DNA of 64,000 nt. Origin: Beijerinckiaceae bacterium. Lineage in GTDB: Bacteria > Pseudomonadota > Alphaproteobacteria > Rhizobiales > Beijerinckiaceae. The notes beneath the pieces were generated by a model. The model was not told where the DNA came from, made no database searches, and saw only the letters and a program-made list of their open reading frames with translations. A program made the position numbers and the translations under genes. The stretch is from contig CANJJI010000003.1 of NCBI GenBank assembly GCA_947474545.1, positions 1 to 64,000 of the forward strand, read 5' to 3'. Shown here piece after piece: positions 1-64,000 of the stretch; within the stretch, counting starts at the first letter, position 1; every line of letters starts with the position of its first letter.

Positions 1-195
1 CATGCCATCAAAGCCAATCGTATCGGCATAGGCGAGCTGATCTATATATTCGTTCAGAAGGCCACGCGACTTTTCTTTGTCCCACAACTTGTTGGGTACG
101 GTGATCCAGGCCGTCTCTTCCGTCTCGTCGAAATTCGCCGGCAAATAGGGATAGGACATGAAATGCCAGCAATAGAGTTGAACAGGTTGCGTCAC
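1..195 (-). CDS. LLM-class flavin-dependent oxidoreductase, N-terminal part (truncated by window edge)
   Basis: Reverse translation from a GTG at 195 gives MTQPVQLYCWHFMSYPYLPANFDETEETAWITVPNKLWDKEKSRGLLNEYIDQLAYADTIGFDGM, nearly colinear with the LLM protein at 31824-33080. Not in the ORF track because it has a GTG start and runs off the edge. Confidence 0.85.
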   Translation of the reverse strand, partial: MTQPVQLYCWHFMSYPYLPANFDETEETAWITVPNKLWDKEKSRGLLNEYIDQLAYADTIGFDGM

Positions 196-216
196 TGGAT
201 CCTCCGCTTATCTTTT

Positions 217-1023
217 TTAGTTGTGGCGTAGCGCCCCTGCGGGCACGAGATTGTTGCGCCTGAGAAAGGCGATCATCGCTGCATCGAAACCGTTTGGATC
301 TTCTATGCAACAGGCATGGCCCGTATTTTTCAGGACGAAGTGTTCTGCTCCTGGAATTAATGAAGCGCTGCATGTTCCCGCTTCCAGCGATATATCATAC
401 TCGCCGTTGATGATCAGCGCAGGAGTCTTCATCCCCGCAAGACGCTCAGTCATATCATAACTGCCACGCGCGATGAAAATCTGCCCGATGCATTTCTGCG
501 ACAGGGTATGCGCATTTTCAACGAAGAGATTCAGCAGCCAAGCACCCAGGGGCGTATCGGCAAACCCCGGCGCCACATAGCCGCGCATCAGACTCATCAG
601 ATAGGCGGCGGTATCTTTGCCAAGAAAACCCGCCGCTATCTCTTGCGCATTGCCCGGACCACTGCTCGAACCGCCCACAAGTATGACCGCTTGTGCAAGC
701 TGCGGATGTTCAAGCCCGACCAACATGGAAATGCCGGAGCCTACGGAACAGCCGCAGAATATGGCCTTTTCGATTCCTTCGTCCTTGCAGATTCCAAGCA
801 CGTCGTCTGTCATATCGCGCAGAGTAAACGGCGTTTCCGGCTTGTCCGACAGACCATAGCCGCGCAAATCGACCGAGATCACGCGGTAAAATGGCGAGAA
901 ACGCGCCACCTGATACATCCACAGCCGCCGGTCGAATGGATTGGCGTGAATGAAGATCAGCGCAGGGCCTTCACCATGCACCTCGTAGTGTATTTTCAGG
1001 CCGTTTCGTGTGCTGAATGGCAT
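217..1023 (-). CDS. alpha/beta hydrolase
   Basis: HxNPFDRRLW, DLRGYGLSDKP, nucleophile elbow GCSVGSG and C-terminal His (NTGHACCIEDP) typical of the alpha/beta hydrolase fold. Confidence 0.85.
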   Translation of the reverse strand: MPFSTRNGLKIHYEVHGEGPALIFIHANPFDRRLWMYQVARFSPFYRVISVDLRGYGLSDKPETPFTLRDMTDDVLGICKDEGIEKAIFCGCSVGSGISMLVGLEHPQLAQAVILVGGSSSGPGNAQEIAAGFLGKDTAAYLMSLMRGYVAPGFADTPLGAWLLNLFVENAHTLSQKCIGQIFIARGSYDMTERLAGMKTPALIINGEYDISLEAGTCSASLIPGAEHFVLKNTGHACCIEDPNGFDAAMIAFLRRNNLVPAGALRHN

Positions 1024-1026
1024 GAT

Positions 1027-2154
1027 CTATTCCGCGGCAGCGCGTGCGGCGGATTTCTCTGACGCATTGACGAGTGGCATCACTTCGTTGGCGAGACGCG
1101 TAAGTGATTCCGATTCCCATTCCTCATTCGGTCCGCTCCAGTCTGCACCCGTCACCAAAACAGTGCCGTAGGGCCCGCATCGTTCACGCAGATCGATCAG
1201 CTTTTGCGCTACGGTCTGGGGCGAACCAAATATCACACGCTCCTCGATGATTCCGTTAACTGTAATCTCGTCGTCGCGCATATCCGGATGCGATTTGAGC
1301 GAAGCAAGGCGACCGATATTTTTGAACACTGTCCGCATATACCCGAGATAATGTTGGTAGGCGCTTTTCGCATCCATGATACGGCGGCGCGCTTCGTCAT
1401 CAGTGCCCGCAACGAAAATATTGCGCGACAATCTCCAGTTGCGGCCGTCCGCAATGCGGCCGCCTTCTGCACATCCCGCGCTATAGATTTCCCACTGCTG
1501 CTTGACGAATTGCGGCTGAAGCAGAGAGCTGGTGACAAAACTCCAGCCGCGCTTACCCGTCGCACGAAGGCTGGTTGAGTTGGGGCTTGCTGAAGGAATG
1601 CAGATTTCCGGATGCGGCTTCTGATAAGGCTTTGGCATTTCGCCGAGCCCCAATTCCTTGCTGATCGATTTCTTGATTTGCGTCGTCCAGAATTCGCCCT
1701 TGATGTCATAGGGCGGATCGCTCGACCATATTTTCAAAATTGTTTCCAGCGATTCGATCAGCATCCGCTGGCGCGTTTCGCCGTCGCCAATCTGAAACAA
1801 TTCGAAATCCGAGCCAAGACTGCCCGTGCCTGCGCCGAATATCAGCCGGCCCTTGCTGAGATGATCGAACTGCGCAATTTCGCCAGCGACAACGGCAGGG
1901 TGCCGGTTCGGCAGATTGATAACGCCGGTCGCGAATTTGATGTTTTTTGTTTGCGGGATCAGATTGGCCATAAACATCAGAGGCGAAGGATAGGGCTCGC
2001 TGGTCGCGGTGAAATGCTCGCCGATCCACAATTCATCATAGCCGAGCTTTTCCAATAACAGCGACTTGCGCGTGTCCTGATCGATGAGTTCGTGCATGGG
2101 TGGGCCGGGCGGGTGCAGCGGCATCATGAACATTCCAAGGCGCATACGTTTCAT
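1027..2154 (-). CDS. LLM-class flavin-dependent oxidoreductase
   Basis: RLGMFMMPLHPP...ELIDQD...GYDELWIGEHF...TGVINLPNRHPAVVAGEIAQFDHLSKGRLIFGAGTG, characteristic bacterial luciferase-like fold. Confidence 0.9.
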   Translation of the reverse strand: MKRMRLGMFMMPLHPPGPPMHELIDQDTRKSLLLEKLGYDELWIGEHFTATSEPYPSPLMFMANLIPQTKNIKFATGVINLPNRHPAVVAGEIAQFDHLSKGRLIFGAGTGSLGSDFELFQIGDGETRQRMLIESLETILKIWSSDPPYDIKGEFWTTQIKKSISKELGLGEMPKPYQKPHPEICIPSASPNSTSLRATGKRGWSFVTSSLLQPQFVKQQWEIYSAGCAEGGRIADGRNWRLSRNIFVAGTDDEARRRIMDAKSAYQHYLGYMRTVFKNIGRLASLKSHPDMRDDEITVNGIIEERVIFGSPQTVAQKLIDLRERCGPYGTVLVTGADWSGPNEEWESESLTRLANEVMPLVNASEKSAARAAAE

Positions 2155-2425
2155 CCCGATTGATTGTGCTGGTTTGAGGAAAGCTTATCTCAGCCCGCTG
2201 CTTTCGCAAAGAGCGGGATGCACGAGATGTTTTGTTTCCGGTCCCGCTAAACGCGTGGCAAGCCGGGGTCTGGCTGCGCAAACATGGCGGGGATGTGACA
2301 TGCGCGTTTTATTGGCCAGCTATGCGGGGTCCGACCTTGTATTGCAGCTGCGAAAATATTATGTTGCATTGCACAATGAGGAATTGCAAATATTTGCCAG
2401 CCCTCTGAAAACAAAGGAGATTACC

Positions 2426-2632
2426 ATGACGGCCAACGCACTCCCCTCTGGTGTCTTTCGTCCTGCCAAGCCGCTGACCTATCAGTTTACCCTCGTGATG
2501 ATGCAGATTGCTGATATATTTCAGAGTCTTTGCGAAGGCATCCAGAACGCCCGGGACTATCACGAACTGATCCAAAAAGGCATGGCGCCCCGTGACGCGG
2601 TCCGCAAAGTTTTCGAAACAATCATAAAGTAG
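2426..2632 (+). CDS. small hypothetical protein (68 aa)
   Basis: ATG at 2426 preceded by AAAGGAGATTACC (good SD spacing). Protein MTANALPSGVFRPAKPLTYQFTLVMMQIADIFQSLCEGIQNARDYHELIQKGMAPRDAVRKVFETIIK lies inside the track ORF 2084-2632. Confidence 0.55.
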   Translation: MTANALPSGVFRPAKPLTYQFTLVMMQIADIFQSLCEGIQNARDYHELIQKGMAPRDAVRKVFETIIK

Positions 2633-2653
2633 AGCAAGCGCTCTTCTGATCAC

Positions 2654-3409
2654 TCAATGCATCACCGAGCCCCCATCCACCGGGATGGTCTGCCCGGTGA
2701 TGAAGTCGCTGTCGGGTGAAGCCAGAAACACCAGTGCACCGGCGAGATCGCTTGGCTGTTGCGGTTGTTTGAGAAAGCGCGCAGCAACCGCACCCTCCCG
2801 AAACGCTTCGAGTCCGGGCCTGGCGATTGCGTCGGTCAGCACGAGGCCTGGCGCAATGCAATTTACGCGTATGCCATCTGCACCCAATTCATTCGCCATC
2901 GCACGCGTCATCGAAATGACAGCACCTTTCGAGGCCACATAATGCAACATACCCGCCGTGCCCTTGAACGCGGTGCCGGACGCTATATTGATAATCTTGC
3001 CATAGCCCTGCTTGCGCATGATCGGAGAGGCCGCTTTTGCACATTCGAAAGGGCCGCGAACATTGACAGCGAGCGCCTTGTCGAATTCGGCGCTCGACAA
3101 TTCCTCAAACGGTTTCAAATCCAGCATGCGCGCAAACACCGCCGCATTGTTGACCAGGATATGCAGCCCTCCGAACTCCGCCAGAACAGCTGAAAGGCTC
3201 TGGCTCACAGCACGCGAATCGGTGACGTCGCACACCATGCTGATACATTTTCCGCCTTTGGCGCGAATTTCTGCCGCTACCATATCGGCTGATACAACAT
3301 CCCAGATTGCCACCGCAGCGCCTTCGGCAGCCAGCGCATTGGCATAGGCGACACCGATGCCTTCGGCTCCACCGGTGAGTATCGCCACCTTCCCGTCAAG
3401 CTTGCCCAT
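2654..3409 (-). CDS. SDR family oxidoreductase
   Basis: Start re-set to MGKLDGKVAILTGGAEGIG; TGxxxGIG cofactor motif, NNAA, YVASKGA catalytic motif. Confidence 0.9.
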   Translation of the reverse strand: MGKLDGKVAILTGGAEGIGVAYANALAAEGAAVAIWDVVSADMVAAEIRAKGGKCISMVCDVTDSRAVSQSLSAVLAEFGGLHILVNNAAVFARMLDLKPFEELSSAEFDKALAVNVRGPFECAKAASPIMRKQGYGKIINIASGTAFKGTAGMLHYVASKGAVISMTRAMANELGADGIRVNCIAPGLVLTDAIARPGLEAFREGAVAARFLKQPQQPSDLAGALVFLASPDSDFITGQTIPVDGGSVMH

Positions 3410-3425
3410 GTGGCTCTCCGCTTTT

Positions 3426-4139
3426 TCAATCCAGTCCCAGAAGTTTCGACCCAAAACTCTTGTCATTCAAGAGTTGATCACGCGTACCGTCGAGCACAGT
3501 GCGGCCATTTTCTATGACATAGGCGCGGTCCACGAATTCCAGCGCGCGATGAATATTCTGCTCCACCAGAACGATCGTAATTCCCCCGGCCGCAATTTGC
3601 GTCAACGCAGTCATAACGTCCTTGATGATAAGCGGCGCTACGCCGATGAACGGCTCATCGAGCAGCAAGAGGCGCGGGCAGGACATCAGCGCACGCCCTA
3701 TTGCGACCATCTGTTGCTGGCCGCCGCTGAGTGTTCCGGCCGCCTGCCGCTGCTTTTCCTTCAGGATCGGAAACAGATTGAAAACATGTTCGAGCGATTG
3801 AGCCAGCTTCTTGCGCGGCGCACTCAAATAGGCGCCCATTTCAAGATTTTCGCGTACACTCATCTCGACGAAGAGCCGCCGCCCCTCAGGCACAAGCCCC
3901 AGGCCGCGCGTGACCCGTTGGGAAACATCAAGCCTCGAAGCATCACTGCCATCGAGCTCGATGCGGCCAGACTTTGCGGGATAATGTCCGATAATAGCGC
4001 CGAGTGTTGTCGACTTTCCCGCTCCGTTGGCGCCGAGAAGTCCAACTTTCTCGCCTGCCTCGACAGATAGACTGACCCCCCAAAGCGCCTGCAACGGGCC
4101 GTGCGAAACTTCCAGATCCGAAACTTTGAGGAGGCTCAT
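3426..4139 (-). CDS. branched-chain amino acid-type ABC transporter ATP-binding protein (LivF-like)
   Basis: Walker A GANGAGKST, signature LSGGQQQMVAIGRAL, Walker B LLLLDEP; 4-bp ATGA overlap with the upstream LivMG gene. Confidence 0.92.
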   Translation of the reverse strand: MSLLKVSDLEVSHGPLQALWGVSLSVEAGEKVGLLGANGAGKSTTLGAIIGHYPAKSGRIELDGSDASRLDVSQRVTRGLGLVPEGRRLFVEMSVRENLEMGAYLSAPRKKLAQSLEHVFNLFPILKEKQRQAAGTLSGGQQQMVAIGRALMSCPRLLLLDEPFIGVAPLIIKDVMTALTQIAAGGITIVLVEQNIHRALEFVDRAYVIENGRTVLDGTRDQLLNDKSFGSKLLGLD

Positions 4140-5914
4140 TTCGCCTCTCCTGCCGCATGGCCGAGATAGGTCGTCAACACGCGTTCATCCCGCATGGCTT
4201 CGGCAAGCGGTGCGTCGGCGATTACAGCGCCGCTATCAAGCACAATAAGTCTGTCCACCACCTGCGATAGCGCAGAAAAGATATGTTCAACCCAAATTAT
4301 GGTGATGCCATATTGATCGCGGATATCGCGAATATGTTTCACGAACGCCGCTATTTCCACAGTTGACAGACCGGACGCCACTTCATCCACGAGAAGCAGT
4401 TTCGGTTCCGCAGCCAGCGCCCGCGCCAGTTCCAGCGCCTTCTTTTGCTGCAGGCTGAGCAATTCAGCTTTTTGTTCCAGCAACCCGCCCAGCCCTACAA
4501 AGTTAGCAAAGATGTCTGCTGTGCGCATTGATTCCAGCAGCTTTGTCTTGCTTGCGCCGAATGTGCGGCCGATCGCGATGTTTTCGCGCACAGTGAGTTC
4601 TGCAAACGGGCGGGGAATTTGATAACTGCGGCCAATGCCCAGTCGGGTAATTTCATCAGCGCGAAAATCAGCGATGTCGCGCCCTTCGATCAAAATGCGG
4701 CCTGAGCGCGGCCGGTAAATACCGGATATCAGATTGAACAAAGTTGTCTTGCCCGATCCATTGGGGCCAACAAGGCCGACAATCTCACCCTGCCTGATTT
4801 TCAGGCTCACATTGTTGACCGCAACATTGCCCCCGAAAGCCATGGTTGCGCCCTGGCATTCCAGAACGATGCGGTCTGTGTCCACTTCCCGATGCACCAG
4901 CGGCAGACGTTCCCCGGCGGTCGCATGTCTGTGGCCGCCAATTTCAAAATGGCTCTCGCGTGACAACCATGAAAGCAGATCGTGCCGCGAAATCCATTTG
5001 GCGCGCAGTAATCCACCCGGCAAAAACCGCCCGATGAGAATGATGACCACACCCAGCACCGCTTCGCGCAGATGGGACATCTTTACCAGCAGCGCTTGTT
5101 CCAGCGATGAAAACAGAACCATGCCGAATAAGGGTCCCAGCAATAGTCCTGAGCCGCCGAGCAAAGCACCGGCAATCGGCACAAGCGCGACGCCAAGATT
5201 GAACATGGTATTGGGCGCGATATAGCTGAATTGCCACGCCTGGATGGAGCCTGCGAGGCCCGCAAAGGCCGCGCTGAGCATCAATGTCGCTGCCTTGTAA
5301 GGAAACAGCCGTACGCCAGCCACTTCGGCAACCTGTTCATCGTTGCGAATGGCGCGCAATGCGTAACCGAAACGCGATCGCATCAGCCATAACGTTGTCG
5401 CCAGAGTCAGCGCAACGAGAAGGGCCGCCAGTATATAGGCGGGCACCAAAACATAATCCGGCGGCAGGGTAATACCCTCGCTGCCCTTGGTAAGCCCCTC
5501 GAAATTATTCGCCAGCAATTCGCAGAGGGGCACAATGGCCAGTGTGGCAAAGGCAAAATAGTCGCCCTTGAGCCGGAACAACGGCAGGGAAACAAGCAGC
5601 GCCGCCAACGACGCAAAGAAAATGGCGGCCGCAAAGCAAGGCACAATCTGGACGCCGCGCGTGAGCAGGATTGCGAATGCATAGGCGCCGATACCATAAA
5701 ACGCGAAGTGACCAAGATTGAGATAGCCCATCTGGCCATTCACCCAGTCCCAGCTCTGCGCGAGAACGAAAGAAATCATCAGCGCGAGGACAAAGCTTGT
5801 CAGATAGCTGCCCGCGAAGGCCGGGATCGACGCTAGCAGAACAACAAACGCTGCACCGCAGGCATAAATGACCAACCGGGGCGTAGAGAGCGTGGTGGTG
5901 GATGTGGACGTCAT
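4136..5914 (-). CDS. fused ABC transporter permease/ATP-binding protein (LivM-LivG)
   Basis: N-terminal multi-TM LivM domain (LAQSWDWVNGQMGYLNLGHFAFYGIGAYA) followed by an ATPase domain (GPNGSGKTTLFNLISG ... LSLQQKKALELARAL ... LLLVDEV). Start chosen at the ATGA overlap with LivH. Confidence 0.92.
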   Translation of the reverse strand: MTSTSTTTLSTPRLVIYACGAAFVVLLASIPAFAGSYLTSFVLALMISFVLAQSWDWVNGQMGYLNLGHFAFYGIGAYAFAILLTRGVQIVPCFAAAIFFASLAALLVSLPLFRLKGDYFAFATLAIVPLCELLANNFEGLTKGSEGITLPPDYVLVPAYILAALLVALTLATTLWLMRSRFGYALRAIRNDEQVAEVAGVRLFPYKAATLMLSAAFAGLAGSIQAWQFSYIAPNTMFNLGVALVPIAGALLGGSGLLLGPLFGMVLFSSLEQALLVKMSHLREAVLGVVIILIGRFLPGGLLRAKWISRHDLLSWLSRESHFEIGGHRHATAGERLPLVHREVDTDRIVLECQGATMAFGGNVAVNNVSLKIRQGEIVGLVGPNGSGKTTLFNLISGIYRPRSGRILIEGRDIADFRADEITRLGIGRSYQIPRPFAELTVRENIAIGRTFGASKTKLLESMRTADIFANFVGLGGLLEQKAELLSLQQKKALELARALAAEPKLLLVDEVASGLSTVEIAAFVKHIRDIRDQYGITIIWVEHIFSALSQVVDRLIVLDSGAVIADAPLAEAMRDERVLTTYLGHAAGEAK

Positions 5915-6789
5915 GTCTTCTGCCATGACGCCAGGCCGCGCGGAAACACCACGAGTATGATGAGCAGAAGTATAACGCTGATCGCAGGCGCCCATTTCGG
6001 CGACCAGAGAAAGGCCGTGAACGCTTCGGCGACGCCCAGCATGAGTCCGGCGATCATCGCGCCCGCCAGATTGCCAATGCCGCCAACCACGATGATCGTA
6101 AAGGCGCGCACTGTGAGGCTAAAGCCCATATAGGGATCGACAGGATATATCAGCGCGTAAAGCACGCCTGCCACCGCCACGAGTCCGGACCCAGCAGCGA
6201 ACGTCAAGGCCCGCGCACGCGGCCCGTTTACGCCGCAAATGGTCGCCCCGAAAGGATCCTGTGTCACCGCGCGAACCGCACGGCCGAACCATGCGTATTT
6301 CAGATAAAAATGCAACGCGATCGTCAGCCCAACAATACCGGCAAGGATCCAGATCTGCGCCATTGGCAATATAATATCGCCAAATTCCAGCATCTCTGAC
6401 CGAACAGGTATATTGCGCTGTTGCGTGCCCGCGGCAAAGCCTGTGATGTCGCTCATGGCGATCAGCGCGCCCGTCGTGATCAGCACTGTGCCAATGGTTT
6501 CATCATGCTTGCCACGCGAGGCCAGCGGGCGCAGCAGAGCCGCGTGAAACAGATAACCGAACGCGAAAACCGGAAATACGATCAGCGGGATGATCAATAC
6601 CGGATGCCAGGATGTAACCAGATAGATGAGACTCGCAATAACGCCTGATATCGCCAGCAGAGTGCCATGTGCAATATTGAGTATATGAGCGACGCCATAG
6701 ACAAGCGAAAGTCCGAAGGCCACGAGCGCATAAATCCCGCCCAGCAATATGCCGTTGAGCAGTATCTGCACAAAAATATCCAATGGCAT
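5911..6789 (-). CDS. branched-chain amino acid-type ABC transporter permease (LivH-like)
   Basis: MPLDIFVQILLNGILLGGIYALVAFGLSLVYGVAHILNIAHGTLLAISG, canonical LivH N-terminus; start moved downstream from the track ORF. Confidence 0.9.
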   Translation of the reverse strand: MPLDIFVQILLNGILLGGIYALVAFGLSLVYGVAHILNIAHGTLLAISGVIASLIYLVTSWHPVLIIPLIVFPVFAFGYLFHAALLRPLASRGKHDETIGTVLITTGALIAMSDITGFAAGTQQRNIPVRSEMLEFGDIILPMAQIWILAGIVGLTIALHFYLKYAWFGRAVRAVTQDPFGATICGVNGPRARALTFAAGSGLVAVAGVLYALIYPVDPYMGFSLTVRAFTIIVVGGIGNLAGAMIAGLMLGVAEAFTAFLWSPKWAPAISVILLLIILVVFPRGLASWQKT

Positions 6790-7022
6790 GGCAGGCCCTT
6801 CCCGTATGCCCGGTTGACCGGGAATGCCGGATCGCAAGGCGTCCGGTCGTGAGTGAATGGATACGATGCTGAACCCACAAGTCAATAGTTTCCGCTTTAT
6901 ACTTAGCGCAACTCGCAATTTCCTTGACAGGATCGGGGGATGTGAAATCATCAGCTATAGAGCAAGAAGCTGATCCGGCGCACCGGACGAATGCTCCATC
7001 ATTAATATCCAGGGAGGACAAC

Positions 7023-8237
7023 ATGCAAAAATCGCTGAAATGGGTGCTGCCGCTTGCAGCGGCGATGATCGGGAGCGCCACGGGCAGCCTCTCCGCCAAG
7101 CAGAATTCCTGCGATGAGCCCATCGTCATCGGCACAACAATTTCCATGTCGGGGCCGCTTGCCACCCTGACCGGCAATTGGGACAAGATGACCCAGATTT
7201 TCGCCGAGGAAATCAACAAGGCCGGTGGCGTGAATGTCTCTTCCTGCGGCAAGAAAGTGCCAATCAAGTTTGTCGTTTATGACGATCAGGGCAATCCGGC
7301 CACTGCTGTCAGCCTGCATGAAAAAATGGCGACCGTCGATAATGTGGACTTTTTTGCCGGCACGGACTGGACCTTTGTCGTCATGCCTGTTTCCACGGTC
7401 GCAGAAAAGCACAAGATCCCGATCATGGGCGGCAACGTCGCAACGCCAGCTGCATTCGAGCGCGGCCTGAAATATTTTTGGTCCGTACCCTATCCCATGA
7501 CCTTCAACTGGGACACCAATTATTTCGACATGCTCAAGAATATCGAGCCAAAACCCAAAACCATGTTCTGGATCACCCAGGATAATCCGGTTTACAAATC
7601 GGTGCGCGATATCTGGGCGAAGAAATATGAGGAAATCGGCATCAAGGTTGTTGGCGACGAAACCTTCCCCAACGATCTCAAGGATTTCAGCTCCATTGTG
7701 CTGAAAGTACGTTCCGCGCGGCCCGACATCATCTACATCAACTCGTTTGACAATGTCGCCGCGCCGCTGATCCAACAATTGCGTCAGCAGCGCATCAAGG
7801 CCATGGGCGTACATTTTCCCATCGTCTCGCTTGAACTCGGGCGGCAGACAAAGGCCTATGGCGGCATAGAAGGCATCACTGGCGTCGTCGGCTGGATTCC
7901 TGGCGTGAAGAGCGAGTTTGCAGATTTCATGAAAACTGTGCTCGACAAGGCTGGCGTCAATATATTCGAGAGCGCCACTATCATGCCGCGCTTCACCTCC
8001 TACCTGCTGATGATCCAGGCAATCGAAAAGGCTGGCGCAGTGGATCGGGAAAAGGTCCGCGAAGCGCTGTTCAAGGGCACGTTCCGTGGTCCGACCGGGC
8101 CCATCACCTTCGACGAAAAAGGTCAGCCGGATACCCGCACACTCATCACACAAAATCAGGATGGCAATGTTGTGGTTGTCTGGCCGCCGAATCTGTCCAC
8201 CGGCAAGGTGAAATGGCCTGCGCCGTCCTGGCAATAA
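7023..8237 (+). CDS. ABC transporter substrate-binding protein (LivK-like, type 1 periplasmic binding fold)
   Basis: Signal peptide MQKSLKWVLPLAAAMIGSATGSLSA, then PIVIGTTISMSGPLATL...INKAGGVNV; preceded by CAGGGAGGACAAC and divergent from livHMGF. Confidence 0.9.
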   Translation: MQKSLKWVLPLAAAMIGSATGSLSAKQNSCDEPIVIGTTISMSGPLATLTGNWDKMTQIFAEEINKAGGVNVSSCGKKVPIKFVVYDDQGNPATAVSLHEKMATVDNVDFFAGTDWTFVVMPVSTVAEKHKIPIMGGNVATPAAFERGLKYFWSVPYPMTFNWDTNYFDMLKNIEPKPKTMFWITQDNPVYKSVRDIWAKKYEEIGIKVVGDETFPNDLKDFSSIVLKVRSARPDIIYINSFDNVAAPLIQQLRQQRIKAMGVHFPIVSLELGRQTKAYGGIEGITGVVGWIPGVKSEFADFMKTVLDKAGVNIFESATIMPRFTSYLLMIQAIEKAGAVDREKVREALFKGTFRGPTGPITFDEKGQPDTRTLITQNQDGNVVVVWPPNLSTGKVKWPAPSWQ

Positions 8238-8297
8238 ACACTTCCTCACCCCTCATAGGGCGCGCGTTGCTCGCCTTGTGAGGGGCCTCTTGCGAAA

Positions 8298-9062
8298 TTA
8301 AACCAGAAACCGCCCGCCATCCACGACGATTCGCCCGCCCGTCGACATCGGCAGATGCGTGATACAGGCCATGATGGCGAGCGCCACATCTTCTGGCTCG
8401 GTAACGCGCTTGAGTGGAGCTGCAACAGAAAGCTTTTCAAGCTCTGGCCTGCCACGTCCAGCCACAAAATCAGTTGCGACTGCGCCCGGCGAAACACACA
8501 TGACGCGGATTTCCGGCCCCAGCACGCGCGCCAGCGCCAGCGATATATTGTCGATGGCGGCTTTCGAGGCGACATAGGCGATTGAACTGCCAGATCCCGT
8601 GAAGCCAGATATTGATGAGACGTTGATGATGACGGCATTGCCTGTCTCCTTCATCAACGGCGCACACGCCCGCACCATCGAAAAAGGCCCGCGCACGTTA
8701 GCGATCAGCATCTTGTCCATGAAGGCGTCGTCAAGCGCATCGAGATTGCCATGCGGAATCGGCTTTGTGAAACCGGCAGAATTCACCAGCACATCGAGCC
8801 GCCCGAAGGCATTACGAGCAGCCAGCCCCGCGCCAGCCGTCGAGGCGCTATCCTCCAGCTCGATCTTCTGAATGGCATGGCCGTTGCCCGGCAAGTCGGC
8901 GAGCAGCTTGCGCGCACGTTCCTCATTGCTGTTGTAACCGATCATCACTTGGGCGCCGGCCTGCGCCAACATCCGCACAGCAGCCGCCCCGATGCCATTG
9001 CTGCCGCCGGTGACGAGCGCGCATTTACCGGATAGGTCCCCAAGCGCAGCGGTCATATCCAT
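8298..9062 (-). CDS. SDR family oxidoreductase
   Basis: GKCALVTGGSNGIGAAAV, NSAG, YVASKAAID motifs. Confidence 0.9.
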   Translation of the reverse strand: MDMTAALGDLSGKCALVTGGSNGIGAAAVRMLAQAGAQVMIGYNSNEERARKLLADLPGNGHAIQKIELEDSASTAGAGLAARNAFGRLDVLVNSAGFTKPIPHGNLDALDDAFMDKMLIANVRGPFSMVRACAPLMKETGNAVIINVSSISGFTGSGSSIAYVASKAAIDNISLALARVLGPEIRVMCVSPGAVATDFVAGRGRPELEKLSVAAPLKRVTEPEDVALAIMACITHLPMSTGGRIVVDGGRFLV

Positions 9063-9068
9063 CAGCTC

Positions 9069-11369
9069 CTAAATTGATTTCATTCCACCGGCCTGACGAA
9101 TAGCCTGCCAGATTCTGTGCGGCGAATAGGGCAGATCGACATTGTGTATGCCAAGCGGCCGCAGCGCATCAACAACGGCATTTGTGATGGTCGGCACAGC
9201 TCCTGTAGCGCCGGCTTCGCCAACGCCTTTGGCTCCAAGCGGATTGGTTGGCGAAGGCACGGGCCTGTCCAGCAAGGTCAATGGCGGTAGATCGAACGCA
9301 CGCGGCATGAAATAATCCATGAACGAGCCGCTGATGATCTGGCCATCTTCATTGTAGACGTAATGCTCGCCCATTACCTGCCCGAGGCCCTGCATGAGGC
9401 CGCCGACAACCTGCCCTTCGGCAAGTTTGTGATTGATGATGTTACCGCCATCGTCGACAGCGACATAAGAGAGAATTTCGATTTCCCCGGTCGCTGGGTC
9501 GATTTCCACTTCCGCCACATGCGCGCCGGATGGAAAGGAATTGGCGACAGGCATCTGCTCGCTCGTATCAAGCGGATTGCCGTTCTTGGTGGCGTATTTG
9601 CGCGCCAGTTCAAGCAGTCCAACTGAAACGTCCGTGCCCTTCACGCGATAGGAACCCTTGTCGAAAGTTATATCAGCTTCCGCCGCTTCCAGATGTTTGG
9701 CGGCAAGTTCCTTGCCTTTGCGCACGACTTCATGCGCAGTCTTCACCAGCACGCCGCCATGATTCATCATCGAGCGCGAACCGATGGTGCCGGATCCCTT
9801 GAGCTGCGACATCTCCGGGTCGCTGCCGCGATAGGTGATCTCTTCGGGATCAATGCCAAAGACCTGTGCGACCACTTCAGGATAAACGGTTTCATGACCC
9901 TGACCAGATGCGCCTGAAACCGTATAAAGTACGGGGTTTCCAGATTCGCCGAATTTGATCATGCCATCCTCGGGAGCAACACCACCGCCCGACGGCTCGA
10001 CAAATGTGCAGCAGCTTATGCCGCGCAGCTTACCGTCTTTTGCCGATTTTTTGCGGCGCTTCTCAAAGCCCTTCCAGTCCGCGGCTTTCAGCGCATCGTT
10101 CATCAGGCCCTGTGGATCGCCGCTGTCATAAACCGCTCCGGTCGGGATCGTATAGGGGAAAGCCTTTTTCGGAATAAGATTACGCTTGCGCAATTCGATA
10201 CGGTCTATGCCGAATTCACGCGCCGCTTCATCCACCAGGCGCTCGATCAGATAGGTCACATTCGGACGCGCTGCGCCGCGATAAGCTGTTGTCGGCGTCG
10301 TGTTCGTCAGCACCAGTTTGTGAAGCCCATAGAAAGCAGGAATTGTATAAATATTGGTCGCCTGACGCGACGGACCAAATGTATTGATGAATGCGCCCGC
10401 TCCCGAAAGATAGCCGCCGCAATCGACGATCCATTCCACACGAAGGCCGATCATCTTTCCGTCCTTGTCGAGCGCAAGCTCGCCGGAAAGTTTCGCAGCG
10501 CGCGCATGATGATCGCTCGCCATTGTCTCGGTACGGGTCGAAATCCACTTGACCGGCTTGCCAATCAGTTTGGACGCCAGCATAACTACAGGAAATTCCG
10601 CATAAGCCTCGCTGCGTACGCCAAAGCCGCCGCCCACATCCCAGGCATGGACCTTGATCTTGTCTTCCGGCACGCCCATTGCAATCGCAAGGCCAGGACG
10701 CATCAATGTGATGCCCTGCGTTGGGACATAGACATCGAAACTTTCATGCTTTTTGTCGTAACTGGAGATCGCTGCTTTTGGTTCCATGGGATTGCCGACG
10801 ATGCGCGGGGCATCCACGGTTATCTTCGTTACATGCGCCGCGCTCTTGAACGCATCGGAAGCTTTCTGCTCATCGCCATATTCATATTCGTAGCAGAGAT
10901 TGCCCGGAATATTCTCATAGAGCTGCGGCGCACCCGGTTTCATCGCAGCTTCGGTCGAAACCACGCAGGGCAGCACTTTGTAGTCGACCGCGATTTTTTC
11001 GGCAGCGTCCATCGCAGCCGACGCGCTGGTTGCTACGACAAATGCAACGCCTTGCCCTGAGAATACGACTTTCTTGACCGCCAGCACATCGCGCCCGGTG
11101 CCGATCAGTTTCTTGCCGCCTCGGCCCGGCGTCTGCTGCATTTGCGGCAAGGGCGCCATATGCGCGGTATCGGCTCCGGTTAACACCGCAAGCACGCCCG
11201 GATGTTCTTTGGCCGCGCTTGTATCGATAGATACGATTTCCGCATGTGCGTGATCGGCGCGCAGGAAAACCCCGTAAACTTCGCCGGGGAAAGACCAGTC
11301 GGAGGTATATTTCCCCTGGCCGGTGACGAGCCTGTAATCTTCACGGCGGCCTTTGAATTCCTTGCTCAT
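9069..11369 (-). CDS. xanthine dehydrogenase/CO dehydrogenase-family molybdopterin-binding (large) subunit
   Basis: 766 aa; RREDYRLVTGQGKYTSDW N-terminus, GGFGVR, TTPTTAYRGAARPNVTYLIERLVDEAAREFGID, LGAKGVGEAGATGAVPTITNAVVDAL typical of CoxL-like/XDH MoCo subunits. Confidence 0.92.
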   Translation of the reverse strand: MSKEFKGRREDYRLVTGQGKYTSDWSFPGEVYGVFLRADHAHAEIVSIDTSAAKEHPGVLAVLTGADTAHMAPLPQMQQTPGRGGKKLIGTGRDVLAVKKVVFSGQGVAFVVATSASAAMDAAEKIAVDYKVLPCVVSTEAAMKPGAPQLYENIPGNLCYEYEYGDEQKASDAFKSAAHVTKITVDAPRIVGNPMEPKAAISSYDKKHESFDVYVPTQGITLMRPGLAIAMGVPEDKIKVHAWDVGGGFGVRSEAYAEFPVVMLASKLIGKPVKWISTRTETMASDHHARAAKLSGELALDKDGKMIGLRVEWIVDCGGYLSGAGAFINTFGPSRQATNIYTIPAFYGLHKLVLTNTTPTTAYRGAARPNVTYLIERLVDEAAREFGIDRIELRKRNLIPKKAFPYTIPTGAVYDSGDPQGLMNDALKAADWKGFEKRRKKSAKDGKLRGISCCTFVEPSGGGVAPEDGMIKFGESGNPVLYTVSGASGQGHETVYPEVVAQVFGIDPEEITYRGSDPEMSQLKGSGTIGSRSMMNHGGVLVKTAHEVVRKGKELAAKHLEAAEADITFDKGSYRVKGTDVSVGLLELARKYATKNGNPLDTSEQMPVANSFPSGAHVAEVEIDPATGEIEILSYVAVDDGGNIINHKLAEGQVVGGLMQGLGQVMGEHYVYNEDGQIISGSFMDYFMPRAFDLPPLTLLDRPVPSPTNPLGAKGVGEAGATGAVPTITNAVVDALRPLGIHNVDLPYSPHRIWQAIRQAGGMKSI

Positions 11370-11408
11370 ATGATACCCTGTTTCTTGCGGATTGCCGGAT
11401 GGATTGGA

Positions 11409-12434
11409 TTATTCGATCAGTGATCTGGCCCGTTCGGCCAGGTGTTTGGGAGTTGCCAGCACTTGGGCGGCAATTTTCTGGAGCTCTGCGCCGCCAACCG
11501 GTTCGACCTCGATTTGCAACTTCGCGGCTTCGGCGAGAAAATCCTTGTCCTGCATGGTTCTGTCGAATGCGGTGCGCAGGACAGCCAGCCGGTCCGCCGG
11601 AACGCCATTGGTGGCGAGCGGCCGGCCCATCAGCGTTCCCGAAACAATGAGTTCGATAATCTTGCGCTCATCCTCTGTTTTGACAAGTTCGGAAACAGCG
11701 GGAATGCCGTTGAGATCGGCAGGCTTGGGCCCGGCATAGGTCAACACCTTGATGTCGCCGTCGCGCAACCAGTTGGGCTTGGTCACTTTCCAGCTCGACC
11801 ATGTATTGTTGCGCGCCTGGACTTCACCGCGCTCCATGGCGAGGTTGATCGCATTCCCGCCCTGATAGCCAGTAACTATCTTGAATTTCGTCCCCGCGAA
11901 TTCGTTCAACATCTGCGGAAAGGAATAGGTTATCGCGCCTTTGCCGCTGGCCCCGGCCACCACTTCTTTCGTCATCGCTTCCTGGATGGTGGATACGCCC
12001 GCAGTTTTCCATACCGTCATGGTTTCGACTGTTTGCGAGATTGTGCCGAGCCATTGCAATTGGGCGACATCGAAAATGATTGCGCTGACGCCAGCCGCCT
12101 GCATGGCTGGAAAATTCCCGGCGATCATGCCGATATTGGTTCCATCCTTTGGCGCGACCTGCAGCAGATAGGCCGCCATTTTCACTCCGCCAGCGCCCAG
12201 CATGTTCTGCGGGACGATATTAGGATTACCAGGGATGTGTTTGCCAATGAATCGCGCGACAAGCCGCGCATGCAGATCATATTCGCCGCCAACACCCACG
12301 CCGATCAGAACGTTAACCGTCTTGCCCCGGTAAAACGCAGCCATGGCTTCATCGCCGGTTTGTGCTGCAGCTCCCGCCGCACAACCTAGGGCCGCCAGCA
12401 GACCCGCCAGAACCGCTCCTGTAAAAACCTTCAA
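11409..12434 (-). CDS. TTT (Bug-like) solute-binding protein
   Basis: FYRGKTVNVLIGVGVGGEYDLHARLVARFIGKHIPGNPNIVPQNMLGAGG after a signal peptide. Likely TTG start at 12434, five nt after GGAGG (GGGAGGATGAATTGAAG); the ATG between is out of frame (ATGAATTGA). Confidence 0.85.
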   Translation of the reverse strand: MKVFTGAVLAGLLAALGCAAGAAAQTGDEAMAAFYRGKTVNVLIGVGVGGEYDLHARLVARFIGKHIPGNPNIVPQNMLGAGGVKMAAYLLQVAPKDGTNIGMIAGNFPAMQAAGVSAIIFDVAQLQWLGTISQTVETMTVWKTAGVSTIQEAMTKEVVAGASGKGAITYSFPQMLNEFAGTKFKIVTGYQGGNAINLAMERGEVQARNNTWSSWKVTKPNWLRDGDIKVLTYAGPKPADLNGIPAVSELVKTEDERKIIELIVSGTLMGRPLATNGVPADRLAVLRTAFDRTMQDKDFLAEAAKLQIEVEPVGGAELQKIAAQVLATPKHLAERARSLIE

Positions 12435-12656
12435 TTCATCCTCCCGGCGCGGCCAGCCCAATCGACAGTATTCGTGCACAACCTCCGCCCACCAAGCGAA
12501 GCAGCATTTTTCATCGCCCGCACTATAGGCGAAGTGAACAAGCCGGTTCAATCGCCAAAGCCAGCCAATAGCCAAGCCTGAAAAAATTTGCCAGTGCGCC
12601 CAGTTCCTGCCAAAAGCCAACCGCATTCAATCTTATTTGGCAGCCGGAGATGTTCG

Positions 12657-13691
12657 ATGGGCAAGCATTCCAATCCGATCCTGATGAATTCGGTCATCGC
12701 CGCTGCCTTGAGCCTGCCCTTGGCAATGGCCAATGCCCAGCCTGCAGATCAATTCTTCAAGGGCAAGACTGTCACAATCGCCATCGGATTTTCGGCCGGT
12801 GGAACCTATGACCTCTTCGGCAGGCTTGTTGCGCGCCACCTGGGCAAACACATCCCCGGCAATCCCACCGTGATCGGGCAGGCCATGCCGGGCGCGGGCT
12901 CGTTCGTCGCCGCCAACTGGCTTTATGCTGTTGCGCCGAAGGATGGCACCGCCATGGCCATCGTTTCCCAGACCATCGCCATGGAGGAGGCGCTCAAGAA
13001 CAAAGGCGTGCGTTACAAGTCAGCCGAATTCAACTGGATCGGCAGGGCGACTTCAAACAACGAAATTCAGGTTTTTTGGCATACGTCCAAGGGCACGACT
13101 GTCGAAGGCGCCAAAACAGCAATTGTTCCGGTCGCCTCAACCGGACCCGGCTCGCCATCCGAGACCTATCCGAAATTGCTCAATGCGTTGATTGGTACGA
13201 AATACAAGCTCATCCGTGGCTACACCGGCTCCACAGCAGGCCTGCTCGCCATGGAGCGCGGCGAAGTCGATGGCGCGTTGACCTCGTGGAATACGATGAA
13301 GACGACGCGCAAGGCGCAACTTGACGACAAGAGGGCCTTCATCGCGGTCCAATATCTGCTCAAGCGCTCGCCCGATTTGCCGAACGTTCCTGCCGTCGTA
13401 GAGCTCGCAACCAACGATTCCGATCGCCAATTGCTGACCTTCGCCGCTGCCAGCGGCGACATTGGCCGCGCCTTCATCGCACCGCCGGGCTTGGCCCCCG
13501 AGCGCGTCAAGGTACTGCGCGACGCCTTCGACGCGACGATGAAGGACCCGGAATTGCTCAACGAAGTGAGCAAGGCGCAACTGGATTTCGAGCCTGCGCC
13601 CGCAGCCGAACTCGAGAAGCTCGTCAAGGTCACATTGGCCACACCGCCGGAGTTGATCGAGCGCATGGAGAAAATTCTAGCTGCTGAATGA
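12657..13691 (+). CDS. TTT (Bug-like) solute-binding protein
   Basis: Signal peptide, then FFKGKTVTIAIGFSAGGTYDLFGRLVARHLGKHIPGNPTVIGQAMPGAGS; start MGKHSNP. Confidence 0.88.
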   Translation: MGKHSNPILMNSVIAAALSLPLAMANAQPADQFFKGKTVTIAIGFSAGGTYDLFGRLVARHLGKHIPGNPTVIGQAMPGAGSFVAANWLYAVAPKDGTAMAIVSQTIAMEEALKNKGVRYKSAEFNWIGRATSNNEIQVFWHTSKGTTVEGAKTAIVPVASTGPGSPSETYPKLLNALIGTKYKLIRGYTGSTAGLLAMERGEVDGALTSWNTMKTTRKAQLDDKRAFIAVQYLLKRSPDLPNVPAVVELATNDSDRQLLTFAAASGDIGRAFIAPPGLAPERVKVLRDAFDATMKDPELLNEVSKAQLDFEPAPAAELEKLVKVTLATPPELIERMEKILAAE

Positions 13692-13697
13692 GTTGAT

Positions 13698-14672
13698 TTA
13701 CTTCTTCGCAAGCCCGAGCTTTTCGATCAGCGCGCCTACTTCGGCGCGATCCTGCAGCAGATATTTGTCGAGGTCCGCGCCGGTAATGACAGTTGGGTCA
13801 TAAAGCTCGTTCTTCTTGGCAATTTCGATATAGGCAGGCGATTTCATCGCCTCGCCAAAAACCAAGATCAGCTTTTGCCGTACGGCTGGCGGGAGGCCTT
13901 TGGGCGCCAGCAAATATTGAATGGCGTTTCCCTTGAAGGGATAACCCATTTCAATGAAATTGGGCACATCGGCGGCGACGTCGATCCGCGTGGCTTCGCC
14001 TGACGCCAGAAGGCGCATTGTTCCTGAACGAATATGTTCGCTGAAGGCGGCCGCCGAACCCATGCCCGCAGTCACATGTTGCGCCAGCACCGCATTGGTA
14101 ACAGGCGCATCTCCATTCAGCGGCACGAGATTCACGTCAAGATTCTCCTGCATCAACACGGCCTTGATGATGATCGCTCCGGTCGTACCTGCACCAATCA
14201 TTCCGATAGACAGCTTGCCGGGATTGGCCTTGGCCTCGTTTACGAAATCCTTGAAACTGCGGATGGGGCTTTTCGAACTGATCATCACGCCTGCGCGCTG
14301 GCGGGCCGCCATCAGCAAGGCGTCCGTGCTTTCCAACATATCCGGACGGATGCTCTGAAAATGATGAGCAACTGTCAGAACTGAACTTGGCGTGATCGCA
14401 ATTGTGTAACCATCCGCAGGCGCTGCGATCAATTCGCTGATCGCCAGCGCTCCGGCAGCGCCGCCCTTGTTGATAACGAGCATTTCCTGCCCCAGCGCCT
14501 TGCGCGATTCCTGCGATAATACGCGCGCCAGAACATCGGTCGATCCACCCGCAGGAAAGCCGACGAGAATGCGGATTTGCTTGTTGGGAAAATCGCTCTG
14601 AGCCACAGCTGGAGCGGTAAGGATCGCAGGCGCTGCAGCCAGAACAAAAGCTGCAATTGAACGGAATTTCAT
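13698..14672 (-). CDS. Bug family TTT substrate-binding protein
   Basis: MKFRSIAAFVLAAAPAILTAPAVAQSDFPNKQIRILVGFPAGGSTDVLARVLSQE. Confidence 0.92.
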   Translation of the reverse strand: MKFRSIAAFVLAAAPAILTAPAVAQSDFPNKQIRILVGFPAGGSTDVLARVLSQESRKALGQEMLVINKGGAAGALAISELIAAPADGYTIAITPSSVLTVAHHFQSIRPDMLESTDALLMAARQRAGVMISSKSPIRSFKDFVNEAKANPGKLSIGMIGAGTTGAIIIKAVLMQENLDVNLVPLNGDAPVTNAVLAQHVTAGMGSAAAFSEHIRSGTMRLLASGEATRIDVAADVPNFIEMGYPFKGNAIQYLLAPKGLPPAVRQKLILVFGEAMKSPAYIEIAKKNELYDPTVITGADLDKYLLQDRAEVGALIEKLGLAKK

Positions 14673-14714
14673 GAAGCCAACCTTCTCATTAGTGCCGGGC
14701 GATGGAGCGGCAGA

Positions 14715-15701
14715 TCATTTTTTTTCAACGTCAGCTTTAACGACACCGAGCTTCGTCGCGATCACCAGCGCGCGTTCGCGTTCTCTCAGCAGGAAGGCGT
14801 CGAGCTCCTCGCCCGTCATATTGCTGTTATCTTCCGCCAGATGCTGTTTCAGGATTTCGCTGTAAGCCGGGGTCGCCGTCGCCGCCTTGATGCCTTCGAT
14901 CAGCTTTGTACGAATGGCGGCGGGCGTACCGCGCGCAACCATGAAATATTGCAAGGTCGTCACGGAATGATTGTAGCCGTGTTCAATCAGCGTGCCTGTA
15001 TCGGGCGAAATATCCAGCCGGTCTTTCTCCATGGACGCAATGAGCCGCATGGTCCCCGCGCGAATATGTTCGGCAAAGCCGCTGGCTGACGACGTTGCAA
15101 CACTGACATGCCCCCCAAGCAATGCGATGGCGACCTGCTGATCACCAATCATCGGCACAATGGGCGCATCCACATTCTGCTCCTGGATAATAGTGCGCAT
15201 GATCAACGATATCGACGTGCCCGCTCCCGGCGAACCGATGGAAATCGCACCCGGCTTTGCGCGCGCCGCATCTATCATATCTTTGACATTGCGGATGGAA
15301 CTATCGGACCTGACCGCAAGTCCGCTGCGCAAACGTCCAGCAATCGCAAGGGCATGGGTGGCGTCAATCAGATCGGGCCGCGTATTCTGGAACAAATGCG
15401 TGAGCGTCATGATGCCGCTGGGCACGATACCAATCGTATAACCATCAGGCGTCGCGTTAGCGACTTCGCTGATTGCGATGGTCGAGGTCGCGCCAGGCCG
15501 GTTGATGACAATCATGTCTGCGCCGAAGAATTTGCGCCCTTCTTGCGCAACCATTCGCGCCATCACGTCAGTCGACCCGCCCGGCGGAAAGCCAACAAGA
15601 ATGCGAATCTGTCTGTTGGGAAAATCGTTCTGCGCCAGCGCCGGCGTCAAGATGAGACAACCGGCCCAGACCGCAGCTGCAGCGAGCATGCGCTTGTTCA
15701 T
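14715..15701 (-). CDS. Bug family TTT substrate-binding protein
   Basis: MNKRMLAAAAVWAGCLILTPALAQNDFPNRQIRILVGFPPGGSTDVMARMVAQEGRK; start trimmed to MNKR. Confidence 0.92.
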   Translation of the reverse strand: MNKRMLAAAAVWAGCLILTPALAQNDFPNRQIRILVGFPPGGSTDVMARMVAQEGRKFFGADMIVINRPGATSTIAISEVANATPDGYTIGIVPSGIMTLTHLFQNTRPDLIDATHALAIAGRLRSGLAVRSDSSIRNVKDMIDAARAKPGAISIGSPGAGTSISLIMRTIIQEQNVDAPIVPMIGDQQVAIALLGGHVSVATSSASGFAEHIRAGTMRLIASMEKDRLDISPDTGTLIEHGYNHSVTTLQYFMVARGTPAAIRTKLIEGIKAATATPAYSEILKQHLAEDNSNMTGEELDAFLLRERERALVIATKLGVVKADVEKK

Positions 15702-15870
15702 GGCGTCCTCCCGGACTTCCGCCGTGTTGCCCACGGTCAGCAGCCTAAAGGCTATGGCATGCTGAAATAACACGCAAGCCCGCTGGCAAAGGCATCCGGA
15801 ATTGCCCGGTCATGACGCGCATCCGGCTGAACACGCGATAACAGACGGCAACTCAGCGGCGTGACTTGGC

Positions 15871-16845
15871 TTACTTGGCGCTGTCCTTGCCCAATCCCAG
15901 CCTTTTCACGAGCGCAATCGACTCCTGCCGATCCTTCTGAAAATAAGCGTCCAGCTCTTCGCCCGTCATCTTCGTCGGCCAATGCAGAACATTCTGCTTG
16001 GCAATCTCGACAAAGGCCGGTGAATTAACCGCCTTGGTCAAGGCATCAATGAGTTTAGCCTTGATATCCGCAGGCGTTTTCTTCGGCGCCATGAAATATT
16101 GCAGCGTGCCGGAATAAAGATCATAGCCCTGCTCGATCAATGTCGGAACATCCGGCGCCACATCCAGTCGCTCATTGTCCATGGATGCGAGCAAGCGCAT
16201 CGTGCCTGCGCGTATGTGTTCGGCAAAACCTGCTGCTGACGTGGTGCCCGCACTCACATGCCCGCCCATCATCGCTTGCACGACAGGCGCATCGCCCTGC
16301 ATCGGCACAAGGCTGATATCTGACTTTTCCTGTATGATGATGGCCTGCAAGAGCACTGCCACGCCTGTGCCAACTCCTGGCGTCCCAATGGAAATCTTGC
16401 CGGGATTCTCGCGCGCAGCGGCGAGCAGATCTTTCACGCTTCGCAACGGACTATCGGACTTGACGGCAAGGCCGGTGCGCTGGCGGCCCGCTACAACCAG
16501 CGCCGATGTGACATCAAGGAGATCGCTGCGCACATTCTGAAACAGCGGTGTCATGGTCATCACGCCGCTCGGTGTGATGCCGATTGTATAACCATCGGGA
16601 TCAGCATTGGCGACATCGGCCATGGCGATCGTGGCAGCGGCGCCGGGCTTGTTCACGACAATGAGATCCTGCCCCAGCGTCTTGCGTGCTTCCTGCGCCG
16701 CAACGCGCGCCAGCACATCCGTCGAGCCGCCAGCTGAAAATCCAACCATGATGCGGATAGGACGGGTCGGATAGGAGGTTTGCGCAAGCGCGGGAGTGAG
16801 AGAGGCGCTTAGGATAGCGAGCGCGGCGATGCTGCGGAATTTCAT
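15871..16845 (-). CDS. Bug family TTT substrate-binding protein
   Basis: MKFRSIAALAILSASLTPALAQTSYPTRPIRIMVGFSAGGSTDVLARVAAQEARK. Confidence 0.92.
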   Translation of the reverse strand: MKFRSIAALAILSASLTPALAQTSYPTRPIRIMVGFSAGGSTDVLARVAAQEARKTLGQDLIVVNKPGAAATIAMADVANADPDGYTIGITPSGVMTMTPLFQNVRSDLLDVTSALVVAGRQRTGLAVKSDSPLRSVKDLLAAARENPGKISIGTPGVGTGVAVLLQAIIIQEKSDISLVPMQGDAPVVQAMMGGHVSAGTTSAAGFAEHIRAGTMRLLASMDNERLDVAPDVPTLIEQGYDLYSGTLQYFMAPKKTPADIKAKLIDALTKAVNSPAFVEIAKQNVLHWPTKMTGEELDAYFQKDRQESIALVKRLGLGKDSAK

Positions 16846-16912
16846 TTAACCCTCCCTGATCATTTCCATCGACGGTATGGGAGCGGGCCATAAGACGCAA
16901 GCGTCGGCATAG

Positions 16913-17968
16913 CTATCCCAGGCTCGGATCGAGCACGATTTTGCCCATGCCGGGATCAGCCTCCATCATGCGATGCGCCTCCTGCGCTTTTGATAGCGGC
17001 AGGATATGGGCGATGCGGACCTTTATTTTCCCCTCGGCTGCGGCAGCAAAACACTTCGGCAGATCTTCTTCCCGTGCGCCCGGCATGCCTCTGATGGTGA
17101 TGCGCCGGTCATAAAGATGAAAGAAATCGATCGGCACGACAGGCCCGCCGTGCGCGCCCGCCGTCACCAGACGTCCGTTCATGCCCAGCGTATGAAACGC
17201 GTCGGGCAGGACCTTTGGATTGGCGATATTGTCATACAAAACATTGACGCCCTTGCCTCCAGTGATTTTCATCACCTCGTCCTTAAGGTTCTGCGTCGAG
17301 TAATCAATTGCGTAGTCCGCTCCGAGTTCAAGACCGGTATCGGCCCGCGCGCGCGAACCGGCTGTGGCGATCACTCTCGCGCCAATGATATTTTTGGCGA
17401 TCTGGATGCCGACCATGCCCAGATTCCCGCTCGCGCCCATGATCAGGATCCACTCGTCCTTTTTCAGTTGCGCTTCGTTGAACAGAAGATTCCACGCGGT
17501 CGGGCAATGGCGCATGATGACGGAGGCTTCGCGGAAATCGAGATCGCGCGGCAGGGCCACAACTTCATGCGAGGGGATGCAAACCAGTTCGGCAAAGCCG
17601 CCGGGGCGGCGGATGCCCATCATGCCGCGCGGTCCGTTGTAGGGCTGGCCGTCTGCCCCATTGCCGTCCTCGGTGATGATATCGAGCGGCATGCCGCCGG
17701 CCGCTGCCACGTGATCCCCCACTTTCCACTGGGTGACGCCGGGACCGACGGATTCGACTACACCCGCGCAATCGACGCCGGGGATGCAGGGCAATTGCGC
17801 ATTGCGCTGCATCTGCGCCCCGCGCCGCAAGGCGACGTCAAGCACGCGATTAACCGTGGCTGCATGAACGCGGATGCGAATTTCCCCCAGACGCGGCTGC
17901 GGATCTGGAACATCCTCGTATTTCAGAACATCAGGCGGGCCGTATTCGCGGAAGATGGCGGCTTTCAT
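16913..17968 (-). CDS. zinc-binding/quinone oxidoreductase-type alcohol dehydrogenase (MDR superfamily)
   Basis: MKAAIFREYGPPDVLKYEDVPDPQP, GVDCAGVVESVG, MGASGNLGMVGIQIAK. Confidence 0.9.
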   Translation of the reverse strand: MKAAIFREYGPPDVLKYEDVPDPQPRLGEIRIRVHAATVNRVLDVALRRGAQMQRNAQLPCIPGVDCAGVVESVGPGVTQWKVGDHVAAAGGMPLDIITEDGNGADGQPYNGPRGMMGIRRPGGFAELVCIPSHEVVALPRDLDFREASVIMRHCPTAWNLLFNEAQLKKDEWILIMGASGNLGMVGIQIAKNIIGARVIATAGSRARADTGLELGADYAIDYSTQNLKDEVMKITGGKGVNVLYDNIANPKVLPDAFHTLGMNGRLVTAGAHGGPVVPIDFFHLYDRRITIRGMPGAREEDLPKCFAAAAEGKIKVRIAHILPLSKAQEAHRMMEADPGMGKIVLDPSLG

Positions 17969-18144
17969 GTTTCCCCCAAAACTGTTGTTGTGTCAGGTGA
18001 TGAAACGAAAATCCTGTCAATGCAAGGGCTCGCCTGAGGCCTGAAACACAAAGAGTTTATCTGCGGGAATTCCGTTCACGTGTAAAAATCCACTTGGACC
18101 GGTCAAACCGCCAATGAGGCGGATCGCGTCACGGGAGATCCCAC

Positions 18145-18735
18145 ATGAAGCTTGTTCCACTTTTCGCCGCAGCGGCCATTCTCGCTGTCACCGCCCCTGC
18201 GGCTCTGGCGCAACAGAATGTCAATATACGCGGCACTCTGTCCGCCTTTGACGGCAAGGTGCTGCAGATCAAGAGCAATAATGGTCAGGACGTTGCGGTC
18301 AATTTACCAGAGAATGTCAACATATCGGCCACCAAAGCCTTTACGCTTGCCGACGCCAAGCCAGGCATGATGCTGGGCGTCACCACCATCCAGAAAGAGG
18401 GCGCGCTGGTCGCTATCGACGTACGTCCCATTCCCCCGGCTGCCAAACCCGGCCTTTCGCCCTATGATCTGGCGCCCCAATCCACAATGACCAATGCCGC
18501 GCTGGAAGGCTCAGTGGCTGGTTCAGGCACGCAGGAACTCACGCTGAACCATGGCGGGGGCACAGTGAAAGTCATGGTCCCCCCCGGCACACCCATGTCG
18601 CAAGCTGTTCCCGGTGCGCGTGAAGACCTAAAGCCCGGCGAAACCATCTATGTCGCAGCCCGGCGCGAAGAAAGCGGAGCGCTGACTGCCCTGCGCGTTC
18701 AGGTCAGCAAGAATGGTGTGAAGCCGACGCAATGA
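18145..18735 (+). CDS. secreted hypothetical protein with two OB/beta-barrel-like repeats
   Basis: Signal peptide MKLVPLFAAAAILAVTAPAALAQ followed by two similar segments (VNIRGTLSAFDGKVLQIKSNNGQDVAVNLPENV... and ALEGSVAGSGTQELTLNHGGGTVKVMVPPGTP...). Confidence 0.75.
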   Translation: MKLVPLFAAAAILAVTAPAALAQQNVNIRGTLSAFDGKVLQIKSNNGQDVAVNLPENVNISATKAFTLADAKPGMMLGVTTIQKEGALVAIDVRPIPPAAKPGLSPYDLAPQSTMTNAALEGSVAGSGTQELTLNHGGGTVKVMVPPGTPMSQAVPGAREDLKPGETIYVAARREESGALTALRVQVSKNGVKPTQ

Positions 18736-18757
18736 TGTCTGATTGCCTGCCATGAAA

Positions 18758-18783
18758 AACGGCCGGGCAATTGCCCGGCCGTT
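18758..18783 (+). terminator. intrinsic terminator, symmetric hairpin
   Basis: AACGGCCGGGCAATTGCCCGGCCGTT perfect palindrome between the ends of two convergent genes; weak T-rich flank on + (CTGCTTT). Confidence 0.7.
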
Positions 18784-18806
18784 CTGCTTTAAACAGCCGC
18801 CCTGCC

Positions 18807-20879
18807 TCAAATGGAGGGTATGAGTGTCTTCAATGCCGGGAACCATGTACCCAACAGCGTCGGCGGCCACGGAATTGTTAGCAGCTGATCGAACACGACG
18901 TAGATGAACACCGTGAGCCCAACAGCCTGCGGGATCACCAGCTTCCACGGCTCGTTACCTTCCAGCCGCATCAGCGCGACCACGAAGATCGGCACGGTGG
19001 GGATCAGTCCGATCAGCCACATCGAGGCCATGAACGCCAGCAACCAGCCGAAGAATATGGCGGCACGCTGGAGCACCAGCTTGTCATCCATGTCATCGGT
19101 GCCTGAATCGATGTCCATGTGGATCTTCTTCTCGATGCCCTTTTCCGCCGCAGCCGCAATCGAGATATCGATCATGTGCTGGGGATCACGGAACATTTCA
19201 TTGAGAAGGCTCACAATTGTGAACGTCAGCGCGAGCCCCCCCACAATCAACGGCACAATCTTGGCGGAGAAGTTCCAGTGCGAAGCCTCCCAGACCATGT
19301 AGCCGATCACCGCCACCATGAACACGTGCATCAGCATGGAGAGTTCAAAGCGCGGCTTGCCGAAGCCCGACAGCATGCCCTTGATGCCGCCATGGCCTTT
19401 GATGTCGGCAATCAGCGGACGGAACAGACCAAGAGCTGACAGCGCGAACAGGGCCAGCACCAGCGGACGCCAGAACCAGTCAATGCCGTAACGCTGAATC
19501 GAGATGAACAGATAGCGTTCGACGATATCGCCCAGCACGCAGCCCAGGATCAGCGGCGGACGCGGCCATTTGAGCTGCTTCATCGCCCAGCCAAGAACGC
19601 CGAAGATCAGCAGCGTCCACAGGTCGCCCCAGTTACGCGAACCCTGGAACGCGCCAATGTAGATGATGCCGAGAACCGATGGCATGATCAGCGTGTAACG
19701 CAGTGTCGCAAGCTTGGCGAACTGGCCGGAGAACATATAGCAGAGACCGGCGCCCAAAACGTTGGCGAGAGCAACAGACCACACCATGGCATAGGTAACA
19801 TTCAGATGCTTGCCGAGCATATCAGGGCCTGGAACCAAGCCATGGATCATGAAGGCGCCAAGCAGGATAGCCATGCCCGCAGAACCAGGCACACCGAACG
19901 CAACTGTCGGCACAAGCGCGCCACCCTCACGGGAGTTGTTGGCGGATTCAGATGCGATAACGCCGCGGACGTCGCCGGTGCCGAAGGTTTGTGCAGCGCC
20001 CTTTTCCGTGCGAAGCGCATGACCATAAGCGAGCCAGTCAACCACCGCTCCACCGATGCCGGGGACCGCGCCGAGAGCTGCGCCAAGCCATGAACACCGC
20101 AGCACCAGCCACCAATGGGTGAAGCAATCCTTCGCCCCGTGAATCATGCCGCTGACACTGGTTTCAAGCTGTTTGGAACCTGCAGCGATCGATGTGCGGG
20201 TAATCGCAAGGTCGGCAAGTTCCGGCAACGCAAAGAGGCCGAGCACAATCGGCACCAGCGGCGGACCTTCCCAAAGATAGAGCGAGTCCAGCGTCCAGCG
20301 CAGGGTGCCGGTCTGGGGATCGGAGCCAACCATGGAGATCAACAGGCCAAGGCAGCCTGCAACCAGCCCGCGCAAGGGCGCATTGCCCGCCAGCACCGCC
20401 ACCATGGAAATACCAAGCACCGCAAAAGCCAGGAGCTCAGGCGACCCGATATACAGCATGATGGGCCGCAGGATTGGCAGCGAAATGCCCATCAGGATAG
20501 CGCCGAAAACGCCGCCCATCATCGAGGACATATAGGCTGCAGAGAGCGCGCGTCCGGCCTCACCGCGCTTGGCCATAGGCAGACCGTCAAGAACCGTCGC
20601 GGCGGATCCCGCTCCTCCCGGCACACCGAAGAGAATGGCCGGGATGGGATCGCCGGTGGCCGTTGTCGAGCCCAGCCCCAGCAACAGCGCCATGGCTGCA
20701 TAGGGATCCATATTGAAGGTAAAGGGCAGCAGAAGTGCTGTTCCCGCCAGACCGCCAATGCCCGGCAGAATGCCGAGAACGAGGCCCAGAATAACGCCCG
20801 AGAACAGCATGAGCAGCCGGAACGGGTCCATAAGCATGACGAAGGCCTGTCCGGCCGCTTGCAACATATTGGCTTCCAT
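18807..20879 (-). CDS. tripartite tricarboxylate transporter permease, fused TctA-TctB
   Basis: TctA features (LGLVLGILPGIGGLAGTALLLPFTFNMDPYAAMALLLG, GVPGGAGSAATVLDG, GAVPGIGGAVVDWLAYGHA) then a C-terminal TctB-like segment (LIGLIPTVPIFVVALMRLEGNEPWK...IYVVFDQLLTIPWPP). Confidence 0.92.
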   Translation of the reverse strand: MEANMLQAAGQAFVMLMDPFRLLMLFSGVILGLVLGILPGIGGLAGTALLLPFTFNMDPYAAMALLLGLGSTTATGDPIPAILFGVPGGAGSAATVLDGLPMAKRGEAGRALSAAYMSSMMGGVFGAILMGISLPILRPIMLYIGSPELLAFAVLGISMVAVLAGNAPLRGLVAGCLGLLISMVGSDPQTGTLRWTLDSLYLWEGPPLVPIVLGLFALPELADLAITRTSIAAGSKQLETSVSGMIHGAKDCFTHWWLVLRCSWLGAALGAVPGIGGAVVDWLAYGHALRTEKGAAQTFGTGDVRGVIASESANNSREGGALVPTVAFGVPGSAGMAILLGAFMIHGLVPGPDMLGKHLNVTYAMVWSVALANVLGAGLCYMFSGQFAKLATLRYTLIMPSVLGIIYIGAFQGSRNWGDLWTLLIFGVLGWAMKQLKWPRPPLILGCVLGDIVERYLFISIQRYGIDWFWRPLVLALFALSALGLFRPLIADIKGHGGIKGMLSGFGKPRFELSMLMHVFMVAVIGYMVWEASHWNFSAKIVPLIVGGLALTFTIVSLLNEMFRDPQHMIDISIAAAAEKGIEKKIHMDIDSGTDDMDDKLVLQRAAIFFGWLLAFMASMWLIGLIPTVPIFVVALMRLEGNEPWKLVIPQAVGLTVFIYVVFDQLLTIPWPPTLLGTWFPALKTLIPSI

Positions 20880-20988
20880 GAGGATTAGCCCTGATTTTCT
20901 ATGATTGGATACCGCCTCGGCCCGCGCGCAATTGCGCGCAGCAGATAAAGGTCGCCGTGACTGTGGAATGAGTTGGCGTTTCGCCCGG

Positions 20989-21330
20989 TCAGGTCGTCAG
21001 CGGGGGCCCGCGAGGGTCGAAATGGCGCGGAAAGAAGCTAGCTTCCGCTTTGAAATGTTTTTTGATGTGGGAAACGGGGCCACAGATCGGGATGATCTCG
21101 GCGACACGAGGAGACGGTGGTGGAATTATAGGATCGACGGGGAGCGCAGGATCATCGCACTCCACGACAACGATGGACGATGAGCTCCCCGAATGAAATC
21201 CGGCGACCTCGATATAATCGTTGACCGGGAAAGCCTGGACCATGAAATAGACAAAAACGAGCAGCCAATAGGCAACGCACGTCAGACGTGCGGCCTCGTA
21301 TCTCGCCTTGATCTGTCTCAGATCTATCAT
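20989..21330 (-). CDS. hypothetical small protein with one TM/signal-like segment
   Basis: MIDLRQIKARYEAARLTCVAYWLLVFVYFMVQAFPV... then a Pro-rich tail; plausible but unrecognised family. Confidence 0.35.
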   Translation of the reverse strand: MIDLRQIKARYEAARLTCVAYWLLVFVYFMVQAFPVNDYIEVAGFHSGSSSSIVVVECDDPALPVDPIIPPPSPRVAEIIPICGPVSHIKKHFKAEASFFPRHFDPRGPPLTT

Positions 21331-21576
21331 CCCGACACCCGCCCCCTCAAGCGGAAAACTATCGACTGTCGTTTGCGCCCAATCCCGCTCCGCCTTTGAT
21401 TTTGGCCGCAGCAACAATTCTGGCGAAAGTCCTACTTCCCTCTTACGTGCACCCCTACCGGGTACTATTCATCTTGATTGAAGCACAACTCTAGACGAAT
21501 TCAGTTCCGCCTAGAAGCTTTATTTTTTCGCAACTGACGCGCGGTGGAGGCCGGAGCAATACAGTTCATTCAACGC

Positions 21577-22770
21577 TCAGCGAATCATGACGCGCTTGAC
21601 GGCAGCACCGGTCCCGAACAGACAGAGCGCAATCACCAGAAACACACCGCCTACACCCGCCACTCCGGCGATCACCGAACCTGCGAACGGAATGAGAAAT
21701 TGCCCCATCCGGTTTCCGGTCAGGCGCAAGGTCATGGCCGTGCCGCGTGCGCCGGCGGGCGCGAGATTGACTACATTTGACAGACACACTGTCACCGCCA
21801 GTCCAAGGCCGAAACCAATCAGTACGGCAGCAACATAGAGCCAGACAACAGAGAGCGGCAGTCCGATCAGGGCGTAGCCAAAGGTCGCGATGGCCATGCT
21901 CCAGAACGTTAGCTGGGCCCGTCCCGCGATACGCAGCAAAGGCCCGTAGAAAACGCGCGAGAAAATTGAAGCAACTGCGCGCACCATGAGCACCATACCG
22001 ACGTTTCCAGCATCAATATGCCGTTCGACCCCCAGAAGCGGTAGATAGATGACGGCCAGATCCATCGAGGCCACAGTCATGACGCTGGCCATGATGACAG
22101 CAATCAGACCCGGAACGCCGAGAATTTCGGCCAGCGGCACCATTGGCTTGTCTTTCACATCGCCTGCTGGCCGCAATGCGGGCCGCATGGTGAAGGCGAT
22201 CGCCAGCGTTGCCAGCGACATGGCCATGGCCAGAGCAAACAATATGCCCGTGGGCGGAATGTGGGCGGAACCCGCCAGCCAGCTGATCAGGGCGGGCGCA
22301 ATCATCTGGCCAACTGAAAGGACCACCATATACCAGCCGAACACCCCCTCGCGGCTCACCGTCCCCGCGCATCGCAATGTAAGCGCTTGGTGTCCCGCCA
22401 TAGTGAAGAGGTGGCCGATACCGGCGATGACGGAATAAAGCGTCAGCGACCATGCCGTCTCCGGCCAAAGCCAGAAGCCCAGATTAGCTAGCAACTGAAA
22501 GCCTGACCCGATCCAGATCGAATGGGAATCGTGGCCTCTGTCGATATAGCGTCCCAGGGATATCGCCAGAAAGATCGGCAAAAGAGCATAGCCGGAATTG
22601 ATCGCGCCATACCAGATATAGGATACGTCCAGTTCAATCGCGCGATAGGACGTCGTGACCCGGGTAAGGCCGGTGACAACCTGAAACATCAGGGCGTGCA
22701 ACAAAAAGGGCGTGAGCAGGCGCAGGTCGTAATCGTGCTTCGCCTGCGGACTGCTCATATTGCCATTCAT
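21577..22770 (-). CDS. MFS transporter
   Basis: About 12 hydrophobic segments; LFTMAGHQALTLRCAGTVSREGVFGWYMVVLSVGQMIAPALISWLAGS; start placed at MNGNMSSPQ. Confidence 0.85.
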   Translation of the reverse strand: MNGNMSSPQAKHDYDLRLLTPFLLHALMFQVVTGLTRVTTSYRAIELDVSYIWYGAINSGYALLPIFLAISLGRYIDRGHDSHSIWIGSGFQLLANLGFWLWPETAWSLTLYSVIAGIGHLFTMAGHQALTLRCAGTVSREGVFGWYMVVLSVGQMIAPALISWLAGSAHIPPTGILFALAMAMSLATLAIAFTMRPALRPAGDVKDKPMVPLAEILGVPGLIAVIMASVMTVASMDLAVIYLPLLGVERHIDAGNVGMVLMVRAVASIFSRVFYGPLLRIAGRAQLTFWSMAIATFGYALIGLPLSVVWLYVAAVLIGFGLGLAVTVCLSNVVNLAPAGARGTAMTLRLTGNRMGQFLIPFAGSVIAGVAGVGGVFLVIALCLFGTGAAVKRVMIR

Positions 22771-22966
22771 CCCGGTAGAAACTTTGCATCTGGCGCTAAA
22801 AGCCTTCCTTGCGCCCGCCAAGTCAAGCAATCAGATTGCGGCAACCGCCGCGCTTGGCGCATCCCTGCCCTGCATTGGCAACGGCAAAGGGACGGGGGAA
22901 CTTTGCGCTCCCGTCTGGCTGCTGTAGTCTGCAAACCAGAACACTCGGGAGGCCCAGATAACTCGC

Positions 22967-24607
22967 ATGAGCAGCGCCAGCAATCCGGTTGACACGGCAG
23001 ACGCAGGTGATTTCGACTATATTGTCGTTGGCGCAGGTTCTGCCGGGTGCGTGATTGCCAACCGGTTAAGCGCAGATCCGCGCAATCGCGTCCTTCTGCT
23101 GGAAGCAGGCGGCAAAGACAACTGGATCTGGTTCCATATCCCAGTTGGTTATCTCTTCGCCATCGGTAATCCCCGCGCTGACTGGATGTTCAAGACCGAA
23201 GCCGAGGGCGGCCTCAACGGGCGCACCCTGGCCTACCCGCGCGGCAAGGTCATCGGCGGCTGCTCGGCTATCAACGGCATGATCTATATGCGCGGTCAGG
23301 CGGCTGACTACGATGGCTGGCGACAGATGGGGCTCGATGGATGGGGCTGGGATGATGTCCTGCCCATTTTTAAGAAGCACGAAGATCACTACGCTGGCGC
23401 CAATGAGCTGCATGGCGAAGGCGGCGAATGGCGCATTGAGGAACCGCGCATACGCTGGAAAATTCTCGACGCCGTGCAGGACGCTGCCGAGACGGCAGGC
23501 ATAGCCAGGACCGATGATTTCAACACGGGAAACAATGCCGGATCGTCTTATTTTCAGGTCAACCATCGGCGCGGACGCCGCTGGAGCGCTGCGCGCGGCT
23601 TTCTCAAACCCGTGCTCAATCGCCCCAATCTGAAATTGGCAACCAATGTGCACGTCGAGCAAGTGGAATGCGAAGGCAAGCGCGCCCGGGCTGTCGTGTA
23701 CAGGCAAAACGGCAAAAAGATGCGCGCCCGCGCCGGCGGCGAAATTATTCTGACCGCCGGCAGCATCGGAACACCGCAAATCCTTCAGCTTTCGGGCATA
23801 GGTAATTTCGTGCAGTTCGACGCGCTTGGCATAACCGGCGTGCAGCATCTCCCGGGCGTTGGCGAGAATTTGCAGGACCATCTTCAATTACGCATGATCT
23901 ACAAGGTGCAGAATGTGCGCACATTGAATGTCGACTATCAGTCGCTCATCAAACGCGCCTGGATGGGCGTGGAATATGCCCTCTTCCGCAGTGGCCCGAT
24001 GAGCATGGCGCCCTCGCAACTGGGTATGTTCGCCCGTTCCAGCGAGGAATATGAGACGCCGAACGTGCAATATCATGTGCAACCGCTGTCGCTCGACAGA
24101 TTCGGCGAGCCTCTGCATACTTTCCCTGCTGTCACCATGAGTGTCTGCAACCTGCGCCCGACGAGCCGCGGCAGCGTTCATTTGAAATCCACCGACCCGC
24201 GTGATCCCCCGGCGATCGCGCCCAATTATCTCTCGACAGAAGCTGATCGCAGGGTCGCGGTAGATTCCATTCGCCTTACCCGCAAGATCATGGCTTCCTC
24301 CGCGCTTGCGCCCTATCAACCCAGCGAATACCTGCCGGGCGCGCATATCTCCAGCCACGACGATCTCGAACGCGCCGCTGGCGATATCGGCACGACGATC
24401 TTCCACCCCGTCGGCACAGCAAAAATGGGCGTCGATGGCGATCCCATGGCTGTCACCGACAAACGGCTGCGCGTTATCGGCATGGAAGGACTACGCATCG
24501 CCGATGCCTCAGTCATGCCGGCGATCACATCAGGCAACACGAATTCACCCGTGATGATGATCGCTGAAAAAGCTGCACAGATGATATTGGAAGACACGAA
24601 GCGCTAG
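22967..24607 (+). CDS. GMC family oxidoreductase (choline dehydrogenase-like)
   Basis: FDYIVVGAGSAGCVIANRLSADPRNRVLLLEAGG, YPRGKVIGGCSAINGMIYMRGQAADYDGW, C-terminal DASVMPAITSGNTNSPVMMIAEKAA. Confidence 0.95.
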   Translation: MSSASNPVDTADAGDFDYIVVGAGSAGCVIANRLSADPRNRVLLLEAGGKDNWIWFHIPVGYLFAIGNPRADWMFKTEAEGGLNGRTLAYPRGKVIGGCSAINGMIYMRGQAADYDGWRQMGLDGWGWDDVLPIFKKHEDHYAGANELHGEGGEWRIEEPRIRWKILDAVQDAAETAGIARTDDFNTGNNAGSSYFQVNHRRGRRWSAARGFLKPVLNRPNLKLATNVHVEQVECEGKRARAVVYRQNGKKMRARAGGEIILTAGSIGTPQILQLSGIGNFVQFDALGITGVQHLPGVGENLQDHLQLRMIYKVQNVRTLNVDYQSLIKRAWMGVEYALFRSGPMSMAPSQLGMFARSSEEYETPNVQYHVQPLSLDRFGEPLHTFPAVTMSVCNLRPTSRGSVHLKSTDPRDPPAIAPNYLSTEADRRVAVDSIRLTRKIMASSALAPYQPSEYLPGAHISSHDDLERAAGDIGTTIFHPVGTAKMGVDGDPMAVTDKRLRVIGMEGLRIADASVMPAITSGNTNSPVMMIAEKAAQMILEDTKR

Positions 24608-24627
24608 ACCGCCTGACTTATCTGGGA

Positions 24628-25605
24628 TTACGGCCCACTGATCTTCGCCGTCTTCAAAATCTCCGGCCATTTGGCGATATGCCCGTCAAGAAAGATGCGC
24701 ATGTCGTCCGCGCTGCCCGGCAACGGCTCCATGCCAAGCTTGTCGAAGGTTGCGAGAAGATCCGGCGCTTTCAGCGCTTCGTTAACGTGCTGATTAAGCT
24801 TTTTCACAACGGCTTCGGGCATGCCTGCCGGTCCCGCGAGCGCTGTCCAAGCGTCTGGCCCAAACCCGAGTTGCGGATAACCGCTTTCCACAAACGTCGG
24901 GGAATCCGGCAGTAGCTTATTGCGTTCGCGATGGGTGATGGCGATCACTTTCACCTGCCCCGCCGCCGCCAGTTCCAGCACGTTTGAAATCGGCACGAAA
25001 TTCATATGGATCTGTCCGGCCAGCAAGTCCTGCCGCGCATTCTCGCCGCCCCTGTAGGGCACGCTCAGGATATCGATATTTTCCATGACCTTGAAATATT
25101 CGCCAAGAATTTGTGGGCTGGTTCCAAGACCAAAACCAAAACTCACCTTGCCCGGATTGGTTTTGGCGTATTGTACAAATTCCTTCACCGTACTGGCGGG
25201 GAACCTCGGCGGCACAATCATCACATGCGACCAGCCCGCCAGTTTCGCAATCGGCGTAAAACTCTTCACAGGATCAATATCGAGCTTGGGATAAAAAATG
25301 TTCATGTAGGCCAGCGACTGGCCCGCCAATAGCAGCGTATATCCATCTGGGGGAGCAATCGCGACAGCCTTGGAGCCTATGGTCGTCCCCGCCCCGGGCC
25401 GGTTTTCAATGATAAACATCTGCCCGATGGTTTGCGAGACTTTCTGGAACATCACCCGCGCCAGCACATCGACGGGAGATCCCGCAACATAAGGCACAAT
25501 CAGCTTGATGGATTGCGAAGGATAATTCTGCGCCGTAGCACCCGTGGCAAAAACAAGTCCACAAGCGGCCGCCAATGTGCCTTTGAGCAAGCTGAGCCTG
25601 TTCAT
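24628..25605 (-). CDS. Bug family TTT substrate-binding protein
   Basis: TAQNYPSQSIKLIVPYVAGSPVDVLARVMFQKVSQTIGQMFIIENRPGAGTTIGSKAVA. Confidence 0.92.
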   Translation of the reverse strand: MNRLSLLKGTLAAACGLVFATGATAQNYPSQSIKLIVPYVAGSPVDVLARVMFQKVSQTIGQMFIIENRPGAGTTIGSKAVAIAPPDGYTLLLAGQSLAYMNIFYPKLDIDPVKSFTPIAKLAGWSHVMIVPPRFPASTVKEFVQYAKTNPGKVSFGFGLGTSPQILGEYFKVMENIDILSVPYRGGENARQDLLAGQIHMNFVPISNVLELAAAGQVKVIAITHRERNKLLPDSPTFVESGYPQLGFGPDAWTALAGPAGMPEAVVKKLNQHVNEALKAPDLLATFDKLGMEPLPGSADDMRIFLDGHIAKWPEILKTAKISGP

Positions 25606-25736
25606 AGCAAAATCCTCCTATATCGCCGCAGATTGCGACTGCAGCGTTAGGTGGAGGCTAACGCCAAAGGACCAAACATGGAACCCAAAAACATTCTGTC
25701 CTGTCTCCTTGCCGCGACTCGTGCCATAAGCCCGCC

Positions 25737-26903
25737 ATGGCCTCCCAACCGCAAATCTCCGATCCGGGCTTTGGCGTTTACGTCCACTGGCCGTTTTGTC
25801 TGTCAAAATGTCCGTATTGTGATTTCAACAGTCATGTGCGAGCGGCTCCACCGGATGAATCGAAATTCGTCCAGGCTTTCCGAGCCGAACTAGTCCACCG
25901 GGCTTTGCTCGCACCGGGGCGGGTTGTATCCTCGATTTTTTTTGGTGGTGGTACGCCTTCACTGATGCAGCCATCAACGGTCAGTGAGATTCTCGATGCA
26001 ATCGGTGACAACTGGAGTGTCGCAGGAGATGCGGAAATCACGCTGGAAGCCAACCCCACATCTGTCGAAGCGGATCGCTTTGCTGGCTATCGCGCTGCGG
26101 GTGTCAACCGTGTCTCGCTTGGTGTTCAGGCCCTGGACGACACCGATCTCAAGGCGTTGGGACGCATGCATTCGGTGGCCGAGGCGATGGCCGCCCTCGA
26201 TATTGCGGCTCGTCATTTCGAACGCTTCAGCTTCGATCTCATCTATGCCCGTCCCGGGCAGTCCCCCGCCCAATGGCGCGCCGAGCTTGCAGAGGGCATC
26301 CGCCGGGCCGGTGGACACATGTCGCTCTACCAGCTGACCATCGAGCCCGAAACGATGTTCGAGCGGCTGTTCAAGGCTGGCAAGATCACCATGCCTGACG
26401 AAGACTCTGCGCGAGAATTATGGGACATCACCCAGGAGATGACCGAGCAGGCGGGCCTGCCCTCCTATGAAGTTTCAAATCACGCGCGGCCTGGCGAGGA
26501 AAGCCGCCATAATCTCATTTATTGGCGCTATGGCGAATATGCTGGTGTCGGTCCCGGCGCACATGGCCGCTTGATCACACCGCGCGGGCGGCTTGCACAA
26601 TCAACCGAAAAGCATCCGGAGATGTGGGCGACCATCGTTCAGGCCGACGGGCACGGCATCATCGAGGAAGACGTGCTGTCCGCCGAAGAACAGGGCGACG
26701 AATACCTGCTGATGGGAATGCGCCTGCGCGAAGGCATCGACATCGAAAGGTTTGCCCAATTGCGAGGTCAGCCGCTCGATGCCGGACGCATAGCATCACT
26801 GGTTGAAGACGGCATGATCGAGCAAACTCCGGATGGACGCATTCGTGTCACCCGCGAGGGCATGGCCGTGCTGGATTCCGTGGTTGCTGATCTGGCAGCA
26901 TGA
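25737..26903 (+). CDS. hemW: radical SAM family heme chaperone HemW
   Basis: GVYVHWPFCLSKCPYCDFNSHV (CxxxCxxC), FFGGGTPSLM, EANPTSVE, NRVSLGVQALDD, SLYQLTIEPETMFERL. Confidence 0.93.
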   Translation: MASQPQISDPGFGVYVHWPFCLSKCPYCDFNSHVRAAPPDESKFVQAFRAELVHRALLAPGRVVSSIFFGGGTPSLMQPSTVSEILDAIGDNWSVAGDAEITLEANPTSVEADRFAGYRAAGVNRVSLGVQALDDTDLKALGRMHSVAEAMAALDIAARHFERFSFDLIYARPGQSPAQWRAELAEGIRRAGGHMSLYQLTIEPETMFERLFKAGKITMPDEDSARELWDITQEMTEQAGLPSYEVSNHARPGEESRHNLIYWRYGEYAGVGPGAHGRLITPRGRLAQSTEKHPEMWATIVQADGHGIIEEDVLSAEEQGDEYLLMGMRLREGIDIERFAQLRGQPLDAGRIASLVEDGMIEQTPDGRIRVTREGMAVLDSVVADLAA

Positions 26904-26909
26904 ACGATT

Positions 26910-26958
26910 GCAGGAAAAGTGGGCTCCGGTTTTCCGTCCGCGATCGCGCAAGAGCAAA
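26910..26958. repeat. Rhizobiales-type short intergenic repeat (REP/RIME-like), single copy seen
   Basis: GCAGGAAAAGTGGGCTCCGGTTTTCCGTCCGCGATCGCGCAAGAGCAAA; GGAAAA...TTTTCC inverted arms. It resembles, from memory, the family of intergenic repeats with core AAGTGGGAACCGGTTTTCC. Confidence 0.5.
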
Positions 26959-27003
26959 AAGTTCTGCACATAGCGGTTCATTCAAACTACTATGTGCAGA
27001 ACT
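26955..27003 (-). terminator. intrinsic terminator for the 27003-28244 gene
   Basis: 14-bp perfect inverted repeat AGTTCTGCACATAG (26960-26973) / CTATGTGCAGAACT (26990-27003) with T-run on the minus strand (AACTTTTTGC); the right arm begins at the LpoA-like stop codon. Confidence 0.8.
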
Positions 27004-28244
27004 CAGGTCTGCGGCTTCACGCCCTGAAAACTGCGCGGAGCCGGGCTGACCACTGTCGTCTGCCCGTTGCGGATCTGCTGAACGGAGAGGCCGCGATCAT
27101 TCAGGCCATCGGGACGCAACCGGAAAAGTCCATCCGCGCCGACAGCCCCGTTTGGATCGGTCAGTGAAGCCTCATTGAGACGTTGCGCGCCAGCCAGCGC
27201 TCCCACCAGCGTAACCGCGTCATAGGCAAGAGAGGCCAGCCGCACCGGGTCCGAATTGAACTTGGCACGATAACGCTGGGCGAAATCATTGAAGCCGGAA
27301 TTCTCCGGCGCAGCGAACCAAGCGCCTTGCAACAACGGCAGTTTCAACACCCGGGAATCAGCCCACACGCCTGTTCCCAAAACTTGAACTTGCGCAGGTT
27401 TGATACCGGCGGCGGTCAAAGCCCGTGAAACCTCTGCCATCGCGCCGGGTTGCTCGGGAATGAACAATGCATCGATCTGCGCCGCTACCCCGCCCAGCCG
27501 CTGTGCGGCAGCGGTCGGATTACCCTCCGGAAACCGCTCAATGGTGACGACACGCAGACCCCGCCGTCCCGCGGCCTGCTGGAAGGCGGCCAAAGCAACG
27601 TTGCCGTATTCGCTTTCGGGGATCATCGCCGCAAAGCTCTTCTTGCCCCGGTCAGCAGCAAAATCGACAACGCGATTGACCGCGCTTTCGACAAGGAACG
27701 AGAGCAGATAGACCCCGCGCGCCGCCACGGATGGATCGGTCGAGAAAGCAATTACGGGCTTGTTGGTGCGGCGGCCTACGGCGCCGACTTCGCGAACATT
27801 CGCCGCAAACAGGGGGCCGACGAAAGCCTGCGCGCCTTCCTGAACCGCGGCTTCGGCTGCCGCTCTGGCCCCAGCCGGCGACGATCCATCGTCCTTGATG
27901 ATCAGCGTCATCGACTGACCGACCTGCTCCATCGCTAGGGTTGCTGCATTTCGCAGCGATGTCCCGACTCCGCTGGGTTGATTACCCTGCGTCAGCGGCA
28001 AAATGATTGCGACCCGGGTTGGTCCAGTCCCGATGATATCGCCCGTCGGAGCGACCGTTGGCTGTGCCGGTTGGGCCTGCTGAACAGGAGGAGCGATAGG
28101 ATCGGCAGGCCCACCAAGCCCGGGAATCGAGTTGCAGCCGGACAGAAATGCCGCCGAGGCCAGGATCGAAGCCATTAAAGGAACACGCACCTGACGGCGC
28201 GGAAGCCGGAGCAATTCACTTGTGACCATTGCGGAACTGCTCAT
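27003..28244 (-). CDS. penicillin-binding protein activator (LpoA-like, type 1 periplasmic binding fold lipoprotein)
   Basis: Lipobox-like AFLSGCNS; TRVAIILPLTQGNQPSGVGTSLRNAATLAMEQ; AFVGPLFAANVREVGAVGRRTNKPVIAFSTDPSVA. Confidence 0.85.
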   Translation of the reverse strand: MSSSAMVTSELLRLPRRQVRVPLMASILASAAFLSGCNSIPGLGGPADPIAPPVQQAQPAQPTVAPTGDIIGTGPTRVAIILPLTQGNQPSGVGTSLRNAATLAMEQVGQSMTLIIKDDGSSPAGARAAAEAAVQEGAQAFVGPLFAANVREVGAVGRRTNKPVIAFSTDPSVAARGVYLLSFLVESAVNRVVDFAADRGKKSFAAMIPESEYGNVALAAFQQAAGRRGLRVVTIERFPEGNPTAAAQRLGGVAAQIDALFIPEQPGAMAEVSRALTAAGIKPAQVQVLGTGVWADSRVLKLPLLQGAWFAAPENSGFNDFAQRYRAKFNSDPVRLASLAYDAVTLVGALAGAQRLNEASLTDPNGAVGADGLFRLRPDGLNDRGLSVQQIRNGQTTVVSPAPRSFQGVKPQT

Positions 28245-28521
28245 GTTCGTTTTCCGTAATCTGACTCGACGCGCAAAGATTAACCCACGACATCGGGCAG
28301 AAGTGCGCTACCGTCCGGGCTGTTGACGGACCATAGTATCGCAAGGACGATCCGGCAAAGTAAACACACGGTAAGAAAACAAGGTTAATGGGCGGTTGTT
28401 GCCTATTGGGCACAATTTGTTCTATATATCAAACAAACGTATGATATAAAGAACGGAGCGGGGTTATCATTCCCAAGCTGACGTTGGGAATACTGGATCG
28501 GCAGATCGGGCGGCATCAGAC

Positions 28522-29493
28522 ATGAGCAATCACCAGCGAAACCGCAGTAGCGGAGACGGCCCAGGGCCCGAAACGCCGGAACGGCGGATGACATTCACGG
28601 CCTTTGGGATTCAGGCCGAGGCTCAGTCCCTCGAACCCGGTCTGCATGTAGTGGCGACCCCCATCGGCAATCTCGGCGATATCTCCCTGCGCGCGCTCGG
28701 CACCCTGGCGGCAGCCGATGCGATTATCGCAGAGGATACCCGCGTGACCCGTATTCTACTCGCCCATTATGGCATCACCACACCACTGGTCGCCTATCAT
28801 GAACACAACGCAGCGGTTGTCAGGCCTCACCTTCTCGCCCGTCTCGAATCCAGCGCAAAACTGGCGCTCGTCTCCGATGCCGGAACACCGCTGGTTTCCG
28901 ACCCCGGTTTCAAACTCGTCGCTGAAGCTGTCGCTGCGGGATTCAAGGTGACCTCCGCACCAGGTGCCTCGGCAGTGCTGGCTGCGCTCGTCGTCGCAGG
29001 CCTGCCGACCGACAGGTTCTTTTTCGAAGGCTTCCTCCCACAAAAGGGTTCGGCGCGACGCGGACGCATCGGCGAAATCGCAACCGTCCCGGGGACACTG
29101 GTGTTTTTCGAATCGCCGCGCCGTCTCGCGGATATGCTGGCGGATCTTGCCGCTGTTCTGGGTGACCGCGAGGCGGCCGTCGCGCGCGAACTCACCAAAT
29201 TCTACGAAAACGTACGCCGTGGCCGCCTGAATGAACTTGCCGCCCAATATGCTAATGAAGAGGCCCCGCGTGGTGAGATCGTCGTGCTTGTGGCTCCGCC
29301 AGGCGAAGAAACAGTGGCTCTCGGCGAAGCCGATCTCGACGATCGCCTGCGCACCGCGATGAAGAAGCATTCTGTAAAAGATGCGGCGTCTCTCATCGCC
29401 GCTGAAACCGGAATGAAGCGCCGTGATGTCTATGCCCGTGCCATCGCCCTTGCGTCGGAAACACCCGTCGATGAACCAGGTGGCCGCGGATGA
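28522..29493 (+). CDS. rsmI: 16S rRNA (cytidine(1402)-2'-O)-methyltransferase
   Basis: GLHVVATPIGNLGDISLRALGTLAAADAIIAEDTRVTRILLAHYGI, LVSDAGTPLVSDPGFKLV, FFFEGFLPQKGSARR. Confidence 0.96.
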   Translation: MSNHQRNRSSGDGPGPETPERRMTFTAFGIQAEAQSLEPGLHVVATPIGNLGDISLRALGTLAAADAIIAEDTRVTRILLAHYGITTPLVAYHEHNAAVVRPHLLARLESSAKLALVSDAGTPLVSDPGFKLVAEAVAAGFKVTSAPGASAVLAALVVAGLPTDRFFFEGFLPQKGSARRGRIGEIATVPGTLVFFESPRRLADMLADLAAVLGDREAAVARELTKFYENVRRGRLNELAAQYANEEAPRGEIVVLVAPPGEETVALGEADLDDRLRTAMKKHSVKDAASLIAAETGMKRRDVYARAIALASETPVDEPGGRG

Positions 29494-29897
29494 AGCAGCC
29501 GGAGCCTGGAAAAGATCGGCCTCAGACTGACGCGCACAAACGCCGCAAAGCCTTCATTTTCGGGCTTCGCGCCGAAAGCGTCGCTGTTCTGTTGTTGCGT
29601 ATGAAAGGCTTTTCTATTCTGGCGCGGCGGTACCTTGGCGCAGGCGGCGAGATCGACATTATTGCTGTGCGGGGCTCGACGATAGTTTTTGTAGAAGTCA
29701 AAGCGCGCGCCAGCATAGAAGAAGCCATGACAAGCATAACTGCGGAAAAGTCGCGCCGCATGTCGCGCGGCGCGCGCCATTGGCTCGCCAGAAATCAAAG
29801 TGCTGCAGGAAAGACCTGGCGCGGCGACGCCATATTTCTCTCGCCCTGGCAATGGCCACGCCACGCGCCCAATTTCATTGAGCTCGATATTTCCTAA
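29490..29897 (+). CDS. YraN family protein (UPF0102 putative endonuclease)
   Basis: AESVAVLLLRMKGFSILARRYLGAGGEIDIIAVRGSTIVFVEVKARAS; ATGA overlap with rsmI. Confidence 0.92.
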   Translation: MKQPEPGKDRPQTDAHKRRKAFIFGLRAESVAVLLLRMKGFSILARRYLGAGGEIDIIAVRGSTIVFVEVKARASIEEAMTSITAEKSRRMSRGARHWLARNQSAAGKTWRGDAIFLSPWQWPRHAPNFIELDIS

Positions 29898-29898
29898 C

Positions 29899-30981
29899 CT
29901 ATTTCACCGCAAAAATCTGCCGGACGCGCTCGCGAACTTCGTCGGAAACATTGGCTGCGCCTGCAACAGTCTTTTCCAGATAGACATGATCTTCGGGCTC
30001 AAGGTCGATTTGCACCTTCGCCAGTTCCCCTCTGAGCTCCGGGTCCTTTGTCATGGCCTGAAAACCATCCCGCAGCGCCTTTGCAATATTTGGCGGCAGG
30101 TCTGGCGGGGCCGTGTAGGAACGGCCAATGGCGCCACCGGAGGCGTAAACGCCCAGAAGCGCCTTGTCCTGCTCTGTCTTCGCAAACTCCAGCAAGGCCG
30201 GCACATCCGGCAATTCCGGATCGCGGGTGGGCAGCACCTGCAAGATGATCTTGATCTTCTTTTCGCGCAGCCAGTCTTGTTTGGTGGCCTTGATTCCTGC
30301 CCAGGATGTGCCCGCTGCGTCAGTCTCGCCGCGCTCCATCGCCAGCATACCCGGCCCGGCTGAGGCATAGCCTGAAATCACCTTGAATTTCGTACCCGCC
30401 AACGCGTTGAGAAGTTTCGGTACGATCTCCGCCAGATTGCCCGGCCCCGTGCCTGCCATCGTCATCTCTGTCGACAGCACGTCAGCGATCGATTGCGCCT
30501 TTGATTTATGCCAGACGAGAATGATGTTGTTCGAGGACGCAATGCGTCCGATCCAGGTATATTTCGTTGCGTCATATTTCACGCCGGGATTGCGCAGCGC
30601 CTGTTCCATCACGACGGTTTCACCGAGCGCCCCGAGAGCTGTACCATCTTTGGGTGCGACTGAATAAAGATAATTGGCCGCCTGCAAAGATCCGGCGCCA
30701 GGCATGTTATTGGCAATGACTGTGGGATTGCCCGGAATATGCTTGCCCAGATGTTTGGCTACTATGCGCGCATAGAGGTCGTAACTCCCGCCGGGCGCAT
30801 AGCCGATATACATATTGATCGTGCGTTTGGAGCGATAAAACTCTTCCACGCTTTGCTGGGCGTGAGCGGAAGAAGCGGCCGCTATCAGCAAACACAACAC
30901 CGCCGCGCCAGCCACAAAGGCACGAAGAGCCCCGGGGGCGCGATATAACTTGCGATATTTCATAGCCACTCCCCGCAGCAC
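29899..30981 (-). CDS. TTT (Bug-like) solute-binding protein
   Basis: FYRSKRTINMYIGYAPGGSYDLYARIVAKHLGKHIPGNPTVIANNMPGAGSLQAANYLY, same subfamily as 11409-12434 and 12657-13691. Confidence 0.88.
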   Translation of the reverse strand: MLRGVAMKYRKLYRAPGALRAFVAGAAVLCLLIAAASSAHAQQSVEEFYRSKRTINMYIGYAPGGSYDLYARIVAKHLGKHIPGNPTVIANNMPGAGSLQAANYLYSVAPKDGTALGALGETVVMEQALRNPGVKYDATKYTWIGRIASSNNIILVWHKSKAQSIADVLSTEMTMAGTGPGNLAEIVPKLLNALAGTKFKVISGYASAGPGMLAMERGETDAAGTSWAGIKATKQDWLREKKIKIILQVLPTRDPELPDVPALLEFAKTEQDKALLGVYASGGAIGRSYTAPPDLPPNIAKALRDGFQAMTKDPELRGELAKVQIDLEPEDHVYLEKTVAGAANVSDEVRERVRQIFAVK

Positions 30982-30987
30982 GACAGA

Positions 30988-31827
30988 TCAAGCCTTGAGC
31001 AATTCGAGCATAACTTCAGCCACAGCATCGGCGTTTTCAAACTGTGCCGCGTGACCGGCACCAGCGATGACCTTCAGCTTGCCCGCTCCGGAAAGCCCCG
31101 CCGCATAAGCCTCGCCATGACTGCGCGGAACAAAATGATCCTTCTCGCCCCAGACCACAGCCGCCGGCATTTTGGCGCGGTGCAGGCGATTGATCAGCGA
31201 ACGATTGTAGAGATAGGGCGGCTTGAATCCGACAAAAGATGCAAAACGGATAATTTCATAGCGCCGCGTCTCTTCATCCAGATCGCCGCGCCCATTGGGA
31301 TAATAGCGTTGCGCCAGTGCTGCCTCATTCGATGAGAACAACATGTTGCGCATGGTCGCATAATCAACGCCGCGTTCGGGTTGCGTATGCATGAAAATAT
31401 CGGCGATCAGTTCACCTGAAATAAACAGCCCACACGCGCCAATAAGCCCAAGCTTCTTGACGCGTTCGGGATGCCGCACGGCGATTTCCGCAGCAATCCA
31501 ACCGCCAATGCTGTGGCCGATGAGGTTGAATTCTTTCAGGCCCAGCGCATCAAACACTTCGAGATAATGGAAGACGGCGTCTTCAATGTCGTAACCATCG
31601 CTCAGATCGGGCGTGCCGCTGCAGCCAGGATGAGCAGGAATAATCAGACGCACCGCACCAGCGAGCTTGTCATGAAAAGGGAGCAAATCACCTGCCACAC
31701 CATGCACGTCAGCAAAGCCATGCAGATAGACCGTCGGCGCGCCGGTTCCCTTTTCGAGATAGGAAACGCTGCGCCCGTTGACGTCGATGAGTTTCAGATT
31801 GGTCTTTTCGATCACTGCCGTGCTCAC
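30988..31827 (-). CDS. alpha/beta hydrolase
   Basis: YLHGFADVHG, GHSIGGWIAAE nucleophile elbow, GAGHAAQFENADAVA. Confidence 0.9.
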   Translation of the reverse strand: MSTAVIEKTNLKLIDVNGRSVSYLEKGTGAPTVYLHGFADVHGVAGDLLPFHDKLAGAVRLIIPAHPGCSGTPDLSDGYDIEDAVFHYLEVFDALGLKEFNLIGHSIGGWIAAEIAVRHPERVKKLGLIGACGLFISGELIADIFMHTQPERGVDYATMRNMLFSSNEAALAQRYYPNGRGDLDEETRRYEIIRFASFVGFKPPYLYNRSLINRLHRAKMPAAVVWGEKDHFVPRSHGEAYAAGLSGAGKLKVIAGAGHAAQFENADAVAEVMLELLKA

Positions 31828-33080
31828 TTGGCTGCCTCCATTTGTTTTTGCATTTGTTTTTGTTGATCTGCGCCGAACAATTCGTTGAACCTTTTCCCCG
31901 TCGCCTCTTTCAGGCGCGGCGCAACTTCACTCCAGAACAGACGCTGGCTTTTGCGCGCGCATTCGTCTGACATATTGCCCATATGAAACTGAATGAGCAA
32001 ATGGCCGACCGGCGCATGCTCCAGCACGCTCATGAAACGCTTGTAAACAGTATCCGGCGAGCCGACGATGATCGACTGTGACGTCTGCAGATCGTCCCAG
32101 TCTTGGGTATCACCGAGTAATGGCGTTGTTGGATCGGTGTTGGCGAGATAGGCTCTAAATTCCGCCGGTGGAATATAGGGCACACCCGGCCCGAAGGTAA
32201 GCTGCCGGCCCACACGACGCTGGTGCCCCTTCAGGCAATTGCGCAGAAAATACCAGATTCCCTCTCGCGATTCCTCCTGGGCGATCTTGTCGGTTTCGCC
32301 CACGTAGGTCGACATGAGGATGCCCATACGCTTGGGCAAATAAACATCGCCGTGTGCTTTCAGCACTTCGGCAAAGCGCTGCATCGATTGTCCCGTTCCC
32401 TTGCCGTGACTGCGCGAGGACAGAAAATAGCAATAACCGTTCTTGGCGATCTGCGTCAGCGTATCGCGCGAGCGCGCGCCTGGAATCCAGATCTCCGGGT
32501 GCGGCCTTTGCGTCGGTTGCGGCCAGGGATTCACATAGCGCAACGGATAATGCTTACCTTCAAAAGCGAATGGACCATCCTCGGTCCAGGCGCGGCGGAT
32601 CAGCTCTACAGCCTCCCAGAATTGGTCGCGTGATTTGGCCGAAGACGAATTGTAATTGAACGTTTCCGGCCCGGAGCCCGCAGCAAAGCCTGCGACGATA
32701 CGCCCGTCCGACATATTGTCGAGCATGGCATATTCTTCCGCCACCCGCAGCGGATTGCCATGCAGGGGCAGGAGATTGCCGAGCACCACAATCTTGCCGC
32801 GCTTGGTCTTTTGGGTCAGGGCGGCGGCAATGATGTTGGGCGCTGGCATCAACCCATAAATGTTCTGGTGATGTTCGTTCAACACCATGCCGTCGAAACC
32901 CAGCTCGTCCGCATAGGCGAGCTGGTCGACATACTGGTTGAGGAGCCCCCGCGACTTTTCCTTGTCCCAGAGCTTGTTGGGAACCGTCACCCACCCGCTG
33001 TCATATTTTTCGTCAAAATCCGCAGGCAGATGCGGGTAAGACATAAAATGCCAGCAATAGAGCTGGACGGGATCAATCAT
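31824..33080 (-). CDS. LLM-class flavin-dependent oxidoreductase
   Basis: MIDPVQLYCWHFMSYPHLPADFDEK...LNEHHQNIYGLMPAPNIIAAAL...GNLLPLHGNPLRVAEEYAMLDNMSDGRIVAGFAAGSGPE; start trimmed to MIDPV. Confidence 0.92.
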   Translation of the reverse strand: MIDPVQLYCWHFMSYPHLPADFDEKYDSGWVTVPNKLWDKEKSRGLLNQYVDQLAYADELGFDGMVLNEHHQNIYGLMPAPNIIAAALTQKTKRGKIVVLGNLLPLHGNPLRVAEEYAMLDNMSDGRIVAGFAAGSGPETFNYNSSSAKSRDQFWEAVELIRRAWTEDGPFAFEGKHYPLRYVNPWPQPTQRPHPEIWIPGARSRDTLTQIAKNGYCYFLSSRSHGKGTGQSMQRFAEVLKAHGDVYLPKRMGILMSTYVGETDKIAQEESREGIWYFLRNCLKGHQRRVGRQLTFGPGVPYIPPAEFRAYLANTDPTTPLLGDTQDWDDLQTSQSIIVGSPDTVYKRFMSVLEHAPVGHLLIQFHMGNMSDECARKSQRLFWSEVAPRLKEATGKRFNELFGADQQKQMQKQMEAAK

Positions 33081-33262
33081 AGTTTCCTCCGGGGCATTTG
33101 ATAGTCTAGGCTGACTTGCAACATGTACCATCGCTTGCAAGCACGCAATGATCGCCAACGCGATCCCTTGCCGCAATATAGCGCTCTAACCCTTGACGCC
33201 CGCCCGCCTGCCATGCGTTCTCCCCTTCTGAAAAGCCCCAACCGGGCGACGGAGCATGACCC

Positions 33263-34210
33263 ATGGCGTTGAAAATCGCAGTCCAGATGGACCCCATCGA
33301 GCGCATCAACATTGCGGGGGATTCGACCTTTGCCCTCCTTCTGGCGGCGCAGGCGCGCGGGCATTCGATCCTCTACTACACGCCTGAAAAGCTCACTCTC
33401 GCGAACGGCCGTGTCTATGCGGCGGCGCAATTGCTGGAAGTGCGCGACATACCCGGCAATCATTTCACTCTCAGCGCGCCTGTCCGCACTGATCTCGGCA
33501 AGCTCGACGCTGTGCTGCTTCGTCAGGACCCGCCATTTGATTCGGGCTATCTCACCACCACCCACTTGCTGGAGTTGATCCATCCCCAGACACTGGTCGT
33601 GAATGATCCAGCCAGCGTGCGCAACGCGCCCGAAAAGCTGTTTGTGATGCAATTTCCCCAGCTCATGCCGCCAACACTGATTTCCCGCGACAAGGCCGAG
33701 ATCGACGCCTTCCGCAAAGAGCATGGCGATGTCGTGATGAAGCCGCTCTACGGTAATGGCGGCGCGGCTGTGTTCAAGGTAGCGCCCAAAGATCCGAATT
33801 TCGGCTCACTGTTTGATCTATTTTCGGTGACGTTCCGCGAACCCTGGGTCATCCAGCGTTTTCTCCCCAAAGTTACAGAAGGCGACAAGCGCATTATTCT
33901 GGTGGATGGCGTGGCCAAAGGCGCCGTCAACCGCGTGCCAGCCGAAAACGATATCCGCTCCAATATGGTGCGCGGCGGCTCGCCCGCTGTCACCGATCTC
34001 TCGGCCCGCGAACGCGAAATCTGCGAAACCATCGGCCCCGAACTGAAAAAACGCGGGCTCATTTTTGTCGGCATCGACGTGATCGACGGCAACCTCACCG
34101 AAATCAACGTGACTTCACCAACAGGCCTGCGCGCAATCGTCAAACTTGGCGGGCCCGATCTGGCACATGATATCTGGGAGGCGATTGAGGGGAAGAAGAA
34201 GGTTTGCTGA
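33263..34210 (+). CDS. gshB: glutathione synthase
   Basis: [65 protein letters not shown]. Confidence 0.96.
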
Positions 34211-34234
34211 GGGTCTGCCAAAAGCACTCTCCGC

Positions 34235-37093
34235 GTGCTAGAAACCGGCATGAGCCTCGCCATCCCCAGCCCTTCTCCGTCCCGCCGCCGTTCCGCAGCT
34301 ACCAGGCCGGCCGAGGCGCATGCCGCCATCGTCAATGGGCCCGCGCTTATGGAGCGCCTGAACGTTATTGCCGGAACCTATTCTGGCGATGCCAAAGCCA
34401 TGCGTGCAGCAGCGCTTGAGGAATTCAAGCTGGCTCTGGAATCCGGGCGCGAGGCCGCCCGCAACATGCTCGATGCCGACGGAGCCGGTTACGGCTGCGC
34501 GGCCAATATCAGCTGGCTCGAAGATGAGATCATCCGGGCGCTCCATCAATTCATTGTCACACATATGCTTCCCCCGGAAAATCCACGCGCGCCGGAAAAA
34601 ATCGCCGTCTGCGCCGTCGGCGGCTATGGCCGTGGCACATTGGTGCCGGGCTCCGACATCGATCTCCTGTTTCTGCTTCCCGCACGGGAAACACCCTGGA
34701 CCAAAAGTATCGTCGAAGCCCTGCTCTATTTTCTATGGGATCTGCGCCAAAAGGTTGGCCATTCCACACGCTCGGTCGATGAATGCCTGAAGCAGGCGCG
34801 CGAGGACATGACCGTGCGTACAGCACTGCTGGAGGCGCGGCTGATCCTGGGCGACGAGCCCCTATTCGAAACCATGCGCAAACGCTTCGACAAGGAGATT
34901 GTCGCAAAAACTGCGCGCGAGTTTGTCGCCGCCAAACTGGCCGAACGCGATGCCCGCATTACCAAGGCTGGTTCTTCCCGATATCTCGTTGAGCCCAATA
35001 TCAAAGAAGGCAAGGGTGGACTGCGTGATCTCAACACCCTGTTCTGGATCGCCAAATACGTCTACCGGGTCAGCAGCTCAGACGAACTGGTTGCCGCTGG
35101 CGTGTTCACCGCCAAGGAAGCGCAGACATTCAGGCGATGCGAGGATTTCCTCTGGCGTGTTCGCTGCCAGTTGCACTATATGTCCGGCCGCGCCGAAGAG
35201 CGCCTGAGCTTCAATTATCAGCGCGAAATCGCCAACCGCCTCGGCTATGTCACCCATGCCGGCCTGAGCGACGTCGAACGTTTCATGAAGCATTATTTTC
35301 TGGTCGCCAAGGATGTCGGCGATCTCACGGCGATCCTGTGCGCGGCGCTCGAAGAGGGGCAGACCAAATCGCGTGCGGTGCTGGACCGGTTCATGGGCCG
35401 TCTGCGCCGCAGCAGGCGCACGCTCGAATACAAGGATTTCGCAATCGAATTTGACCGCGTGACTGTGTCGAGCCCGGACGCTTTCGACCGCGACCCAGTC
35501 AACCTCATACGGCTTTACTGGCTCGCCAACAAGCACGGGCTCGCCATCCACCCGGACGCGATGCGGCTCGTGACCTTGTCGCTCAAACGCATCAATGCGG
35601 CCATGCGCAAGGACCCGGAAGCCAACCGGCTGTTTCTGGAAATCCTGACCTCGCAATCCTCGCCTGAAACCGTTCTGCGGCTAATGAACGAGGCCGGAGT
35701 GCTGGGCCGCTTCATTCCCGAATTTGGCCGTATCGTCGCGATGATGCAATTTAATATGTATCATCACTACACTGTTGATGAACATCTCATCCGCTGTGTC
35801 GGCATTCTCGCGCAGATCGATGCGGGAACCCTGACCGAAGAACATCCTTTATCCAGCGAAATCATGCCGGGCATATCAAACCGCCGCGCCCTGTATGTCG
35901 CGATGCTCATACACGATATCGCCAAGGGGCGGCCTGAGGATCATTCCATTGCCGGCGCGGAAGTGGCGCGCGAAATCTGCCCCGGGCTCGGCCTGACGCC
36001 CGCCGAAACCGATACAGTCGCCTGGCTGGTGTTGCACCATCTGGACATGTCTAATACGGCTCAAAGCCGCGATCTCGCCGATCCCGTCACCATCTCGACT
36101 TTCGCCAAGACCGTTCAGACGCTGGAACGTTTACGCATGTTGCTGGTGCTGACCGTCTGCGATATTCGCGGTGTCGGCCCGGGGGTCTGGAATGGATGGA
36201 AAGGGCAGCTGCTTCGGACTCTCTATTACGAAACTGAAATCGTACTGAGTGGCGGACATACCGCCGTCAATCGCAAACAGCGCGTAATCCAGGCGCAGGA
36301 GGAATTGCGCTGCGCGCTCCCCGGCTGGTCGGACCCGGATTTCGACGCCTATGCGGCACGCCACTATCCGGCCTACTGGCTGAAGGTGGATCTGGCCCAT
36401 AAGATCCGCCACGCAGGCATCCTGCGGTTGACGGAGGTTGAGGTCAGATCACTGGCAACCGAAGCCACGACGGATTCCTTTACCGGCGTGACCGAAATCA
36501 CGGTCGTCGCCCCCGATCATCCGCGTATGCTCTCCATCATAACCGGCGCTTGCGCCGCTGCGGGCGCCAATATTGCGGACGCACAGATTTACACCACGAC
36601 CGATGGACTGGCACTGGATACAATATCGGTCAACCGCGCCTTCGATCGCGACGAAGATGAATTGCGCCGGGGCGAACGCGTCGCCAGCATGATCGAAAAG
36701 GCGTTGCGGGGCGAAATCCGCCTGTCGTCAATCGTCGCGGAAAAAGAAAAGCCCTCGAAAGGACGCGAGAAGACTTTCTCAATCGTCCCTGACGTCACCA
36801 TTGATAACAGCCTTTCGGACCGTTACACAGTGATCGAAGTCTCCGGCCTCGACAGACCCGGCCTGCTTTACGACCTCACGTCTGCGATCTCACGGCTCAA
36901 TCTTAACATTGGCTCGGCGCATATCGTAACCTTCGGCGAAAAAGCCGTAGACGCCTTCTACGTGACCGATCTGACCGGATTGAAAATAACCAACCCGGCG
37001 CGCCAGACTGCCATACGCAAGGCCCTGGTCGAAGTTTTCGGGCATGAGCCTGCAAAGCAAATTCCGTCCCGCCGGAAGCCTGACGCAGTATGA
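34235..37093 (+). CDS. glnD: [protein-PII] uridylyltransferase / uridylyl-removing enzyme
   Basis: AVGGYGRGTLVPGSDIDLLFLLP nucleotidyltransferase motif, HD domain (LLIHDIAKG...HSIAGA), two C-terminal ACT domains. Actual start may be the ATG at 34250. Confidence 0.96.
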   Translation: MLETGMSLAIPSPSPSRRRSAATRPAEAHAAIVNGPALMERLNVIAGTYSGDAKAMRAAALEEFKLALESGREAARNMLDADGAGYGCAANISWLEDEIIRALHQFIVTHMLPPENPRAPEKIAVCAVGGYGRGTLVPGSDIDLLFLLPARETPWTKSIVEALLYFLWDLRQKVGHSTRSVDECLKQAREDMTVRTALLEARLILGDEPLFETMRKRFDKEIVAKTAREFVAAKLAERDARITKAGSSRYLVEPNIKEGKGGLRDLNTLFWIAKYVYRVSSSDELVAAGVFTAKEAQTFRRCEDFLWRVRCQLHYMSGRAEERLSFNYQREIANRLGYVTHAGLSDVERFMKHYFLVAKDVGDLTAILCAALEEGQTKSRAVLDRFMGRLRRSRRTLEYKDFAIEFDRVTVSSPDAFDRDPVNLIRLYWLANKHGLAIHPDAMRLVTLSLKRINAAMRKDPEANRLFLEILTSQSSPETVLRLMNEAGVLGRFIPEFGRIVAMMQFNMYHHYTVDEHLIRCVGILAQIDAGTLTEEHPLSSEIMPGISNRRALYVAMLIHDIAKGRPEDHSIAGAEVAREICPGLGLTPAETDTVAWLVLHHLDMSNTAQSRDLADPVTISTFAKTVQTLERLRMLLVLTVCDIRGVGPGVWNGWKGQLLRTLYYETEIVLSGGHTAVNRKQRVIQAQEELRCALPGWSDPDFDAYAARHYPAYWLKVDLAHKIRHAGILRLTEVEVRSLATEATTDSFTGVTEITVVAPDHPRMLSIITGACAAAGANIADAQIYTTTDGLALDTISVNRAFDRDEDELRRGERVASMIEKALRGEIRLSSIVAEKEKPSKGREKTFSIVPDVTIDNSLSDRYTVIEVSGLDRPGLLYDLTSAISRLNLNIGSAHIVTFGEKAVDAFYVTDLTGLKITNPARQTAIRKALVEVFGHEPAKQIPSRRKPDAV

Positions 37094-37202
37094 TCTGAAT
37101 TCTCCCGCCGTGCCGGCATCCCGGCAAACTTGATTTTTGCCGCCGGGGACATGATATCGGCCCTGTGCAGCCTTCAGCTCAACCCGATTTCAAGCAGGAC
37201 CC

Positions 37203-37811
37203 ATGCAAGACGAACCGACGAACCCTAAAAATTTGAACGACAATGCTGCAGCCAGCCAAACATCTGCAGGCGAAGCTCCATTCGAGTTCACGGCGGCGCC
37301 GCAGAACGAGCCAGATCCTTTCGCCGTTCTGGAAAAGCTGACGGCCGAGAACACCGAACTGAAGGATCGCGTTTTGCGTACCTTAGCGGAAATGGAAAAC
37401 CTGCGTCGCCGCACCGAAAAGGAAGTTTCAGACGCCCGCGCCTATGGCGTAACCCGCTTTGCTGGCGACATGCTGACCTTGGCGGACAATCTTCGCCGCG
37501 CCGTCGACAGCGTCCCGTCTGAAGAGAAGGCCGTCGAAGGACCGCTCAAGACTCTCGCCGAAGGCCTTGAACTGACTGAACGGGATTTCCTCTCCCGTCT
37601 TGCCCGCCATGGCGTGAAGAAACTGGAGCCGAAGGGCACAAAATTCGATCCCAACCTGCACGAAGCTCTGTTTGAAGTACCCGATCCCAGTGTGCCCAAC
37701 GGCACTGTGGTTCAGGTGGTGGAGGATGGTTATTCCATTGGCGAACGCTGCCTGCGCCCAGCCAAGGTCGGCGTTGCCCGTGGCGGACCAAAGGAAGCGC
37801 CGCAGGCCTAG
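37203..37811 (+). CDS. grpE: nucleotide exchange factor GrpE
   Basis: [43 protein letters not shown] ... [44 protein letters not shown]. Confidence 0.96.
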
Positions 37812-37886
37812 TCGAAACCGGGCATCCGCTCTTGTGCCTCAAGGACTTCCACGGCATGTTGTGGAAAACCATTCAGGGAGAGCGAA

Positions 37887-38285
37887 ATGCCGGCCGATGC
37901 AAAGAACACAGATCAGCGCTTCCTCGGATCATGGCGTCTTGTCGGCGTTAATCGCGAGGAAGTGGCCACCGGCAAGAAACTCGATGTAGACGCGCAGCAA
38001 AGCGGTTACATTTCCTACACGCCCGATGGCCGCATGATGGTGATCATCGCCCGTAAATCGCCCGGCCATGAAGATGACGTTACCTGCTACGCAGCCACAT
38101 GGCATGTGGATGGTGACAACGTGATCCATGATGTCGAGATTGCCGGACGTGCGCCCTGGGCCGGCACAAAACAGGTGCGCGGCTATAGATTCGAGGGCAA
38201 CAGGCTGACCCTGAGCCCACCCGTGTCAGAAGATTACATTCATGGTTCGGTGACACGGCGCAGCCTTGAATGGGAAAAGATGTAA
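37887..38285 (+). CDS. lipocalin-like domain-containing protein
   Basis: FLGSWRLVGVNREEVATGKKLDVDAQQSGYISYTPDGRMMVII, typical lipocalin_5-type protein. Confidence 0.75.
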   Translation: MPADAKNTDQRFLGSWRLVGVNREEVATGKKLDVDAQQSGYISYTPDGRMMVIIARKSPGHEDDVTCYAATWHVDGDNVIHDVEIAGRAPWAGTKQVRGYRFEGNRLTLSPPVSEDYIHGSVTRRSLEWEKM

Positions 38286-38292
38286 CCTCGGC

Positions 38293-38910
38293 TCACCCGG
38301 CCTTGTTCACCCTTCGCATCGTCAAATTGATCCGCCCGCCATTCGGCAAGAGTGTCGATGTCGCAGGAAAAATCTTGTCGACGCCATGAAACGCCAGGCG
38401 AGATGCGCCGCCAATCACCAGCACATCCCCCGAATGTAGCTTGAATGACCGGGTCTTCCCGCCACGCGTGTCCCCGCCAATCCGGAACAGGCACGAATCC
38501 CCAAGGGAAATGGACACAACCGGCACATCAAGCGCTGCCTCGTCACGATCCTGATGCAGGCCCATGCGAGCGGTGACATCATAGAAATTCAGGAGACACG
38601 CTTCAGGTTCGTGCGGATATCCGCCAGTATCACGCCAGGCTCGTAACACCAGATCAGGTATCGCAGGCCATGAATGGCCCGTATACGGATGCGTAGCTTC
38701 ATAACGGTAGCCCCGCTCACGATCCGACACCCAACCCAACACGCCGAAATTCGTCATCCGCACGGAAAAAGGCTTTCCGGTGCGCGGCATCAGCGGAACG
38801 AAAAGCGGCGCAGCTTTTACGGCTTCCCGCAATTCATTTGCCAGAGTTTCCTGTTCCACACGGGAATAGAAATCCGGGAAATAGAGAAGGCCTGGCGCAA
38901 ATTCATGCAT
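38293..38910 (-). CDS. AlkB-family alpha-ketoglutarate-dependent dioxygenase
   Basis: NFYDVTARMGLHQDRDEAALDVPVVSISLGDSCLFRIGG...SFKLHSGDVLVIGGASRLAFHGVDKI...GGRINLTMRRV (HxD...H...RxNxTxR). Start trimmed to MHEFAPG. Confidence 0.92.
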   Translation of the reverse strand: MHEFAPGLLYFPDFYSRVEQETLANELREAVKAAPLFVPLMPRTGKPFSVRMTNFGVLGWVSDRERGYRYEATHPYTGHSWPAIPDLVLRAWRDTGGYPHEPEACLLNFYDVTARMGLHQDRDEAALDVPVVSISLGDSCLFRIGGDTRGGKTRSFKLHSGDVLVIGGASRLAFHGVDKIFPATSTLLPNGGRINLTMRRVNKAG

Positions 38911-39055
38911 GGGAATGTTCAGCTGACTCCGGCATTTCAAGCGGCATTGCTCTTTCAAATGGCAGTGATAGTCTGGCCCAAGCTTCCGGGATACACGGCG
39001 AGCCGACAATAACAAAAAGGATTTGCAGCTACATGGCAAATCGCGGGAGGACGAC

Positions 39056-40276
39056 ATGCTCAACGTCAATCGTTGGTGGATAGTGGCCGCGTCATTTTCA
39101 GCGCTGCTGGTTGGCTCGGGGGTGGTGAACATATTCGCGACGGGCGTTTTTCTTGTCCCTGTCACACAGGAACTTGGTATTTCGCGCGGCGATTATACGT
39201 TTGGCCTGCTCGTCAACGGCATACTCACTGCTATTGCCGTGTTCATCTACGGCTGGCTGTATGATCGCTATGGCGTACGCAAAATCTTGTTGCCAGGCGT
39301 CCTGCTCTGCGCCCTGGCGACATATCTATATTCGCAAATGTCGCCCAATCTCACAGCGCTCTATCTTATTTTCGGTTTTGCCGGCCTGGTAGGCGGCGCA
39401 CAAACGCCGATGGGATACACCACTGTTATCAACCAATGGTTCGATCGCCAGCGCGGCCTTGCGCTTGGCATAGCCACTGCGGGCGTCGGATTTGGCGTCG
39501 TCTTCGTACCACAACTGGTGACCAAACTGATGGTGGGATACGGCTGGCGCGGAGCCTATATCGGCATAGCCATAGCAATTCTCATTCTCGCCTTTCTGCC
39601 CGCACTTTTGTTCATCCGCAATCCGCCAAGCGTCGAAAGTCAGGGCAAAGTCTCGACCGATCATCTGCCCGGCATGGCCGCATCTGAAGCTTTCGGCTCT
39701 TGGCGCTTCTGGGCGCTGACCGCTTCGTTTTTTGTGGCCGTAATGGCGATTAACGGAACGATCACCAATCTCGTGCCGCTGCTGCGAGATCGCGGCGTAG
39801 CCCCGCAAGATGCTGTTGGCGCATTGTCGTTTGCCGGTGGCGCGATTGTGCTTGGCCGTATGATCGCAGGCTGGTTCCTCGACCGCGTGTGGGGCTCCTA
39901 TGTCGCCGTGATCTTCTTCGGCCTGTCTCTGATCGGAATTGGCCTTCTGGCCAGCGGCGCCACCGGGCCTGTGGCCCTACTGGGCGCAGCTCTGTGCGGC
40001 GCAGGCGTTGGCGCTGAAATCGACCTCATGGGATATCTCATGAGCCGCTATTTCGGGCTGAAGAACTTTGGCAAGATTTACGGCCTGATGTTTGTGTTCT
40101 TCAATGTCGGTACAGGCCTTGGCCCTTATCTCAGCGGCATGACCTTTGATAAATACAAATCCTATACCCCAATCCTGACTGGATATATGGTTGCACTCGC
40201 TATCGTCTGCGCCGTGCTTTTGACGTTGGGCCCCTATCTCTTCAAGCCCGGCGAAGATCAGAGTGGAGCAAAATAA
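39056..40276 (+). CDS. MFS transporter
   Basis: Start MLNVNRWWIVAA; 12 TM-like segments; WLYDRYGVRKIL motif. Confidence 0.9.
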   Translation: MLNVNRWWIVAASFSALLVGSGVVNIFATGVFLVPVTQELGISRGDYTFGLLVNGILTAIAVFIYGWLYDRYGVRKILLPGVLLCALATYLYSQMSPNLTALYLIFGFAGLVGGAQTPMGYTTVINQWFDRQRGLALGIATAGVGFGVVFVPQLVTKLMVGYGWRGAYIGIAIAILILAFLPALLFIRNPPSVESQGKVSTDHLPGMAASEAFGSWRFWALTASFFVAVMAINGTITNLVPLLRDRGVAPQDAVGALSFAGGAIVLGRMIAGWFLDRVWGSYVAVIFFGLSLIGIGLLASGATGPVALLGAALCGAGVGAEIDLMGYLMSRYFGLKNFGKIYGLMFVFFNVGTGLGPYLSGMTFDKYKSYTPILTGYMVALAIVCAVLLTLGPYLFKPGEDQSGAK

Positions 40277-40300
40277 CAACAGTGTAACAGGACCTTCGCC

Positions 40301-41500
40301 ATGTCTCTCGCCAGCAGCACATCCCGCGCAAAATCATCGACAGCACAAGCAAGAGGCAAATCGCCCGGCGTGGACTTGGCGACGACGAAGCCCGGCACGC
40401 CTGGCGGCATATTCATGCGCCAGTTCTGGCTCGCTATTCATCGCAGCGAGGATCTGGCCAAGGGCGAGGCCAAGCCAATCACCATCATGAATGAAAGTTT
40501 CACGCTCTATCGCGGGCAAAGCGGGCGGGCGCAGGTAATAGATTCAGCCTGCCCGCACCGCTGGGCGCCCATGCATCTGGGCTGGATCGAGGGAGATGAT
40601 ATCCGCTGCGTCTATCATGGCTGGAAATTCGATTGCACAGGCCAATGTATCGAACAGCCCGCCGAAGAAGCTGGCTTCGCCCGCAAGGTTAAGATTGGCA
40701 GTTACCCCACGCAAGAATATCTCGGCTTGATCTGGTGCTATTTCGGCACGGGCAAGCCGCCCGCTTTTCCGCATTTTCCCCACCGCGACACGCCCGGCAT
40801 TATCCAGGCCTGGAATGTCGAACATGTGCCATGTAATTACCTGCAGAGTTTTGAAAACAGCATGGACGAGGTGCACGTGGCCTTCACCCATGCGCCAGGC
40901 GGCTCACACGCCAAATTATCGGCGGACCTGCCCATCCTCAGCACCGAGGAGACCGACTGGGGCATGATGCGCTACGGCAAGCGCAAAACGGGTCTTGTAC
41001 GCCAGACCCTGCATTACGCGCCCAATCTCACGCGCGTGATCGTGCCGCCCGTCGCCGGCATGGACGGCGTGGGCGGCTGGCCGGAAATCTATTTCAGCTT
41101 CACGCCAGTGGATGACGAAAATCATCTCTGGCTGATCACCTCCCATATCGAACTCAACACCGATGCCGAGCGCACAGCGTACAAAAAGCAACGTGAGAAA
41201 TACGAAAAGGAGCTCGCCTCCGCGCCAGCCTCAGTCGATGTCGCGCGCGACCTTATGGCCGGACGCGGCAATTATGCCGCTACCCGCCATCCGGATCTCG
41301 CCATCGTTCAGGATATCGCCGTGCAGGCCGGCCAGGGCCGGATCAGCAATCGCACACATGAGCGGCTCGGCCGCTCGGATGCAGGCATCATCGGCTGGCG
41401 CAAGATTCTCACCCGCGAATTCCGGCTAATCGCCGAAGGCAAAAAGCCGAAGAAGTGGAAGAACCCGCCCGCAGACGTGAAACCAACTCTCGGCTTTTGA
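40301..41500 (+). CDS. Rieske (2Fe-2S) aromatic ring-hydroxylating dioxygenase alpha subunit-like
   Basis: Rieske CPHRWAPMHLGWIEGDDIRCVYHGWKFDCTGQC (CxH..CxxH) and mononuclear iron motif NSMDEVHVAFTH. Confidence 0.92.
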   Translation: MSLASSTSRAKSSTAQARGKSPGVDLATTKPGTPGGIFMRQFWLAIHRSEDLAKGEAKPITIMNESFTLYRGQSGRAQVIDSACPHRWAPMHLGWIEGDDIRCVYHGWKFDCTGQCIEQPAEEAGFARKVKIGSYPTQEYLGLIWCYFGTGKPPAFPHFPHRDTPGIIQAWNVEHVPCNYLQSFENSMDEVHVAFTHAPGGSHAKLSADLPILSTEETDWGMMRYGKRKTGLVRQTLHYAPNLTRVIVPPVAGMDGVGGWPEIYFSFTPVDDENHLWLITSHIELNTDAERTAYKKQREKYEKELASAPASVDVARDLMAGRGNYAATRHPDLAIVQDIAVQAGQGRISNRTHERLGRSDAGIIGWRKILTREFRLIAEGKKPKKWKNPPADVKPTLGF

Positions 41501-41506
41501 AGGCTC

Positions 41507-43030
41507 TCACTTCAATCCGGCAAAGGCATCGTCGAGTTTTGCCGAGGCTTCGGCCAGTTTGGCGCGGCGCTCGTCGTGCCATTTAACGTCAATGGCCAGC
41601 CGCGCCTTTTCAGCTGCCATCATGCGCGCGACTTCTGCAGGCTGCGGGCCGCCAATCCCCTTGCTGGAGGCAATCATGTTCTCCGCGGTGAGGCCGCGCT
41701 TGAACTGCTCTTCGCCCAGCGGCAATGTCGCATTCTCCATGCCAAAATGTTTGGCAGCTTCGACATAGATGCGCTGCGCCTCGGCATAGGGAATTTGCGC
41801 GGGACGCAGGTTGTTGCCACGCCCGAAGTTTACAATTTCCGATGCGAAATGATGGCCGACACGGAATGGCACATCCGCATCCCGTTGCAGAATGTCGGCA
41901 AGCTCCGTCGTCATGGAATAGTCGGCATTGACTTCATCCAGCGCGCGCGGCGCATTGAACACCAGCGTCTTGAGCAGGGCGGCAAAGTCTCGATAGAGCA
42001 GACTCGATTCCTTGATGACATTATTGGGTTGATCCCCCTGCTTGGGATCGATGAACGGCTTGTAATCGCTCATACCCGGCGAGACATTATGCGCCACGAA
42101 CATAAAGGTCTGGGCATGCCCGATGACATTGCTCGCCTGTGCGCGAACAAACACGAGGCCTGACGGATTGCGCTTTTGCGGCATGATAGAGCTCGTGCCG
42201 GTGAGATCGCCCTCGGCCATCAATATCCAGGGCTTAGTCTGCGCATATTGCGCAGTGATATCGGCAATCAACCCGCTGATTGTCAACGCGCCAGATGCAG
42301 CATTGCCAACGAGCTCAGCGCCGCTGTCGATGGGCGAAACCTGATTGGCGTCATAGGAATTCTCCAGCACACTGTCGAAACCCAGCAAGTCCGCGAGACG
42401 GGGGCGATTGACCGGAAAACTCGATGTGCCCAAAGCGGCTGCGCCTAACGGCGATTGATTGAGGCGCATCCAGGATTCGCGCATACGTTCAGACGTACGT
42501 GCAAAAGCGCTGGAAAACGACAGCAAATAGTGACCGAAAGTCACCGGCTGCGCCTGCACGCCCCATGTGTAGGACGGCAGGATGGCGTTGGGATTCTTCT
42601 CTGCCAGCGCCAGCAACGCTGCCCGCGCCTTGTTCAACTCGTCGAATGAGGTCAGCACATCTTCGCGAATTTGCAGGCGTTGTGTTGTCGAGCCTATATC
42701 CTGGCGGCTGCGGCCCGAATGCAAACGCGTGACATCCGGTCCACCTGCAGCAATCAGATCTTTCTCGACAATGAGATAATTGCCGGAGCGTTGTGCGCCC
42801 GGCTGCGAGGCCTTGGCGACAGTTGCGTTGAGCGCATTAAAAATTTTCGCGCCAAGTTCTTTCGGAACAATTTTCTCCTCAACCACCATGACAGCGGAAG
42901 CCTTGTTGATTTCATGCAGCCAGAAAAAGAGATCGCGTTTTTGCTGCGCCATGGCAGGCCCTATCGTGAGAATTGCGAGCGTGGCGGCAAGCGGCATCGC
43001 CGCGCAGCGCGGGAAAGAATGGACTGACAT
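41507..43030 (-). CDS. argininosuccinate lyase/fumarase superfamily protein with predicted signal peptide
   Basis: SGRSRQDIGST, AQPVTFGHYLLSF, TSSIMPQKRNPSGL superfamily motifs; N-terminal PLAATLAILTIGPAMAQQ looks like an export signal. Confidence 0.85.
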   Translation of the reverse strand: MSVHSFPRCAAMPLAATLAILTIGPAMAQQKRDLFFWLHEINKASAVMVVEEKIVPKELGAKIFNALNATVAKASQPGAQRSGNYLIVEKDLIAAGGPDVTRLHSGRSRQDIGSTTQRLQIREDVLTSFDELNKARAALLALAEKNPNAILPSYTWGVQAQPVTFGHYLLSFSSAFARTSERMRESWMRLNQSPLGAAALGTSSFPVNRPRLADLLGFDSVLENSYDANQVSPIDSGAELVGNAASGALTISGLIADITAQYAQTKPWILMAEGDLTGTSSIMPQKRNPSGLVFVRAQASNVIGHAQTFMFVAHNVSPGMSDYKPFIDPKQGDQPNNVIKESSLLYRDFAALLKTLVFNAPRALDEVNADYSMTTELADILQRDADVPFRVGHHFASEIVNFGRGNNLRPAQIPYAEAQRIYVEAAKHFGMENATLPLGEEQFKRGLTAENMIASSKGIGGPQPAEVARMMAAEKARLAIDVKWHDERRAKLAEASAKLDDAFAGLK

Positions 43031-43057
43031 TGCTTCCTCCTCGTTTGAAAAAGTTTT

Positions 43058-43861
43058 TCAGATTGAAGACATGGCTTTCGCATTCGCCGCTTTGACCTTC
43101 GGCCACAATGGCGCTGAAATACCAGCATATTTTTCCTGATCGCCCGGCGGGATGAAACCCGCAATCGCTGTCTGGAATGCCGGCCGTCCTTTGCTGCGCT
43201 CGTACCAATCCGTCACTTTCGGAAAATGATCGCGCCATAGCCCGGCGCAACTTAGAAATTCCAGGCGATAAAAAAACGACAGCAATCCTGCATCGGCAAG
43301 CGTAAACTGCTCACCCACGAGCCACGGGCCTTTGTCCAGCGCCTTTTCCATATCCCGGAAATGGCGGATGAAGCGGATCAGCGCCTCGTGAACAACCGCT
43401 GCATCAAGCCCGTCCGCCATCATCTTCTCCCATTTGGCGCGCTTGGCCGGATCGGGAATTTTCGCATATCGCGCTGCACGCTCCTCCGGAGGTTTCTGCA
43501 TAAGCTCGTGCCGGAAGACGATTGAAGCGGTCATGGTGTTGATGGCGTCGTGGATCGTATCTTCTTTCTTGGTCCAGAGCCGCACATGCGCATGCCCCAG
43601 TGCGCCCGCCGGACGCAGCGGCTTATCGGTAAAAGCCTCATCGAGATATTCGTTGATGACAGTAGATTCGATGAGAATATGGCCATCGTGGATCAGCGTT
43701 GGCACGACAGCATTAGGATTAAGCTTCATATACTCGGGCTTGAACTGATCGCCTGTATGCAGGTTCAGCAGGTGCCCATCATATGCCAGTTCTTTTTCAG
43801 CAAGAACCATGCGCACTTTTGCTGCGCAAACGGCTGTAGGCGCGTGGTAGAGAGTAAGCAT
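43058..43861 (-). CDS. glutathione S-transferase family protein
   Basis: MLTLYHAPTAVCAAKVRMVLAEKELAYDGHLLNLHTGDQFKPEYMKLNPNAVVPTLIHDGHILIESTVINEYLDE. Confidence 0.92.
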   Translation of the reverse strand: MLTLYHAPTAVCAAKVRMVLAEKELAYDGHLLNLHTGDQFKPEYMKLNPNAVVPTLIHDGHILIESTVINEYLDEAFTDKPLRPAGALGHAHVRLWTKKEDTIHDAINTMTASIVFRHELMQKPPEERAARYAKIPDPAKRAKWEKMMADGLDAAVVHEALIRFIRHFRDMEKALDKGPWLVGEQFTLADAGLLSFFYRLEFLSCAGLWRDHFPKVTDWYERSKGRPAFQTAIAGFIPPGDQEKYAGISAPLWPKVKAANAKAMSSI

Positions 43862-43988
43862 CGTTTCCCCCGGCTTGATTGTTGCGCCATTATTTCACAT
43901 CCGGCTGGAAATATGCAGCAAAAAAACAGATTGCGCTTGGGGTGCGGCTCCTTAAAATCCCGCCCGGTTCAAACACACCGGAGGAAAC

Positions 43989-44669
43989 ATGGCTGGCAAG
44001 GACGTAAAATTCTCGACCCGCAACAAGGAAACCTACGACGGCTATATCAGCGCGCCCTCGGGAAGCGCCAAGGCGCCCGGCCTGTTGCTGATTACGGCCA
44101 TTTTTGGCACCGACGACGAAATGCGCGAATCCGCCGACAATTTCGCGAAAGATGGCTTTCTTGTCTGGACCCCGGACGTGTTCTGGCGGACCATTCCCGG
44201 TCCCACCGCAGACTTCGGCAAGGCACTCGAGCGTTACGGCTCCTTCAACAAGGAGCAGGGCCTCAAGGACATGGAAGACCTGATCACGGCGTTACGCGCA
44301 GACCCACAATGCAACGGCAAGGTCGCCATGCTCGGCTATTGCTTTGGCGGCCTTTATGCGCATCTGGGCGCGGCGAGGCTCGGCGCAAATGCTGCCGGTT
44401 CATTCCACGGTACAATGATTGGTGATCACCTGGACGATGTCGCCAAGATCAAGGGCCCGGTCAGCTATCACTACGGCAGCGTTGATCCGATCATCCCGCT
44501 CGCGGAAGCCACAGCCGTGCAAAAAGCGTTCGCGGGCCGCGCCAACGCCGAAGTGACAATCCACGAAGGCGCGTCGCACAATTTCTGCATGCCTTACAAG
44601 GATGGCTATCATCCCGAAGCCGCCGCAAAGGCGCGCGCCGCTGTGCTCAAGGCGTTCAAGTCGATGTAA
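43989..44669 (+). CDS. dienelactone hydrolase family protein
   Basis: GLLLITAIFGTDDEMRESADNFAKDGFLVWTPDVFWRT; nucleophile elbow GYCFGG; ASHNFCM. Confidence 0.92.
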   Translation: MAGKDVKFSTRNKETYDGYISAPSGSAKAPGLLLITAIFGTDDEMRESADNFAKDGFLVWTPDVFWRTIPGPTADFGKALERYGSFNKEQGLKDMEDLITALRADPQCNGKVAMLGYCFGGLYAHLGAARLGANAAGSFHGTMIGDHLDDVAKIKGPVSYHYGSVDPIIPLAEATAVQKAFAGRANAEVTIHEGASHNFCMPYKDGYHPEAAAKARAAVLKAFKSM

Positions 44670-44723
44670 GCGGAAAGTCCGGATGCCCCGGGCAATCTGG
44701 AACCGCGGCAACACTGCAATCTG

Positions 44724-44762
44724 AAATCCCGGATAAACGTTACGCCCGTTTATCCGGGATTT
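44724..44762. terminator. bidirectional intrinsic terminator
   Basis: AAATCCCGGATAAACG / CGTTTATCCGGGATTT, 16-bp perfect arms around a 7-nt loop, between convergent genes. Confidence 0.85.
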
Positions 44763-44765
44763 GTA

Positions 44766-45746
44766 TTACATCCCAAGCTTGAACAGCTTCGCCGCGTTGG
44801 TGCGGCCGATTTTCATCTTGTCATTTTCGTTGAGTTCAAGATTGTCGAACCAGATCGCAGCATGGTCGACATTTTCAAACGGCCAGTCAGTCGAGAACAG
44901 GATTCGATCCGTCCCAATTTCCATGATCGAATTGACCAGAGACGGCGTGCAGAAATTGCCAGAGACGGTGATCCAGAAATTGTTCTGGAAATAATGGCTG
45001 AGTTTGTGTTTGGCCGGGTAGGGATTGGGCAGGTTCATCCAGGCGTTGTGGTTGTCGATCCGCCAGAGCGAGAAGGGAATACCTTCACCCATATGGCCAA
45101 TGACAATTTTCAGGTTGGGATGGGTATCGAAAATACCCGAACCCATGAGACGCAAGGCATGGATTGCCGTTTCGTTGCCAAACGCCCATTTTGGCCCCAG
45201 CAGCCACTCGGCGCCCTTGTAAATCTGTCCCCAGGACGGGATCGGATTGCGCGGATGCAAATAGAACGGCACATCCAGTTGCGCCACCAGCGCCCAGAAA
45301 GCCTTGTAGCGGGGATCGTCCAGATAGATGCAGTTTTCCGGATCGTCGATCTGCGAGAAGCCGTTCACCAGAATGCCTTTGAAACCCAGCTGCTTGATAC
45401 AACGCTCCAGCTCCCGGCAGGCATGGTCGGGATCCTGCAGCGCTAAGGCAGCAAGACCCTGAAAGCGCTTCGGATTTTTAATTATCTCTTGCGCCATCAA
45501 ATCGTTGGACCGCACCGAAATATCCATCGCCTGTTTGCGGTCTGGGATGGCCTGAATAGCAGGCGCATTCAGCGACAGGAGCATCATCTCCATGCCCCAG
45601 GCATCCATCTGGGCGATGCGCTTTTCCTGAAAATCCAGTAACCGCGCCCGTGCCTCCGGCCATAACGGGCCAGGTACGAAAGGCTTGGAATCATCAAGCG
45701 TTTCTTCCAGCGCGAAATGCTCTTCGAGCCCGATTTTCCCTTTCAT
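44766..45746 (-). CDS. amidohydrolase, gamma-resorcylate (2,6-dihydroxybenzoate) decarboxylase-like
   Basis: MKGKIGLEEHFALEETLDD...LSLNAPAIQAIPDR...VNGFSQ...PFYLHPRNP...IGHMGEGIPFSLWRID...ITVSGNF...DRILFSTDWPFEN closely follows the remembered GRDC sequence pattern. Confidence 0.88.
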   Translation of the reverse strand: MKGKIGLEEHFALEETLDDSKPFVPGPLWPEARARLLDFQEKRIAQMDAWGMEMMLLSLNAPAIQAIPDRKQAMDISVRSNDLMAQEIIKNPKRFQGLAALALQDPDHACRELERCIKQLGFKGILVNGFSQIDDPENCIYLDDPRYKAFWALVAQLDVPFYLHPRNPIPSWGQIYKGAEWLLGPKWAFGNETAIHALRLMGSGIFDTHPNLKIVIGHMGEGIPFSLWRIDNHNAWMNLPNPYPAKHKLSHYFQNNFWITVSGNFCTPSLVNSIMEIGTDRILFSTDWPFENVDHAAIWFDNLELNENDKMKIGRTNAAKLFKLGM

Positions 45747-45872
45747 AGCCAGTCACTCCGTTTTTTAAATCTGACGCTCATTTACCTTGTCATGGGTCAA
45801 ATGGCTAATCCACTGTTAAGATTTGTCACATATTGTTGGAAAATCGCCGGATAATTATGGAGGGATTCCAAC

Positions 45873-46283
45873 ATGAAGTTGCCAGTTTCTTTTACAGCCC
45901 TCGGACTGATCTTCGCATACGGCATTGGCGGCCCTGCAATGGCAGCCGGAGAGTCACTAAAACCCTCGGACAAGGCAGCCCTTCAAGCCGCAATGTTCCA
46001 GCACATAGACTCTCAGCTCGTGAATGGCGCCTTCCTCCGCTTGAACACCAAAGAAGGCCGCGCGGAGCCGCTGGCTCCCACCAAATCACACCCGATGATA
46101 CTGCGCATGGGCGAAAACTTTGTCCTGTGCTCGGATTTTCGCGGCCCGGACGGCAAGGATGTAAACATCGATTTCTACATGGCGCGTGCAGGTACAAAAT
46201 ACGTCGTCTTTCATACCGAGGTTGGCAATCGTACGCCTCTGGAACAATTGATGTCTTCCGGGAAAGTTCAACCGGTCGATTAA
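45873..46283 (+). CDS. secreted hypothetical protein
   Basis: Signal peptide MKLPVSFTALGLIFAYGIGGPAMAAG; 136 aa; preceded by GGAGGG-like SD (ATGGAGGGATTCCAAC). Confidence 0.7.
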   Translation: MKLPVSFTALGLIFAYGIGGPAMAAGESLKPSDKAALQAAMFQHIDSQLVNGAFLRLNTKEGRAEPLAPTKSHPMILRMGENFVLCSDFRGPDGKDVNIDFYMARAGTKYVVFHTEVGNRTPLEQLMSSGKVQPVD

Positions 46284-46304
46284 GTCAAAGAAACGGAATC
46301 CAAC

Positions 46305-47874
46305 TTGAGCACGCTGGAACTGGGCTCACGAGGCCACTTGAGAAAATCTGCCGGAAGGCTTTTTCTCAAGTTTCTTGCCTTTCTCATCCCTGTCTTCCTG
46401 CTGCTCAGTGCGGCGGGCCTTTCGGCTATGACCCGCTATCAGTTCAGGCACGGTCTTGATGATCTGACAGCCCGTATCGGCAATCATGCGGCCCGGATTG
46501 CTACGGCCCTCGGGCGTTATGAGCCCGAAGGTCTGGGCGCATTCGGTGACGATTTGACCGGCAGCCTTCTCGCAGACAATGCGGTGGGTTGCGCCGAAGT
46601 AAGGTTCGGCAACGCCGCCCCGCGCATGATCGGCTGCCTCAATTCCGACGCCGCCCAGCAACTTGATCTTCCATTTGGCAATGCAGGCGGCGTTCTGACC
46701 GTCCGGTTTTCCACCGCTGAAATTGAGAGCGCTTCGCAGCGCAATTTCATTTTCGCGACGGGGGCCATGTTCATAGGCCTTCTAGCTGCCATATTGGCTG
46801 GCGCTTTTGGTTTCCGGCAAGTCATTTGGAGTGCCGCTATCGCGGCTTCGCAAGGCAATTGCAGAAAACGCCAAGCCCGGCAAAGCTATTCTGGTGGAAT
46901 TTTCGAGCAATGACGAGTTGGGGGATGCAATCGCGGCTTATAATGAATTGCAGCTTCGCCACGAAAAGGCCCATGAAGATTTGAGGAGTGAATCCTCTCT
47001 CAGGCTTACCGAGCAGGAACGCCGCGCCAAAGCCGAAATGCTGGCCGGGCGGAGTGAAGAATTCCGCCAGGCCATCGTGGCCATTACAAAAGAATTGTCG
47101 CAACGCGTCGTGGCCATCTCCAGTGTGTCCCAGCGGCTTGAACAATCTGCCAGCGGAATGACGATAGAGCTGCGTGGCGTCGAACAGGAAGGGCGGCAGA
47201 ACGTAATCTCTACGTCGTCGGTCGTGAGCGCGTCCAAACTTCTGATGGATATGTCCACAAAAATCGGACAACACGCCATCAACACGAGCATGGCCGGCGA
47301 CGCGGTCCGCGACGCGCGCACTGCCGTTCAAGAGCGCGTGGAAGGGCTCGCTCAAGCCGTGGCGCAGATTTCCAATTTGACTGATTTGATCGGCCGCATC
47401 GCCTCGCAGACTAATCTGCTTGCCTTGAATGCGACCATTGAGGCCGCAAGAGCCGGAGAAGCAGGGCGTGGCTTTGCCGTCGTCGCGGGCGAAGTCAAGA
47501 ACCTCGCGCTCAATACGGCCAAAGCCACCGTGCAGATCAGCGAGGCGGTCCAGGCAATCGATACCGGTGTCAAGGCCGCTGTGGCAGCCACACACGGACT
47601 GATAGAGGCGGGCGAACTGATTGAGGACGCATCGTATAATATCGTGAGCGCCCTGGACGTGCAGGAGCACGAAATCCGCAATATCGACAAGGCCGCAGGC
47701 GCTTCGGCCCAATCGGCTACTGCCGTCGCGGATGGACTCAAACAATTTCTGCAAGTCGCCGGGCGCACCGAACTCGCCGCAAGTGATATGGCCGACGCTT
47801 CGGAAGCCATTGAAACGGCCAACCGGGCGCTTCGCCGGGCGATGGAGGACTTCCTGCAGGATATTGCCGCTTAA
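46305..47874 (+). pseudogene. methyl-accepting chemotaxis protein, disrupted by an apparent +1-nt frameshift near 46825-46828
   Basis: ORF 46305-46913 carries TM1, a periplasmic region and TM2 ([27 protein letters not shown]). ORF 46807-47874, one frame over, continues with HAMP-like [16 protein letters not shown] and an MCP signalling domain ([40 protein letters not shown]). Removing one T of GTCATTTGGAGTG fuses them as ...[16 protein letters not shown]... Confidence 0.85.
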
Positions 47875-48494
47875 TTTGAGGCGTGCAGGATTTCCTTCGA
47901 TGCAACAGTAGAATCCGCATTCAGGCGGTAGACGACTGGCACGCCTGTCTCCAGCTCCATGCCGACGATAGTCTTGGGCGTAGCCCGTTCGAGCACCATC
48001 AGCAGCGCACGCAGTGAATTCCCATGCGCGACCACCGCCGTGCGTTCGCCCCGCAATACGCACGGCAGGATATCCTGGCAGAAATAGGGAAGTACGCGCG
48101 CCAGTGTATCGCGCAGGCTTTCTCCGCCAGGCGGCGGCGTGTCATATGAGCGGCGCCAGATCATTACCTGCTCTTCGCCCCACTTTTGCGCAGCTTCCGC
48201 TTTGTTGAGCCCGGAGAGGTCGCCATAATCGCGTTCGTTCAGGCGAATGTCCTTCACCACATCAAGCTTGGTCCCCAGCTCTTCCAACACAAGATCCGTC
48301 GTGTCCTGCGCACGTTTGAGGCCTGAGGTAAAAGCGCGCTCGAAATTGATGCCTTTGTCCTTTAAGCGCTGGCCGGCATGGCGCGCTTCTTTCACGCCCA
48401 CTTCGGTGAGATCGGGGTTCTTCCAGCCAGTAAACAGGTTCTTGAGGTTCCATTCGCTCTGGCCGTGGCGAATGAGCACGAGAACGCGGTCCAT
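47871..48494 (-). CDS. gpmA: 2,3-bisphosphoglycerate-dependent phosphoglycerate mutase
   Basis: [47 protein letters not shown]. Confidence 0.95.
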
Positions 48495-48533
48495 GATCGC
48501 TCCTGATGTTATGCCGCCCATGCGGCGCGAAAT

Positions 48534-49349
48534 TCAGATTTCCGAGAGGCCTAGCACATCGGCCATATTATACTGGCCCGGCTTTTTGCCGCGTCCCCAG
48601 AGGGCGGCGCGCATCGCGCCGCGCGCAAAGATACCGCGATCTTCGGCCTTGTGGCTCAGGATCAGCCGCTCGCCGGGTCCGGCAAAAATCGCATCATGAT
48701 CGCCGACAACCGTCCCTCCGCGCAGCGTCTGGAAGCCGATGACGCCATCAGGCCGTGCGCCTGTATGTCCGTCGCGCGCGCGCACCGAATGGCTGGCTAG
48801 ATCGACGCCGCGCCCGGCGGCCGCAGCTTCTCCCAGCATCAGCGCAGTGCCGGAAGGCGCATCCACTTTCATCCGGTGATGCATTTCCAGGATTTCGATG
48901 TCGTATTCCTCGCCCAACGTGGCGGCAACCTTCTTCACCAGGCCCGCGAGCAGATTGACGCCCAAGCTCATATTGCCCGAACGCACGATTACCGCATGGC
49001 GCGCTGCTGCTGCAATCTTTTCGAGATCGCCCGATGCAAGACCGGTCGTGCCAATCACATGCACGATGCGCGCCTGCGCAGCGAAGGCCGACAATTCAAC
49101 AGTGGATGCGGGAATAGTGAAATCAATGACGCCGTCGGCATTGACCAGCGCTTCGAGCGGATCAGCCGAAACACTGACGCCAATATTGCCTACACCCGCC
49201 AACTCGCCTGCATCCTGCCCAAGAAACGGCGAACCTGCGCGCTCCAGAGCGCCAGCGACGACCGCACCGGGTGTTGCATGGATCACCTGAACCAGCATCC
49301 GCCCCATGCGCCCGGCTGCACCGGCCACGACGAGCCGCATATCGCTCAT
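48534..49349 (-). CDS. dapB: 4-hydroxy-tetrahydrodipicolinate reductase
   Basis: [47 protein letters not shown]. Confidence 0.95.
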
Positions 49350-49447
49350 GATACTCTCCTTGAGACGCAAATTGGGGAAGCAATCTTGCGCGGTCTATAG
49401 CTGCGCGCACAGGTTCTGCAAAGCGGGGATTCCCGGACTGGCTAACC

Positions 49448-49738
49448 TCAGACTGGCCCCTCGACAATGACCAGATCCCCGTCGGACGCCGCCTGCCTTA
49501 TCTTTGCGGCCTCCTGATATTCCGGCGAATGGAAACACGCGAGCGCAGTCTCGTAGTCTTTGAACTCAACCACGATATGGCGCGAACGAAGATTGCCCTG
49601 CATGGTCTCGTACTTGCCACCGCGCACAACGAATTTTGCCCCATATTTCTCGAAGGCTACGGCGTTCTTCGCCAGATATTCCCTGTAAACGTCCGGATCT
49701 TTGACGTCGTTATGGGCTATCCAATATCCCTTCGCCAT
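49448..49738 (-). CDS. DUF1330 domain-containing protein
   Basis: MAKGYWIAHNDVKDPDVYREYLAKNAVAFEKYGAKFVVRGGKYETMQGNLRSRHIVVEFKDYETALACFHSPEYQEA. Confidence 0.9.
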   Translation of the reverse strand: MAKGYWIAHNDVKDPDVYREYLAKNAVAFEKYGAKFVVRGGKYETMQGNLRSRHIVVEFKDYETALACFHSPEYQEAAKIRQAASDGDLVIVEGPV

Positions 49739-49810
49739 ATTTTACTCCTCTGACTAACGATTGTCCTTTGCGTCATCGGGATGTCGCACAGTCAGGCTAG
49801 GGAGACAACC

Positions 49811-49897
49811 AGCGGTCCTTCTCGCCAGCCCCCGGCGAAGTCCCTTTTAGAAGGGTCCGCTGTTTGGCGCCGGGCCATTTTTGCCCGGCGCCCTTTT
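49811..49897 (+). ncRNA. candidate structured RNA (sRNA or terminator-containing leader)
   Basis: Stem AGCGGTCCTTCT/AGAAGGGTCCGCT enclosing hairpin CGCC-AGCCCCC-GGCG, followed by terminator GGCGCCGGGC-CATTTTT-GCCCGGCGCC-CTTTTG, all upstream of the GTG at 49961. Confidence 0.45.
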
Positions 49898-49960
49898 GTC
49901 AGCCCGCCGGAAACGGCTATAGGTGATCGCACCCTCCACCAATATTTGCAGGATCCCGCG

Positions 49961-50938
49961 GTGAAATCAGTTCTACGCACCATCGCAGTCCTGGCCATTG
50001 CGCTATTGAGCAGACCCGGCAACGCCCAGAACGATCCGTTCGAATTCGTGGCACTGGGCGACATGCCCTATAATCTTCCCGGCGATTACGAGAAATTCGA
50101 CCGGTTGATCGACCGTATCAATACTCTCAATCCGGCCTTCAGCATTCACGTGGGCGATATCGTCTCGGGCATCACCAGATGCAGCGACGAGAATTTCACG
50201 AAGGTGAAAATCCAGTTTGATCGTTTCGCTGGGGCGCTCGTCTATACTCCAGGTGATAACGACTGGACCGACTGCCACCGCCTCCTCATGGGCAGCTATG
50301 ACCCCCTTGAACGGTTGGCCCATATCCGCCGCCTGTTTTTCCCGGAAACCGGTAAGTCACTGGGGCGCATGCCCCTAACCCTTGAAAACCAGTCCCGTGT
50401 CATGCCGGGTGAATTCTCCCCCTACATCGAAAACACCCGCTTTCGTTTCAAGAACGTCTTGTTTGCTTCCGCTCACGTGGTCGGCTCCCTGAATAATTAC
50501 GATCCGGCCCGTCCAGCCGCAGTTGCCGAATTCGAGGCCAGGGACAAAGCCAATATAGTCTGGATCGATGAAGCCTTCCGGCTTGCCGGCCAGTCGTCCG
50601 CGCTGGGCCTTGTGCTGTTCTGGCAGGCGCATGTTCATGCCACGCCGCGTCGCACGCCCGATGCTCCCTTCGCAGCCCCATTTCACAACACCATCAACGC
50701 GATCGAGCGTGGTGCGGCAAAATTCAATCGCCCGGTGCTGGTCATCTACGGCGATTTCCATTTTTTTGAAGTTCAGCCCTTCATGAACCTCAAACGTGAA
50801 CCCATCCCCAATGTGAGGCGGCTGCAGGTCTATGGCGACAAATTCGTTCATGCCGCGCGCGTGCGCATCGAACCGGCGAACCCCGCACTGTTCGCTATAG
50901 AACCCTTGATCATCCCGGAAAACGGCCCGGACAAGTAA
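49961..50938 (+). CDS. secreted metallophosphoesterase-like protein
   Basis: GTG start before signal peptide VKSVLRTIAVLAIALLSRPGNAQ; FVALGDMPY, HVGDIVSG, YTPGDNDWTDC, VIYGDFHFF resemble degenerate metallophosphoesterase blocks. Confidence 0.7.
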   Translation: MKSVLRTIAVLAIALLSRPGNAQNDPFEFVALGDMPYNLPGDYEKFDRLIDRINTLNPAFSIHVGDIVSGITRCSDENFTKVKIQFDRFAGALVYTPGDNDWTDCHRLLMGSYDPLERLAHIRRLFFPETGKSLGRMPLTLENQSRVMPGEFSPYIENTRFRFKNVLFASAHVVGSLNNYDPARPAAVAEFEARDKANIVWIDEAFRLAGQSSALGLVLFWQAHVHATPRRTPDAPFAAPFHNTINAIERGAAKFNRPVLVIYGDFHFFEVQPFMNLKREPIPNVRRLQVYGDKFVHAARVRIEPANPALFAIEPLIIPENGPDK

Positions 50939-51046
50939 AACTATTCACAAAACTGTAATGTTGCCGCCATTGTAATGGCGCAATCACTCATTAGATTAAG
51001 ATCAATCGGAAGCGGCGGTCCCCCAGACTGCTCCCGATAAGACGAG

Positions 51047-51083
51047 CGCCGGGCCGGATGTACGCCCGGCGTTTTGTTTTTTT
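51047..51083 (+). terminator. intrinsic terminator
   Basis: CGCCGGGC-CGGATGTAC-GCCCGGCG followed by TTTTGTTTTTTT, downstream of 49961-50938. Confidence 0.85.
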
Positions 51084-51094
51084 GGATTTCCTGA

Positions 51095-51811
51095 TCAAGG
51101 CTTTGAGCCAAGGGCCCCTAGAATTTCCGCAACGATGGCTTCAGCCGCAGCTGCGGGATCTTCCGCCTGTGTCACCGGCCTGCCGACCACGAGATAATCG
51201 GCTCCCTCGGTGATGGCGCGTGCGGGCGTCATGACCCGTTTCTGATCTGCGACATCGGCGCCTGCAGGGCGGATGCCGGGCGTGACGAATAACATGTCAT
51301 TTCCGATCAGCACCCGCATGCTCTTCGCCTCTTCCGCAGACATAACCAGACCGTGAACCCCCGCGTCTTGTGCCTGTCGTGCCCGCCGGGCGACCAGTTC
51401 CCTCACGCCATATGCAAACCCGGCATCGCGCAGATCACCGTCATCGTAACTGGTCATAACCGTTACGGCGAGCAGCTTAAGCGGCGAGTCGCCCAACGCG
51501 ACCCGCGCTGCTTTCATGGTCTGCGGATAGGCATGGATCGTAAGGAATGTTGCCCCCAGCTTCGCTACCTGCTCTGTCGCACGCGCAACTGTGTTGGGAA
51601 TATCGTGCAATTTGAGATCGAGAAAAACCTTCTTTCCGGCACGCACAAGTTCTTCAGCGAGCGGAAGGCCTCCGCTATAGGTCAGCTCCATCCCGATCTT
51701 GTAGAAATTGACGGAACTTCCAAGGCGCTCGACCATCGTGCGCGCTTGCGAAACCGATGGTAAATCGAGCGCGACAATCAGCCGGTCGCGAGGAATGATG
51801 TTTGACGGCAT
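51095..51811 (-). CDS. pyrF: orotidine-5'-phosphate decarboxylase
   Basis: [37 protein letters not shown]; start trimmed to MPSNIIPRD. Confidence 0.95.
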
Positions 51812-51884
51812 GTGAATGTTCCAGCTGCATAGATCCTGTTGCAGCTCTAACACGCACCCCGGTATGGACAAACTGGAAGGCGCG

Positions 51885-52793
51885 CTACAAACCCTTGCGC
51901 TTGCTCTGATTGATCTTTTTCCACAGGGCCATCGCAGGCTTCATTTCCAGATCCTTGCGCAGCCGCGCCGCACGTAGTTCGAAATCAATCCGCATCCGGT
52001 CGCGCACGAGGCGGATTTCGGTCTCGATCCGGTCGCGCTGGTCGAGAAACTCGTCGCGGACGCGATGGGTTCCGGCCTTGAGGCGATCTATAAACACCTT
52101 GTGCGGGCGCATCTCGCCGAGCGCCACGACCTCAACCGCTGGGCGATAACACCACACGCGCGCGGGCGGCAGGTTCATCCATACAGGCGCTGAAGCGCTG
52201 GCCTGAAACGCGACGCCGTGAGCGCTCTTGGAACGGCGCGGCACCGGCGACACCATTCCATAGGTGAACTGGATGAAATTGCCGCGAGGATCCATCAGTT
52301 CGAAAGCCTCGCGCAGCAACCCGAGTCTGTCAGCTTCCGGCCGGTTCAGCAGCGGCAGGCTGGAGACAATCGCCGCAGCCGGTTCCGCTGTTGCCAGCTC
52401 GCCAAGCGTGTCTTCAATATGATAGGCGTCGCCCTGTACGACTTTCACGCCCGGAAACTTGCGCTCCAGCATCTTGCAGAAAGCCGGATCATACTCGATC
52501 AGGATCAGCCGTTCGGGAGCAACACCGTGATCAAGCAGAGCCTGTGTCACCGGGCCGGTACCTGGCCCCAGTTCGATGACGGGCCCCGGAATGGAAATAT
52601 CGACATGCCGCGCCATAGCGCGCGCCAATGCCTTGCCTGACGGCGAAACCGCCCCGGTAGTGGTCGGATTCTCGACCCATGCCTTGAAGAAGCGCGCCTC
52701 GTCGGCAAGCATGGCAGGAAGCGATCGGCCCGGACGCCCTTGAGCGTCTTCAAGACCGTGGCGCCTGGACTTAGAATTCAAATGCGAACGCAC
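51885..52793 (-). CDS. class I SAM-dependent phospholipid N-methyltransferase (PmtA-like) with charged C-terminal extension
   Basis: [27 protein letters not shown]...[20 protein letters not shown]...IVSSLPLLN; about 80 aa of charged helical tail ([39 protein letters not shown]). Confidence 0.82.
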
Positions 52794-52962
52794 AGCGCCC
52801 CCTCATTACCCATGCTACTCACCCGATAAGGCAGAAAAGATAAGTTTTCGTATCAGGCCTCGTCAAGAAACCTTCATGGAATTGTGGTTGGCTATTTGCC
52901 AGATATCAACTCTTTAAGCAAAGATCGCACAATTTCAATCGTTTGACATGAACCTTGTGTTG

Positions 52963-54804
52963 TCATGAAAAAACGGCGCTGGCTAAAATCGCCGACAGCG
53001 CCGGATTTTCCTTTGCCCCGCCTGTTTCAAACAACGCCCGTGTATGCAGACAGGCTTTCTCCATCAGCTGGGTATGCATCTCCCAGCTCATAATGCCGAT
53101 ATCATCGCTGACGGGCGGAATGATGACCACATCACGATCATTCCCGGCAAGTTCCGTATCATGGCTCAGCGTGAGGCTGCGCATCAAGACTTCGGCAATG
53201 CCAGGCGCGTCCGGCAACGGCCTGCGGCTGAGGACGCCTGACAATGAAGAAGCGATCTGCCATCGGCCGGGCAATTCATCATAAGCCACATTGAAATACG
53301 TGGCTTTGGACAGCCGAAAAGCCGCAATCACATTGGGACCCGCGCTGATGCTGTGCATGACGCGCACAGGGACATTGTCGATAAGACAACCGTCGACAAG
53401 CATCTCGCCTTTGTCCGTATAGAAAGGCGGCAACAATCCGGGAATGGCGCTGGAAGCGCGCACCGCCTGCCACACTTTTCCAGTGCGGTGAACATGCTCT
53501 TCGCCCGTCGAAAGGTTTGTCGACAATGCAAAGAACGGCCGGTGTAAATCCTCGATATCGGTTTCGCCAAAATGCGCCCGCAAGGCGTCATCAAACGGCT
53601 GGTGATCGAACAGGCTGTAACGGGGAATCGTCAGCCGTCCCATGGCTTTTCGCGCAATAAAGATATCCCCGATGCGCGCGTCGATCTCCTCTGCATCAAG
53701 ATCATGAGCAAAGGCTGCCGCCATTGCAGCGCCAGCGCTCGTGCCCCCGAAAATATCGAAATGTACACCCCGCTCGCGAAACGCCTGGTAGATTCCCGCT
53801 TGCGCGGCGCAGGCCGCACCGCCCCCCGAGCCGACAAATCCGAGCGCATTTCCCGTCAGGAAGCGCACGAGACGAGCCGTATCCTCCGGCACTTCAGGGA
53901 CTATGTGATGATGCATCTTAACGGCGCGCGGCGCCAGCCATTGCGCCGTTCCTTGATGAACGGCAGTTTGCCCGGCATGCAAAAGCACCAGCCGTATATC
54001 GCTCTCGCCGCAATGTTCAGCTACAAATTTTTCGACCTGATTGGGTGCAAAATCGCCTGACGCAGCCGCAACGAAAAGAATGCAATCCATGACAGGCAAC
54101 AGCGTCCGGACAAGGTCGCCGTCCATCCCCCGTGTATCGAAAACGGCAAATGGCGTTTCGTCCTCTACCGCCTCGATCCAGCCGGTGACGTCATGGGGTT
54201 CTGCGATAGCCGGAGGGCAAAATCGCTGCGGCACATCGCCCGAGCGCACATATTGCGTTTTTCCAAAGCGCCTGAGCCCGGCCACCAGTGAATCTGTGAA
54301 ACGATCCGGAACTTCTGAATTTCCGGCCGCCACAATAGCGATAGTATGGGGCGGCCGGAACGCTCTTTGCACAGTCAGGCGCGGCGTCGCCTCGGCAAGC
54401 CTTTCGGCGAGCGATGTCAGGATCGCTCTGGAGAAACGCGGCGCCGAGCGCGCAAGTTCGTCCATCTGGTCGTGATCGAAAGCCAGCACGAGGCTGTCGC
54501 GCTTGGCCCTCACATTGGCCGTGCGCATGCCCCCGCGAAAGAATGCGATTTCACCGATAGGTTCGCCACGGCCGATTTCATTGATCTGGCCTGGGCGCTC
54601 GTCCACCTGAACCGCAAAGCGGCCATTGAGAACATAATAGAGCACATCAGCCGCATCGCCCTGGCGCACCAGAATTTCGCCCCGGCGCACCTCAATGAAC
54701 CGGCCAATGCGTGCGAGTTTGCGAATATCCTCCGGCGAAAGCGCACGAAATGCCTCAATGGCGGCAATCGCCTCAAGATCGGCCTGTGTAAAGTTCTGCG
54801 GCAT
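52963..54804 (-). CDS. patatin-like phospholipase with N-terminal cyclic-nucleotide-binding domain (NTE family)
   Basis: cNMP-binding domain (RRGEILVRQGDAADVLYYVLNGRFAVQ...GRGEPIGEIAFFRGGMRTANVRA), patatin motifs GSGGGAACAAQAGIYQAF, GTSAG, VDGCLIDNVPV. Confidence 0.92.
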   Translation of the reverse strand: MPQNFTQADLEAIAAIEAFRALSPEDIRKLARIGRFIEVRRGEILVRQGDAADVLYYVLNGRFAVQVDERPGQINEIGRGEPIGEIAFFRGGMRTANVRAKRDSLVLAFDHDQMDELARSAPRFSRAILTSLAERLAEATPRLTVQRAFRPPHTIAIVAAGNSEVPDRFTDSLVAGLRRFGKTQYVRSGDVPQRFCPPAIAEPHDVTGWIEAVEDETPFAVFDTRGMDGDLVRTLLPVMDCILFVAAASGDFAPNQVEKFVAEHCGESDIRLVLLHAGQTAVHQGTAQWLAPRAVKMHHHIVPEVPEDTARLVRFLTGNALGFVGSGGGAACAAQAGIYQAFRERGVHFDIFGGTSAGAAMAAAFAHDLDAEEIDARIGDIFIARKAMGRLTIPRYSLFDHQPFDDALRAHFGETDIEDLHRPFFALSTNLSTGEEHVHRTGKVWQAVRASSAIPGLLPPFYTDKGEMLVDGCLIDNVPVRVMHSISAGPNVIAAFRLSKATYFNVAYDELPGRWQIASSLSGVLSRRPLPDAPGIAEVLMRSLTLSHDTELAGNDRDVVIIPPVSDDIGIMSWEMHTQLMEKACLHTRALFETGGAKENPALSAILASAVFS

Positions 54805-54878
54805 GGCAGCGCTTTCCTGGAGGAAAACTTCAACGCCGAGTGTGGCACGGTTTGCCGCCGCAGCAAATCGGGGCGCAA

Positions 54879-56009
54879 TCAGGCCATTGCCGCCAAATCT
54901 ATGCCAAGGGGGTCACGCAACGGCGGAATGTCCCGGAACCTCGGAATAACCTCTTCCGAAAACAGCTTGAGCGAGGTTTCGCAGACATGACGGGTTTCCC
55001 CCGCCCATTCGCCGAGGAAGCGCAACATCAGGTGGTTGATGCCCAGATCAGCCAATTGCTGAACGCGCTTGGCAACAGAATCCGGACTGCCCGCGATCGT
55101 GTCTTTCAGATCGCCCCCGGCGGCATATCCGTCAGCCTGGGACTGGCCAGGCTTGGGCCGGATCACCGGACCGTCGAACTTACCGTGCCGGGCCACATAA
55201 CGGCTGCGGATCGCCATCTGTTCGGCCTTGGCAATTCTCGCAAACTCCTGCGCTTCCGCGTCAGTTCTCCCAACCACGATGCTCAGCCAGTCAGTCGTAC
55301 ACCAGCGCAGGCATTCATCGACAACGTCTTGCGGGTGATTGGCCGCAGCCAAAGCGGTTCGATAAGCCAACGCCTGCGCCCGCACATCGGCGCCAAAAAC
55401 ACCCAGAAACGCCGGCCAGCCATTCTGCGCGGCCTTTATGAGCCCTGCCTCGCGGCTCGCCGTACGGATCATGATCGGGTGCCGCCGCGTGAAGGAAGCC
55501 GGCATGATCCGCCGCTTGATATGGCCGCGATGGTTGCCGACCTCAAAACTGAATTCAGGATCGCCGTAGCGGAATTTCCAGAGTTTTTGCATCACATCGA
55601 GCGTGTCTTCAGCCGCGCGGCCCGAAGCGTGATACTCTTTGTCGACACCGAGCCCTTCGGCTTCCGCGCCCTGCCAGCCGCTGCCAATGCCGAACAGCGC
55701 TTTGCCTTGCGTCAGCTGATCCAGCAGGTTCATGCTCTCCACCAACCGTACCGGATGATAGAAAGGCGCCGACAAGACGCCAAAACCGAGATAACGGTCT
55801 TTTGGAATTTGCGGCGCGATATAGGCGGCAAATTGCATGGGATTGCTGTGCCAGGGACCCCGAAAATGATGGTCCGTGTACCAGGGATTGAAGCCCAGCT
55901 CGGCGATGCGGATCGACTGCTCCGCCGCCATTCCGATGGTGCGGTGATCGTCCTCCGGCTCCTCGTAATCCGGGAAAAACATGTTCAAGGTCATCGCGGA
56001 AAAGTCCAT
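54879..56009 (-). CDS. LLM-class flavin-dependent oxidoreductase
   Basis: MDFSAMTLNMFFPDYEEPEDDHRTIGMAAEQSIRIAELGFNPWYTDHHFRGPW...GIGSGWQGAEAEGLGVD; start trimmed. Confidence 0.9.
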   Translation of the reverse strand: MDFSAMTLNMFFPDYEEPEDDHRTIGMAAEQSIRIAELGFNPWYTDHHFRGPWHSNPMQFAAYIAPQIPKDRYLGFGVLSAPFYHPVRLVESMNLLDQLTQGKALFGIGSGWQGAEAEGLGVDKEYHASGRAAEDTLDVMQKLWKFRYGDPEFSFEVGNHRGHIKRRIMPASFTRRHPIMIRTASREAGLIKAAQNGWPAFLGVFGADVRAQALAYRTALAAANHPQDVVDECLRWCTTDWLSIVVGRTDAEAQEFARIAKAEQMAIRSRYVARHGKFDGPVIRPKPGQSQADGYAAGGDLKDTIAGSPDSVAKRVQQLADLGINHLMLRFLGEWAGETRHVCETSLKLFSEEVIPRFRDIPPLRDPLGIDLAAMA

Positions 56010-56240
56010 ATTTCTCTCCCTTGCGGCAGGAACGGAACTAATCCGCCCCGCAGTCATTTTGTCATTGGCGACATGATAGGCAGCGGGGGGAGAACAGCGC
56101 AAGCGGATGCAATCAAAGCCGGCCGGACGCTTCCGGAGCCTGGTTCGTCCAAATCCCCCGGCAACCCCATTGCCCCACCCGGCCCTGGCCGCTTATGGTG
56201 GCCATTCGCTAAAAATACCCGCCGGGAGCAAACGCACGCC

Positions 56241-58523
56241 ATGGATGACAGCTCGAAACGCCCCAAACGCCCGACAATCACCGATCAGGAGGCGCTGCTG
56301 TTTCACTCCCGCGGGCGACCCGGCAAGATCGAAATCATTTCCTCCAAGCCCATGGCGACCCAGCGCGACCTGTCACTGGCCTATTCGCCAGGTGTCGCGG
56401 TTCCCGTATTGGAAATCGCCAAGGACCCCTCCAAGGCTTTCGATTATACTGCGCGCGGCAATATCGTTGCAGTTATTACCAACGGAACGGCGATCCTCGG
56501 CCTCGGCAATCTCGGCGCACTGGCTTCGAAGCCGGTCATGGAAGGCAAGGCGGTGCTGTTCAAGCGCTTCGCCGATATTGATTCCATCGACCTTGAAATC
56601 GACACCGAAGACCCCGATGAATTCATCAATGCGGTGAAGTTTCTCGGCCCCTCCTTTGGCGGCATCAACCTTGAGGACATCAAGGCCCCCGAATGTTTCA
56701 TCATCGAGCAGCGCCTGCGCGAACTGATGGATATTCCCGTTTTTCATGACGATCAGCACGGCACCGCGATAATCTCCGCCGCCGGCGTTCTGAACGCCAT
56801 CAAACTCACGGGCCGTGACATCAAGAATACGAAACTGGTCTGCAATGGCGCGGGCGCGGCCGGCATCGCCTGTCTCGATCTCATCAAGGCCATGGGATTC
56901 GCGCCTGAAAACGTCATTCTCTGCGACACCAAGGGTGTCATCTATCAGGGCCGCACCGATGGTATGAACCAGTGGAAATCCGCTCATGCTGCCGTCACGA
57001 AAGCGCGGACGCTTGAGGAAGCGATGGTTGGCGCGGATATTTTCTTTGGATTGTCGGTGAAGGGTGCTGTGACGCCCGAAATGGTCGCCTCGATGGCCAA
57101 GAATCCCATCATTTTCGCCATGGCCAATCCGGACCCGGAGATAACGCCAGAGGAAGCCCACGCCGTGCGTGACGACGTCATCATCGCTACCGGGCGCTCC
57201 GACTATCCCAATCAGGTCAATAACGTTCTGGGCTTTCCCTATATCTTCCGGGGCGCGCTCGATGTGCGCGCGACCACGATCAACATGGAAATGAAAGTTG
57301 CTGCCGCCCATGCATTGGCGCAACTCGCACAGGAAGACGTGCCCGATGAAGTGGCGCTTGCCTACGGCGGCGCGCGCCCGCGTTTTGGCCGCGAATACAT
57401 TATTCCCGCACCATTCGATCCTCGCCTGATCAGCATCGTCCCCGCTGCTGTCGCCAAAGCTGCCATGGATTCCGGCGTCGCCCGCAAGCCTATCGTCGAC
57501 ATGAAAGCCTATGAAGCCCAGCTTTCAGCCCGCCGCGATCCTGTGGCCGGCGCGCTGCAACGCATTTTCGATAGGGTGCGGCGCTATCCCAAGCGCGTCG
57601 TTTTTGCCGAAGGCGAGGAGGAACAGGTTATCCGAGCCGCCGTGTCCTTCGTGAACCAGGGCCTTGGCACCGCAATTCTCGTCGGCCGTGAGGAACTCGT
57701 CAAAGCCAATGCCGAGCGTGTGGGCGTCGACATAACCGGCGGCAATATCGAGATTCACAATGCGCGCCTCTCATCGCGCAATGCCACCTATGCGCAATTC
57801 CTTTATGAGAGACTGCAACGCAAGGGATACCTGCAGCGCGATTGCCAGCGCCTGATCAATCAGGACCGCAATTCCTTTGCCGCCGCCATGGTGGCCCAGG
57901 GAGATGCGGACGCCATGGTGACGGGCGTCACCCGCAATTTCTCCATCGCTCTGGAAGAAGTGCGGCGCGTGGTCGATCACAAACCGGGCCATCGCGTAAT
58001 GGGCCTCTCGCTCGTCCTCGCCAAAGGCCGTACGGTGCTTGTCGCCGATACCGCCATCGCTGAAAATCCCAATGCCCAGGATCTCGCCGATATTGCAAAG
58101 GAGGCAGCGGGAGTCGCCCGGCGGCTAGGCACCGAGCCGCGCGTCGCCCTGCTCGCCTTCTCCACCTTCGGCCATCCCGAAAGCGAACGCTCCCTGCACG
58201 TGCAGGAAGCCGTGCGGATTCTCGATGGCCAGCGCGTCGACTTCGAATACGATGGCGAAATGTCCGCTGACGTCGCGCTGAACCGCGAGGCCATGATGGC
58301 TTATCCTTTCTGCCGCCTGACCGACACCGCCAACGTACTGATCATGCCGGCGTTCCATTCGGCATCCATCTCCACGAAGATGCTGCTGGAGCTGGGCGGA
58401 GCAACTGTCATCGGCCCGATGATTGTCGGCCTCGACCGGCCCATCCAGATCGTCCCCCTCGGCGCAAAGGATTCCGATATTGTAAATATGGCCGCACTGG
58501 CAGCCTTCAATCTGGGTGGTTGA
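56241..58523 (+). CDS. NADP-dependent malic enzyme (MaeB type, C-terminal phosphotransacetylase-like domain)
   Basis: MDDSSKRPKRPTITDQEALLFHSRGRPGKIEIISSKPMATQRDLSLAYSPGVAVP...FHDDQHGTAIISAAG; PTA-like C-terminus. The upstream 1.4 kb of the track ORF is antisense to an LLM gene. Confidence 0.95.
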   Translation: MDDSSKRPKRPTITDQEALLFHSRGRPGKIEIISSKPMATQRDLSLAYSPGVAVPVLEIAKDPSKAFDYTARGNIVAVITNGTAILGLGNLGALASKPVMEGKAVLFKRFADIDSIDLEIDTEDPDEFINAVKFLGPSFGGINLEDIKAPECFIIEQRLRELMDIPVFHDDQHGTAIISAAGVLNAIKLTGRDIKNTKLVCNGAGAAGIACLDLIKAMGFAPENVILCDTKGVIYQGRTDGMNQWKSAHAAVTKARTLEEAMVGADIFFGLSVKGAVTPEMVASMAKNPIIFAMANPDPEITPEEAHAVRDDVIIATGRSDYPNQVNNVLGFPYIFRGALDVRATTINMEMKVAAAHALAQLAQEDVPDEVALAYGGARPRFGREYIIPAPFDPRLISIVPAAVAKAAMDSGVARKPIVDMKAYEAQLSARRDPVAGALQRIFDRVRRYPKRVVFAEGEEEQVIRAAVSFVNQGLGTAILVGREELVKANAERVGVDITGGNIEIHNARLSSRNATYAQFLYERLQRKGYLQRDCQRLINQDRNSFAAAMVAQGDADAMVTGVTRNFSIALEEVRRVVDHKPGHRVMGLSLVLAKGRTVLVADTAIAENPNAQDLADIAKEAAGVARRLGTEPRVALLAFSTFGHPESERSLHVQEAVRILDGQRVDFEYDGEMSADVALNREAMMAYPFCRLTDTANVLIMPAFHSASISTKMLLELGGATVIGPMIVGLDRPIQIVPLGAKDSDIVNMAALAAFNLGG

Positions 58524-58624
58524 TCGCCTCCAGATTGGCAAAGATTGAGCGGGCTTCAACTCTTTCTCAATGCGGAAAGGCTAGGTTGAAGCACCGGTGA
58601 AGGCCGGCAAGTCCGGACAACACC

Positions 58625-60382
58625 ATGAATCTGTATCTTGTACTCGGCTCAACCCTCGCCTTGCCGGCGGTATTTCTGGCGGGTTGGGCCTTGCGCGCGC
58701 GTAAATCTGCGCAGGCGCCGGCCCATTTAATTTCGGCCCTGCAGCAGGAGGTGGAATCCCTGCGGGACGAAATCTGGGAATTGAAAGGCGCGGCTGCAGA
58801 ACGCGACAAGGCAGAAGCTGCCAACGAAGCAAAATCCAGATTTCTGGCAACCGTCAGCCATGAAATGCGCACGCCGCTCAACGGCATCCTCGGCATGGCT
58901 GATCTCATGCGCGGTGCGAACCTCACTGCCGAACAGAGTTATTATCTTGAAATGATCCGCGCCTCCGGCGGCGCGCTGGCCTCGTTGATAGAAGAAGTGC
59001 TGGACTTCTCACGCATCGAAGCTGGAAAGCTCGAACTGACCGACGCGCCTTTCGAAGTGACGGCACTGGTCGAACGCGTGGTCGAATTGCTCGCCCCGCG
59101 CGCACAGGGCAAGGGGCTGGAAATCGCATCCTCCATCGCCGCAGATGTACCACCATTGTTGACCGGCGACGCCGCCCGCCTCCAGCAAGTCCTGATCAAT
59201 CTGACGGGCAATGCGGTCAAGTTCACGCAAAAAGGCGGCGTCGGATTGCGCGTGACCCGAACCCCAGCTGGAACCATCCACTTTGCCATATCCGACACCG
59301 GCCCCGGCATTCCACCGGACCGGCAGGAAGCCATCTTCATGGCTTTCGAACAGGCCGACGGCTCATCGACCAGCCAGCACGAGGGAACCGGTCTGGGACT
59401 CGCGATTTCCCGCCGTATCGCAGAGCTGATGGGGGGCCAATTAAGGCTCGACCATTCTGACGCCAATGGCTCGATGTTCGTCTTTGAAATGCCCTTGACC
59501 GCTGCACCAAACGCCAGAAAAGCGCCCGACAAACCCGGCCTGGGCGGCCGCAGGGTTCTGGTTGTGGCCAATTCACCCTTCGAAGGACCCTGGCTCGGTG
59601 AACGTCTTGCAGGCTCGGGGGCGAGCGTCACCCGGGCCCAGGGAGAAAACGAGGCGATAGAAGCACTGGAAAGCGGCAAGCCATTCGATATCGTGATCGT
59701 CGATTGCGCTTTGGGCGAAGAAGCGACACGCCGCCTCTCCAAGGCCACACGCGCCTCCCGCGCGGGCCGTAGCCTCGTGCTGTTCTCCCCCTTCGAACGG
59801 CGTGCCTTCGGTCAACAATCCCTGCAGGAATTTGATGGTTGGCTGGTCAAGCCGGTGCGCACAGGTTCGCTCATCGCCAGACTGACCGACGCTTTTGCTC
59901 CGCCGCAGGCGACCGCGATTTCGACCTTCGACGATTACAAGCCCGCTGACGGCCTGAACGTGCTTTTGGCCGAAGACAACGAGATCAATGCGCTGATTGC
60001 CACCAAACATCTCGAGAAACTTGGCGCCATCATCACCCGCGCGCATGACGGCCAGGAGGCTCTGCAACTCTGGCTGGAGTCACGGCAGGGACATAGATCC
60101 GCCTTCGATGTGTTGCTGCTCGACATCCGCATGCCCGGCCTCGACGGTACCGAAGTGGCACGCCGCGTACGCGCCGCCGAATCCGAAGCCGGCCACCCGC
60201 CCGTACGCATGATTGCATTGACAGCCAACGCCTTCGATGAAGATCGCCGGGCGTGTCTTGCTGCCGGCATCGACGAATTTGTGACCAAACCTGTTGATAT
60301 TGCAAAACTGGCGCAGGTGCTGAACCGCAATCAAGCCCAAGGCGAAGAACAGTCTTTGCGCTCCGCCCGGCCAGCTACATGA
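58625..60382 (+). CDS. hybrid sensor histidine kinase/response regulator with two receiver-like domains
   Basis: One N-terminal TM, H-box FLATVSHEMRTPLNGILGMADLM, ATPase boxes (NAVKFT, DTGPGIP, GTGLGLAI), a degenerate receiver (RRVLVVANSP...VIVDCA...VKP) and an intact one (LNVLLAEDNEIN...LLLDIRMPGLDG...TKP). Confidence 0.95.
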   Translation: MNLYLVLGSTLALPAVFLAGWALRARKSAQAPAHLISALQQEVESLRDEIWELKGAAAERDKAEAANEAKSRFLATVSHEMRTPLNGILGMADLMRGANLTAEQSYYLEMIRASGGALASLIEEVLDFSRIEAGKLELTDAPFEVTALVERVVELLAPRAQGKGLEIASSIAADVPPLLTGDAARLQQVLINLTGNAVKFTQKGGVGLRVTRTPAGTIHFAISDTGPGIPPDRQEAIFMAFEQADGSSTSQHEGTGLGLAISRRIAELMGGQLRLDHSDANGSMFVFEMPLTAAPNARKAPDKPGLGGRRVLVVANSPFEGPWLGERLAGSGASVTRAQGENEAIEALESGKPFDIVIVDCALGEEATRRLSKATRASRAGRSLVLFSPFERRAFGQQSLQEFDGWLVKPVRTGSLIARLTDAFAPPQATAISTFDDYKPADGLNVLLAEDNEINALIATKHLEKLGAIITRAHDGQEALQLWLESRQGHRSAFDVLLLDIRMPGLDGTEVARRVRAAESEAGHPPVRMIALTANAFDEDRRACLAAGIDEFVTKPVDIAKLAQVLNRNQAQGEEQSLRSARPAT

Positions 60383-60454
60383 AATGTCTGTGGCTCGAAG
60401 ATCGATTTTGCGCGATCGCAATATTGGCGTCATAATTGTTTCGAATCTTCATGT

Positions 60455-61441
60455 TTGGTAGCCGGTACAATGCACCAATCACCGGCAACGCCTGAACTGT
60501 CGAATTCTCCCAAAATGGGCGGGCCGTTTCGGCCTGCAGCGCGGGGAATACAGGCGTTTCATCCCGCTGCCTTTTTGCCGGCATTCGTAAAATCGCGTCA
60601 ACGTGTTCGCGATTTGGCGGGCCTTCCGGATTCCCTGGGGTCGATAGGCTCATTGGAGATACGGCTCGCTGTAACCAAGAAAGAGATCAGGCGCGCACAA
60701 AAGCTTCGATGGCGGGTCTTTTTTGAAGGCGGCAAGGCAATCCCCGATCGCATGTCCCAACTTCGCCGCAGGGATATCTGCGCGTTCGACAGGATTTGCG
60801 ATCATCTCATCGTCATTGACCACGTCGCAATCAGCCGGTTTGGCAAGATCAAGCCCCGTGTGGTTGGTACCTATCGCCTACTGCGCCAGGATGAGGCGGA
60901 AAGACATAGCGGTTTTTACAGCGCCACTGAGTTCCAAATTTCCGGCTTGCTGGAACGCAACAAAGGCAAGCGCTTTCTCGAACTTGGGCGCTCGTGCGTC
61001 CTGCCCGAATATCGCTCCAGACGCACTCTGGAATTGTTGTGGCGCGGCATCTGGACCTATGTTCGCCATCACCGGGTCGATATGCTTATCGGCTGCGCTT
61101 CGCTTGAGGGAACCAACCCGTTACAGCACGCTCTGCCTCTGTCCTTCCTTCATCATCACGCTTCGGCTGACGAAACGCTAAACGCCCTGCCTCTGAAACA
61201 TCGGCACATCGCCATGGATATACTCGGCAAGGATTCAGTGGACATTCGCCGCGCTGTCAGCGCCCTGCCGCCATTGATCAAGGGGTATTTACGTTGCGGT
61301 GCTGTCTTTGGCGGTGGAGCAGTCATAGACCATCAATTTGGCACAACCGATGTTTTTGTAATCATGCCCGTCGATAAGATCGACCCTCGCTACATCGAGC
61401 ATTTTTCAACTGCCGGAAGCTCGCTGCAGGCGGCAGTCTGA
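60455..61441 (+). CDS. olsB: GNAT family N-acyltransferase, OlsB-like (ornithine lipid synthesis)
   Basis: LAVTKKEIRRAQKLRWRVFFEGG...CDHLIVIDHV...VVGTYRLLRQDEA...YSATEFQISGL...LELGRSCVLPEYRSRRTLELLWRGIWTYV...GCASLEGTNP matches the OlsB pattern. Start may be 60470. Confidence 0.8.
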   Translation: MVAGTMHQSPATPELSNSPKMGGPFRPAARGIQAFHPAAFLPAFVKSRQRVRDLAGLPDSLGSIGSLEIRLAVTKKEIRRAQKLRWRVFFEGGKAIPDRMSQLRRRDICAFDRICDHLIVIDHVAISRFGKIKPRVVGTYRLLRQDEAERHSGFYSATEFQISGLLERNKGKRFLELGRSCVLPEYRSRRTLELLWRGIWTYVRHHRVDMLIGCASLEGTNPLQHALPLSFLHHHASADETLNALPLKHRHIAMDILGKDSVDIRRAVSALPPLIKGYLRCGAVFGGGAVIDHQFGTTDVFVIMPVDKIDPRYIEHFSTAGSSLQAAV

Positions 61442-61445
61442 AGCT

Positions 61446-62432
61446 TTATCCCGTGACAAATCGCTCTCGATCGTGCGGTAGGGTAAAATCAATATCAGGC
61501 CCGCACGGTACAATTCCGTGCGGATTGATGTGCAGATGGCTCCCGTAATAATGTTTGCGCACATGATCAATGTGAAACGTGCGCTTGATGGCGGGACGCT
61601 GAACGAGATCGCGCGTATAGTTCCACAGATTGGGATAATCGACGATCCGTTTCTTGTTGCACTTGAAATGGCCAACGTAGACAGCATCAAACCGCAACAA
61701 TGTCGGCAATAGTCTGATATCGGCCTCAGTGAGCCTGCTCCCGCAAAGGTACCGCTGATGCGATAATCGCTCCTCAAGCATATCGAGCGTAGAAAAGAGC
61801 TCTTGCGCGGCCTCGTCATAGGCCGCCTGCGTTGTAGCAAAACCGCAGCGATAGACGCCATTGTTCACCGTATTATAGATGCGGTCGTTCAAAAGATCGA
61901 TTTCGCTGCGCAAATCCATCGGGTAGTAGTCGCCCTCCAGCGCGCCCGCGCCATCGAAGGCCGAATTGAACATGCGGATAATCTCCGATGATTCATTGTT
62001 GACGATGGTCTTCGTCTCCTTGTCCCAGAGCACCGGCACAGTCGCCCGCCCGCTATAGACGGGATCAGCGCGCAGGTAGATCTCGTAGATATATCTGGAC
62101 GCACCCAGCGGATCTGGAACAACCCCTTCGCCGGGAACGAACGTCCATCCGTTCTCGCGCATCAGCCAGTGCACAACCGAAACGTCGATCATACCTTCAA
62201 GCCCTTTCAGCGCGCGCATGATCATCGTGCGATGCGCCCAGGGACATGCGTGGGAGATGTAGAGATGGTAGCGGCCGGATGTCGCAGCAAATCCGCCGCG
62301 TCCAGAGGGACCCGGCGCTCCATTCCCCGTCACCCAGTTACGAAACTGGCTTTCACGCCGCACGAAACGGCCTTGTTCGATCCGTCCGAGCGCAACCTCG
62401 TCCGACCATTTTCCGTCGATCAAAAGCCCCAC
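61446..62432 (-). CDS. glutathione S-transferase family, S-glutathionyl-hydroquinone reductase-like (Xi class, YqjG/ECM4/PcpF type)
   Basis: GLLIDGKW, Xi-class CPWA motif (YISHACPWAHR), C-terminal HIDHVRKHYYGSHLHINPHGIVPCGP. GTG start at 62432 with GGAGGG eight nt upstream. Confidence 0.92.
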   Translation of the reverse strand: MGLLIDGKWSDEVALGRIEQGRFVRRESQFRNWVTGNGAPGPSGRGGFAATSGRYHLYISHACPWAHRTMIMRALKGLEGMIDVSVVHWLMRENGWTFVPGEGVVPDPLGASRYIYEIYLRADPVYSGRATVPVLWDKETKTIVNNESSEIIRMFNSAFDGAGALEGDYYPMDLRSEIDLLNDRIYNTVNNGVYRCGFATTQAAYDEAAQELFSTLDMLEERLSHQRYLCGSRLTEADIRLLPTLLRFDAVYVGHFKCNKKRIVDYPNLWNYTRDLVQRPAIKRTFHIDHVRKHYYGSHLHINPHGIVPCGPDIDFTLPHDRERFVTG

Positions 62433-62521
62433 TTGCACACCCTCCCGCAGTCTATAAAGTGAAACGCAACATACATGATCTGCGCGGACAGATGCGGAAC
62501 ATTTCGCGCAGCATACGGGGG

Positions 62522-63988
62522 ATGGCGATGCTTCTGACGGGCAAGGAAAAGCTCGAGCGCATGCGCGACGGGCGCATCGTATATCTTGGCGCAGAGCGCA
62601 TCGACGATGTGACGACGCACCCGGCATTCCGTAACGCGGCCCATACTGTAGCAGAACTCTATGATTTCAAGTCCGATCCGGCGCGACGCGCAGAACTTGC
62701 TTTCGAGGAAGATGGCGAATGGTTCAGTCTTTACTGGAAACAATGCCGGACGCGGGAAGAGCTCGCGCTGCGGATGCTCGCCTTGCGCAAGCTGGCGGAC
62801 GTAACCTTTGGCATGTTCGGACGCTCGCCTGATCACGTGGCTGGCATGGTCACCGGTTTATCAATGAAGCCCTCCGTCCTCGACGCCTTGCATCCCGGCT
62901 TTGGTGACAACCTCACGCGCTTCTATAAACATGCGCGCAAGAACGATCTCTATCTCTGCTTTGCCACCAGCCCGCCATCGGGCGTACGCAGCACCGAGCT
63001 TTTTCCCGGTCAACAGCGCGACGATCCCTGCCTGCGCGTGGTCGCCGAGGACGATCAGGGCGTAACGCTGTCCGGCATGAAGATGCTGGCGACGGGCGCT
63101 GTATTTGCCGATGAAGTCTGGATTGGCAATCTCACGCCTATTGACGAAAAGCACAAGGCCGAGAGCATCACCTGCGCCCTGCCTTTCAATACCAAAGGCG
63201 TTTCGCTGTGGTCGCGCCGCGCCTATGAAAGCACCGTCCAGCACGAACTCGATTATCCCCTGAGCTATCGCCTCGATGAAGGCGATTGCATGCTGGTGTG
63301 CGATAGCGTGAAAGTGCCGTGGGAGCGTGTCTTTCTGCACAATGATGGCGTCTGGTCGCGGCGCATGTATATCGAAACGCCTGCCAATTGCTATGCCAAC
63401 AGCCAGAGCAATATCCGCTTCTGGGCGAAGATGAGCCTGATCGCCGGCTTGGCCAGCAAGATTTGCGAAGCCAACGGCATCGACAAAATCCCCGCCGTGC
63501 GCGAATTACTCGGCCGGCTCGCGGCGCTGGAAGCCACCATCGGCGGCATGGTGCATGGCCAGATCGAAGGCTGGGAAGCCTGGCCCGAGGGCTATGCCAC
63601 GCCCAATCGCAGATTCATGTATGCGTCGCTGAACTGGTGCCAGGAACATCACACCGAAATCATCGACATCCTGCGCACGTTGCTCGGCGGCCTGCCCATG
63701 CAGATGCCCGCCAGTATAGATATTTTCAAAGACCCCGAATTGAAAAGCCGGTTTCAGCGGTGGTGGGGCACGGCCAATCTGGAAGCCTTGCCGCGCATGA
63801 AGCTCTACAAACTCGCCTGGGATCTTGTCGGCTCTGAATTCGCCGGCCGCCATCAGCTCTACGAAAAATTCTATGCCGGCAATTCCATCGTCGTACGCAA
63901 CCAGAGCGATCGCGAAGCGCCGTGGAAAGAGTTTCACGGAACTGTCGAACGTCTCCTCAATCGCGTCAAGGCGCCAGAATTCAAATAA
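62522..63988 (+). CDS. 4-hydroxyphenylacetate 3-hydroxylase family (HpaB-like FADH2-dependent monooxygenase)
   Basis: MLLTGKEKLERMRDGRIVYLGAERIDDVTTHPAFRNAAHTVAELYDF...RSPDHVAGMVTGL...DEVWIGNLTPI...LDYPLSYRLDEGDCMLVCDSVKVPWERVFLHND; start trimmed. Confidence 0.93.
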   Translation: MAMLLTGKEKLERMRDGRIVYLGAERIDDVTTHPAFRNAAHTVAELYDFKSDPARRAELAFEEDGEWFSLYWKQCRTREELALRMLALRKLADVTFGMFGRSPDHVAGMVTGLSMKPSVLDALHPGFGDNLTRFYKHARKNDLYLCFATSPPSGVRSTELFPGQQRDDPCLRVVAEDDQGVTLSGMKMLATGAVFADEVWIGNLTPIDEKHKAESITCALPFNTKGVSLWSRRAYESTVQHELDYPLSYRLDEGDCMLVCDSVKVPWERVFLHNDGVWSRRMYIETPANCYANSQSNIRFWAKMSLIAGLASKICEANGIDKIPAVRELLGRLAALEATIGGMVHGQIEGWEAWPEGYATPNRRFMYASLNWCQEHHTEIIDILRTLLGGLPMQMPASIDIFKDPELKSRFQRWWGTANLEALPRMKLYKLAWDLVGSEFAGRHQLYEKFYAGNSIVVRNQSDREAPWKEFHGTVERLLNRVKAPEFK

Positions 63989-64000
63989 AGGAAGTTTATA

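Follow-up and report, generated by a model that had tools for sequence, protein, structure and literature searches.

The minus-strand gene at positions 41507–43030 of the window (the whole 64,000-nucleotide stretch of Beijerinckiaceae DNA that was analysed) encodes a protein of a real, conserved and previously undescribed exported branch of the well-known aspartase/fumarase superfamily. Judging from its sequence and from a structural model, we incline to regard the protein (507 aa, ATG start) as a catalytically competent lyase of this superfamily that works in the periplasm. In favour of an active lyase we count the signal peptide present in most of 125 relatives versus none of 15 outgroup proteins of the argininosuccinate lyase (ASL) type, the EDDS-lyase fold, purifying selection, the host's own ArgH, PurB and FumC, and the gene overlap with a TctC receptor in two signal-less close relatives. 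Against it we count the loss of a catalytic His and its partner Glu, which could be a loss of turnover, the neighbourhood that is not conserved and the existence of signal-less members.

In the study of enzyme evolution the aspartase/fumarase superfamily is a classic, and its enzymes serve for making N-substituted aspartates. An exported branch in which the supposed leaving-group acid is lost and the base loop kept is a natural test of whether this acid is necessary. More tentatively, a deep and widespread clade may have moved to the periplasm, probably once, may have lost its His-Glu pair in roughly the same evolutionary step and may eliminate fumarate from an adduct there. With the superfamily otherwise cytosolic, this would, if true, be its first periplasmic branch, and its chemistry would dispense with the classical acid. 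It would also mean that many Proteobacteria have an overlooked source of extracytoplasmic fumarate, and would correct a set of annotations as "argininosuccinate lyase." In the literature searched, no paper described a periplasmic fumarase, aspartase or ASL, which is not proof of absence.

Relatives and active site

From genomes, plasmids and GTDB contigs 125 family proteins were collected, mostly from Alpha- and Betaproteobacteria, which are about 37–67% identical to the window protein and separate from the cytosolic ASLs (about 30% identical to it). Public records call them "argininosuccinate lyase" or "lyase family protein." They occur unevenly: a member is present in 7 of 51 species from the window's genus, in 37 of 397 genomes at the level of its family and in 4 of 299 sampled Pseudomonadota genomes, but in Achromobacter 40 of 41 genomes have one, mostly a single high-scoring member each. 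Some members are plasmid-borne, and one (L104) is from a Desulfobulbaceae MAG. The gene is under purifying selection, with a dN/dS of about 0.15–0.25 versus relatives; synonymous sites are near saturation.

The active site was compared in an alignment, in window numbering, of the 125 members and the 15 outgroups. The segment GRSRQD (residues 106–111; 42698–42715, minus strand), which reads GRSRND in ASL, contains Gln110, diagnostic of the family (125/125). In YTWGVQAQP (residues 154–162; 42545–42571, minus strand) Trp156 occupies the position of the ASL His. The Glu that in ASL forms a pair with it (in goose delta crystallin, E294 and H160; PMC2779060) is replaced by Val293 (42152–42154, minus strand). 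The catalytic SS loop SSIMPQKRNP (residues 280–289; 42164–42193, minus strand) has invariant positions. Over the whole protein, all 125 members keep H104, R107, S108, D111, T155, S280, S281, M283, P284, Q285, K286, N288, P289 and R296. The earlier note had pointed to a replaced His in the THLQ motif, and indeed Trp156 aligns unambiguously with it (T155 and A160-Q161-P162 are shared, and His is found in 15/15 outgroups). The note's reading of the altered His thus stands, but the usual residue in the relatives is Asn rather than Trp, the partner Glu is replaced too, and the SGRSRQD that the note saw as kept has Gln110, like the whole family, for the Asn of SRND.

Where ASL has its His, Asn (105), Trp (3), Val (1), Met (1) or His (1, in L044, whose start is uncertain) occurs among the 111 members scored as exported, and His (9), Asn (3) or Trp (2) among the 14 signal-less ones; Trp, Val and Met belong to the window's subclade. 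The partner Glu is present in 15/15 outgroups and in 9/9 members of a cytosolic clade with His, and is Asn in 91 of the 111 exported members and Val in the window protein. Because the Glu is replaced alongside the His, the dyad has been lost as a pair. That Trp marks export was considered and rejected, since Trp occurs in two signal-less members as well (L159 and L161) and the majority of the exported ones carry Asn. Specific for the family are also Q110 for the ASL Asn, G157-V158 for the ASL Leu-Gln, and H314-N315, G319 and D322, which replace the ASL arginine-side motif KG..YNKDMQEDK. The window protein reads HN-V-SPGMSDYK where ASL reads KG-LPLAYNKDMQ; the arginine-binding motif is gone. 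All features of the exported clade are found in it: the signal peptide, Q110, T-x-G-V at 155–158, H314-N315, G319, D322 and SSxMPQ(R/K).

A mechanism can be proposed on this basis. After export, for which Sec is likelier than Tat, the protein would assemble to a tetramer, homotetramers with composite active sites being characteristic of the superfamily; in it the SS loop (Ser281, Lys286, Asn288) and Thr155 would hold an X-substituted succinate. Ser280 would abstract the proton from the beta-carbon, an aci-carboxylate would form, and X would depart unprotonated by the classical His-Glu pair, as must happen in the nitrosuccinate lyase CreD. The products would be fumarate and HX outside the cytoplasm, and the fumarate could then be taken up or reduced. 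The leaving group X is not arginine. Most likely the enzyme belongs to the accessory genome and serves for scavenging or detoxification.

It is also conceivable, though unlikely, that the protein has been repurposed as a non-catalytic periplasmic binding, sensing or structural protein that has retained the fold and the dicarboxylate-binding loop, for which delta-1 crystallin with its retained ASL fold is a precedent. Such a role would be consistent with the loss of the His-Glu dyad as a pair, with a former His position at which Asn, Trp, Val and Met are all tolerated, and with a solitary gene that has no surrounding pathway. However, the general-base Ser and the entire SS loop are invariant in 125/125 members at identities down to about 37%, which argues for catalysis. 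Moreover, sister enzymes are active with Leu170 (CreD; PMC13411527) or Gln159 (EDDS lyase; PMC12363623) at the place of the His, so that the His change alone does not suggest an inactive protein. The authors of the CreD study leave open whether protonation of the leaving group is required (PMC13411527).

Still more doubtful is an active enzyme with another chemistry than beta elimination to fumarate, one that lactonises, isomerises or decarboxylates a tricarboxylate as do CMLE or trans-aconitate decarboxylase. The window protein has a weak profile similarity to both of these, the His, the Glu, the equivalent of Asn116 and the region 314–322 are all altered, and TctC receptors, found near some family genes, bind carboxylates; but the much closer relatives, ASL and EDDS lyase, are fumarate-forming lyases, and it is a lyase of this kind that we prefer.

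Export signal and tree

The signal peptide (residues 1–28; 42947–43030, minus strand) reads MSVHSFPRCAAMPLAATLAILTIGPAMA followed by QQ, with probable cleavage between AMA and QQ, and is indicated by signal-peptide rules, by AlphaFold and by a make-up that is conserved in relatives. The pLDDT is below 50 at residues 1–28 only and the fold is confident from about residue 30, which fits cleavage at this site. The window protein lacks a twin arginine, which makes Sec more likely than Tat as the route of export. With a loose rule 110 of the 125 family proteins were signal-peptide-like (111 with L143, added by eye) and none of the 15 outgroups, but this rule is unspecific, firing on 11% of internal Met starts, and the figures to be trusted are those of a strict rule, which 86/125 members including the window protein and 0/15 outgroups pass. 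Among the controls, 9 of 1620 internal Met starts passed the strict rule, as did 13 of 22 TctC receptors (positive control), while none of 20 LysR proteins did. It should be noted that the family members are related and that their counts are therefore not independent. Although the N-termini defy sequence alignment, they retain the composition of a signal peptide, consistent with selection for export.

The earlier note had called the signal peptide convincing, and this judgement is borne out by the strict rule and by conservation across a deep clade, including relatives that are 57–67% identical. Relatives that start downstream without the signal, which the note had named as evidence to the contrary, are only a minority, and on the tree they appear as secondary losses (L159/L161, L099/L178 and L190).

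The tree was built without the N-terminus and without columns 156 and 293. The family is a single clade (support 100/100), in which a cytosolic clade with intact dyad (100/99), composed of betaproteobacterial MAGs, is sister to the remaining family. The exported set has a support of 92/82, and of 72% SH-aLRT with long branches omitted; support for it as one group is thus moderate and depends on the long outgroup branch. Four changes on the tree explain the signal-peptide label, which we read as one gain of the signal and losses in L159 plus L161, in L190 and in L178 plus L099. These signal-less members show that in some lineages the enzyme does its job without depending on export. The window protein groups with L156 (67% identical, exported, Trp), near L157 and L158.

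That the window protein itself is cytosolic, its signal peptide being removed by a downstream start or being non-functional, is very unlikely. A Met is present at residue 12, and L159 and L161 from the same genus are signal-less. The upstream ATG, however, is preceded by a strong Shine-Dalgarno sequence (GAGGAGG at 43036–43042, minus strand, by direct reading, within the preceding bases CGAGGAGGAAGCA), a start at residue 12 would be without a positive charge, and the signal make-up is conserved in relatives whose bodies can be aligned and whose N-termini cannot.

Some observations on single groups may be added. In the cytosolic sister clade (L044–L048, L050, L052–L054 and L060) His and Glu are kept (PAYTHGVQAQ), and genes for a TctC receptor or an aldo/keto reductase are often close by. 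The gut betaproteobacterium Turicimonas muris has four members (L177, L178, L190 and G790:C19:59417-60778), L177 with and L178 and L190 without a signal peptide; one match has a TAA in the matched frame. In one subclade (L049, L051, L056, L008, L009 and L165) an insert of about 40 residues with two Cys follows the signal peptide, e.g., ACKTTEECNAQAARIGA, and is possibly a small disulfide element.

Family assignment and comparison with known enzymes

The assignment to the aspartase/fumarase superfamily made in the earlier note is confirmed by Pfam Lyase_1 (PF00206; 106.2 bits versus a cut-off of 27), with ASL_C2 also matched above its threshold. The superfamily SS-loop pattern GSSxxPxKxN is recognised in TSSIMPQKRNP, where the preceding Gly is Thr, as it is in some other members. 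In a profile search the window protein reached the threshold of no curated NCBIfam family: it scores 227.6 bits on the argH equivalog TIGR00838 (cut-off 279.5), 28.1 on the nitrosuccinate lyase model NF052556 (equivalog cut-off 650), 197 on PRK06705 (883) and 173 on XcbC (575), and is far under the cut-offs of pcaB and purB. The host genome (4.8 Mb, 286 contigs) carries three further Lyase_1 genes, namely for the true ArgH (590 bits on the argH model), PurB and a FumC-type fumarase (659 versus a cut-off of 665, the shortfall being due to translation from an internal start codon), and the window lyase is thus not needed for those steps.

The closest solved structures are those of EDDS lyase (6rx8/6g3d), with argininosuccinate lyases next. 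Likewise, the AlphaFold model (36 sequences, monomer) has its best PDB match in EDDS lyase (TM 0.83, 26% identity), followed by ASLs and delta crystallins. The EDDS lyase from Chelativorans sp. BNC1 (PDB 6g3d–6g3i, 6rx8), which adds amines such as ethylenediamine to fumarate, shares with the window protein the fold, the SS loop and the GRSR-D segment and likewise has no His in the YT-x motif (Gln159), but it has no known signal peptide and retains the dyad Glu. Its substrate-near residues are R112, N113, Q159, N288, D290 and Y320 (PMC12363623), of which two of six are kept in the window protein (R109 and N288), whereas N113, Q159, D290 and Y320 are replaced by Q110, W156, S290 and M320. With four of six differing, the EDDS-like substrates that had been proposed for activity screening find no specific support. 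An ordinary ASL or EDDS lyase that has merely acquired a signal peptide is hardly credible: the annotation of the relatives and the nearest structure would fit, but the argH score is below its cut-off, the arginine-side motif is absent, the true ArgH is encoded elsewhere in the genome, and the EDDS lyase pocket is mostly altered.

ASL and delta crystallin have in common with the window protein the fold, the order of Lyase_1 and ASL_C2, the SS loop and YT-x-x-x-AQP; they differ from it in being cytosolic and in having the His-Glu dyad, the Asn in SRND and the arginine-side motif YNKD-Q-ED. CreD, which belongs to another branch of the superfamily, has also lost the His, and the loop consensus proposed for it, SSxMPxKRNP (PMC13411527), is matched by the window protein. 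The PRK06705 family and XcbC (coenzyme M pathway, Xanthobacter type) align over nearly the full length within the ASL branch, but for the proteins covered by these models no signal peptide is stated.

Two published observations may concern family members and are taken as leads only. In Achromobacter xylosoxidans three "argininosuccinate lyases," predicted Tat substrates, were found in the periplasmic fraction (PMC11533796), which according to the authors contained much cytosolic contamination (PMC11533796). This contamination and the mostly single high-scoring member per genome are the reasons why the proteomics is no more than a lead. In Advenella a "putative argininosuccinate lyase" was up 6.4-fold on mercaptosuccinate, a fumarate adduct (PMC5373536). 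We suspect that in these reports the name might also denote mislabelled TctC-type receptors.

Gene neighbourhood

ORF clustering of about 100 loci revealed no recurring partner or operon; all it gave were common gene types (LysR, TctC) whose distance varied. A search of all loci for the window's neighbour genes yielded no conserved partner and remote similarity at most. In two species of the window's genus, signal-less lyases of the Trp type (L159:6888-8363, minus strand; L161:7041-8513, plus strand) have a TTG start overlapping the TGA with which a TctC/Bug receptor gene ends; the receptors of the two loci share 84% identity. In those species the receptor, which binds carboxylates, would sit outside the cytoplasm and the lyase within it; in the window it is the lyase that has the export signal. 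The overlap is the sole functional hint and hints at an external carboxylate as substrate.

In the window, the Pfam neighbours of the lyase are MFS, Rieske oxygenase, GST, DLH and Amidohydro_2. The earlier note had given the position of the reading frame correctly, leaving the minus strand unstated, and had placed it directly downstream of a glutathione S-transferase gene. The glutathione S-transferase-like gene (43058–43861, minus strand) does end with its stop codon 27 bp upstream of the lyase ATG on the same strand, and the two are probably co-transcribed, but the link is not conserved in the relatives' loci that were searched. Convergent to the lyase gene, at 39023–41500 (plus strand), lie genes for an MFS transporter and then a Rieske oxygenase with a LigXa-like C-terminus, which look like an aromatic-acid uptake and degradation pair. 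At 45873–46283 (plus strand) a protein of 136 aa without Pfam match is encoded, which has a clear signal peptide by the strict rule.
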